Source of the DNA: Chloroflexota bacterium
GTDB lineage: Bacteria > Chloroflexota > Chloroflexia > Chloroflexales > Roseiflexaceae
Direction of reading: 5' to 3'
DNA length: 39,428 bases
NCBI GenBank assembly: GCA_030550675.1
Contig: JAUQOW010000010.1
Coordinates: forward strand, 1-39,428
The translations under genes were made by a program, and so were the position numbers. Positions 1-39,428 of this stretch are shown here, one piece after another (the stretch's first letter is position 1; each line of letters starts with the position of its first letter). The notes under the pieces were generated by a model that was not told the DNA's origin, made no database searches, and was given only the letters and a program-made list of their open reading frames with translations.

Positions 1-377
1 AGTGTGCCCAGGCGGTGGAGTTCGACCGGCGCCTCGATAATTGCTGGCGTTTGCAGGCTACGTTCAACTTTCTTGGCGATCCCTTTAGCATAATCGGCGG
101 CGCGCTCCAGTTCGGCGGCGATAGCGACGGCTGCCAGCAGGCTGCGCAGGTCGGTAGCGACCGGCTGCTGGGTGGCGATCAGTTCAAAGACGCGCTCATC
201 GATCGCTGTGCGCGCAGCATCGATGTCCCGATCACGGGCGATCACCTCGCGCGCCAGCACGACGTCCAGGCGGTCCAATGACTTGATGGCATCGGCGAGT
301 TGATGCTCCACGCGGCTTCCCATGCGGAGCAGGTCATCGTGCACTGATTGCAGTTGCTTGATGTAGTGATCCCGCAT
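1..377 (-). CDS. phoU: Phosphate-uptake regulator PhoU, 3' end cut by window edge
   Basis: The minus strand from an ATG at 377 is open to the window edge (125 codons, no stop seen), so the C-terminal part is missing. The translation begins MRDHYIKQLQSVHDDLLRMG and continues through ERVFELIATQQPVATDLR and AAELERAADYAKGIAKKVE. This is the first three-helix PhoU repeat, with the conserved Q-P-x-A-x-D-L-R segment and the (E/D)R-x-x-D-x-A-x-x-I helix that binds metal in the family. PhoU links the Pst phosphate transporter to the PhoR/PhoB two-component system and represses the Pho regulon when phosphate is plentiful. The expected pst/pho partners would lie left of the window. The start has only a weak ribosome site, and I see no convincing Pho box upstream. 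Confidence 0.85.
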   Translation of the reverse strand, partial: MRDHYIKQLQSVHDDLLRMGSRVEHQLADAIKSLDRLDVVLAREVIARDRDIDAARTAIDERVFELIATQQPVATDLRSLLAAVAIAAELERAADYAKGIAKKVERSLQTPAIIEAPVELHRLGT

Positions 378-908
378 TGCATGCTCGCTTTCTGATGGAC
401 ATCACTGCACGCTATCGCTCACCAACCAGAGCGCCTGCGAACGTGCTGGCGGAAGTATGCCCTATCGCTTCAGGTTTTGATTTCACCCATGGTACCAGAT
501 ATCTTAACCCTTCTGTGCTAAAAATGTGTTAACGCCCGGTAATATTCTGTTCTGCCAGAAAGGAAGGCGAAGAGATCGTGAAAGAACGTTCATTACGACT
601 CAACGTCGTAGCGTTATCTTTGATCACCTGCAACAGGTTCGTATTTGTGCAATATTCAACCTGATCGCGCCGGACCTTCGGTTCAGATCGGGAAATGAGG
701 CATTGGAATGAGGCAAGCAAGCGCATACATCCATAGAAGGAGGCGTCGTTTTTCCACATATCCGCTTTCCTGCCGGGCATGACATGAGGCTGATGAAACA
801 CGTCTCGTTCATCTTCGCAGTGTACACTGACGATGCGCTTAAGAGACTGCGACACATTTCTGAACTTGCCAGGGCACAACGTGCCGATGCACTGTGAAGA
901 GGCAGACG
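378..908. other. Divergent intergenic region, phoU to sigma factor
   Basis: About 530 bases separate the divergent phoU and ECF sigma genes. Short open frames exist on both strands (for example 526-711) but have no family resemblance or good start signals. The region around 495-545 is AT-richer than its surroundings and carries TTAAC and GTTAA half-sites about 19 bases apart, which could be regulatory but match no box I can name. I see no RNA gene or clear promoter. Confidence 0.4.
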
Positions 909-1502
909 ATGGCGTACAAATCGACACCTATCGAGGGATCCGTTGAGAGCGAAGCGCACATTATCGCACGCGCCAAGGCTGGCGACGCCGATGCGATCAG
1001 CCTGTTGTACGAGCGTTACGCGCCGCAAGTGCGTCGGTACATCGCCTCGCGGCTGGGTGATCCGGTGCTGGCTGAAGATGTGTGCAGCGACGTATTCGTT
1101 AAGATGCTGGAAGGACTGGATCGCTACGAAGATCGCGGCTGGCCCTTCTCCGCCTGGCTCTACCGCATCGCCTATGCGCGAACAATGGATATGCTGCGTC
1201 AGGCGCGGCGGCGTCCGTCGGTTCCGCTTGATGAGAGCGCGCCTCAGGCGCTCGAACCGCCCGATGAGGCAGTCCTCTCGCGCATCGCCTACCACGAACT
1301 TCAGAGCGTGATGCGTGTGCTGACCCGCGATCAACGCCTGGTGCTGCAGTTGCGCTTCGATGAGGATCGCTCTCTTGCTGAAATTGCCGAGTCGCTTGGG
1401 CGCACCGTTGGATCGGTGAAGGCGCTGCAACACCGGGGATTAATGCGCCTTGCCGAAGCGCTCGCCGATCATCCGGCGTATCGACCGGTTGCCGCATCCT
1501 GA
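909..1502 (+). CDS. ECF-family RNA polymerase sigma factor
   Basis: A 197-residue sigma-70 family protein with the two-domain ECF layout. Region 2 lies at about residues 15-85, with LLYERYAPQVRRYIASRLGD, an AEDVCSDVFVKM core-binding segment, and a WLYRIAYARTMDMLRQ segment for -10 recognition and melting. Region 4 lies at about 130-185, with LTRDQRLVLQLRF and a helix-turn-helix (LAEIAESLGRTVGSVKALQHR) that contacts the -35 element. Region 3 is absent, as expected for ECF factors. The start at 909 is preferred because AAGAGG sits six bases upstream; a GTG at 894 would add five residues. No anti-sigma gene is adjacent: the next gene is a zincin with its own promoter. The target regulon cannot be read from this window. 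Confidence 0.88.
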   Translation: MAYKSTPIEGSVESEAHIIARAKAGDADAISLLYERYAPQVRRYIASRLGDPVLAEDVCSDVFVKMLEGLDRYEDRGWPFSAWLYRIAYARTMDMLRQARRRPSVPLDESAPQALEPPDEAVLSRIAYHELQSVMRVLTRDQRLVLQLRFDEDRSLAEIAESLGRTVGSVKALQHRGLMRLAEALADHPAYRPVAAS

Positions 1503-1563
1503 CGCTTGTCGCCGTCACCTCCGACGCTTTGCCATCACATCGCCTCGCGTGCGTTAAGAACTC

Positions 1564-1593
1564 TTGACGCCTGTTCCATTGCCCGCGTATAAT
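1564..1593 (+). promoter_or_regulatory. Sigma-70 promoter for zincin/GH18/TPR run
   Basis: TTGACG at 1564-1569 and a perfect TATAAT at 1588-1593 are separated by 18 bp. Transcription would start near 1600, giving a leader of about 30 nt to the ATG at 1629. Confidence 0.7.
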
Positions 1594-1628
1594 GCCCTGG
1601 GAGGGTGATTTCGGGGTGATGGACATAT

Positions 1629-1994
1629 ATGGACCGCGAAACTTTCGAAGCGATCGTTGTTGAGGCGCTCGAGTCGCTGCCGCCAGAGTTCGCCCGATAT
1701 CTGAACAACGTCGAGGTGCGCATCGAAATGCGTCCGACCCGCGAGCAGCGGCGTGCGCTTGGTCTGCGCCCCTGGCAGACGATCTACGGTTTGTATGAAG
1801 GCGTGCCGCTCACTGAGCGCGCTGGAGGCGAACCGCTTCTTCCTGATGTGATCACAATTTTTCAGGCGCCGCTGGTGCGCGATTTTCCTTCTCGTGAAGC
1901 GTTGCGCGAAGAGGTGCGCCGCACGGTGCTGCACGAGATCGCCCACTTTTTCGGCATCAGCGATGAACGACTCCAGGAGTTGGACGCCTACTGA
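1629..1994 (+). CDS. Zincin-like metallopeptidase family protein
   Basis: A 121-residue protein of the short zincin-like family (PF06262, formerly DUF1025). The zinc motif is seen directly as HEIAH at residues 102-106, followed by FGISDERLQELD, the usual G-x-x-(D/E) continuation. In the family the two His residues bind zinc and the Glu activates water; physiological substrates are not established. There is no signal peptide or membrane segment, so it should be cytoplasmic. The length is normal. It is the first gene after the promoter at 1564-1593. The next gene starts 27 bp after its stop, so the two are probably co-transcribed. Confidence 0.85.
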   Translation: MDRETFEAIVVEALESLPPEFARYLNNVEVRIEMRPTREQRRALGLRPWQTIYGLYEGVPLTERAGGEPLLPDVITIFQAPLVRDFPSREALREEVRRTVLHEIAHFFGISDERLQELDAY

Positions 1995-2021
1995 GCGAAT
2001 ATCCTTCGCTGTTATGCGGTC

Positions 2022-3311
2022 ATGCGACACTTCTTTTCATCACCGCTGTCTGCATCGATCTACGCTGTGTCGTTGATCGTCTGGGCATTGCTGGTGGCTG
2101 ATACCGTGAGTCTTGCCCGGCGCGCCACCGAGCCGCCGGTGTTCCCAACCTCCACCCTGGCGCCGACAGCAACCATTGAGCCTGCTGATGCCGCGCCAGC
2201 TCCTGCGCCGACCCTCGTTCCTTCCGCTCCGGCGCATGATGCGGCGCCAGCAGCGCCTGACATAACGCTGGAAGGCGGTTGGTTTCATCCAAAGACCGGG
2301 CGCTATATCGCTGCCTGGCTCCCCAATTCATTCGGGTCCGAAAATCGTGAGTCGTTCGAGGCGAATGCCGACATCCTCGATGAGATCAGCCCCTTCTGGT
2401 ATTCCCCCTCGCCGAGCGGCGCCCTGCGTTTCGGGAGCGAGGCGCGCGATCGCACGCTGGTCGAACTGGCGCACAGCAAAAACGTCCTCGTCATTCCCAC
2501 CGTCCATAATATCATCACCGGCGATGATCCGGTTCCTGGCATTCTGCGCAATCCGCGCTTGCGGTCGTACCACGTGCAGCAGATTGTCGATGAAGTGTTG
2601 ACCTACGGCTACGACGGGATCGATATCGATTACGAGTTTCTGAGCAGCAGTCTGCGCAATGAGTACAGTGCCTTCATTCTGGAACTGGCGGACGCGCTCC
2701 ACGCGCACGGCAAATTGCTGACGGTCGCTGTTCACGCTAAAGATTGCGATTACTGCGGGCTAGGGGGATTTCAGGATTGGGCTGTCATCGGTCAGGTGGT
2801 TGACCGACTACGGATTATGACCTACGACTACCACTGGCGCGGCGGCGGTCCCGGTCCGGTGGCGCCGGTCTACTGGGTCGAACGAGTGGCGCGCTATGCG
2901 GTGACGGTCGTTGATCCGGCGAAGGTGGTGATCGGCGTGCCGTTCTACGGCTACAACTGGCCCCGCGACGGCGGCGGCAATGCCCGTGGGCAGACGTGGG
3001 CGATGATCAATGAGATCATTCAGACGTATCGCCTGTCGGTCAATCTGATGGAAAGCAATCAGAACGGTCTGGTGCAGGAAAACTGGATTACGTACACTTC
3101 GCGCACCGAGGGACGGCGCGAGGTCTGGTTCGCCACCAGCAGCGGGCTTGATGCCAAACTGCGCCTGGTGCAGGAACTCGATCTGGCAGGGATTGCGATC
3201 TGGCGGCTCGGCGGCGAAGACCCGCGCAACTGGGAGGTTATTCGCGCGCGCCTGCTGCAGGACCCGTATGAGTCGCAGCGGGTGTTGAGGCGTCTGTTGC
3301 CGGAGCACTGA
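2022..3311 (+). CDS. Glycoside hydrolase family 18 protein, exported
   Basis: A 429-residue protein with a hydrophobic N-terminal segment (about residues 10-27) that can act as signal peptide or anchor, then a Pro/Ala/Thr-rich linker (about 35-80) and a GH18 TIM barrel. The catalytic signature DGIDIDYE occupies residues 198-205, matching D-x-x-D-x-D-x-E, with Glu205 as the predicted acid. Later barrel strands include RIMTYDYHW and KVVIGVPFYGYNW, and the C-terminal GIAIWRLGGEDP is typical of the YaaH/SleL-like branch. These enzymes cleave beta-1,4-linked N-acetylglucosamine in chitin or peptidoglycan; the cell wall is the likelier target here, by inference. Its stop overlaps the next start by one base, suggesting translational coupling. 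The start lacks an obvious ribosome site. Confidence 0.87.
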   Translation: MRHFFSSPLSASIYAVSLIVWALLVADTVSLARRATEPPVFPTSTLAPTATIEPADAAPAPAPTLVPSAPAHDAAPAAPDITLEGGWFHPKTGRYIAAWLPNSFGSENRESFEANADILDEISPFWYSPSPSGALRFGSEARDRTLVELAHSKNVLVIPTVHNIITGDDPVPGILRNPRLRSYHVQQIVDEVLTYGYDGIDIDYEFLSSSLRNEYSAFILELADALHAHGKLLTVAVHAKDCDYCGLGGFQDWAVIGQVVDRLRIMTYDYHWRGGGPGPVAPVYWVERVARYAVTVVDPAKVVIGVPFYGYNWPRDGGGNARGQTWAMINEIIQTYRLSVNLMESNQNGLVQENWITYTSRTEGRREVWFATSSGLDAKLRLVQELDLAGIAIWRLGGEDPRNWEVIRARLLQDPYESQRVLRRLLPEH

Positions 3312-4459
3312 TGATCAGGTCGGAGATCAAAGCGAACGAGCGCGAGGCGGCGCAACTCTTCGTGCGCGGGGTGGCGGCGGCGCGCGGCGGGCAGCGACGC
3401 CTGGCGGCGGTGCTGTTGTCGCGAGTGGTGCAACTCGATCCGCAGCACGAAATGGGGTGGCTGTGGCTCTCCGGCGTGCTCGATGATCCGAAGGAGATTG
3501 CATTCTGTCTGCACGCGGCGCTGGCGATCAATCCGCACAACGAGCGCGCGCAGCGCGGGCTGGCGTGGCTGAAAAGCCGCCAGTTGCTGCGTGATGATGA
3601 TACGCCGCTCACGGCGCCGTTTGCGCGCGCGGCGCCCGCCGCGTTGCCCGTCGCTCCGGCTGCATCTTCGCCTGATGGCGAGGTTCGGAAAGCGCCGATG
3701 TCATGGCAGGCGCGCGCGGCGCAGGCTCTTCGCCGGTTGATCCCGGCGCCAGCGCCGTCGTCCGATCACACCGACTCGTGGTGGGTCGGCTGGCGTCACT
3801 CACGCCAGGAGATGAGTCGGGCGCGCGCGCTGCTCTGGAGTATGCCAGTGCTGCTCCTGTTGCTCACGCTTGCGCTTAATTATGCGCTTCGCGCGGCAGT
3901 GGAACGAAATGAGGCGCTCATCGCCGCAGAACTGGCGCAGCGGGCGAGCGCCGCCGAACCTCAGTCGCCGCCGGTGAACGGCGCTGAGGCGCCGTCGCCC
4001 GACATTCCGGCGATCCTCGAACCAGAACTTGCCGCCGAGCGCGAAGCAGCGACGCTGGCGTACCTCAGCCGTCTGGAAGAGCCGCGCGCCCGGCTGCGCG
4101 GCGCGATTGAGTCGTACCGCAACGCGACGAGCCGCCCTGGCGGATCGTCGATTGTCCATGCGACGTCGGCGCAGCGGCTGCGGGACGAGATCGAGCAGGC
4201 ATACGCCGTGATCGCCGCACTCGATCCGCCCGAAACGCTCGCCGAGGCGCACGCGCTTTACCTGCAAGGGCTGGAACTGGAACTGACCGCGCTCGACCAC
4301 ATGCTGGCGTTCTACCGCGGCTTTCGCGCCGAAGACGCCAACCGCGCGGCGCTGGCGATGGCGGACGCCGCGCAGCGCCTCGGTCGGGCGCGCCAGATGT
4401 TCGACCGACAGCAAGCGGAACTTTCGTTTGGGGGACCTTCGCCTCATTCACCCCGGTGA
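3311..4459 (+). CDS. TPR-containing single-pass membrane protein
   Basis: A 382-residue protein of unknown function. Residues about 10-80 form TPR-like helical repeats (AAQLFVRGVAAARGGQ, AVLLSRVVQLDPQHEMGWLW, LHAALAINPHNERAQRGLAW), usually a protein-binding surface. A Pro/Ala-rich linker follows. One strong transmembrane helix lies near residues 174-196 (SMPVLLLLLTLALNYAL). The C-terminal half (about 230-370) is helical and would lie on the opposite side of the membrane from the TPRs. It overlaps the GH18 stop by one base and is probably part of the same transcript, so a role at the cell envelope is plausible. No catalytic motif is visible. Confidence 0.7.
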   Translation: MIRSEIKANEREAAQLFVRGVAAARGGQRRLAAVLLSRVVQLDPQHEMGWLWLSGVLDDPKEIAFCLHAALAINPHNERAQRGLAWLKSRQLLRDDDTPLTAPFARAAPAALPVAPAASSPDGEVRKAPMSWQARAAQALRRLIPAPAPSSDHTDSWWVGWRHSRQEMSRARALLWSMPVLLLLLTLALNYALRAAVERNEALIAAELAQRASAAEPQSPPVNGAEAPSPDIPAILEPELAAEREAATLAYLSRLEEPRARLRGAIESYRNATSRPGGSSIVHATSAQRLRDEIEQAYAVIAALDPPETLAEAHALYLQGLELELTALDHMLAFYRGFRAEDANRAALAMADAAQRLGRARQMFDRQQAELSFGGPSPHSPR

Positions 4460-4502
4460 GCGCGAATTCGACGCCTCGCCAACTGTATCGAGGAGAGCAA
4501 CT

Positions 4503-4841
4503 TTACTCAATCCGGCGCGAGCGGATGATCAACGCCACCTGCGCCACCAGCCCGGCGAGCGCCAGCCCGTAGCAGATTGAGGCGACAAGTTGCGCTGGCA
4601 CAGGGGGAAGGTTCAGCAACACGCCAGCGCCGGAGACGAGAAACCCCGCCCCCATTGCTCCAAGCGATCCCTGCGCCAAGCGCTCCTGGATGCGCGCGAT
4701 GCGGCGCAACCGCGGATCACGAAACGTATCGTCCCAGGGTTTGCCGCCGAGCCGCAGGCGAAACCAGGGCAGCAGCGCCGCCAGCGCAATCATGAACGCG
4801 CCGCCAAGTGCTGTGACCCAGGCTGTGGTTGCGTCTGCCAT
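4503..4841 (-). CDS. Small three-helix membrane protein, function unknown
   Basis: A 112-residue hydrophobic protein starting MADATTAWVTALGGAFM. Three membrane segments are visible: an N-terminal one, a middle one around GSLGAMGAGFLVSGAGVLL, and a C-terminal one around ICYGLALAGLVAQVALII. A charged segment (RDPRLRRIARIQERLAQ) joins the first two. I prefer the ATG at 4841, five bases after the upstream stop; the longer frame to 4907 would run back into that gene. It is the last member of a three-gene minus-strand run with the FAD protein and the flippase-like protein, so a membrane-lipid role is possible but not shown. Confidence 0.6.
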   Translation of the reverse strand: MADATTAWVTALGGAFMIALAALLPWFRLRLGGKPWDDTFRDPRLRRIARIQERLAQGSLGAMGAGFLVSGAGVLLNLPPVPAQLVASICYGLALAGLVAQVALIIRSRRIE

Positions 4842-4846
4842 AGGCG

Positions 4847-6190
4847 TTATGAGGCGCGCAGCGCCACGCCGCCGCGCAGCCGCAGCGTCTCGGCGTACTG
4901 ATGGCATTCCGCCGCCACGCGACGCCCCAGTTCGACCGCATAGTTCGTTCCGCGGTCCCAGGGGTACACCTGACTCATACTTGCCCAGAACAGACCGCGC
5001 AGCGGCGTCGCCAGCGGCGGAATGTTGCGTGCGTGGTTAACCGGCACGATCGGCTGCGCATACGGTTCGCGGTGGAGCCAGTACGCCCGCACCCACGATG
5101 GATCGAAATGCGGGTTGACCCGCGCCAGCGCCGGGAGGAAGCGCTGAAGCAACTCATCAGGCGCAAGGCGGAAATACTCGTGATCCGGGTCGAGATAGTC
5201 GCCGCAGTAGATCAAATGATCACCGCCATAGTGCGCTGGCTCAATAAAGTTGGTATGCTCAACCAGCGCCAGGAAAGGAAACTCGCGTTTTGGCGGCATC
5301 AACCAGTACGTGCCGTCGGTCAGCAGGCGCTGCCGCAACGCAATCGTCATCACCACCGCTCCCATTGAGCGCAGCGTGCGCAGATGGCTGAGGTAATCCG
5401 CAGGCAGATGCGGCGCCAGGCGCGCCAGCAGCGCTGGCGAACCGGTGACAATCACCGCATCGACATCCTCAGCGGCGCCAGCCAGTGCGCCGCCAGCCGT
5501 CACCTGCCATGCGTCATCGTCCAGTTGCCTCAGCGCTGCGACCGGAGCGCTGAGGTGCACGACGGCGCCGAGGCTTCGCACTCGTTCGACCAGCGCATCG
5601 CAAAACGCCTGAAACCCGCCGACGAAGTAGCCCAACCGGAAACTGCGCGCCTTGAGCCGCGCCCATAGCCATGCCATGTTGACTTCGTCGGCATGCGGAC
5701 CAAACTTGCCCTCCAGCAGCGGACGCCAGATCTCGCGGTAGACATTCGGACCGCACCAGCGCAGCGTCCATTCCGCCGCTGTCACCTTTTCGAGCGTCTG
5801 CCAGTCTTTCGTGACGTACTTCAGATAGGCGGCAGCCAGCCCGAAGCGCAGCCGGTCGATAAAGGGAACAGCCGGGAAGCGCAGCACCGGCAGCACGCCA
5901 TCCAGCGCATACGAGCGACCATTCCACCACTGCGCCGTGATCGGGCGACGGAAAAAGAGCCTGTCGCTCAAGCCGATCTCCTGCACGAGCGCTTTGATGG
6001 CGACATCGCTCTCAAACAGATGGTGGTAGAAGCGTTCGAGGGGCCATTCCCAGCGCTCGTCGCGGAACCCCGACGCCAGCCCGCCAGCGACCGGCGCCGC
6101 TTCATAAACCACCACGCTATGACCGCTGCGCGCCAGATCGTAGGCGGCGGTCAACCCGGCAACACCCGCACCGATGATTGCAACTTTCAC
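4847..6190 (-). CDS. FAD-dependent amine-oxidase/protoporphyrinogen-oxidase-like protein
   Basis: A 447-residue flavoprotein. The N-terminus MKVAIIGAGVAGLTAAYDLA carries the GxGxxG dinucleotide fold (residues 7-12), with an acidic residue at the end of strand 2 (VVVYEA) to bind the adenosine ribose. GGLASGF follows as the usual second flavin motif. The C-terminal GLFWASMSQVYPWDRGTNYAVELGRRVA resembles the FAD-contacting end of the NAD(P)/FAD amine-oxidase superfamily, which includes HemY/PPOX, phytoene desaturases and HpnE. The substrate is not determined. It starts with GTG at 6190, with GGAGG seven bases upstream, and overlaps the stop of the upstream flippase-like gene by four bases (GTGA). 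That coupling suggests a shared lipid or isoprenoid pathway, which is an inference. Confidence 0.8.
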   Translation of the reverse strand: MKVAIIGAGVAGLTAAYDLARSGHSVVVYEAAPVAGGLASGFRDERWEWPLERFYHHLFESDVAIKALVQEIGLSDRLFFRRPITAQWWNGRSYALDGVLPVLRFPAVPFIDRLRFGLAAAYLKYVTKDWQTLEKVTAAEWTLRWCGPNVYREIWRPLLEGKFGPHADEVNMAWLWARLKARSFRLGYFVGGFQAFCDALVERVRSLGAVVHLSAPVAALRQLDDDAWQVTAGGALAGAAEDVDAVIVTGSPALLARLAPHLPADYLSHLRTLRSMGAVVMTIALRQRLLTDGTYWLMPPKREFPFLALVEHTNFIEPAHYGGDHLIYCGDYLDPDHEYFRLAPDELLQRFLPALARVNPHFDPSWVRAYWLHREPYAQPIVPVNHARNIPPLATPLRGLFWASMSQVYPWDRGTNYAVELGRRVAAECHQYAETLRLRGGVALRAS

Positions 6191-7173
6191 TGCACTGCCT
6201 CCGTCGCCCTGCCAAAATCGCGCCAGCCCAGGCGCTCACTGAGCATATACCAGGCGCCGAGCGCAGTGATCGGCAACCAGAGCGCCACGTGCAGCACAAC
6301 CGTATAACTGGTCGCTACCGCCTGATCGACGTTGAACGCCATCAGCACTGCAATGCCGGGTACGTGGAAGGTGCCAATATACCCCGGAGTCGAGGGGAGG
6401 GTGGTAAACAGATTCACCACTGCCGTCATCAGCATCAGCACGAGAAACGATGTCTCGAACGGAAAGGCGTGCATTACGAACCAGTACTTGCCGGTTTCAG
6501 TCAACCAGATAAGCGTTGACGAAACAAAGATCAGCGCCAGGTCGCGCGGACTGCGCAGCGACTGCAACCCTTCGACAAAACGGTCGAACAGACCATGCAC
6601 AAGGGAGCGAAAACGTTCAGGAACGAACCGATCAACAAGCCAGGCATATGCGCGGCTCATGCGCGCTGGTCGTGCGGCGAGCGCCAGGAATGCCGCAAGC
6701 GCCGCCAGAAACAGGACGCTCAGAATCGTAACCAGCGAAGAGTAGACTGGCGGCAGCGGCGCGAACGGCAACGTCACGAAGACGAACAGCAACATCACCA
6801 GACCGTCGAAGAGGCGCTCGAGCACGACGGTCGCCAGCGACGCGCTGATCGGCACGTTCTCTTTGCGTTTCAGCACGTATGAACGCAGGACCTCGCCGGC
6901 GCGCGCAGGGTAGACGTTGTTGCCCATGTAGCCAATGACGACGATGGGGAACAGGCGCGATACCGGAATCGGCGCGAGGTGACGCAGCATATAGTGCCAG
7001 CGCCAAGTGCGCGCCCAGACTGCCAGAAAATAAACGCCGACGCCGGGCGCCAGCCACCAGTAATTCGCCTGACGTATAACCTGCCAGAAGGTCTGAAAGT
7101 CGAGTCCGCGAAGCGCAATCCAGAGGCAAACGGCGCTGACGACGATCCCCAGCCACAACTTCCAATTGCGCAC
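6187..7173 (-). CDS. Lysylphosphatidylglycerol synthase TM-region-like flippase protein
   Basis: A polytopic membrane protein of the UPF0104 / LPG_synthase_TM family (PF03706). About eight hydrophobic helices are visible, along with the family's conserved region IGYMGNNVYPARAGEVLRSYVL and the later TTLPSTPGYIGTFH segment. Relatives include the flippase half of MprF and AglD-type proteins, which are thought to move lipids or lipid-linked sugars across the membrane. The aminoacyl-transferase domain of MprF is absent. The frame is open up to a TTG at 7230, but I choose the GTG at 7173, which has GGAGAG upstream and starts just before the first helix. Its 3' end overlaps the FAD gene start by four bases. 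Confidence 0.78.
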   Translation of the reverse strand: MRNWKLWLGIVVSAVCLWIALRGLDFQTFWQVIRQANYWWLAPGVGVYFLAVWARTWRWHYMLRHLAPIPVSRLFPIVVIGYMGNNVYPARAGEVLRSYVLKRKENVPISASLATVVLERLFDGLVMLLFVFVTLPFAPLPPVYSSLVTILSVLFLAALAAFLALAARPARMSRAYAWLVDRFVPERFRSLVHGLFDRFVEGLQSLRSPRDLALIFVSSTLIWLTETGKYWFVMHAFPFETSFLVLMLMTAVVNLFTTLPSTPGYIGTFHVPGIAVLMAFNVDQAVATSYTVVLHVALWLPITALGAWYMLSERLGWRDFGRATEAVQ

Positions 7174-7264
7174 CAAAGGAGTCTCTCCAGCGAAGCGCGG
7201 GTCAGCCGCGCGATGGCGTGTCTGCAACAATGACGCGGCAGTGGATACCCGGCGTCAGGTGGGC

Positions 7265-7294
7265 ATGATACTCTGTATAACGGGATTCTGTCAA
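7265..7294 (-). promoter_or_regulatory. Sigma-70 promoter for flippase/FAD operon
   Basis: Reading the minus strand, TTGACA (7289-7294) and TATCAT (7265-7270) are 18 bp apart. Transcription would begin near 7258, before the flippase-like gene. Confidence 0.6.
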
Positions 7295-7309
7295 TTGCAG
7301 GGAACGAAA

Positions 7310-7500
7310 GGGGTCCAGGCATGCATTGTCAGGCGGCAAGAAAGCGCATGCCCGCCGCGCCCTGGCTGGCGACTGAAGTCGCGCCGGGCGGGCGTTCCGC
7401 CGGGCGACAATCTGCGCGGTTCGGCGCGCTCACCGCGCGTGGACGCCGCCGTTCCCGTCCGCGCGGGCGGACGGTCGGCTGCAGGTCCATCAGGGGCGAT
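7310..7500. repeat. Dispersed repeat copy A (pairs with 21236-21432)
   Basis: About 190 bp that align with a second copy near 21.3 kb in the same orientation. Shared blocks include GCATGxATTGTCAGGCGGCAAG at the left end, a 27-base identical stretch containing GCGCGGTTCGGCGCGCTCAC, and GTCCGxTCAGGGGCGAT-like sequence at the right end. The centre differs: this copy has a GC-rich inverted pair (GCCGGGCGG / CCGCCGGGC) where the other has a different GC-rich hairpin. The minus-strand reading frame is similar in both copies, but no known protein family is recognised. Confidence 0.75.
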
Positions 7501-7807
7501 GTTATGTTAATCGCCGGCAACCTTGCCGGTGCGTTCACGGCGCGCCGCACGCGCCTGCGCGCCGCAAGCAGGACGAAGACCGTCACACCCGTCAGAATGG
7601 CGGTTTCATGCCATCCCGCCCGCTTCAACGCGGTCCTGCGCCTGCCCGCATCGTGCGCGCCAGCAGGCGGTCGGGAGCGCGCTGAGGAGTGTCGCCAAAG
7701 AAGACCCGGCGCGCCCTCTGGTCGCTTCCCCATCCACGTGATCCCGGCGTCAGCCCCTCGCCAGCGCCGGTCACATTTCATACGCGGAGCAGCATTCGCT
7801 CGCCAAT
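7501..7807. other. Intergenic stretch with no recognisable gene
   Basis: About 300 bases between the dispersed repeat and the interrupted hydrolase. A minus-strand frame (7329-7817) runs through it and the repeat, but the product is Arg/Ala/Pro-rich with no domain and no plausible ribosome site. I see no RNA gene or terminator. It may be decayed sequence downstream of the pseudogene. Confidence 0.4.
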
Positions 7808-9049
7808 TCAAACACACAAACGCACATCGTCCGGCGTATGCCCGAACACGCGATCCAGCCAGTCGAAGATCACCAAGTGCGCCAGGCGCAGGTTGTTCAC
7901 CTGACAGTGGCCATCGGCGCCCTCGGCAGCGGTGAATTCGCAGAGCGTGACATCGATGCCGCGCTGACGGAAATCGCGGTATAGTGCGAGCGTCTGGCGC
8001 TTCAGTTCGTCGCCCTCGCCTTCGCTCATCAGAAACAATGACGGTACAGTAATCCTCGCGTAGTCCACCCGCTTTGCCATAGCAACAACGCCATCCACGA
8101 CGCTCTTGAAGTCGGCGGCGCCAAACTGCCAGGCGTACTTGTCAAGATTGATCTCGGCGCTCTTGTTGAACGCGCCCGCCAAACGCATCAGGGCGTTAAG
8201 CGCCCAGCCCGGCGCTTTCATTGCGCTGCCGAACTCGCGTCGAAATACTTCAACCAGATCGAAGATGGGCGTGCTGGCGATCCAGGCATTGATGCGCGGG
8301 TCGGACGACACCGCCAGCGCCGTCGTGTAGCCGCCGCCGCTGATGCCGTAGATGGCGATCCGCTCAGGACGGACGGCGGCGTGCGCTTCGAGCTAGTCAA
8401 GTACGGCGCTGATCGGGCGTTCCATGTCCACCCGGAAATGGAAGCCGCGGTTCGGCGTCATCCCCTGCCCCGGCAGATCGACCATCACGACATTGTAGCC
8501 CCGTTTCCATCCAGGATAGCCCGCGAAGTAGAACAGGTCTTCACGGAACGTATCTCCGCCTCCCGCCATGACCACCGCCGGACGCGGCTGCTGATCGTGT
8601 TCCAGATAGTAGCCTGGCAACGTCGTGTGCTCGAATGGAACCTCAATCGGACGCACAGGCGCGCCGATCAGGTCGATGCCCTGCTGAAACGCGCCCTCCA
8701 TCGCCTGGACGCGCGCGCTGAAGTCGCTTGCGCCGGGATGAGTGTACTGTAACGCCGACCGGTACGCATACGCGGCGCCAAGGTAAAGTTGCCCCGCAGC
8801 CCGCCGATGTCTATGCTTGAGAAACTCCTGCGCCCGTTCCGCCTGATAGTCACCCTGCCGCCAGAAGCCGTCGCGCCAACCATCTGGGTCGCCGTCCCGG
8901 ATGTTGTGGACGGCATAGCAGACCTGCGACGGCGACATGCCGACAATCTGGCTCACTCCCAGCGCCCAGTTGAACATAAAGTCCATAGCGCCGTTCTTGA
9001 ACCGCGTGGCGTACTTCTGCCGCTTCAGGATGACATCGTGTTCTTTCAT
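7808..9049 (-). pseudogene. Alpha/beta hydrolase interrupted by an in-frame TAG
   Basis: One continuous frame of 414 codons encodes an alpha/beta hydrolase of about 413 residues but is split by a single TAG at 8393-8395. The first part (218 residues) holds the N-terminal helical region and the first core strands (RPAVVMAGGGDTFREDLF, YNVVMVDLPGQGM). After the TAG the frame continues without any shift into LEAHAAVRPERIAIYGISGG, which supplies the nucleophile-elbow Ser of GxSxG. A candidate acid follows (FLMSEGEGDEL), then the catalytic His (EGADGHCQV). The stop replaces the residue in VLD-x-LEAH, usually Tyr in relatives, so TAC or TAT to TAG is the simplest change. The truncated product cannot be active. 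AAGGAG lies six bases before the ATG. Sequencing error, recent inactivation and amber readthrough cannot be told apart here. Confidence 0.8.
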
Positions 9050-9126
9050 GGCGGTCTCCTTTGCGTCGAGACATCGGTTGTCGCCGTCGTGAACGTCCGC
9101 CCCGTCATCGTGCTACGCCCATTCGT

Positions 9127-9747
9127 TTATCCGCAGTCCGTTGCGATCTGGCGCTCCCTGCGCTGCACGCCGCGCACGAAGATTTCCACCAGGCTGTCGG
9201 CGGCGCGTTGCGGGTCCAGCGGGCTTGGCGCCGCGATGTGCCACTTGTGCAGTGCGCTTGCCAGACCGAAAAATGCGCGCACTACCCCTTCCGGGTCGAG
9301 CGCGGGATCGATTTCCCCCTGCTCGATGCCGCGTTGCACGAGCGCAACAATGTCGTCGCTGATGCGCCGGATGTATCCAAACGCCTCATCGTTCGCGCAG
9401 AGCAGGCGAAAGATTTCGGGCCAGGGACCGACGCCCAGGGTGTGCATCTGCACCTGGCGCTGGAGGATCTGACGCATAATGAAACACAACTGCTCCATCG
9501 GCGAGCGATCCGCCTGCGACTCGATCAGCGCGACCATCTGCTTCATTTCGCGCGTCGCCGCTTCGACGACCAGTTCTTCCTTGGTGGCGAAATGGGTATA
9601 GAGCGTCGGTTTGGAGATGCCGACACGGGCTGCCAGTTCGTCCATTGACATGGCGCTGTAGCCCTTTTCGGCGACCAGTTCCTGCGCAGCGCTCATAATT
9701 TCCTCGCGGAGCGCCTGCTTCTGCCGCTCACGAAGTGTCAGTGTCAT
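9127..9747 (-). CDS. TetR-family transcriptional regulator
   Basis: A 206-residue TetR protein. The N-terminal DNA-binding domain (about residues 10-60) shows IMSAAQELVAEKGYSAMSMD and ELAARVGISKPTLYTHFATK, the conserved helix-turn-helix with the Y-x-(H/Y)-F end. The C-terminal ligand and dimer domain is helical and contains AFFGLASALHKWHI. The ATG at 9747 has AGAGGGGG a few bases upstream and is preferred over a GTG 27 bases earlier. It is divergent from the RND pump genes, and a perfect 14-bp palindrome at 10100-10113 just before the pump promoter is the best candidate operator. The interrupted hydrolase follows on the same strand after 77 bp. The likely role is repressing the pump until a ligand binds, which is inferred from layout. 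Confidence 0.88.
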   Translation of the reverse strand: MTLTLRERQKQALREEIMSAAQELVAEKGYSAMSMDELAARVGISKPTLYTHFATKEELVVEAATREMKQMVALIESQADRSPMEQLCFIMRQILQRQVQMHTLGVGPWPEIFRLLCANDEAFGYIRRISDDIVALVQRGIEQGEIDPALDPEGVVRAFFGLASALHKWHIAAPSPLDPQRAADSLVEIFVRGVQRRERQIATDCG

Positions 9748-9807
9748 AGGTTTCCCCCTCTGGGCGACGGTCACATCCGCACGCGCACCTGATCAGGACG
9801 ATCAACT

Positions 9808-9860
9808 GGATGCTGGACGATCTCGTGATCGGCGTCGGCTTCGACAGGCTCAGCCAACGC
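9808..9860. repeat. Short dispersed repeat, inverted copy at 20731-20783
   Basis: About 50 bases here match the reverse complement of 20731-20783, including the shared blocks CTCGTGATCGGCGT and GGCTTCGACAGGCTCAGCC. This copy continues with GATTGAGCCTGTCGAAG, so CTTCGACAGGCTCA and its exact complement form a hairpin with 14-bp arms and a 12-base loop at 9839-9878. It lies in the 450-bp gap between the TetR gene and the pump. Confidence 0.7.
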
Positions 9861-10099
9861 GGATTGAGCCTGTCGAAGACTAACGCCAAACGCTCCACGG
9901 GCGCAGGCGCGTTTGTCCGGGTTCAGACAGATCTTCCTGATGAAACAACGCACGTAGTGGCAGGCGGACGATCGTCACCAGGCGCTCGTCACTCTCGGAC
10001 GCCGCGACCTTCGCACTTTCCACCTGCGACCTTCGCACTCTCTCGCTTCGACATCCGCCCTGCACGCGCTTTCGTATCAAGAGATCAGAGCGCTGAACC

Positions 10100-10113
10100 T
10101 GACTGATCAGTCA
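10100..10113. promoter_or_regulatory. Perfect 14-bp palindrome, probable TetR operator
   Basis: TGACTGATCAGTCA is an exact palindrome placed 10 bp upstream of the -35 hexamer of the RND pump promoter. TetR-family repressors bind such sites as dimers and the divergent TetR gene is next door, so regulation of the pump by that protein is the natural reading. Binding itself is inferred. Confidence 0.65.
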
Positions 10114-10123
10114 AAATTCCTAC

Positions 10124-10152
10124 TTGCGCGTAAAGATATTTTACTGTATAGT
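10124..10152 (+). promoter_or_regulatory. Promoter for the RND efflux operon
   Basis: TTGCGC (10124-10129), a 17-bp spacer, then TATAGT (10147-10152). Inside the spacer, GTAAA and TTTAC (10130-10144) form a small inverted pair that could be a second regulator contact. The expected start is near 10159, about 150 nt before the pump's start codon. Confidence 0.6.
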
Positions 10153-10306
10153 AGTCTTGTTGTAAAGCGCGGTCTGGAACCTGTCGTTCCACAGCGCGAT
10201 GCGCGGCGCGGCGCAGACGGTTCTGCAAGGCTTCTCGCCGCGTTTTTGTTTGAGTTTCCAATCCCAGACCCCCGCCCGCGGCGGGCACACACGGAGGCAG
10301 GCGTGC

Positions 10307-13300
10307 ATGGCAATCCAACGACGTGAAGAGAAACTCAACGGTATGCCCATTTCGGACACCTCCATCCGTCAGCCGGTGTTTGTGACAATGCTTATGCTGC
10401 TGACGGTCGTTTTCGGCATCCTCTCGTTCCGTTCGCTGCCGGTCAATCTGCTCCCCGACTTCGAGGTGCCGATCATTGCGATCAGCGTCCCATACCCCGG
10501 CGCTGGTCCCGAAAGCGTCGCCGACCAGGTTGCCAAACCGATCGAAGATGCAGTCAACACGATCGAGGGCATTGAAAATATCACCACCAATGCCAGCGAA
10601 GGTCTGGCGCTCATCATCCTTGAGTTTGCTCAGGGTACGGATGTTAACCGCGCTGATCAGGACGTGCGCGAAAAGGTGAATGCCATCCGCCCGACGTTGC
10701 CGCGCGATGTCCGCGAGCCGATCTTCCAGAAGTTCGACCCGAACGCCGCGCCGATCATTTCCTTCGCTATCGCTGGAACGCAGAATCAGTCGCCGCTCGA
10801 AGTGCGCCGGATTGTTGATAACGAAATCTCGCCGCTCATCCAGCGCGCGCAGGGCGTCGGCTCCGTCCAGGTCTCCGGCGGTCTGCAACGCCAGATCAAC
10901 GTGTTGATGGACCTGGAGAAACTGCGCGCCTACGGCATTCTGCCGGTGCAGATCACGCGGGCGTTGCAGCAGGCGAATACGAACCTTGGTCTCGGTTCAA
11001 TCACGGCTGGCTCGCAGGAAATCAACCTGCGGGCGCCGTCGCTCCTGCAAACCCCCGAAGATATTGCAAAAATCCAGATCACGGGAACGCCATACCGCAT
11101 TGGCGATGTGGCAACCATCGAAGACGGCGTCGCCGAAAAGCGCAGTTTCACCCGACTCAACGGCGTTGAAGCCATCATTATCGATGTCCGCAAGCAAAGC
11201 GGCGCCAATACCGTCGCCGTCGCCGATAACGCGAAAGCCGCCATTGAACGCGCGCTCGCCAATCGCAGCGATTTGACCTACATCATTCCGCGTGACGCAT
11301 CGGAAGCCGTTCGCCAGTCGACGATCAGTTCGCTGGAAGAATTGATCTATGCGTCAGTTGCGGCGCTGCTGGTGGTTATGCTCTTCTTCAGCGGCGCGCG
11401 CAACATGCTCGTCACTGCCGCCGTTCCCGCCGCCATCGCGCTGGTCGGTCTCGTCATCCTTCCCGCGATTGGCGTTCCGGTCGATAAAGTCCTGGTCCTG
11501 GCGACTGCGATCGGCTTGCTGGTGATCCTCACGTTTATCCGCGACCGGAACACGCTGGTGACGATGGCAGGCTTGCCGATCATTTTGATGGGCACCTTTG
11601 CGCTAATGCCGGTGTTCGGGCTGTCGATCAACCTGATCACGCTGCTGGCGCTGGCGCTCTGCGTTGGTCTGGTGATCGACGACGCCATCGTGGTGCGCGA
11701 GAATATCTTCCGCCATACGCAACGCGGCGAGTCGCCGCGCGTCGCCGCCAGCAAAGGAACGGCGGAAGTGGCGCTTTCGGTGGTGGCGATGACGCTGACC
11801 GTCGTCGCGGTCTTCGTGCCAGTAACGTTCACGACCGGTACGACCGGCATCATCTTCAAGTCGTTCGGCATCACGATTGCGGTCGCCATCCTGCTGTCGC
11901 TGGTGGAAGCGTTCATGTTTGCGCCGATGCTCTCCGCCAATCTCTTCCGTCGCCAGAAGGTGCAGCCGCACCCGCACGACGAGGCGCATTCGCACACTGG
12001 CGATATCGGGCGCGCGGCGCGGCGTCTGCGCAACATTGATCCCAACCAGGCGGACGCCAGCCTGCTCCATGAGGCGGAAGAGGATCCCGGTCCGCTCGGT
12101 CGGTTCTACGAGCGTGTCCTCTCCTGGAGCCTGCGCAGCCTGCGGAACCGCCTGATCGTGATCGCCACCGCAATTGTGGTGCTGATACTGAGCGTTGTCG
12201 TCGCCAGCGGGTTGAAGTTCAGTTTCTTCCCGCAGCAGGACGCTGGCGAGTTCCTGGTCGGGTTCGAGTTGCCACCGGGCACGGCGCTGGCGGAGACCGA
12301 CCGCCTTGCGCGTCAGGCGGAGCAGGTGATGCTGGCGGACCCGGATGTTGAGTCGGTGATCAGCACCGTCGGTTTTTCCGGGGCGCCGGAGCGCGCCGAA
12401 TTCTTCGTGCGCCTGAGGGACGACGTTCCGACTCGTTCGGTTGAGGAACGGCTGCGCCCGCAACTGGCGTTCCTGCCGAACCTGACGTTTGGTTTGCCGT
12501 CGATTGGCGTGCCGACGACCACCGGCGTCACCGGTCGCCAGTTGCAGTTGAGCCTTCAGACGACCGAGCCGGTTCAGAACCTGGCGCCGATCATCGAGCA
12601 GATCAAAGCGGAAATGGCGGCTATTCCCGGCGTGGTGGATATTGACTCCACCTATCGCCCTGGCAAGCCGGAACTGCGCTTTATCGCCGACCCGGAGCGC
12701 ATTGGCGACCTGGGGATCACCAATGATGAAATCGCAGCGTCGGTGCGCGCCCTGGTCAACGGCGATCGTGCGACGGCGCTGCGGCAGCAGGGACAGGACA
12801 TCGACATCGTCGTTCGCCTGCGCCCCGAAGACCGCGCCACGCCGGAAGCGTTGCAGAACATCGCCATTCCAACTCGCAGCGGCACGGTTCCGCTGAGCGC
12901 GCTGGGGCGAATTGAATTTGCAACCACGCCGCAGACGATCCGGCGCTACGACAAACTCAATCAGGTGATCATCGGCGCCAACCTGCAGGGGCGCAACCTC
13001 GGCGAGGTGCAGAACGAACTGCAGCAGCGCCTGGAGGCGAAAGGGATCATTCCGCCGACCGTCATCGCTACGTTCACCGGTCTGGTGCAGCAGCAGACCG
13101 AAGGGTTCGAGTCGCTGCTCCTGGCGATGCTGCTGTCGGTGATCTTCGTCTATATGGTGCTGGCGTCGCAGTTCGGATCTTTCACGCAGCCGCTGGTGAT
13201 TATGGTGGCGATGCCGTTCAGCTTCATCGGCGCGTTCCTGGCGCTGCGCCTGATCAATGTCGATCTCGACATCACCGGCATGATCGGGTTGATTATGCTG

Positions 13301-13831
13301 CTCGGTCTGGTGGTGAAGAACTCGATCCTGCTGGTGGACTTCACCAACCGCCTGCGACGCGCCGGGCTTGACAAGCATGCCGCGCTCGAACTTGCCGGCG
13401 CGATCCGCCTCCGCCCGATCTTGATGACCACCCTCTCGCTGGTGGCTGGCGCGCTGCCGGTGGCGATGGGCATTCACCTGATCGGCACTGGCGAGGGCGG
13501 CGAATTCCGCAAGGGACTGGCGACCGTGCTGATCGGCGGGTTGATGACTTCGATGCTTCTGACGCTGCTTGTCGTGCCGACGGCATACAGCCTGATGGAG
13601 TCGTTTACCGAGCGCGTATCGAACTGGTTCCGCCGTCGCTTCGACCCGGAGGGATGGGCGGAAGAACAGGCGGCGAAAGAAGCGGAACTGGCGCCGGTCA
13701 ATGGCAGCGTCCCGGCGGTCGCCCTCACCCTGGTGAATGGCGGGACAGTGAGCGTCCCGCTCACGCAGGTGCATGGAGAGGAGCCTAACGGTCACGCGCC
13801 GGTCGATGCGCCGAAAAAGACGACGGAGTGA
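10307..13831 (+). CDS. HAE1-type RND efflux pump with extra TM hairpin
   Basis: A proton-driven RND inner-membrane pump of 1174 residues, about 125 longer than AcrB. Family hallmarks are seen: the N-terminal SDTSIRQPVFVTMLMLLTVV, GLVIDDAIVVREN with the paired Asp of TM4, and GLVVKNSILLVDF with the TM10 Lys. These are the proton-relay residues. Between TM2 and TM4 there are two successive hairpin-like units: RNMLVTAAVPAAIALVGLV at 11399 and RNTLVTMAGLPIILMGTFA at 11546. They are exactly 49 codons apart where one unit is normal, predicting 14 rather than 12 helices. A His-rich stretch (HPHDEAHSH) lies in the cytoplasmic loop before the second half. I choose the ATG at 10307, with GGAGG nine bases upstream; the family-typical ATG at 10343 is an alternative. 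The adaptor gene follows 67 bp downstream. Confidence 0.9.
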   Translation: MAIQRREEKLNGMPISDTSIRQPVFVTMLMLLTVVFGILSFRSLPVNLLPDFEVPIIAISVPYPGAGPESVADQVAKPIEDAVNTIEGIENITTNASEGLALIILEFAQGTDVNRADQDVREKVNAIRPTLPRDVREPIFQKFDPNAAPIISFAIAGTQNQSPLEVRRIVDNEISPLIQRAQGVGSVQVSGGLQRQINVLMDLEKLRAYGILPVQITRALQQANTNLGLGSITAGSQEINLRAPSLLQTPEDIAKIQITGTPYRIGDVATIEDGVAEKRSFTRLNGVEAIIIDVRKQSGANTVAVADNAKAAIERALANRSDLTYIIPRDASEAVRQSTISSLEELIYASVAALLVVMLFFSGARNMLVTAAVPAAIALVGLVILPAIGVPVDKVLVLATAIGLLVILTFIRDRNTLVTMAGLPIILMGTFALMPVFGLSINLITLLALALCVGLVIDDAIVVRENIFRHTQRGESPRVAASKGTAEVALSVVAMTLTVVAVFVPVTFTTGTTGIIFKSFGITIAVAILLSLVEAFMFAPMLSANLFRRQKVQPHPHDEAHSHTGDIGRAARRLRNIDPNQADASLLHEAEEDPGPLGRFYERVLSWSLRSLRNRLIVIATAIVVLILSVVVASGLKFSFFPQQDAGEFLVGFELPPGTALAETDRLARQAEQVMLADPDVESVISTVGFSGAPERAEFFVRLRDDVPTRSVEERLRPQLAFLPNLTFGLPSIGVPTTTGVTGRQLQLSLQTTEPVQNLAPIIEQIKAEMAAIPGVVDIDSTYRPGKPELRFIADPERIGDLGITNDEIAASVRALVNGDRATALRQQGQDIDIVVRLRPEDRATPEALQNIAIPTRSGTVPLSALGRIEFATTPQTIRRYDKLNQVIIGANLQGRNLGEVQNELQQRLEAKGIIPPTVIATFTGLVQQQTEGFESLLLAMLLSVIFVYMVLASQFGSFTQPLVIMVAMPFSFIGAFLALRLINVDLDITGMIGLIMLLGLVVKNSILLVDFTNRLRRAGLDKHAALELAGAIRLRPILMTTLSLVAGALPVAMGIHLIGTGEGGEFRKGLATVLIGGLMTSMLLTLLVVPTAYSLMESFTERVSNWFRRRFDPEGWAEEQAAKEAELAPVNGSVPAVALTLVNGGTVSVPLTQVHGEEPNGHAPVDAPKKTTE

Positions 13832-13898
13832 ATGAGGCGTGAGGCGTATCGCCGTATGGGATAATTCACAGATAATCCAAACCGAGGAGAAACGAGTC

Positions 13899-15332
13899 GT
13901 GAAACGTGGTCGCTTGATCACAGGAGTATTGACCGGATTGACCGCTGCGGCGCTGGCGGCGTGCGGCGCGCAGCCCGCCGCTCCCGCGCCGACTGCCACG
14001 GCGCCCGCGGCATCGCAACCCACCGTCGTTGTGCCGACGCCGGTGCCGTTGCCGACCAGCCAGCCGATCCAGCTCGGCATCACCGGCATCGGCGAAGTCA
14101 AGAGCGCGCAGGATGCCAACCTGTCGTTCCAGGTGCAGGGCACAGTGGCGGAGGTTTTCGTCAAAGAAGGCGATTTTGTCAAGAAGGGCGACCTGCTCGC
14201 AATCCTTGACACGCGCGCCTTCGACCAGCAACTCGAACAGGCGCAGGCGGCGCTTGCGAATGCGCTGGCGCAGGAAGCGGCGTTGACCGAGGCGCCGCGA
14301 CAGGTGGATCTCAACGCCGCGCGCGCGGCGGTAGCGCAGGCGCAGGCGGCGCTCGAGGCGCTCCAGCGCGGACCCAAGGAACAGGACATTCGCATGGCAG
14401 AAGCGGCGCTGGCAGCCGCCGAAGCCAATCTGCAAGCCACCCGCGACCGCCTGTCGTTCGCCAAGACCCAGGCGGAAATTCAGATGGAACAGGCGGCTGC
14501 CGCGCTGACGCAGGCGCAGGCGCGCTACGCGCAGGCGAAGTACAACTGGGAGTACGCGCGCGACACTGGCAATGACCCGATTGTTCCCGAAGTGACGGCG
14601 CCGAACGGACAGCGCGTGCCGAACAAATTGAGCGATGGGCAGCGCGAGAATTACTACGCTCAGTTTGTCCAGGCGGAAGCCGGGTTGCGACAGGCGGAAA
14701 AGGCGCTCGAACTGGCGATCAAAGGCGCCGAAAGCGCGCGTCAGGCGGAAGTCACTGGCATCCAGGCGGCGGAAGCGCAGGTCGAACAGGCGCGCCTGAC
14801 CCTCGAAAAGTTGCGTCTGCCGCCAGACCCGGATCGACTCGCGGCTGCCAGGGCGGCTCTGGCGCAGGCGCGTGCGCAGGAAGCGCGGGTCATCCCCGAT
14901 CCGCGCGAGTCGCAGAAGGCGGCGGCGCGCGCTGCCGTTGAGCAAGCCCGGGCAGCGTTGACGCTGGCGCAGATCAACCGCGAGCGCGCCGAGCTGCGCG
15001 CGCCGTTCGATGGCATCGTCTCGATTGTCTCAATCGATCCGGGCGATCCAAGCGTGACCCAGGGGCTGCCAGCGATCCAGATCGTCGATATGAGCAAACT
15101 GTATGTCGATGTTCAGATCAGCGATGTGGACATCAGCCGGGTGCGCGAGGGTCAACCGGCGAAAATCTCGATCAGCAGCATTCCCGATCGGGAGTACACC
15201 GGCAAGGTTGAGTTCATCGCGCCAACGGCGACTGTGCAGGGTCTCTCCCGCAGCTACCGGGTGCGCATCGCGCTCGACGACATCACCGGGCTGCGGGCAG
15301 GAATGAGCGCGCGGGTCGATATTCTGGAGTAG
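13899..15332 (+). CDS. RND efflux periplasmic-adaptor (HlyD/MFP) lipoprotein
   Basis: A 477-residue membrane-fusion protein. It begins with a lipoprotein signal ending in the lipobox LAAC at residues 19-22, so Cys22 should be lipidated and anchor it to the membrane. A Pro/Thr-rich linker follows, then a first biotinyl-lipoyl half (LSFQVQGTVAEVFVKEGDFV), a long Ala/Gln-rich coiled-coil hairpin (about 95-370), the second lipoyl half (RAELRAPFDGIVS), and a beta-barrel and C-terminal domain (SKLYVDVQISDVDI onward). The GTG at 13899 is chosen because GAGGAG lies nine bases upstream and it starts the signal peptide. It partners the RND pump just upstream. No TolC-like gene is present, which would fit an envelope without a conventional outer membrane. 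Confidence 0.9.
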   Translation: MKRGRLITGVLTGLTAAALAACGAQPAAPAPTATAPAASQPTVVVPTPVPLPTSQPIQLGITGIGEVKSAQDANLSFQVQGTVAEVFVKEGDFVKKGDLLAILDTRAFDQQLEQAQAALANALAQEAALTEAPRQVDLNAARAAVAQAQAALEALQRGPKEQDIRMAEAALAAAEANLQATRDRLSFAKTQAEIQMEQAAAALTQAQARYAQAKYNWEYARDTGNDPIVPEVTAPNGQRVPNKLSDGQRENYYAQFVQAEAGLRQAEKALELAIKGAESARQAEVTGIQAAEAQVEQARLTLEKLRLPPDPDRLAAARAALAQARAQEARVIPDPRESQKAAARAAVEQARAALTLAQINRERAELRAPFDGIVSIVSIDPGDPSVTQGLPAIQIVDMSKLYVDVQISDVDISRVREGQPAKISISSIPDREYTGKVEFIAPTATVQGLSRSYRVRIALDDITGLRAGMSARVDILE

Positions 15333-15334
15333 AG

Positions 15335-15517
15335 GCGTTGCATCGCAACGCTCTGGGTGCATCGCAACGCTCTGGGTGCATCGCAACGCCCCGGTCGATC
15401 AACGGCGGGAGAGACGGCGCAAGCAGGGGCAAAGGCGTTGCGAGGCAGGGTGGAGGCGTTGCGTTTCAGAGTGGAGGCGTTGCGTTGCAGGGTGGAGGCG
15501 TTGCAATGCAACGCCTC
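15335..15517. repeat. Two minisatellites and palindromes before htpG
   Basis: A 19-bp unit (GCATCGCAACGCTCTGGGT) repeats from 15340 with two full copies and a partial third. A 21-bp unit (starting AGGCGTTGCG and ending GTGG) repeats three times at 15433-15495 and begins a fourth copy. The block ends in a hairpin at 15495-15517 with 11-bp arms (GAGGCGTTGCA) around one central base. The common core is GCGTTGC facing GCAACGC. The related core GCCGTTGC-GAT-GCAACGGC occurs at 34084-34126. Confidence 0.8.
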
Positions 15518-15654
15518 TTCTGCTGCATTAAACTCTAACAAAACATTAGCGCGCGCGCGCCGCCCTCTTCGCTATCATGAAAAGCAGAGTCTATTCGTAC
15601 GGTTCGCTCAGCGCCTGTCACTTATCATGATAGTAGAACATCGGAGCAAACGCT

Positions 15655-17538
15655 ATGGCGACAGAAACCGAAGCCACAACGCACGCACCAACGGCGGTGC
15701 CGTTTCGCGCCGAGGTGCGCCAGTTGCTCAACATTCTGGCGCATTCGCTCTACACTGATCGCGAAATCTTTCTGCGCGAACTGATCTCGAACGCTTCGGA
15801 CGCGCTGCACCGCGTCCAGTTCGAAATGCTGACCAATCAGCAGGTGCGCGACCCGGACGCTCCGCTGGAGATTCGCATCAGCGTCGATAAAGACGCCAAA
15901 ACGATCACCGTCAGCGATACCGGCATCGGTATGACCCGCGAGGAGCTGATCGAAAATCTGGGGACGATTGCGCACTCGGGGACGCGCGCGCTGATCGAAA
16001 ACCTGGAGGCGGCGCAACGCTCGAATATCATTGGTCAGTTTGGCGTTGGTTTTTATTCCGCATTCGTAGTTGCCGACGAGGTGACGGTGATCTCGCGTTC
16101 GTACCGTCCCGATGCTGAAGCGGCGCTCTGGCGTTCGCAGGGTGGTGAGAGTTTCATCGTCGATGCGGCGGAACGCGATCAGCGCGGCACGACAATCATT
16201 CTCAAGTTGAAAGAGGAGGCGCACGAGTTCGCCGACGAATGGCGGTTGCGGCAGATCGTGCGTCGCCACTCGAATTATGTGGCTTTCCCCATCTACATCG
16301 GCAACGAGCGGGTGAATGAGTCGACTGCGCTCTGGCATCAATCGCCGCGCAATGTTGAAGCAGCGCAGTACAACGAGTTCTACCGCCAGATGACGTTCGA
16401 CTACGAAGACCCGCTGCTGTACGTCCACTTCTCGTCCGAAGCGCCGCTCGATCTGCATGCCATTCTGTTTGTGCCCGCGAAGCGCGAGCGCGGCTTCATC
16501 GAACGGCGGATGGAAGGGAAGATTCGCCTCTACTCGCGCAAAGTGCTCATTCAGGAAGATGCGAAAGACGTTCTGCCGACCTACTTCCGCTTCGTCGAAG
16601 GAGTGGTCGACAGCGAAGACCTGCCACTCAACGTCTCGCGCGAAGGCGTGCAGCGCGACGCCGGTCCAAACCGCGACCCCATTCTGCAGCGCATCAAGAA
16701 GTCGCTGACCAGCCGCCTGACGAAAGAACTGGTTGATCTGGCGGAAAAAGACCCGGCAAAGTATGCGACCTTCTGGAACGAGTTCAGTCCGTTCATCAAG
16801 GAGGGCATTGCGACCGACCCGCTGGCGCGCGACGATCTGATGCCGCTGTTGCGCTTCCACACGACGAAATCGGGTGATCAACTGGCGTCGCTTGCCGATT
16901 ACAAAGGGCGCATGGTCGAAGGACAGAAGGAGATCTACTACGTCCTCGCCGCCGACCTGGAGAGCGCGCGGCGCAGTCCGCACCTCGACGCGCTGAATGA
17001 TCGCGGGATCGAGGCGCTCCTGCTCTACGATGTGATGGACAGTTTCATGGTCAATGGGCTGCGCGAGTACCAGGGATTGAAACTGCGCAACGTGGACGAC
17101 CCGAACCTGACGCTGCCGGGTGAAGCGCCAGCGCCAGAGGTTTCCATCAGCGACGATCAGTTTGCCAGACTGGTGAACGCTTTCAAAGAGACGCTGGGGG
17201 AGCGCGTGACGACCGTGCGCGCCTCGAATGTGCTGCGTCACAATCCGCTGCGGCTGGTGTCGCCGGAGGATCAGCAGTACAACCGCGAGATGGCGCGCGT
17301 CCAGCGCATCCTCGACCGCGACTTCAAAGTGCCGCCCAAGATCGTTGAACTGAACCGTGGTCATCCGCTGATCGCCGACCTGGCGCGCCTTGTGGAGGCG
17401 GGCGACAATGCGGCGCTGGTGCGCAACCTGATCGAGCAACTGTATGAGAATGCACTGCTGCTCGAAGGGTTGCACCCCAATCCCGCCGATATGGTCGGGC
17501 GCATTCAGGCGCTGATGGAGGCGGCAGCGCGACGGTAG
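15655..17538 (+). CDS. htpG: Molecular chaperone HtpG (Hsp90 family)
   Basis: A 627-residue bacterial Hsp90 of normal length. The N-terminal GHKL ATPase domain shows the key motifs: LRELISNASDALHRVQFE (catalytic Glu and ATP-Mg Asn), VSDTGIGMTREELIENLGTI, and the lid and glycine loop at IIGQFGVGFYSAFVVADEV. The middle domain includes the conserved stretch LPLNVSREGVQRD, whose Arg contacts the ATP gamma-phosphate. The C-terminal domain mediates dimerisation. HtpG is a cytosolic dimer that remodels stressed or partly folded clients with DnaK. GGAGCAA precedes the ATG. The gene stands alone, downstream of repeat-rich DNA. No CIRCE element is visible, so I cannot say how heat induction would work. 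Confidence 0.95.
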   Translation: MATETEATTHAPTAVPFRAEVRQLLNILAHSLYTDREIFLRELISNASDALHRVQFEMLTNQQVRDPDAPLEIRISVDKDAKTITVSDTGIGMTREELIENLGTIAHSGTRALIENLEAAQRSNIIGQFGVGFYSAFVVADEVTVISRSYRPDAEAALWRSQGGESFIVDAAERDQRGTTIILKLKEEAHEFADEWRLRQIVRRHSNYVAFPIYIGNERVNESTALWHQSPRNVEAAQYNEFYRQMTFDYEDPLLYVHFSSEAPLDLHAILFVPAKRERGFIERRMEGKIRLYSRKVLIQEDAKDVLPTYFRFVEGVVDSEDLPLNVSREGVQRDAGPNRDPILQRIKKSLTSRLTKELVDLAEKDPAKYATFWNEFSPFIKEGIATDPLARDDLMPLLRFHTTKSGDQLASLADYKGRMVEGQKEIYYVLAADLESARRSPHLDALNDRGIEALLLYDVMDSFMVNGLREYQGLKLRNVDDPNLTLPGEAPAPEVSISDDQFARLVNAFKETLGERVTTVRASNVLRHNPLRLVSPEDQQYNREMARVQRILDRDFKVPPKIVELNRGHPLIADLARLVEAGDNAALVRNLIEQLYENALLLEGLHPNPADMVGRIQALMEAAARR

Positions 17539-17590
17539 ACGCCGCTCTATGGTTTCGCGTCAGGCGCTTACGAGCCTTCTATCGGCGGTT

Positions 17591-17626
17591 CAGCAATTGC
17601 GGACACGGAGGTGTCCGCAATTGCTG
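17591..17626. terminator. Perfect 16-bp stem hairpin between convergent genes
   Basis: CAGCAATTGCGGACAC and its exact reverse complement are separated by a 4-base loop (GGAG). The hairpin sits 52 bp after htpG and 33 bp after the end of the convergent glycosyltransferase gene, where a bidirectional terminator would be expected. There is no T-tract on either side, so an mRNA 3'-end stabiliser is an alternative. Confidence 0.5.
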
Positions 17627-17659
17627 GAATATGTGGCGTCTCGTCTATACGCATCTGTC

Positions 17660-20209
17660 TCAATCGGTGCGCATCCGTGCGCCATCAGGCGCGCTCCTCA
17701 TTGTGAATGTCCCTTCCAGCAGCCATTGCGCCCCGTCACCAACGCCATACGCCAGAAAGAGCTGCGTTTTGCCGTCCGGCAGCAATGGCGGCGGCAATTC
17801 ACGCGCAGCAGGACCGAGCGCCGATAGCGCCGCCGCGCGCTCGCTATCAGACGCATCCGGCGGCAGAATCAGCAGCGCATCGCCGGTGACCGCTTCCGAT
17901 AACCGGATGCCATCGAACACGCCAACCGAGAGGTCGCTGGTCAGGAAGCGCACCGTATCCCGCTCGATCAATCGCCGATCCAGAAAGATCTGGACGGCGC
18001 GCAGGCGCGGATCGTTCGCCGTCGCCGCCGTGCGCGCGACCCGCCCTGCTGCTGTTTCGGTCTGATCGAACTCGTTATAGACCGCCGGATTGCGCGGCAT
18101 CTCGCCGAAGTAGAGCCAGACGTTGAATGCCAGACTGACGATGAACGTTGCGACGACGACTGCCGATGCTATCGAGCGCTGCTGCGCTCCGGCGCACCTC
18201 GTTGATCGGATCGATGCGTCAAGTGCCATACCCGCCAGCATACAGGATGGCGCCAGCGCGCCAAGGGATCGCATGGCATGTGGCGCGTTTGTGCTGAAAA
18301 TTCCCGGAATGAGCGCCAGCGCCAGCCAGAGCAGCGGCGCAGACGTTTTTGATCGCCAGTTCGCAATTGCCAGCCCGACGCCAATAGCGAAGCATGTCCC
18401 GGCGAGCGGGTCAAGCATTGGCGCGCCCGGAGCGTGATGTCGTCCGTTGGGATCGCCAGCGACGTGCCACATGCCCAGATAGCGCGCGATATTGTCCAGC
18501 ACCAGCGCCATAGTGCGTTTTTCGAGGTTCTGAGCGTTGCTGATGGCAACCGCTCCTGTGCGGCGGTTGTACCCCTCAAAATCACTGGCAATGAACGTAA
18601 GGAGCGGCAGCAGGACAATGATCCCGGCGATCGCCGCTGCGCCGAGCGCAGGCAGCGCCCGCCGCCAGGCGCCAGAGTCACGTCCGAGGCGCACCGCCGT
18701 CAGCGCCGCAAACACGAGGGGCGCCAGGCGTCCGGTGTGGTAGGCATACGCTGCCAGCGCCGCCAACGCGCCCGCCAGCGCCATGCAAACCGCAGCGCGC
18801 CAGCGCACCGGTTGCCCCAGGGCGCGCCACATGACCCCGATAGCGGTCAGTTCGAGCAGATGGTCGAGCGTGGCGGGGAATGCCCAGCGGCTCATGCTCA
18901 GCCCCCATGACGCCCAGGCGAGCAACGCCGCGCCGTAGAGCGACGCCCGCACCCCCAGGATCGGGCGCGCCGCCCACCAGAGCGCCAGCGGCATCAGCGC
19001 GCCCGCCAGTGCGCTGACCAGCCGCGCCGCACCGACGCCCGGTCCAGTGATCGCCAGCACCGGCGCCATCAGGTAAAAGAGCAGCGCCGGGAGATCTGCG
19101 CCAGCCACCACATAGACCGGTCGGTACGCAGGATCGTTCCAGATCCGCAGCGCCAGCAGACCATGGCGCGCCTCATCGCGCCACATGCCGGACGGCAGAT
19201 CGTCGAGACGGTAGATGCGCAATGCAAGTGCGACAGCCGTTATGACTGCCAGCGCCGCCGCCTCGTGATAGCGCGTCAGACCGGCGTCATCAGCAGTGCA
19301 TTCCGCGTTCAGGCGCAGCGCAGCAACTGTCAGAACCGTCGCCGCAACCAGCGCCGTCATTCCAATTGCCGGGGACAATCCCAACCGCAACGCCGCCACC
19401 ATCGTCAGCGCGAGGATGGCGCCGCCCCACACAACCATCTGCCCTGCTTCGCGCAGACGCGCTGCGGCGCGCTTCCGCAGCGGCTGCGCGGGTCTCCAGG
19501 CGACAACCAGCGCCAGCGGCAAAAGGGGCCACCAGGGCCAGCCGACGGTCGGAAGCAGATACCCGGACTCTATCGGAAAAGCGGCGGCGACGCCTCCCAG
19601 CAATGCCAGGAACGCAACGATCCCCCAGCGCAGTCGCATTCCGGCAGGCGTGCGGCGCGGCTGGCGCCAGATGAGGCTCAGCCAGCCCAGCAGCGGGAAT
19701 GACGCGAGGAAGATCGTGCGCACTGGCGGCGGCAACCAGGCGGAACCGTCAATCGGCGACGTTGCGACGTCCGACAGCGCGACTCCGAGGTCGCGTCCAT
19801 CGCCAGGCGGACGGTAGGCGGCGGTGCGCAGCGCCAGCGGCGTATCGCCTGCCGGGTCTGTCGGCGTGATCAGGTAATAGCGGCGCCAGCCGGGTGCGAC
19901 TGAAAAAGCGCCGACCGGGCGACCCCGCATACTGATCAATATCGTCGGCGGATCGGCGCCGCCGCGCGGCGCTGCCAGGCGCATCATCACCTGCACCGGT
20001 CGTCCGTCGAAGCCGAAGAGAAACAGCGCCGCTTCGGGGCGCGACCAGCGGAAGACATCGGTCGGGTTGCGCTCGACATCGTAGAAGCCGACGAGCGTGC
20101 GGCGCGCAATCGGGTCTTCAACCGACAGACGCCGATCCATCTGCGCCAGGCGCGCACCGAGGAGCAATGGCAGGATCGCCAGCAACATCAGGAGCACGCC
20201 ACGGCGCAT
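17660..20209 (-). CDS. GT-C glycosyltransferase-like membrane protein (family 39 type)
   Basis: A protein of about 849 residues with a dozen or more hydrophobic helices. Near residue 345 the segment LPSGMWRDEARHGLLALRIW carries the acidic DE pair that marks family 39 / ArnT-PMT-like GT-C enzymes in their first extracytoplasmic loop. These enzymes transfer sugars from polyprenyl-phosphate donors to lipids or proteins at the outer face of the membrane. An N-terminal signal-anchor (MRRGVLLMLLAILPLLLGAR) and an extracytoplasmic domain of about 130 residues precede the main helix bundle, and a soluble domain ends the protein. I choose the ATG at 20209; an upstream GTG at 20254 would add 15 residues. 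The acceptor cannot be inferred. Confidence 0.75.
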   Translation of the reverse strand: MRRGVLLMLLAILPLLLGARLAQMDRRLSVEDPIARRTLVGFYDVERNPTDVFRWSRPEAALFLFGFDGRPVQVMMRLAAPRGGADPPTILISMRGRPVGAFSVAPGWRRYYLITPTDPAGDTPLALRTAAYRPPGDGRDLGVALSDVATSPIDGSAWLPPPVRTIFLASFPLLGWLSLIWRQPRRTPAGMRLRWGIVAFLALLGGVAAAFPIESGYLLPTVGWPWWPLLPLALVVAWRPAQPLRKRAAARLREAGQMVVWGGAILALTMVAALRLGLSPAIGMTALVAATVLTVAALRLNAECTADDAGLTRYHEAAALAVITAVALALRIYRLDDLPSGMWRDEARHGLLALRIWNDPAYRPVYVVAGADLPALLFYLMAPVLAITGPGVGAARLVSALAGALMPLALWWAARPILGVRASLYGAALLAWASWGLSMSRWAFPATLDHLLELTAIGVMWRALGQPVRWRAAVCMALAGALAALAAYAYHTGRLAPLVFAALTAVRLGRDSGAWRRALPALGAAAIAGIIVLLPLLTFIASDFEGYNRRTGAVAISNAQNLEKRTMALVLDNIARYLGMWHVAGDPNGRHHAPGAPMLDPLAGTCFAIGVGLAIANWRSKTSAPLLWLALALIPGIFSTNAPHAMRSLGALAPSCMLAGMALDASIRSTRCAGAQQRSIASAVVVATFIVSLAFNVWLYFGEMPRNPAVYNEFDQTETAAGRVARTAATANDPRLRAVQIFLDRRLIERDTVRFLTSDLSVGVFDGIRLSEAVTGDALLILPPDASDSERAAALSALGPAARELPPPLLPDGKTQLFLAYGVGDGAQWLLEGTFTMRSAPDGARMRTD

Positions 20210-20330
20210 ATCAGGAGAAGCGGGGTGAGCGGATTGGAGATGCAGCCAGCGCACGTTGCAGGTCCCAGACTAACCAATGCCGCAGCAACGCGACATCATA
20301 CCCGAGGGCGGAACGCACTGCAAGTCATGA

Positions 20331-20359
20331 TTGACAGAATAGAACACTTGTGCTATACT
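20331..20359 (+). promoter_or_regulatory. Near-consensus promoter for 54-residue protein
   Basis: TTGACA (20331-20336), 17-bp spacer, TATACT (20354-20359). The start would be near 20366, giving a leader of about 33 nt to the ATG at 20399. It is among the closest matches to sigma-70 consensus in this window. Confidence 0.8.
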
Positions 20360-20398
20360 CTACCTGGAAGTACTGGCATCATTACAAGGGGGAAGAGC

Positions 20399-20563
20399 AT
20401 GTACCAGAAAGAAATCGTCTACGACCGCGAAACGCACGACTATGCCATGTACCTTGATGGCGAGCTGGTCGGTTTTGCGCGAACGTACCACGAGGCGGAA
20501 GTCACCCTCGATCAGTTGATCTTCGAGCTGATCAGCGGCGAATACTTCCGGGAAGCGGCATAG
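20399..20563 (+). CDS. Conserved-looking 54-residue acidic protein, function unknown
   Basis: The product starts MYQKEIVYDRETHDYAMYLD and continues with GELVGFARTYHEAEVTLDQL. It is rich in acidic and aromatic residues, has no membrane segment and no cysteine, and looks like a small beta-beta-alpha fold. AAGGGGGAAGAG lies just before the ATG and the near-consensus promoter at 20331-20359 drives it, so it is probably a real and well-expressed gene. The open frame extends back to 20225, but that extension lies upstream of the promoter. I recall similar short proteins in Chloroflexota but know no assigned function. It sits between the glycosyltransferase gene and a repeat-rich region. Confidence 0.7.
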   Translation: MYQKEIVYDRETHDYAMYLDGELVGFARTYHEAEVTLDQLIFELISGEYFREAA

Positions 20564-20730
20564 CAACCGCCCGACGGCGCATCTTTTTGAGAACGAAGAC
20601 AATGGTCGCGCAGGATGCGTGGAAGGAGAAGCTCGCTAGGGGACGTCCCTTATCAAGAAAGCAGGACGCTGCGGGCTGGTAGTGAGACCAAATAAAAAAC
20701 CTGGACAAGCCTGCACCTTTGGAGCGGTTC

Positions 20731-20783
20731 GCGTGGGCTGAGCCTGTCGAAGCCCACGCCGATCACGAGGATTGTCCAATATC
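20731..20783. repeat. Short dispersed repeat, inverted copy of 9808-9860
   Basis: The reverse complement of this stretch matches 9808-9860, including GGCTTCGACAGGCTCAGCC and CTCGTGATCGGCGT. This copy forms its own hairpin from CGTGGGCT and AGCCCACG around the shared GAGCCTGTCGA core. Confidence 0.7.
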
Positions 20784-20815
20784 CGGTTTAGTTCGGTAGC
20801 GCGGGGGCTGTGGGC

Positions 20816-21210
20816 TGAAGCCCCGGCTAAGATCGCGCCAGCCCCGCAGGGGCTTTCATCTCCTGAGCAAGGGCTTTAGCCCGCAGCTCATAGAACGCGC
20901 GGCACAGGTTTGCTGGATTCATTTCTGAATCCTCACAAACCCCGGCTGAGATCGCGCCAGCCCCACCAGGGCTTCCACCTCCTGAGCGAGGGCTTTAGCC
21001 CGCAGCCCAAAGAATGCGCGGCACGGCAGCGCCGTCATCTGCATTTTTCTGCATTCTGATGCGGCAAGGTCAAAGCTGCTCATAGAACGCGCGGCACAGG
21101 TTTGCTGGATTCATTTCCGAGTCCTCATAAGCCCTGGCTGAGATCGCGCCAGCCCCACCAGGGCTTCCACCTCCTGAGCGAGGGCTTTAGCCCGCAGCTC
21201 AGAGGATGTG
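20816..21210. repeat. Three tandem copies of a 120-140 bp intergenic repeat
   Basis: Each copy contains CTGAGATCGCGCCAGCCCC (or CTAAGATCGCGCCAGCCCC), a GGGCTT-C-CTCCTGAGC block, and AGGGCTTTAGCCCGCAGC, with starts near 20822, 20939 and 21130. Copies one and three also share the linker with AACGCGCGGCACAGGTTTGC and TGGATTCATTTC (20889-20922 and 21085-21118). GGGCTTTAGCCC is a small palindrome. Apart from an arginine-rich shadow frame, nothing here looks coding. The wider gap 20564-21501 holds these repeats, the short repeat at 20731 and the dispersed repeat at 21236. Confidence 0.8.
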
Positions 21211-21235
21211 CGACCTGGCGGCACGGGGATACGGC

Positions 21236-21432
21236 GGGGTCCGGGCATGAATTGTCAGGCGGCAAGCAAGCGCGTCCCTGCCGCGACCTGACTGGCGACT
21301 GCCCCCCAACCCCCCGCACGCGGGGGGTGTGCCGGGCGTCCATCTGCGCGGTTCGGCGCGCTCACCGCGAGTGGATGCCGTCGTTCCCGTCCGCGCAGGC
21401 GGACGGTCGGCCGCAGGTCCGTCAGGGGCGAT
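21236..21432. repeat. Dispersed repeat copy B (pairs with 7310-7500)
   Basis: The same orientation and ends as copy A at 7310-7500, with long identical blocks in the right half. The centre has a hairpin-forming CCCCCCGCACGCGGGGGG where copy A has a different GC-rich pair. A minus-strand frame of 60 codons (21255-21437) resembles the corresponding frame in copy A but has no known domain. Confidence 0.75.
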
Positions 21433-21501
21433 TTCAATCGCTGGCAGCCGGAGCGTCGTTTCCTGACAAATCATGCCAGCGCCCTACACAGCGCTGGCGG
21501 G

Positions 21502-21530
21502 TTGACATCCCTCACCTCGCCTGCTATCAT
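21502..21530 (+). promoter_or_regulatory. Sigma-70 promoter for btpA-like gene
   Basis: TTGACA (21502-21507), 17-bp spacer, TATCAT (21525-21530). Transcription should start near 21537, so starts upstream of that are excluded. Confidence 0.75.
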
Positions 21531-21576
21531 CCCGGTGTTCGTGAAAATTCCTTTACCAATACTCGACTCGCCTGCG

Positions 21577-22428
21577 ATGACCCCTCCCTGGAAACAGCGG
21601 CTCGATGCGCTGCGGATCAGTGATCTCAGCGCCGTTTTCCGCACCCCGAAACCAATTATCGGCATGGTGCACCTCTGGCCCCTGCCAGGCGCGCCGGGAT
21701 ATGCCGGCTACGGGATGCAGACCATCATTGACCAGGCGCTCGCCGATGCCCACGCGCTCGCTGAAGGCGGCGTCGATGGGCTGATTGTCGAAAATATGTG
21801 GGACATCCCGTTCCGCGCCGGTCCGCATGTGCAACCGGAGAGCATCGCAGCCCATGCCGTCGCAGCGCATGCCGTGCGCCGGGAGATCGACCTGCCGTTG
21901 GGGATCAATCTGGTGCACAACGGCGGAGTTGCATTGCTGGGGATCGCGCTTGCGGCTGGCGCCAGTTTCATTCGGGTTTGTATGTTCACCGGCGCGGGGG
22001 TATGGGACACGGGCGCATGGGACGAGGGGTGCGCCGCCGACCTGATGCGCCGGCGCAAGGAATTGCACGCCGAACACATCAAAATCTTCGCCGACGTTGA
22101 TAAGAAACATTCCGTGCGCTTCCCCGGCATTGACCTGGCGACCCATATCGAATGGACGCGCTTCTTCGGCGCAGATGCGCTGATCGTCTCCGGTCGCATG
22201 ACCGGCGATGCGCCTGATCTGGAGAAGGTGCGACAGGCAAAGGCGCTGTCCGGCGACTGTCCGCTCTTGATTGGCAGCGGCGCTAACGAGCGGAATATTG
22301 CTGCCTTTATGGAAGTGGCGGATGGCGTGATCGTCGGATCGAGCATCAAGCAGGAGGGGCGGATCGAAAACCCCGTGGATGTTGAACGGGTGCGGCGCTT
22401 CGTTGCAGCAGCGCGATCGCATATGTGA
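21577..22428 (+). CDS. BtpA/SgcQ-family TIM-barrel protein
   Basis: A 283-residue protein of the BtpA family. It shows PKPIIGMVHLWPLPGAPGY, ADAHALAEGGVDGLIVENMW, an IKIFADVDKKHSVRFPG strand, DALIVSGRMTGD and DGVIVGSSIK near the end, the (beta/alpha)8 pattern of this family. In cyanobacteria BtpA stabilises photosystem I reaction-centre proteins; other members such as SgcQ have unrelated or unknown enzymatic roles. The lineage inferred here uses a type-II reaction centre and has no photosystem I, so a BtpA role should not be assumed. The ATG at 21577 is about 40 nt after the predicted transcript start but lacks a clear ribosome site. A GTG at 21541, nearly leaderless and in frame, is an alternative start. 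Confidence 0.85.
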   Translation: MTPPWKQRLDALRISDLSAVFRTPKPIIGMVHLWPLPGAPGYAGYGMQTIIDQALADAHALAEGGVDGLIVENMWDIPFRAGPHVQPESIAAHAVAAHAVRREIDLPLGINLVHNGGVALLGIALAAGASFIRVCMFTGAGVWDTGAWDEGCAADLMRRRKELHAEHIKIFADVDKKHSVRFPGIDLATHIEWTRFFGADALIVSGRMTGDAPDLEKVRQAKALSGDCPLLIGSGANERNIAAFMEVADGVIVGSSIKQEGRIENPVDVERVRRFVAAARSHM

Positions 22429-22453
22429 AACGCCATTGTGCATTTGGATGGAA

Positions 22454-22662
22454 ACCGCAGAGACGCCGAGGACGCAGAGGCAGACTATTCGCTCATGCGC
22501 TCTTTTTTTCGTTTGATTGATGCCACAGAGACGCCGAGGACGCAGAGAAAGATTATTCGCTTATTCGCTGACCCATTCGTTTATTCGTTGACCCATTCGT
22601 TCATTCGTTGACCCATTCGTTGACCCATTCGTTTATTCGCTGACCCATTCGTTCATTCGTTA
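22454..22662. repeat. Direct 22-bp repeat plus 20-bp ATTCGTT minisatellite
   Basis: A 22-bp sequence (CAGAGACGCCGAGG then ACGCAGAG) occurs exactly twice, at 22458-22479 and 22526-22547. From about 22561 to 22662 a 20-bp unit of the form CCCATTCGTTTATTCGTTGA repeats four times with small variants plus one 12-bp short copy. Related sequence recurs at 38141-38300. It fills the gap between the BtpA gene and the SDR; I see no promoter in it. Confidence 0.8.
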
Positions 22663-22682
22663 ACAGCAGAGATACGCGAGCA

Positions 22683-23411
22683 ATGACTCTTCATGGCAAA
22701 GCGGCGCTGGTCACCGGCGGGGCGCGGCGGTTGGGGCGGGCGATCGCGCTTGCGCTCGGTCGCGCCGGAATGCGGGTCGCCATTCACTACCATGCGTCAG
22801 CATCGGCGGCTGAAGAGGTTCTGGCGGAGCTACGCGCCGCTGGCGCCGCTGGCGTCGCTATCCCCGGCGACCTCAATCGCACCGCCGACTGCGAGCGCGT
22901 AGTGGATGAGGCGCTGGCGCAGTGGGGCGGACTCGACCTGCTGGTCAACAATGCGGGCGTCTGGGGACCGACGCCAATCGGGAGCGTGACTGAAGAGCGC
23001 TGGGATGAGTTGCTGAATACCAACCTGCGCAGCATGTTCTTCGTTGCGCAGCGCGCCGCCGCCGCCCTGCGCGCCTCACGCGGCTCTATCGTCAACATCG
23101 CCGATGTCGGCGCCAGACGACCGTGGCGAAACTACACTCCTTATCTGGTGAGCAAAGGCGGCGTCGTCACACTGACCAGAGCGCTGGCGAAGGACCTGGC
23201 GCCTGAGGTGCGCGTCAACGCGATTGCGCCTGGTCCGGTGCTTCTCCCCGACGACTGGAGCGCCGAACAGATCGCGCAGGTTGAGCGCACGACGCTGCTG
23301 CGGCGCGTCGGCAGCCCGGATGATGTTGCGGGGGCTGTGCTGTATCTGGCGCAAGCCGGGTACGTGACCGGCGTCATCCTGCCGGTGGATGGAGGGTATC
23401 TTCTTCACTGA
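22683..23411 (+). CDS. Pteridine-reductase-like short-chain dehydrogenase
   Basis: A 242-residue Rossmann-fold SDR. The NADPH motif is TGGARRLG (residues 11-18); the Arg pair and IHYHASA (34-40) match the pteridine reductase PTR1/FolM group, where Arg and His at these places select NADPH. The active site departs from ordinary SDRs: the usual Ser is Asp141 (NIADVG), followed by Tyr154 and Lys158 (YLVSK). Asp-Tyr-Lys with a 13-residue Asp-Tyr gap is the PTR1 arrangement, and it ends VDGGYLLH like that family. PTR1 reduces biopterin or folate-type pterins. The 3' end overlaps convergent moaC, another pterin-pathway gene, by 38 bp. The ribosome site is weak and the promoter is not obvious. The substrate is inferred. 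Confidence 0.85.
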
Positions 23412-23877
23412 CAAACTCGCCGCTGCGTCCGCCGCTCTTGCGCACCAGGCGGATCGCGCCGATCTGCATGGTGCGGTCGATGGATTTGCACATATCGTAG
23501 ATCGTCAGCGCCGCGACGCTCACAGCGGTGAGCGCCTCCATCTCGACGCCGGTTTTGCCGACGGTGCGCACCGTCGCTTCGATCTGGACGGTTGAGGTTG
23601 CTGCATCGAGGCGCGCGTCCACTGCCACGTGCGTCAGCAGCAGCGGATGACAGAGCGGGATCAGGTCCGGCGTGCGCTTGGCGGCCATTATGCCCGCGAT
23701 CCGCGCTGCGGCGAGCGCATCGCCTTTGGGGGTATCGCCAGCCGCCAGCCGCCGCAGCGTTTCGGGATGCATACGCACCTCGCCGCGCGCCACCGCCTCG
23801 CGCAGCGTCTCATCCTTCGCGCCGACATCGACCATGCGCGCTCTGCCGGATTCGTCGAGGTGGGTCAGATCGCTCAT
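23374..23877 (-). CDS. moaC: Cyclic pyranopterin monophosphate synthase MoaC
   Basis: A 167-residue MoaC of normal length. It shows the conserved [20 protein letters not shown] start, [47 protein letters not shown] and [12 protein letters not shown], the last holding the catalytic Asp and Lys. MoaC converts the MoaA product (3',8-cyclo-7,8-dihydro-GTP) into cyclic pyranopterin monophosphate, the second half of molybdenum-cofactor step one. No other moa genes are in the window. The ATG at 23877 lacks a clear ribosome site and lies 20 bp after the tRNA-Gly terminator. It overlaps the pteridine-reductase-like gene tail to tail. Confidence 0.95.
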
Positions 23878-23896
23878 TGTTCAGTGGTGCAGAAAT

Positions 23897-23920
23897 GGAA
23901 AAGCCGCTCAAACGAGCGGC
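23897..23920 (-). terminator. Intrinsic terminator of tRNA-Gly
   Basis: On the minus strand GCCGCTC, loop GTTT, GAGCGGC and then TTTT form a compact rho-independent terminator (stem 23903-23920, T-run 23899-23902) a few bases after the tRNA 3' end. Confidence 0.85.
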
Positions 23921-23924
23921 GCTC

Positions 23925-24000
23925 TGGAGCGGGAGACGGGATTCGAACCCGCGACCTATACCTTGGCAAGGTATCGCTCTACCAGCTGAGCCACTCCCGC
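23925..24000 (-). tRNA. tRNA-Gly (anticodon GCC)
   Basis: A 76-nt cloverleaf on the minus strand. The acceptor arm is GCGGGAG with CTCCCGC, discriminator T and an encoded CCA. The D arm is GCTC-AGCTGGTA-GAGC. The anticodon stem ATACC/GGTAT encloses TTGCCAA, giving anticodon GCC, which reads GGC and GGU. The T arm contains GGTTCGAATCC. It has its own promoter at 24014-24042 and its own terminator. Confidence 0.97.
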
Positions 24001-24013
24001 ATCGGCGGATGAG

Positions 24014-24042
24014 ATTATAGCATATGGTATGGGAAAATGCAA
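24014..24042 (-). promoter_or_regulatory. Promoter of tRNA-Gly
   Basis: On the minus strand TTGCAT (24037-24042), 17-bp spacer, TATAAT (24014-24019, perfect). The start would be about 8 nt before the mature tRNA 5' end. Confidence 0.85.
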
Positions 24043-24103
24043 ATGGGTTGTTAAGATGAAGCGGAGGAATGCGGCATCGCCTGTTCCTCCGCTGCCTGTC
24101 GTC

Positions 24104-25969
24104 CTACTCGATCATCGGCGCTATGCTCTGGCTGGAACTGCGTTGCAGCGGCAGATCGGGAATGAATAGCGACAGCATCAACCCGATGACAGCCAACCAG
24201 ATCGCGTACCGATAGATGGTGGTGACGCTGGCTGTGAACGCATCCTTCAGGGCGGCGCTGATGTGTTCGCCGAGCGCTCGTCCGCTGGCGCGGGCTGTCT
24301 GCTCGGCTTCATCCAGCTGACTCAGCGCCTGCTTCAGCGCCTGTTCGCGCACCGCCGCTGGCAACGCCTCTATCCTGTCCAGTATCGCCTTTTGCTGATC
24401 AGGCAACTGCGGATCGGCGCGCAGGGCGGCAATCGCAGACGGATCAGCGTCACGCAATGCTCGCGTGATCAGATCGCGACGGCTTGCGAACTGCCCGGCA
24501 ATCGCCTGATCGATCTGCACCGCCGGGTCGATTGCCGCGCCGCTCGCCCCTTCGCCTGCGCCCATGCCGTTGCGCAACGCGCTGCTGTCGAAGCGCGCCG
24601 CCAGTTCGGGCGGCAACTGCGCCTGAAATGGCGCAAGATCGGCGCTCAAGGTCGTGGTCAACACACCGGTGAGCAGCGCACCGAAGACGGCTGACCCTAT
24701 CACCTGCCCGATCTGCTGGAAGAACTGGCGACTGGACGTCGCCGCTCCCAGATCGGAGCGCGGCACGGCGTTCTGCATCGCCAGATTGAGCATCGGGAGC
24801 GCCGGTCCAAGCCCTAACCCCAGCGTGATCATCCGCAGACGCACCATCCAGATCGAGGTGTCGGGGGTAAGCGTTGTCAGCCACCAGAGCGACGCGACAA
24901 TGATCGCCATACCGCCGACGATAACCGGCTTGTAGCGACCGGTGCGCTGCACGATCTGCGACGAGATCATCGCCCCAATGACCATGCTCAACGTTAGCGG
25001 GATGAGCGTCGTTCCAGCAGCGGTCGCGCTCACTCCCAGCACATTGACCAGATAGAGGGAAAGAAAGAAGATCGCAGCGAACAGCGTTGCGCCCACCGTC
25101 ACGCCAATCAGGGCGATCAGGGTAAAGGTGCGGATCCGGAAGAGGTGCAACGGAAGGATCGGCGACTCGGCCCGTCGTTCGATCCCCAGAAAGAGGATCA
25201 AACCAACCGCGCTGATAGCGAACAAGCTCAGAATCAGCGGCGACGTCCACGGATGATCATTCTTATCGAGCGTCAGCGCAAGCAAAAAGGGAGTCACCGT
25301 GAGCAGCAGCGTTGCCGCGCCAGTGTAGTCGATCACCGGCTTGAGTCCGCTGTGCAGACGCGGCAGTTTTGCGACAATGAAGCTCAGCGCCACCACGCCA
25401 AGCGGCAGATTCACAAAGAAGACCCAGTGCCAGCCCAGGTTGTCGGTGAGCAGACCGCCGATAAACGGACCTACCACGCTCGATAGTCCGAACACCGCGC
25501 CGAACAGTCCCAGATAGCGCGCCCGTTCCAGCGGCGCAAACAGATCAGCCGGGATGGCAAATGCGATCGAGGTCAGCGCCGCTGCGCCAAAGCCTTGCAA
25601 GCCGCGGAAGAATACCAGTTGGGTCATATCGCCAGCCAGCCCGCAGAGCAATGAGCCTAGCAGGAAGACGACAATCCCGAACAGCAAGACGTATTTGCGT
25701 CCGTACATGTCCGAGATCTTGCTGTAAATCGGCACCATTGCCGTGGAAGCGAGCAGATAACTGGTCGACACCCAACCGATCATCTCAATACCGTGGAGAT
25801 CGGCCACAATGCGCGGCAGAGCAGTTGAGACAATCGTCTGATCCAGCGCCGCGAGGAAAAGCCCAAGCAATACGCTGATCAGAGTCAGCACTTTGCTGCG
25901 CTGATCGAGCGTCGCTGCGTAATCGATGCGGGTTGTGGCTGCAAGAGCCGGAGAAGTTGTCGTTGCCAT
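24104..25969 (-). CDS. DHA2-family (EmrB/QacA type) MFS drug exporter
   Basis: A 621-residue major facilitator with about 14 helices, the DHA2 drug:proton antiporter pattern. Seen motifs are LDQTIVSTALPRIVADL in helix 1 (the DHA2 signature with its Asp), SDMYGRKYVLLFGIVVF (motif A), RGLQGFGAA (motif B) and the antiporter motif C region GAVFGLSSVVGPFIGGLL. A long loop of about 150 residues rich in Ala, Asp and Gln precedes the final helix, which is larger than usual. The start at 25969 has AGGAG twelve bases upstream and puts helix 1 at the normal distance; the frame is open further upstream. It follows the MarR gene on the same strand after 134 bp and is probably repressed by it. The substrate is unknown. 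Confidence 0.9.
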   Translation of the reverse strand: MATTTSPALAATTRIDYAATLDQRSKVLTLISVLLGLFLAALDQTIVSTALPRIVADLHGIEMIGWVSTSYLLASTAMVPIYSKISDMYGRKYVLLFGIVVFLLGSLLCGLAGDMTQLVFFRGLQGFGAAALTSIAFAIPADLFAPLERARYLGLFGAVFGLSSVVGPFIGGLLTDNLGWHWVFFVNLPLGVVALSFIVAKLPRLHSGLKPVIDYTGAATLLLTVTPFLLALTLDKNDHPWTSPLILSLFAISAVGLILFLGIERRAESPILPLHLFRIRTFTLIALIGVTVGATLFAAIFFLSLYLVNVLGVSATAAGTTLIPLTLSMVIGAMISSQIVQRTGRYKPVIVGGMAIIVASLWWLTTLTPDTSIWMVRLRMITLGLGLGPALPMLNLAMQNAVPRSDLGAATSSRQFFQQIGQVIGSAVFGALLTGVLTTTLSADLAPFQAQLPPELAARFDSSALRNGMGAGEGASGAAIDPAVQIDQAIAGQFASRRDLITRALRDADPSAIAALRADPQLPDQQKAILDRIEALPAAVREQALKQALSQLDEAEQTARASGRALGEHISAALKDAFTASVTTIYRYAIWLAVIGLMLSLFIPDLPLQRSSSQSIAPMIE

Positions 25970-26103
25970 AGCGTTGTGATACTCCTGCGGGTAGATGATC
26001 CGTCGTTTCTTGCCAACGCGCTTCCATAGCGCCATCAATACACGACGGCACTGGACGTCTGCTGGCGGATTCCCTGCCAGTCTGATATTCCGAAACCCTG
26101 CGC

Positions 26104-26571
26104 TCAGGATGGGGTAGCCAGACCCCACTCACGACAGGCGGCGCTGAGCGCCTCCCCCAGTCGTGCCAGCACGTCGGGCGGCAGGCGCCGGAGATGGCGA
26201 CTGGCTTCGTTCAGCCGGATCTGGCGCGCTTCGGCAACCAGCGCCGCGCCAGCGGCAGTGAGCGAAATCAGCTTCTGCCGTCGGTCGTGCGGCGCTTCGC
26301 TGCGCTCAACCAGTCCGTCCTGCACCAACTGGTCGATGATCTGGCTGGTGGTGGCTAGCGCCAGATTGAGATGCTCACTCAACGACGAGATAGTTGTCGT
26401 GTGGCGGCGATGAATGTACATGAGCGAAACCAGCCGCGGCATCGAAAGACTGGTGCGCTGAAGAAATTGCAAGAGCGCCTCCATGCTCTGCCCCATGAGC
26501 TCGCTTTGCACGAGATTGAACAGTTCAGCCACGCGCTCTGGAGTGTAGGGCGGATCGTGCTGGCAATACAT
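26104..26571 (-). CDS. MarR-family transcriptional regulator
   Basis: A 155-residue winged-helix MarR protein. SSLSEHLNLALATTSQIIDQ is the recognition helix-turn-helix and LVERSEAPHDRRQKLISLTA is the wing with the family's D-R-R. The C-terminal helices form the dimer interface. The frame extends to a TTG at 26583, but I choose the ATG at 26571. The gene has a strong promoter at 26610-26638, and a near-start palindrome at 26580-26592 suggests autorepression. The DHA2 exporter downstream is the likely regulated partner, as in emrRAB-type systems; this is inferred. Confidence 0.88.
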   Translation of the reverse strand: MYCQHDPPYTPERVAELFNLVQSELMGQSMEALLQFLQRTSLSMPRLVSLMYIHRRHTTTISSLSEHLNLALATTSQIIDQLVQDGLVERSEAPHDRRQKLISLTAAGAALVAEARQIRLNEASRHLRRLPPDVLARLGEALSAACREWGLATPS

Positions 26572-26579
26572 TCGATACC

Positions 26580-26592
26580 CCAAATATTTTGG
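26580..26592. promoter_or_regulatory. Palindrome near MarR start, candidate operator
   Basis: CCAAA and TTTGG enclose TAT, a perfect 13-bp inverted repeat in the short leader between the MarR promoter and its start codon. A MarR dimer bound here would block its own transcription. The assignment is by position only. Confidence 0.5.
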
Positions 26593-26609
26593 TAAATCAA
26601 ACTGTTTGG

Positions 26610-26638
26610 AGTATACAACTATCCGTAGCGACTGTCAA
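26610..26638 (-). promoter_or_regulatory. Consensus promoter for marR-MFS operon
   Basis: On the minus strand TTGACA (26633-26638), 17-bp spacer, TATACT (26610-26615). The transcript would start near 26603. Confidence 0.85.
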
Positions 26639-26802
26639 GGGGCAAAAACAGCACGACCCGGCTCAACCGGTTGTCGGACTGTAACATACGTGGAGGAACT
26701 GAGATTCTTACACATGTCTTATGATTACGGCATCGAGAAGAGGAGCCTGCTCTAAAACCGTCATGAGTTCTCTGACAATAGTAACCAAACGCGCATTTTT
26801 AC

Positions 26803-26811
26803 TGATATACT
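26803..26811 (+). promoter_or_regulatory. Possible extended -10 promoter for mut operon
   Basis: TG-A-TATACT has the form of an extended -10 element 49 bp before the mutA ATG. No good -35 is found at 16-18 bp, so this is tentative. Confidence 0.4.
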
Positions 26812-26859
26812 ACTCTTATCCTGTGTGCGTTCACGAGACTGCTGGCGAGGAGCACTGCT

Positions 26860-29022
26860 ATGAGCGATGAGGCGCAGACCACGACGGCTGGCGATGCAGC
26901 AGTACAACCGCTGTTCGATATGTTCCCTCCCGCCACCTACGAGGAATGGCGCGCCGCAGCGGAAAAGACGCTCAAGGGCGCGCCGTTCGAGAAGCGGCTG
27001 ATCACCAAAACCTATGAGCAGATCAGTCTTCAGCCGATCTACAACGCCGAAGACATCGCATCTCTGCCGCATGTCAACTCGCTTCCTGGCTTTGCGCCGT
27101 TTGTGCGCAGCGCGCGCACGCTGGGGTATGTCATCGGGCGCTGGGACGTTGCTCAGGAATTGCCCTATCCCGCGCCGCACGAGGTCAATCAGGCGGCGCG
27201 CGACGATCTGCCGCGCGGGTTGACGGCGATCAACCTGCCGCTCGACCGGGCGACGCTTCAAGGGCTGGACCCGGACGCCGCGCCAGCCGACCTGGTCGGC
27301 GCCGGGGGCGTGTCGCTTGCCAGTATGGAGGATGCAGCGGCGCTGTTCGATGGCGTGGCGCTCGACCGCACGCCGTTGCTCATCCTGGCTGGCGCCGATG
27401 CGCTGCCGATCGCGGCGCTGATCCTGACCGCTGCGGAACGGTATGGCATCGCGCACGATCAACTGCAAGGGTGCGTCGGCGCCGATCCGCTCGGCGCGCT
27501 GGCAACTGCCGGGACGCTGCCGCTGTCGCTGGATCGCTGCTACGACCTGATGGCGCGCTGGACGGCGTGGGCGCAGACCCACGCGCCACGCCTGCGGACG
27601 ATTGCGGTGGCAACCCACGGGTACCACAACGGCGGCGCGAACGCCGTGCAGGACCTGGCGTGCGCGCTGGCGACCGGGGTGGCGTATCTGCGCGCAATGC
27701 AGGAGCGCGGGCTTGATGTCGATGTGGTTGCTCCGCGCATGCTGTTCGCCTTCTCGATCGGGTCGCAGTTCTTTATGGAAATTGCGCGATTGCGCGCGGC
27801 GCGCATGCTGTGGGCGCGCGTCGTCGAGGCGTTCGGCGGCGGCGAGGAGGCGCAGAAGATGCGCGTCCACGGACGCACGTCCGCCTGGACGAAGGCGAAA
27901 TTCGATGTGTACAACAACATGCTGCGCGCCACCGGCGAAGCGATGGCTGGCGTGATGGGCGGCGTCGATAGCCTGCACGTCAGCCATTTCGATGAGGCGT
28001 GGGGCTTGCCCGACGAGTTTTCGCGCCGGATCGCGCGCAACGTCCAGATTATTCTCCAGGAGGAGTGCAATTTCATCCGCCTGATAGACCCGCCCGGCGG
28101 TTCCTGGGCGATTGAGACGCTCACCGATCAGGTGGCGCAGAAAGCCTGGGCGCTGTTCCAGGAGATTGAGCGCCGCGGCGGTATGGCTGCCGCCCTAAGC
28201 GCTGGTTTCCCGCAGGCTGAGATTGCCGCTATTCGCAACGAGCGCTTCTCCGCAATCGCGCACCGCCGCGAGGTGATCATCGGCGTGAACATGTATCCGA
28301 ACCTCAAGGAGAAACCGCTCACGGTGCGACCGGTAGATCACGCTGCGGTGCAGGCGGAGCGTTCCGCCGATGTGCGGCGCGTGCGCCAGACGCGCGACTC
28401 GCAGGCGTGTCAGGATGCGCTTGAGGCGCTGGCGGCGGCGACGCCGGATCGTATGGTGGAACTGGCGCTCGCAGCGGCGCGCGCCGGCGCAACCCTTGGC
28501 GAGCTTGCGACAGCGCTGGCAGCGGGCGACGCCGCAGCGCCGACGGTCGAGCCGATCCCGGCGCATCGCGCAGCGGAACAGTTCGAGGCGCTGCGCCTGA
28601 CGGCGGATGCGTATGCCGCGCGCACCGGCGCGCGTCCAAAGGTCTTCCTCGCCAACATGGGACCGATTCCGCAGCACAAGGCGCGCGCCGATTTCTCGAC
28701 CGGCTTCTTCGAGGCGGGAGGCTTCGAGGTCATCGGCAACGACGGGTTCGCCACGGTCGAAGAAGCGGCGCAGGCGGCGCTGGCGTCGGGAGCGGATATC
28801 GTCACGATCTGTTCAACCGATGAGACCTACCCGGAGATTGTGCCGCGGCTGACGAATCTGATAAAATCGAGTCGTCCAGATATTACCGTGGTGCTGGCAG
28901 GGTATCCTGCCGATCAGGTTGAAGCCCATCGGGCGGCCGGGGTCGATGAGTTCATTCACATTCGCGCGAATTGTTACGAGACCCTGGTGCGGTTGCAGCA
29001 GTTGAAAGGAGTTGTGGCGTGA
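26860..29022 (+). CDS. mutA: Methylmalonyl-CoA mutase small (beta) subunit
   Basis: A 720-residue subunit of the adenosylcobalamin-dependent mutase that interconverts methylmalonyl-CoA and succinyl-CoA. The N-terminal TIM-barrel domain is recognisable ([59 protein letters not shown]). In the C-terminal Rossmann domain the place of the cobalamin-binding DxHxxG is occupied by [13 protein letters not shown] (about residues 600-612), so this chain should not bind B12. That is normal for the small subunit of heterodimeric mutases, which is structural. GAGGAG precedes the ATG. Its stop overlaps the mutB start by four bases (GTGA). In filamentous phototrophs the reaction serves the 3-hydroxypropionate bi-cycle and propionyl-CoA metabolism. 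Confidence 0.93.
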
Positions 29023-31241
29023 AAACCCCGGATTTTACGACGCTTCCCTATCGTGATGGCGCCCCTGCCCCTACGCTGGCGCAGTGGCGCGAGCGCGCTG
29101 AACGCGAGGCGGGCAAACCGCTCGATGCGCTGGTCTGGCGTACCATGGAGCAGATTGATGTGCGCCCTCTGTACACCGCCGAGGATATCGCCGGGTTGGA
29201 GCATCTGCGCTTTACAGCGGGCATCCCGCCCTACCTGCGCGGTCCTTACCCGACCATGTATGTGACCCAGCCGTGGACGATCCGCCAGTACGCCGGGTTC
29301 TCGACTGCTGAGGCAAGCAATGCGTTTTACCGGCGCAACCTGGCAGCCGGGCAGAAGGGATTGTCGGTCGCCTTCGACCTGGCGACGCATCGCGGCTATG
29401 ACTCCGATCATCCGCGGGTGGTCGGCGATGTCGGCAAGGCGGGGGTGGCAATCGACTCGGTGCTCGACATGAAAATCCTGTTCGACGGCATCCCGCTCGA
29501 TCAGATGTCGGTGTCGATGACGATGAACGGCGCGGTCATTCCGATTATGGCGTTCTACATCGTCGCCGCCGAGGAGCAGGGGGTGCGCCAGGAGCAACTG
29601 ACCGGCACCATTCAGAACGACATTCTCAAGGAATACATGGTGCGCAATACGTACATCTACCCGCCTGAGCCGTCGATGCGCATCATCGCTGATATTTTCG
29701 CCTACACGGCGAAGCACATGCCGAAGTTCAACAGCATCAGCATTTCCGGCTACCATATGCAGGAGGCGGGCGCCACCGCCGACCTGGAGCTGGGATACAC
29801 GCTGGCGGACGGTCTGGAGTATGTGCGCGCCGGGTTGAAGGCAGGGCTGGCAATTGATGAGTTCGCGCCGCGCATTTCGTTCTTCTGGGCGATTGGCATG
29901 AACTATTTCATGGAGATCGCCAAGATGCGCGCCGCGCGCCTGCTGTGGGCGAAGATCATCAAGCAATTCAACCCCAAAGACCCGCGCTCGATGGCGCTGC
30001 GCACGCACTGTCAGACGTCGGGCTGGAGCCTGACTGAGCAGGACCCGTTCAACAACGTGGCGCGCACCTGTATCGAGGCGATGGCTGCCGCGCTGGGGCA
30101 CACGCAGTCGCTCCACACCAATTCGCTCGACGAAGCGATTGCGCTGCCGACCGACTTCTCGGCGCGGATTGCGCGCAACACGCAGTTGTATCTCCAGGAA
30201 GAGACCGGCATCTGCAAGATTGTCGATCCGTGGGGCGGGGCGTACTACCTGGAGTGGCTGACTGATGCGCTGGCGCGACGCGCCTGGGCGCACATCCAGG
30301 AAGTTGAGGAGTTGGGCGGCATGGCGAAAGCCATCGAAGCCGGTCTGCCGAAACTGCGCATCGAAGAGGCGGCGGCGCGGCGTCAGGCGCATATCGACTC
30401 CGGGCGCGAGACGATCGTCGGCGTCAACAAGTATCGCCTGCCCTACGAGGCGCCGATTGAAATCCTGGAAGTGGACAACACGGCGGTGCGCCAGGCGCAG
30501 ATCGAGCGGTTGAAGAAACTGCGCGCCGAACGCGATGAGGCGCGCACGCAGGCGGCGCTCGATGCGCTCACCCGCGTGGCTGCCACCGGCGAAGGCAACC
30601 TGCTCGAAGCGGCGGTCGAAGCGGCGCGGGCGCGCGCGACGCTGGGAGAGATTTCGATGGCGATGGAAAAGGTCTTTGGGCGCTACAAGGCGACCATCCG
30701 CACAGTGTCGGGCGTCTACAGCAGTGAGTTCAGCGATGTCGAGCAGATCCACCATGTGCGCGCATTGGCGGACGCATTTGCGGCGCGCGAAGGGCGCCGT
30801 CCGCGCATTCTAATCGCCAAGATCGGGCAGGACGGGCACGACCGCGGCGCCAAGGTGGTGGCGACGGCGTTCGCCGACCTGGGGTTCGACGTGGATATCG
30901 GGTCGCTGTTCCAGACGCCGGAAGAAGTGGCGCGTCAGGCGGTCGAGAACGATGTGCACATCGTCGGCATCAGTTCGCTGGCAGCCGGGCACAAGACGCT
31001 CCTGCCGCAACTGGTCGAAGAACTGCGCAAACTGGGGCGCGACGATATTATGGTGGTGATCGGCGGCGTCATTCCGGCGCAGGATTATGAGTTCCTGCGT
31101 CAGCACGGCGCAGCCATGATCTTCGGTCCCGGCACGATCATCCCGGTGGCGGCGGAGAAGCTGCTCCTCGAATTGCAGCGGAGGCTGCACGGCGATGGCG
31201 TCGAGACCGGTTCGACAGTTCAGACGCGAGACGCAGCATGA
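29019..31241 (+). CDS. mutB: Methylmalonyl-CoA mutase large (alpha) subunit
   Basis: A 740-residue catalytic subunit. The substrate barrel shows [59 protein letters not shown] and [16 protein letters not shown]. The C-terminal B12 domain has [17 protein letters not shown], with D605-x-H607-x-x-G610; the His replaces the cobalt lower axial ligand. The GxGG-type loop appears as [15 protein letters not shown]. The start is the GTG at 29019 with AAGGAG eight bases upstream, coupled to the mutA stop; the longer frame from 28971 would run inside mutA. meaB overlaps its end by four bases. Confidence 0.96.
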
Positions 31242-32377
31242 GCAACGGTCAACACTCCGCTTCCTCTGAAGAGATGCCGTTTGGGCTTTCAGTGGTGGAA
31301 GGGGTGACCGGCGGGCACGATGGGTTGCCGGGTCAGCGCGTGAGCGCCCCGGCAACGCCGCCGTCCGCTCGCCGGCGCCTGCTGACGGTCGATGAGTATG
31401 TGGCGGGCGTGCGCAGCGGCGACCGGTCGATCCTGGCGCGCGCCATTACGCTGATCGAGAGCAATGCGCCAGCGCACATGGCGCTGGCGCAGGAGGTGCT
31501 GCGCGCGCTGCTGCCGTACACCGGCGGATCGCTGCGTGTCGGCATCACCGGCGTGCCTGGCGTCGGCAAGAGCACCTTCATCGAGGCGCTTGGCACGATG
31601 CTCTGCGAACGCGGGCATCGCGTGGCGGTGCTGGCGGTCGATCCGTCGAGCAGCATTTCGCGCGGCAGCATTCTTGGCGACAAAACGCGCATGGAGCGCC
31701 TGTCGCGTCACCCAAACGCCTACATCCGTCCATCGCCGACGGGCGGCAGCCTTGGCGGCGTGGCGCGCAAAAGTCGGGAAACGCTGCTCCTCTGCGAAGC
31801 CGCCGGGTTCGACATCGTGCTGGTCGAAACGGTCGGCGTCGGTCAGAGCGAAGTGGCGGTGCGGGGGATGGTTGATTTCTTCCTGCTCCTCATGCTGGCA
31901 GGCGCGGGCGACGAATTGCAGGGGATTAAGAAGGGAATCATCGAACTGGCGGACGCCTTGCTGATCACCAAAGCCGACGGCGACAATCGGGCGCGCGCGC
32001 TGGCGGCGCAGGCGGAGTACACCCACGCGCTGCGCTACCTGACGCCAGCCACGGAGGGGTGGCGTCCGCGCGCCTATATCTGCTCGGCGCAGACCGGCGA
32101 GGGAATCGCGGAAATCTGGCGCGAGATCGAACGCTTCCGCGATGAAACGACGGCGTCGGGCGTGTTCGCCGCGCGGCGCCGCAACCAGGCGCGCGACTGG
32201 GTCTATACCCTGATCGAAGACCATCTGCGCTCCCGCTTTTTCGGGCATCCCGTCGTGCAGGAGCAATTGCCCGCCATCGAACAGGCAGTCGTCGAAGGGA
32301 CGCTGCCGGTGACAACGGCGGTGCAGACGCTGATCCAGGCGTTTGAGAGCGCGCTGCAGAGGGAAGGCAAAGGCTGA
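31238..32377 (+). CDS. meaB: MeaB/ArgK-type G-protein chaperone of methylmalonyl-CoA mutase
   Basis: A 379-residue P-loop GTPase of the MeaB/MMAA (G3E) family. The Walker A motif GVPGVGKS is at residues 105-112, preceded by the family helix ([27 protein letters not shown]). It is followed by [31 protein letters not shown] (switch III-like region) and [10 protein letters not shown] (base specificity). MeaB gates adenosylcobalamin loading into the mutase and protects it from oxidative inactivation. It overlaps mutB by four bases, so the three proteins are made from one coupled operon. The N-terminal 45 residues are poorly conserved, so a later start is possible. Confidence 0.95.
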
Positions 32378-32383
32378 TGAATG

Positions 32384-32698
32384 TCATTCTCTCAGTCGTG
32401 CAATAAGTTCTGGGATATCCTTGTAATTATAGGGGGGACGGCGACGCAACGCCAGAATCCAGACCCATTGCTCGATGTCACAGACTGCGTAGATGATGCG
32501 CCAGCGCTCAATGCGAAGACGACGCAGTTCCACATCTCCACGGAGATTCAGTCCCTCGGCGTTCATCACTTCACTTTCAGGCGGACGCGGTGAGGTTGCG
32601 AGGTCGTTAATGATCCGCTGTATTCGCTGGCGCATGTTGCCGGGCAGATCATGGCGAGCTGCGTGAACTTCCCGCTCGATGAAGAGATCGTAGCTCAT
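32384..32698 (-). CDS. RelE/ParE-family toxin
   Basis: A 104-residue protein with the RelE/ParE fold: MSYDLFIEREVHAARHDLPG, a helical pair, then LRRLRIERWRIIYAVCD and WVWILALRRRPPYNYKD, the basic strand-turn region that forms the active surface in mRNA-cleaving members. It should act on ribosome-bound mRNA, or on gyrase if ParE-like. The ATG at 32698 gives the family-typical start; a TTG 45 bases upstream is possible. It lies 75 bp after its antitoxin gene on the same strand and converges on meaB with a 6-bp gap. Confidence 0.78.
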   Translation of the reverse strand: MSYDLFIEREVHAARHDLPGNMRQRIQRIINDLATSPRPPESEVMNAEGLNLRGDVELRRLRIERWRIIYAVCDIEQWVWILALRRRPPYNYKDIPELIARLRE

Positions 32699-32773
32699 GA
32701 CCGGTACTGCTGTTTTGCACAAAATTTCCTCAAAGTTCCTCAACGATGAAGAGATCCTATCTCATAACCAATC

Positions 32774-33046
32774 CTATGCAGCGTCATCTCCTGCCTGTGC
32801 AACGTTCTTCGATGCCTGTGCAGCGTCCTCCCATGCCTGTGCAGCTTCTTCCCATCGCAGCGCCCCGGAAGCGATGGGTCCAGCCAGGATCCGCTCCCTC
32901 AGCGTCTGAGTCAGCGCCCGATCTTCCGCATCTTCGAGCGCATCGAGAATCTGGCGCCACAGATCCGGCGTCAGGACAACCGCAGTCAATCTGCCGTGCT
33001 GGTCGAGCATAAACTGGACGTTCCAGGCAATGTCATCAGTCGTCAT
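32774..33046 (-). CDS. Antitoxin partner with heptad-repeat tail
   Basis: A 90-residue protein. The first 55 residues (WNVQFMLDQHGRLTAVVLTP, DLWRQILDALEDAEDRALTQ) resemble short type-II antitoxins that pair with RelE toxins. The C-terminal tail is built from a 7-residue repeat (WEEAAQA, WEDAAQA, SKNVAQA, GDDAA). It is encoded by three tandem 21-bp units at 32794-32856 plus a degenerate end. The ATG at 33046 has AAGG eight bases upstream; a longer start at 33064 is also possible. It is transcribed from the promoter at 33090-33117 ahead of the toxin, the usual order for autoregulated pairs. Confidence 0.7.
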   Translation of the reverse strand: MTTDDIAWNVQFMLDQHGRLTAVVLTPDLWRQILDALEDAEDRALTQTLRERILAGPIASGALRWEEAAQAWEDAAQASKNVAQAGDDAA

Positions 33047-33089
33047 TGCTTCAACCTTACTGTTCATTGGACCAATCGGCACCGACAGC

Positions 33090-33117
33090 ATTGTAGCACG
33101 TATACAGGTCGATGCAA
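33090..33117 (-). promoter_or_regulatory. Promoter for toxin-antitoxin operon
   Basis: On the minus strand TTGCAT (33112-33117), 16-bp spacer, TACAAT (33090-33095) with an upstream TG extension. GTATAC in the spacer is a small palindrome where an antitoxin could bind. Confidence 0.65.
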
Positions 33118-33143
33118 AAACGCGAAGCGGGCATCGGCTACAG

Positions 33144-33172
33144 TTGACAACCCCTGCTCACCGTCGTATGCT
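33144..33172 (+). promoter_or_regulatory. Promoter for DtxR-family regulator
   Basis: TTGACA (33144-33149), 17-bp spacer, TATGCT (33167-33172). It is divergent from the toxin-antitoxin promoter 27 bp away. Confidence 0.7.
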
Positions 33173-33215
33173 ACAGGTAGATTTATGGCATGCCTGAACA
33201 TGGCGGGAGGAGCGC

Positions 33216-33968
33216 GTGAGCGAAAGCGTCGAAATGTACCTGGTGATGACGGCGCTCCTGCGCAGTGCGCCAGATCAGCCGGTGCCGCTGTCGTTGCTGG
33301 CGAACAAACTTGGGGTTTCGCAGGTTTCCGCCAACGAAATGTGCCATCGGTTGGAGGAGCGGGGGCTGCTCGCGTACCAACCGTACAAAGGCGTCACCCT
33401 CACACCGGATGGCGAGGAGTGGGCGCAGCGCATCCTCTCGCGCCGCCGCCTCTGGGTGATCTTCCTGGTCGAGAACCTGGGCATCGAACCGGAAGAAGCT
33501 GATACGCTGGCATGCCAGCTCGAACATATTACCTCAGATCGTCTGGTTGCAGCGCTCAAAGCTTTCCTCGAACGCGATCCCGACACTCGCGCCGCTGCGG
33601 GTCAGGCGCCGCAACCGCTCACTGCCTGCACCGCCGGAATGCGCGGCGTCATTGCTGCTGTCGATGTTGAACCGGCGGCGGCGACGTTTCTGGCACGGCA
33701 GGGGGTCGTCCCTGGCGCTGAGGCTGAGGTGCTGGCGGTCGGCGCCGATGGCGCCGTGTTAATTCAGGTGGACAATCATCAGGTCGCGCTGGCGGCAGCG
33801 CTTGCCCGGTGCATCTCCCTCGATGCCAGCCCGGTTGCGCATACGGCGCGGCACGCTGCATGGCGACGCTGTAGCGCCTTCTGGTCGTGCGTCCGCGGCG
33901 AGCCGCACGTGTGCCCGCTGGACGAACCGTTGCCCCAGGGTTCTGCTGCAACGCTGGCGACGCCATGA
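33216..33968 (+). CDS. DtxR/MntR-family metal-dependent repressor with FeoA domain
   Basis: A 250-residue regulator. Residues 5-65 form the winged helix (VPLSLLANKLGVSQVSANEM, then LEERGLLAYQPYKGVTLTPD). Residues 70-125 form the metal-binding dimerisation domain (RRRLWVIFLVENLGIEPEEA, ACQLEHITSDRLVAAL), where the Cys, Glu and His side chains seen in DtxR relatives are present. Residues 137-200 are an SH3-like FeoA domain (GMRGVIAAVDVEPAAATFL). A Cys-containing tail of about 45 residues follows and is unusual. Iron- or manganese-loaded family members bind palindromic boxes and repress uptake genes. The feo genes next door, with a candidate box at their start site, are the obvious target. GGAGGAG precedes the GTG at 33216. 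Confidence 0.85.
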   Translation: MSESVEMYLVMTALLRSAPDQPVPLSLLANKLGVSQVSANEMCHRLEERGLLAYQPYKGVTLTPDGEEWAQRILSRRRLWVIFLVENLGIEPEEADTLACQLEHITSDRLVAALKAFLERDPDTRAAAGQAPQPLTACTAGMRGVIAAVDVEPAAATFLARQGVVPGAEAEVLAVGADGAVLIQVDNHQVALAAALARCISLDASPVAHTARHAAWRRCSAFWSCVRGEPHVCPLDEPLPQGSAATLATP

Positions 33969-33977
33969 TGGCGGGCG

Positions 33978-34126
33978 CGCCGCCGCCGGGCGTGCCGCCG
34001 CCGGGCGTGCCAGTGGCACGCCCCGACCGATAACCTCCTCACGTTCAACGTGCGACGTTCGACGTATCCTGTGCGTAATGGGCGCCGTTGCGATGCAACG
34101 GCTCTGAGCCGTTGCGATGCAACGGC
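33978..34126. repeat. GC-rich tandem repeats and hairpins between dtxR and feo
   Basis: A 15-bp unit (GCCGCCGCCGGGCGT) occurs twice, leading into GGGCGTGCC-AGT-GGCACGCCC (34003-34023), a perfect 9-bp stem that could terminate the dtxR transcript although no T-run follows. At 34084-34102 and 34108-34126 GCCGTTGC-GAT-GCAACGGC occurs twice with a 5-base spacer. This core is related to the palindromes before htpG. Confidence 0.75.
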
Positions 34127-34177
34127 TCTACCCCGTGTGCGTCACTTTTTCTTTCCTGACGGTTGCGTGTTTGCCAC

Positions 34178-34206
34178 TTGCGGTCGTGAGAGCGAGTCTG
34201 TATAAC
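34178..34206 (+). promoter_or_regulatory. Promoter for the feo operon
   Basis: TTGCGG (34178-34183), 17-bp spacer, TATAAC (34201-34206). The start would be near 34213, inside the candidate iron box, leaving a leader of about 70 nt to feoA. Confidence 0.6.
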
Positions 34207-34211
34207 GAGAG

Positions 34212-34227
34212 TTAAGGCGCACCATAA
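34212..34227. promoter_or_regulatory. Candidate DtxR-type iron box over feo start site
   Basis: TTAAGGCGCACCATAA has inverted half-sites TTA-x-GG and CC-x-TAA, similar in form to DtxR/IdeR boxes. It covers the predicted transcription start of the feo operon, a place where repressor binding would block initiation. The match is partial. Confidence 0.45.
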
Positions 34228-34283
34228 CTATCTGGTTGATTTCAATGAGGAATGCCTGAACATTTCTCGTAAAGGAAGCGCGT

Positions 34284-34538
34284 ATGGCTGATGGAACCAC
34301 CGTCACCCTCGATCAACTCGCCCGCGGTTGCAGTGCGATCATTGTGCGCGTGGACGGCGACCGCGCGCTGCGGCGGCGGTTGCTCGATATGGGTCTCGTT
34401 CATGGCGAAACCATCACGCTGACCGGGCTGGCGCCGCTTGGCGATCCGCTCGAATTGACTGTCAAGGGGTATCGTCTGTCGCTGCGCAAGAGCGACGCGC
34501 GTTGTATTCAGGTGGAGCCGATCCATGCAACTGCATAA
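34284..34538 (+). CDS. feoA: FeoA-family ferrous iron transport protein, first copy
   Basis: An 84-residue SH3-like protein with the FeoA pattern: TLDQLARGCSAIIVRVDGD, LRRRLLDMGLVHGETITLTG, then LGDPLELTVKGYRLSLRKSD. FeoA is a small cytosolic protein needed with FeoB for ferrous iron uptake, probably by binding FeoB. AAGGAAG precedes the ATG. Its end overlaps the second FeoA gene by 14 bases, in a different frame. Confidence 0.9.
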   Translation: MADGTTVTLDQLARGCSAIIVRVDGDRALRRRLLDMGLVHGETITLTGLAPLGDPLELTVKGYRLSLRKSDARCIQVEPIHATA

Positions 34539-34779
34539 TCAATCGCTTCCGCTGATGTTCGTCGGTCAGGGCGTGCGCGCGCGGCTCGTCGGCATCAGCG
34601 GCAGTCAGCGCACCGCGCATCGCCTGGCGGAACTCGGCTTTGTTCCCGGCGTCGAGGTGTCGGTCGTCGCCGACAGCGGCAGCGCACTGATGGTCGCCGT
34701 CGGCGATACACGGCTGGCGCTCGGCTACCCGCTGGCGCAGGCGCTGCTTGTGACCGTCCTGGAGAAGGGAGCTTCCTGA
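34525..34779 (+). CDS. feoA: FeoA-family ferrous iron transport protein, second copy
   Basis: An 84-residue protein with the same fold but clearly different sequence from the first copy: [55 protein letters not shown]. Two FeoA proteins in tandem suggest a heteromeric partner for FeoB. Its stop overlaps the start of the FeoB G-domain gene by one base. Confidence 0.88.
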
Positions 34780-35309
34780 TGGCAGAGGTGATTGTTGCGC
34801 TCGCTGGCAATCCGAACGTCGGCAAAAGCACGATCTTCAACGCGCTGACTGGTCTGCGGCAGCATGTTGGCAACTGGCCCGGCAAAACCGTCGAGCGGAA
34901 AGAGGGTCAACTGATCCTGAACGGTCACGCGGTTACGATTGTCGATCTGCCCGGCGCATACAGTCTGACAGCGCGTTCGCTCGAAGAGCAGATCGCGCGT
35001 GACTTCATCGTGCGCGACCGTCCTGATCTGGTGATCAACGTCGTGGATGCCGCCAACCTGGAGCGTAACCTGTACCTGACGGCGCAATTGCTCGAAACCG
35101 GCGCGCGCCTGCTGGTAGCGTTGAATATGACCGATGTCGCGGCGGCGCGCGGGATGACCCTCAACCCTGATGCCCTTGCCAGAGGATTGGGCGTGCCGGT
35201 GATACCGCTGGTCGCCAGCAGGAACGAAGGGCTGGCAGCGCTAAAAGCGGCGCTGGCGACGCTGGTTGCGAGGGTGAGGGATCGTCAGACAGTCCGAGAG
35301 GTGGCATGA
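34779..35309 (+). CDS. feoB: FeoB N-terminal G-domain as a separate protein
   Basis: A 176-residue GTPase equal to only the N-terminal G domain of FeoB. G1 is GNPNVGKST (residues 10-18), the G2 region is NWPGKTVE, G3 is DLPG (56-59), and G4 is NMTD (116-119), the FeoB variant of NKxD. The stop is genuine TGA inside ATGATGA, and the rest of FeoB starts at once in another frame, overlapping by four bases. In most bacteria these parts are one polypeptide of about 700-800 residues. Here the nucleotide switch would act as a soluble subunit that must dock on the membrane part. Confidence 0.92.
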
Positions 35310-37036
35310 TGACAACGCTCGACATGTCCTTCCCTCAGGCGCCGTTCCATTATCCGCCCCCGATCGAGACAGAACTGAACCGTCTGACGGAACTCTTTGC
35401 GCGGACGCCAGCGCTGGCAGACGCCTACCCGCCGCGCTGGCTGGCAATCCAGGCGCTCGAAGGCGACGAGGCGCTCATTCAAGACATCCGCACGCTCGGC
35501 GGTCCCACTGTCGCAGCGGCGCTGGAGGAAAGCCTGGAACGATTGCGCGCCGCCTACGGCGATGACCTGGATGTCGTGCTTGTCGATCAGCGGTATCGCT
35601 TCGTCCACGCCATTGCCATGCAGGCGGTGCGCCGTCCATCCACGCCGCCGATGACCCTTTCAGACCGCATCGACCGTGTGGTGACGAATCGCTGGTTGGG
35701 CATCCCGATCTTCCTGGCGGTGATGTGGGTGGTGTTCAAACTGACTACTGATGTCGCCTCGCCGTTTGTGGACTGGCTCGACAGCGTGGTGAGCGGTCCG
35801 GTCAGTCGGTGGGCGTTGGCGCTGCTGGCACTGTTCGGCGCGAACGGCGGATGGATCGAGTCGCTGATGGTCGATGGGGTCGTTGCCGGCGTTGGCGGGG
35901 TGCTGGCGTTCGTGCCGGTTCTGCTGATGCTCTACTTCGCGCTGGCGCTGCTGGAGGACTCCGGCTATATGGCGCGCGCGGCATTCGTGATGGACCGACT
36001 GATGCGTGCGCTTGGTCTGCACGGGAAGAGTTTTCTGCCGATGATCGTCGGCTTTGGGTGCTCGGTGCCGGCAATCTACGCCACGCGGACGCTCGATAAC
36101 CGCCGTGACCGGATCTTGACCGGTCTTCTGGTTCCGTTTATGAGTTGCAGCGCGCGTTTGCCGGTGTATGTGCTGATTGCAATGGTCTTTTTTCCGGCGC
36201 ACGCCGGGCAGGTGATCTTCGGGTTGTATCTCACCGGCATCGTGGTTGCGGTCGGAATGGGCGCCTTATTGCGACACACGCTGTTCCGCCATCAACCGCA
36301 GGCGCCGTTCGTTCTGGAGTTGCCGCCGTACCGCATGCCGACGCTGCGTGGCGTCTGGCGGCAAATGTGGGAACGCACATCGTCGTTCATCCGCAAGGCA
36401 GGAACGATTATTCTGGCGACCAGCATCGTGGTCTGGCTGTTGCTCGCCATTCCGGTTGGCGAGGGAGAGTTCGCCGACGCGCCGGTTGACCAGAGCGCCT
36501 TTGCTGCGGTTGCGAATGCAGCCACGCCGGTGTTTGCGCCGCTTGGCTTTGGGCAATGGGAGGCGAGCGGCGCACTGGTCACCGGGCTGATTGCCAAAGA
36601 AGTGGTCGTCGGCACGCTGGCGCAGGTGTACGACGGCGCGGAGGAGGAGGGCGCGCCCGGTGACGAACTGGCGACGTTCGTCGATGATCTGAGCGGCATC
36701 GCTGGCGGATTCGTCACGGCGGTCGGTGATGCAGTGCACGCGCTGCCTGGCATCGTTGGCATTAACCTGATCGAGGCGGAGGAAGAGCCGGTGGCGGAAG
36801 GACTGGCAGCCGCCATCCGCACCGGATTCATGGCGAGCAGCGGCGGTCACGGGTCGCTGGCGGCGCTGGCGTTCCTCGTATTCGTGCTGCTGTACACGCC
36901 GTGCGTGGCTGCGCTGGCAGCCAATCGCCACGAGTTTGGCACAGCCTGGATGCTGGTCAGCCTGCTGGGGCAGTTTGCCATCGCGTGGCTGGCGGCGTTC
37001 ATCGTGTTCCAGGGCGGGATGATGATGGGGAGATGA
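35306..37036 (+). CDS. feoB: FeoB membrane permease part (GDI plus core)
   Basis: A 576-residue protein containing what normally follows the G domain. Residues about 20-115 are helical ([25 protein letters not shown]-like region) and correspond to the GDI-like helical domain. The membrane core follows, with about ten helices, the first Gate motif ([20 protein letters not shown], with its conserved Cys in GCSVPA) and [15 protein letters not shown]. The second Gate region includes [17 protein letters not shown]. It ends after [19 protein letters not shown] and a final helix. The start ATG overlaps the G-domain stop by four bases, implying equal, coupled synthesis. Both parts retain all expected motifs, so this looks like a stable split and not decay. 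Confidence 0.93.
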
Positions 37037-37135
37037 GGCGCGAGGGGCAGTTGCAGGGGGAAGGCGGGAAGGCGGAAGGTGGGCAGTTCTGAACATCTCT
37101 GCGCCTTCGCGCCTTTGTGTGAGGTTTGAGGAAAT

Positions 37136-37396
37136 ATGCTCTACCAGGTTCTCGAAGCCATCGAACAGGCGAACGGTCCGGTTTCGCTCGACGAGTTAAG
37201 CCAGCGCCTCCAGGTCGAACCGGGAGCGCTCGAGGGGATGATCGCCTTCTGGGTGCGCAAAGGTCGCCTGAAGGATACAGCAATCGCCGGGTGCGGCGGC
37301 AGCGGACGCGGATGCACCTGTAGCGCATATCCGAACGGGTGCGTCTTCAGCGTCACCGGTCCGCGCGTCATTACCCTGGAGCCTCCAGACCCTTGA
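37136..37396 (+). CDS. feoC: FeoC-like winged-helix protein with four cysteines
   Basis: An 86-residue protein. Residues 1-45 form a small winged helix (MLYQVLEAIEQANGPVSLDE, LSQRLQVEPGALEGMIAFWV). Cys53, Cys60, Cys62 and Cys69 in CGGSGRGCTCSAYPNGC form the wing-loop cluster that in FeoC proteins binds a [4Fe-4S] centre. FeoC is thought to sense oxygen or iron and to protect or regulate FeoB. It lies 99 bp after feoB with GAGG a few bases before the ATG. The gap contains a short dispersed repeat (CTCTGCGCCTTCGCGCC at 37098). Confidence 0.85.
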   Translation: MLYQVLEAIEQANGPVSLDELSQRLQVEPGALEGMIAFWVRKGRLKDTAIAGCGGSGRGCTCSAYPNGCVFSVTGPRVITLEPPDP

Positions 37397-37694
37397 GTCC
37401 TTCAAGACCCTTAAGGTCGTTACGCATGCGAACAGCACCAGGATCATGTCGCCGACAACGTTTCATCGCAACGGCTGAGGCGTCTGGCGAAGACCTCAAG
37501 GATCGAAGGGTATCTTCGACCTTCCCGCCTTTCCGCCTTCCAGACATGGCGCAGACCTTTGAAGTCAGTCAAGGCGCCGCCGGGGAAAAAGCGCCTTCCC
37601 GCCGCTAATAATGATCGGCACAGCCAGAGACGCGGCGCAGACCTCAAAGGTCGAGCGCACTCTTCACCTCTAACCTCTCGCCTCTCAAGATTAT
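37397..37694. other. Intergenic stretch after feoC, degenerate repeats only
   Basis: About 300 bases with no credible gene. GCAGACCT-x-AAGGTC-like blocks recur near 37547 and 37637, and GAAGACCTCAAGGATCGAAG at 37488 is similar, suggesting a degenerate short repeat. No clear feo terminator is seen. Confidence 0.4.
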
Positions 37695-37702
37695 GCTATA
37701 AT
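37695..37702 (+). promoter_or_regulatory. Extended -10 promoter for the B12 riboswitch leader
   Basis: TATAAT (37697-37702) with a TG one base upstream. The -35 is poor, as is common with extended -10 promoters. The transcript would begin near 37709, ahead of the riboswitch. Confidence 0.55.
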
Positions 37703-37756
37703 CCTTTCACACATTCTTCGCCCATGCCTGCGTTAACGCGCCGGATGGTGTGAAGT

Positions 37757-37900
37757 TGCACCTGTTCAATGCAACCACCGTCGCGGTGACCCGAGGGGCC
37801 CGGATGCCAGGGCGTAAAGGTGGAAGCTGGTGCAAGTCCAGCGCTGTGCCGCAACTGTAACCGGCAATCGTCAGCCGGAAGCCAGGACGCCTGCCGCGAT
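37757..37900 (+). ncRNA. Cobalamin (B12) riboswitch aptamer
   Basis: The order of conserved elements is that of the cobalamin family. GCAACCACCGTCGCGGTGAC is followed by GGATGCCAGGG, then GTGGAAGCTGGTGCAAGTCC, CAGCGCTGTGCCGCAACTGT, a GCCGG-type hairpin (CCGGCAATCGTCAGCCGG) and the B12 box AAGCCAGGACGCCTGCC at 37879-37895. Such RNAs bind adenosylcobalamin and reduce expression of B12 synthesis or uptake genes. Downstream, CTGTTGTTCA and TGAACAG (about 37901-37942) can pair, and an intrinsic terminator lies at 37979-38010. Control by premature termination is therefore likely. The regulated gene is cobO, 322 bp after the terminator. Confidence 0.92.
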
Positions 37901-37978
37901 GTCTGTTGTTCAGCCCTTCTCGAGCCAGGGAGGGTGAACAGAATTGGCGTTCCGTCAGGAATTGCTGCACGCTCTGTC

Positions 37979-38010
37979 GCCCCGGTTCTCGAAAGAGGTC
38001 CGGGGCTTTT
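37979..38010 (+). terminator. Intrinsic terminator of the riboswitch
   Basis: GCCCCGG and CCGGGGC pair, extended by TTCTC with GAGG around GAAA, and are followed by TTTT. It lies 80 nt after the B12 box and is the probable off-state terminator. Confidence 0.85.
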
Positions 38011-38020
38011 CATATCTGGA

Positions 38021-38310
38021 ATGTTGAACGTTACACGTTGAATGTTGAACGTTACACGTTGAATGTTGAACGTTTCTGACTCGCGCTTCTGGATGGCTCA
38101 TTCCGTTGACTCGTTATCATGTTCGTTTTCTGTTGAATGAAAACGCAGAGGCGCAGAGGACACGGAGGTTGAACGTTACACGTTGAATGTTGGACGTTCA
38201 TTCTTCAACCTATTTGTTTATTCATTGAACATTCTTTTATTCGTTAACCCTATTTGGCAACCATTCGCTTATTCGTTGATCCATTCGTTTATTCGATGAC
38301 GCAATTCGCT
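38021..38310. repeat. Minisatellites in the cobO leader
   Basis: A 21-bp unit (AATGTTGAACGTTACACGTT then G) is present twice plus a partial third at 38021-38074, and again once near 38170-38192. At 38141-38166 there is a degenerate copy of the CAGAGACGCCGAGG family. At 38261-38300 ATTCGCTTATTCGTTGATCC and ATTCGTTTATTCGATGAC match the 20-bp minisatellite at 22561-22662. The repeats fill the 322 bp between the riboswitch terminator and cobO. I see no separate promoter for cobO. Confidence 0.8.
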
Positions 38311-38332
38311 GACGGATTGAAAGGCTTGCACG

Positions 38333-39001
38333 ATGATGCTTGAAGAGTCTCCAGATCAGCAAACGTCTGAAATCTCAACCGACACCCCGGACAGCGTGGC
38401 GCAAACCAATGCTTCGTTGCGCCCTGGTTCAACGACGGAAGCCGAGGAGCGGCGAAAGGCGGCGCGCGCCAATCAGGTGAAGAAGGGTCTGGTGATCGTC
38501 AACACCGGCAACGGCAAGGGGAAGACCACTGCCGCACTGGGCATCCTGCTGCGCGCCTGGGGGCGCGATATGCGCGTCGGCGGCATTCAGTTCCTGAAGC
38601 ACGAAAATGCCAACTACGGCGAACTGCGCGCCCTCCGGCGCATGGGAATTGAACTGACGCCGATGGGCGATGGGTTTACCTGGACGAGCCGCGACCTCGA
38701 TGAGACGCAGGCAAAGGCGGTCCACGGCTGGGAGACGGCAAAAGCGCGGATTGCCAGCGGTGAGTACGATGTGTTCCTGCTGGATGAATTCACGTATGCG
38801 CTGACCTATGGCTGGATCGATACGGCGGAGGTGATTGAGTGGCTGCGCCAGCATAAGCCGCCGATGCTCCACCTGATTATCACCGGGCGCAATGCGCCCC
38901 AGGCGCTGATCGACTTCGCTGACCTGGTGACCGAAATGCGCGAGGTGAAGCATCCGTTCCGCGATCAGGGCATTCGGGCGCAAAAGGGCATTGAATACTA
39001 A
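38333..39001 (+). CDS. cobO: Cob(I)yrinic acid a,c-diamide adenosyltransferase
   Basis: A 222-residue CobO/BtuR protein. The P-loop GNGKGKTT is at residues 59-66, preceded by [27 protein letters not shown] and [20 protein letters not shown] follow, with [20 protein letters not shown] later; all are family signatures. The enzyme transfers the 5'-deoxyadenosyl group of ATP to Co(I) corrinoids, making the adenosyl form needed by methylmalonyl-CoA mutase. The first 45 residues are a low-complexity Thr/Ser/Glu tail; family members often have such a flexible N-terminus that closes the active site. The first of two adjacent ATG codons is used, with AAAGG upstream. It is downstream of the B12 riboswitch. 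Confidence 0.95.
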
Positions 39002-39014
39002 TGAAGGAACGCAC

Positions 39015-39428
39015 GTGGCGGAGCGTCTGAAACGCAATATGGTGCAGCGCAGCGACGGTCGCCTGGTCAATGCCGGGGCGCGCCGGGGCATGCTGATCGT
39101 TTGCGCCACCGGGTGCTGCTGTGGTCATACAGAACGCGGTTTTGCGCCGGTTCGCACCGACATCTACCACGAGGAATGGGAGCGGCGCAAACTGCGCAAC
39201 CGCGTCCACCTGAGCCAGGGCGGGTGTCTGGGTCCCTGCCCGCTGGCGAATGTTGCGCTCCTTCTCATCGATGGACGACCGTACTGGTTTCACTCGCTCA
39301 ACGATGAGGCGCTCATCCCTCTTCTGTACGATTACATCGAGGCACTGCTGGCGACCGACCGCGACCTGCCGCCGCCGCCAGCGCTGGCGCCGCTCCTCTT
39401 CAATGGGTTTGCGTGGGACGGCAGCGCA
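39015..39428 (+). CDS. [2Fe-2S] thioredoxin-like ferredoxin-domain protein, 3' cut
   Basis: The frame from a GTG at 39015 is open for 138 codons to the window edge, so the end is missing. MLIVCATGCCCGHTERGFAP and LSQGGCLGPCPLANVALLLI contain the cysteine pairs of thioredoxin-like [2Fe-2S] ferredoxins (C-x-x-x-C early, G-C-x-G-x-C late). Two extra Cys in the first cluster (GCCCG) are notable. AAGGA lies six bases before the GTG and cobO ends 13 bases upstream, so it belongs to the riboswitch-controlled transcript. Similar domains occur next to cobaltochelatase genes, which would be expected to the right of the window; that is inference. Confidence 0.75.
   Translation, partial: MAERLKRNMVQRSDGRLVNAGARRGMLIVCATGCCCGHTERGFAPVRTDIYHEEWERRKLRNRVHLSQGGCLGPCPLANVALLLIDGRPYWFHSLNDEALIPLLYDYIEALLATDRDLPPPPALAPLLFNGFAWDGSA

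Follow-up and report, generated by a model that had tools for sequence, protein, structure and literature searches.

A probable tandem duplication of TM2-TM3 in the AcrB-type RND pump of Roseiflexus and its sister genera

The locus considered here raises the question of whether an AcrB-type pump of the RND superfamily can carry two transmembrane (TM) helices beyond the usual 12 and, if so, where they came from and what they may do. The pump gene lies within a 39,428-nucleotide stretch of DNA from Roseiflexus, a hot-spring bacterium, the whole of which is referred to as the window. The initial annotation had read its product as a 14-helix protein with two TM2-TM3 units exactly 147 bp (49 codons) apart and with the proton-relay residues of TM4 and TM10 intact, a form not known to have been described. 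The two extra helices, it suggested, might be packed at the trimer interface or at a lipid-facing drug entrance.

The pump and its genomic setting

The pump reading frame is open over 10199-13831 on the forward strand, and a start at 10307 (MAIQRREEKLNG, also given as MAIQRREEKLNGMPISD) is likely and is preferred because relatives share the N-terminus MA......KLNG followed by an ISD..IRQPVF motif. The product belongs to the ACR_tran family, and so to the RND superfamily, with a PF00873 score of 774 bits against a cut-off of 28. By sequence, its relatives of solved structure include MdtB, AdeB, AcrD, MexB, CmeB and AcrB, with MdtB, AcrB and AdeB the best of them. Structure predictions, all of the monomer, give the AcrB fold and its two periplasmic loops, one following TM1 and the other TM7; the modelled window protein superimposes on AcrB (8p1i) over 977 residues at 4.1 Å (Z 54.0), and the model of a 71%-identical orthologue, L036, gives Z 54.9. 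The fold, the porter domains and the Asp-Asp/Lys/Arg relay are common to the window pump, AcrB, MdtB, AdeB and other HAE-1 permeases. The TM4 Asp pair is invariant in the alignments and the TM10 Lys nearly so, in agreement with what had been said of them at the outset, and the TM11 relay residues R1022 (nearly invariant) and T1029 are also kept. With this relay in place, proton-driven export by the usual rotation would be expected from knowledge of the family.

The features of the locus are collected in Table 1. A divergent TetR-family gene precedes the pump gene, and an adaptor gene begins 7 bp after its end. The adaptor has a lipobox-like LAAC after its N-terminal hydrophobic stretch and is on that ground probably a lipoprotein. 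This arrangement, or most of it, also surrounds the 12-TM orthologues. The pump's own genome has no other ACR_tran protein that scores above cut-off. A search for TolC/OEP (PF02321) in that genome, which is 99.8% complete, had no match, while the control search was positive in 7 of 14 genomes; this negative result is in keeping with the report that Chloroflexota are monoderm (PMC5826079). AcrB, MdtB and AdeB work as 12-TM members of tripartite systems with a TolC-type channel, whereas the window pump probably works as a two-part exporter with its adaptor. Under a strict definition of HAE-1 it therefore falls outside the group, having 14 helices by hydropathy, alignment and the L036 model in place of 12, with no gene found for an outer-membrane channel partner of the OEP/TolC type, although the predicted RND_mfp adaptor gene is present downstream and conserved. 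Its score against the NCBIfam model RND_permease_2 (NF033617), 697 bits, is likewise below the curated cut-off of 1250. Membership of RND and ACR_tran holds.

Table 1. Features of the pump locus, in window coordinates (residues counted from 10343)
Feature	Coordinates	Strand	Basis
TetR-family regulator, divergent from pump gene	9127..9774	-	PF00440; beside the pump in most relatives examined
AcrB-type RND permease, 14 predicted TM helices	10307..13831	+	PF00873, solved-structure relatives, AcrB fold
TM2a, native TM2 by conservation (residues 319-350)	11297..11392	+	60% mean identity to TM2 of 12-TM relatives
TM3a, first extra helix by conservation (352-375)	11396..11467	+	Hydropathy peak 2.59; helix in L036 model; 22% mean identity to native TM3
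Inserted 49 codons, cytoplasmic TM2/TM3 loop	11399..11545	+	Gap in 12-TM relatives, 147-bp self-similarity; boundaries slide by a few codons
TM2b, second extra helix by conservation (383-400)	11489..11542	+	Hydropathy peak 2.24; helix in L036 model; 21% mean identity to native TM2; periodicity p=0.02
TM3b, native TM3 by conservation (402-425)	11546..11617	+	69% mean identity to TM3 of 12-TM relatives
TM4 Asp-Asp pair D446 D447	11678..11683	+	Equivalent to AcrB D407/D408; invariant in alignments including AcrB-like sequences
TM10 Lys K992	13316..13318	+	Equivalent to AcrB K940; nearly invariant column
RND membrane-fusion/adaptor protein	13839..15332	+	Scores 134 bits to TIGR01730 RND_mfp, above cut-off; next to 14-TM and 12-TM pumps alike

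Several other features of the window were also recorded. An FrsA-like alpha/beta hydrolase gene (7805-9049, reverse strand) is broken by one in-frame stop following residue 218, where a Roseiflexus relative (L084:11018-12262) has Trp; the stop is either a nonsense mutation or a sequencing error. FeoB (34779-37036, forward strand) is split into adjacent ORFs, one for the GTPase (34779-35309) and one for the membrane part (35306-37036), with a DtxR-type regulator that has a FeoA domain nearby (33216-33968). Two tandem methylmalonyl-CoA mutase genes together with MeaB (26860-32377, forward strand) are followed downstream by a cobalamin adenosyltransferase of the BtuR/CobO type (38333-39001, forward strand).

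The inserted residues, their helices and their origin

An alignment with some 20 relatives from its order places exactly 49 additional residues of the window pump between TM2 and TM3, where the 12-TM relatives show a clean gap. Relatives found with the whole protein align to it over residues 3-354 and again over 402-1120, the intervening part being left unmatched, and the site of insertion is a short cytoplasmic loop, after ...VVMLFFSGA and before RNTLVTMAGLP. The closest standard of comparison is provided by the 12-TM AcrB-type pumps of other families and genera of Chloroflexales (for instance L010-L030), which are about 60-70% identical outside the insert, have the same N-terminus and proton relay and in most cases the same TetR/RND/adaptor neighbourhood, but lack the 49 residues and have 12 helices.

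Scanned for hydropathy with a 19-residue span, the window protein has 14 peaks that exceed 1.6. The two extra peaks are within the range of ordinary helices and recur, at 2.48 and 2.19, in the diverged orthologue L008. The AlphaFold2 model of L036, built from 22 sequences, has helices at 319-350, 352-375, 383-400 and 402-425, four separate ones ahead of TM4 (431-460), with pLDDT of 68-84 for the block and 68-74 for the insert; its helix boundaries are used here for the window protein, which has the same residue numbering. The model of the window protein itself, from 16 sequences, has a good core (mean pLDDT 76.8) and a helical insert with pLDDT of only 47-59, in which TM2a runs unbroken into TM3a (319-375). 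Modelling, proposed with the annotation as a check, gives the two extra helices in the orthologue, whereas the low-confidence model of the window protein does not part TM2a from TM3a. The segment is not one of the normal 12 helices, so that this refuting outcome named with the annotation did not come about; the count of 14 comes from hydropathy, alignment and the orthologue model.

Which of the four helices are the native ones is best judged by conservation. TM2a and TM3b resemble TM2 and TM3 of the 12-TM relatives far more than TM2b and TM3a do (Table 1), so that the outer helices are, on this evidence, the native pair and the extra hairpin is TM3a plus TM2b, set in the cytoplasmic loop. The annotation had envisaged two whole units following each other ahead of TM4; the duplication it saw is upheld, while the idea of an entire extra unit before TM4 gives way to a hairpin within the TM2/TM3 loop. 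It is unlikely that the helices have instead been exchanged, with TM2b and TM3b (unit B) occupying the native TM2 and TM3 places and TM2a and TM3a (unit A) being the addition. The cytoplasmic end of TM2b (FFRD/FIRD before RNTL) is indeed closer than that of TM2a to TM2 of some 12-TM relatives, but the identity to native TM2 is 60% for TM2a against 21% for TM2b, and the SSLEEL sequence, a conserved junction with the porter domain, is retained by TM2a.

As to origin, tandem duplication is the best reading, because the units are in register at a 49-residue offset and PF00873 matches TM2-TM3 twice (the profile matches the ORF as 1-378 and then 333-1020, so that positions 333-378 are used in both). 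The units begin at 11399 (RNMLVTAAVPAAIALVGLV) and 11546 (RNTLVTMAGLPIILMGTFA), which bears out the 147-bp spacing given at the start, and they resemble each other: there are up to 16 identities per 50-residue stretch, and the 49-residue units, aligned locally, reach a score of 55. Of 5000 shuffles 2 attain this score, and the next best segment of the pump protein scores 33. When the inserted residues alone are shuffled, the in-register match of TM3a with TM3b has p about 0.0005 and that of TM2b with TM2a, a weak one, p about 0.01 (range about 0.01-0.05); taken jointly, the two helix pairs give p no higher than 1e-4 in four orthologues and p of 0.001 in a fifth, the most diverged. An unrelated hydrophobic hairpin put into the TM2/TM3 loop would account for the insert alone scoring only 3-11 bits, barely recognised, against the TM2-TM3 profile of 12-TM relatives. 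It would leave the exact register over both helices, the rarity of the score among shuffles and the double PF00873 match to chance, and we consider it improbable, slightly more so than an exchange of helices. The duplication is judged to be old, because of that faint recognition and the modest DNA identity between the two copies. The TM8-TM9 hairpin was also considered as a source and set aside, as unit A scores 21 against it and 55 against unit B.

That the insert is re-entrant or lies on the surface, leaving a 12-TM pump, is very improbable, for though the window model has low pLDDT and a continuous 319-375 helix, the two stretches reach a hydropathy of 2.2-2.6, equal to real helices, and L036 is modelled with two separate helices of 18-24 residues plus a turn. 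A 14-TM pump that arose by tandem duplication of TM2-TM3 is therefore held to be highly probable.

Distribution and a single ancestry

Two genome sets, 158 from the class and 400 from the phylum, were searched with a 106-residue model of the insert region. In these sets the six Roseiflexus genomes all gave full-length matches, as did a single genome from each of three further genera in the family, and every remaining match was partial. The same 49-residue insertion in related genomes, whose presence had been named as a check, is therefore there, and among the sampled genomes it occurs only in Roseiflexus and three sister genera rather than commonly among homologues. The pump of one genome, G013 (same genus as G007), ends on its contig at residue 301, ahead of the insert region. 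Among plasmid-borne relatives, the tblastn matches that seemed to span the insert (Azospirillum, Chelativorans, Methylosinus and Sphingomonas) have the ordinary TM2-TM4 spacing. RND genes from viral contigs served as alignment material only.

The records of the carriers are Roseiflexus MAGs and three Chloroflexi MAGs, and the genome of one carrier, 5,801,598 bases long, is a single contig. An assembly artefact is discounted by the presence of the insert in independent assemblies as well as in this 5.8-Mb contig. In pump trees built without the insert columns, the carriers form one clade nested among 12-TM pumps, with SH-aLRT support of 99 in a quick tree and bootstrap/SH-aLRT support of 100/99 in a careful one; every bootstrap tree needs one change, and multiple origins are rejected on the ground of this single carrier clade. 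Pump copy number differs within the family: each sampled Roseiflexus genome has one match to the pump, against 12 matching pieces in G006, of genus g2, which has several 12-TM paralogues (L089:2828-10850 and other loci).

The strongly supported course of events is that, in the ancestor of Roseiflexus and the three sister genera, an in-frame tandem duplication of 147 bp copied TM2 and TM3 of a 12-TM AcrB-type pump. The outer helices TM2a and TM3b stayed near native, while out of the middle two, TM3a and TM2b, came the additional antiparallel hairpin that spans the membrane from the cytoplasmic loop. As topology and proton relay are unchanged, the pump is still expected to export by proton drive, together with its adaptor lipoprotein.

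Conservation and possible role of the hairpin

Within Roseiflexus the dN/dS of the insert is 0.05-0.15, similar to or somewhat above that of the porter domain and mostly above that of the neighbouring helices, and between genera it is 53-61% identical, compared with 79-100% in TM3b, TM4 and TM5-6. By these measures the extra hairpin is fast-evolving yet under purifying selection. TM3a and TM2b have the lowest share of invariant positions among the helices of the N-terminal half, and conservation follows helical periodicity in TM2b with p=0.02 and more weakly in TM3a (p=0.075), half of whose positions are invariant, small residues and two prolines among them. The pattern would fit a location at the domain's edge, with each helix packed on one face and exposed to lipid on its opposite face.

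A position on the lipid-facing side of the N-terminal half, beside the coupling helix TM2, is favoured, being the simplest place for a hairpin attached to TM2 and TM3 at their cytoplasmic ends. According to PMC8277102, the flanking helix TM2 of AcrB shifts with respect to the rigid TM1/TM3-6 block and couples it to PN2/PC1, and AcrB protomers touch via TM1 and TM8, not TM2/TM3; the TM1/TM2 groove is a lipid-side entrance for substrates (PMC10191380). One role of the hairpin could be to brace TM2 where it meets the rigid TM3-TM6 block, another to fence the TM1/TM2 entrance in part, both being put forward tentatively. A possible functional parallel is AcrZ of E. coli, a small helix bound in a TM groove of AcrB (PMC13095208, PMC10191380) that tunes the pump from the edge of the TM domain, and to which the hairpin could be a covalent counterpart; AcrZ is, however, a separate protein of 49 residues, and no homology to the Roseiflexus hairpin is claimed. 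We see it as possible, though doubtful, that the hairpin is a working part lying between the mobile TM2 and the rigid TM3-TM6 block, an AcrZ-like brace or a gate at the TM1/TM2 entrance, that alters the coupling or the substrate choice of the only AcrB-type pump of the lineage.

At least as likely as such a brace or fence is a retained, functionally minor passenger. The duplication might have been fixed by drift, with the hairpin needing only to stay hydrophobic and helical and transport unchanged, and this neutral course we rate somewhat short of an even prospect. It sits well with an insert whose conservation is mostly on one face and which, between sister genera, evolves faster than every adjacent helix; it sits less well with the invariant half of TM3a, and with a hairpin that was never lost in the sampled Roseiflexus and three sister genera and that belongs to the genome's only ACR_tran pump.

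The review PMC8277102 puts the helix number of RND proteins at '12, sometimes 13 or 14', and those with 13 or 14 resemble the window pump in exceeding 12; the statement gives no location for their extra helices. The literature searched, on 14-TM RND pumps, on TM duplications and on Roseiflexus RND pumps, consisted of MFS papers or of nothing to the point and yielded no description of a TM2-TM3 duplication in an RND pump. Within that literature, the impression that this form was new holds for the duplication and, going by the same review, does not extend to a count of 14 helices as such.

The RND transmembrane domain is usually taken as a fixed design of 2 x 6 helices. The window pump represents a natural partial duplication within it, of single origin and selectively kept. 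On one side of it is the helix by which substrate binding is coupled to proton flow, on the other the rigid block against which that helix moves. Pumps that are closely related, have 12 helices and share the operon setting offer natural controls for how far the TM2-TM3 connection tolerates change without loss of coupling.
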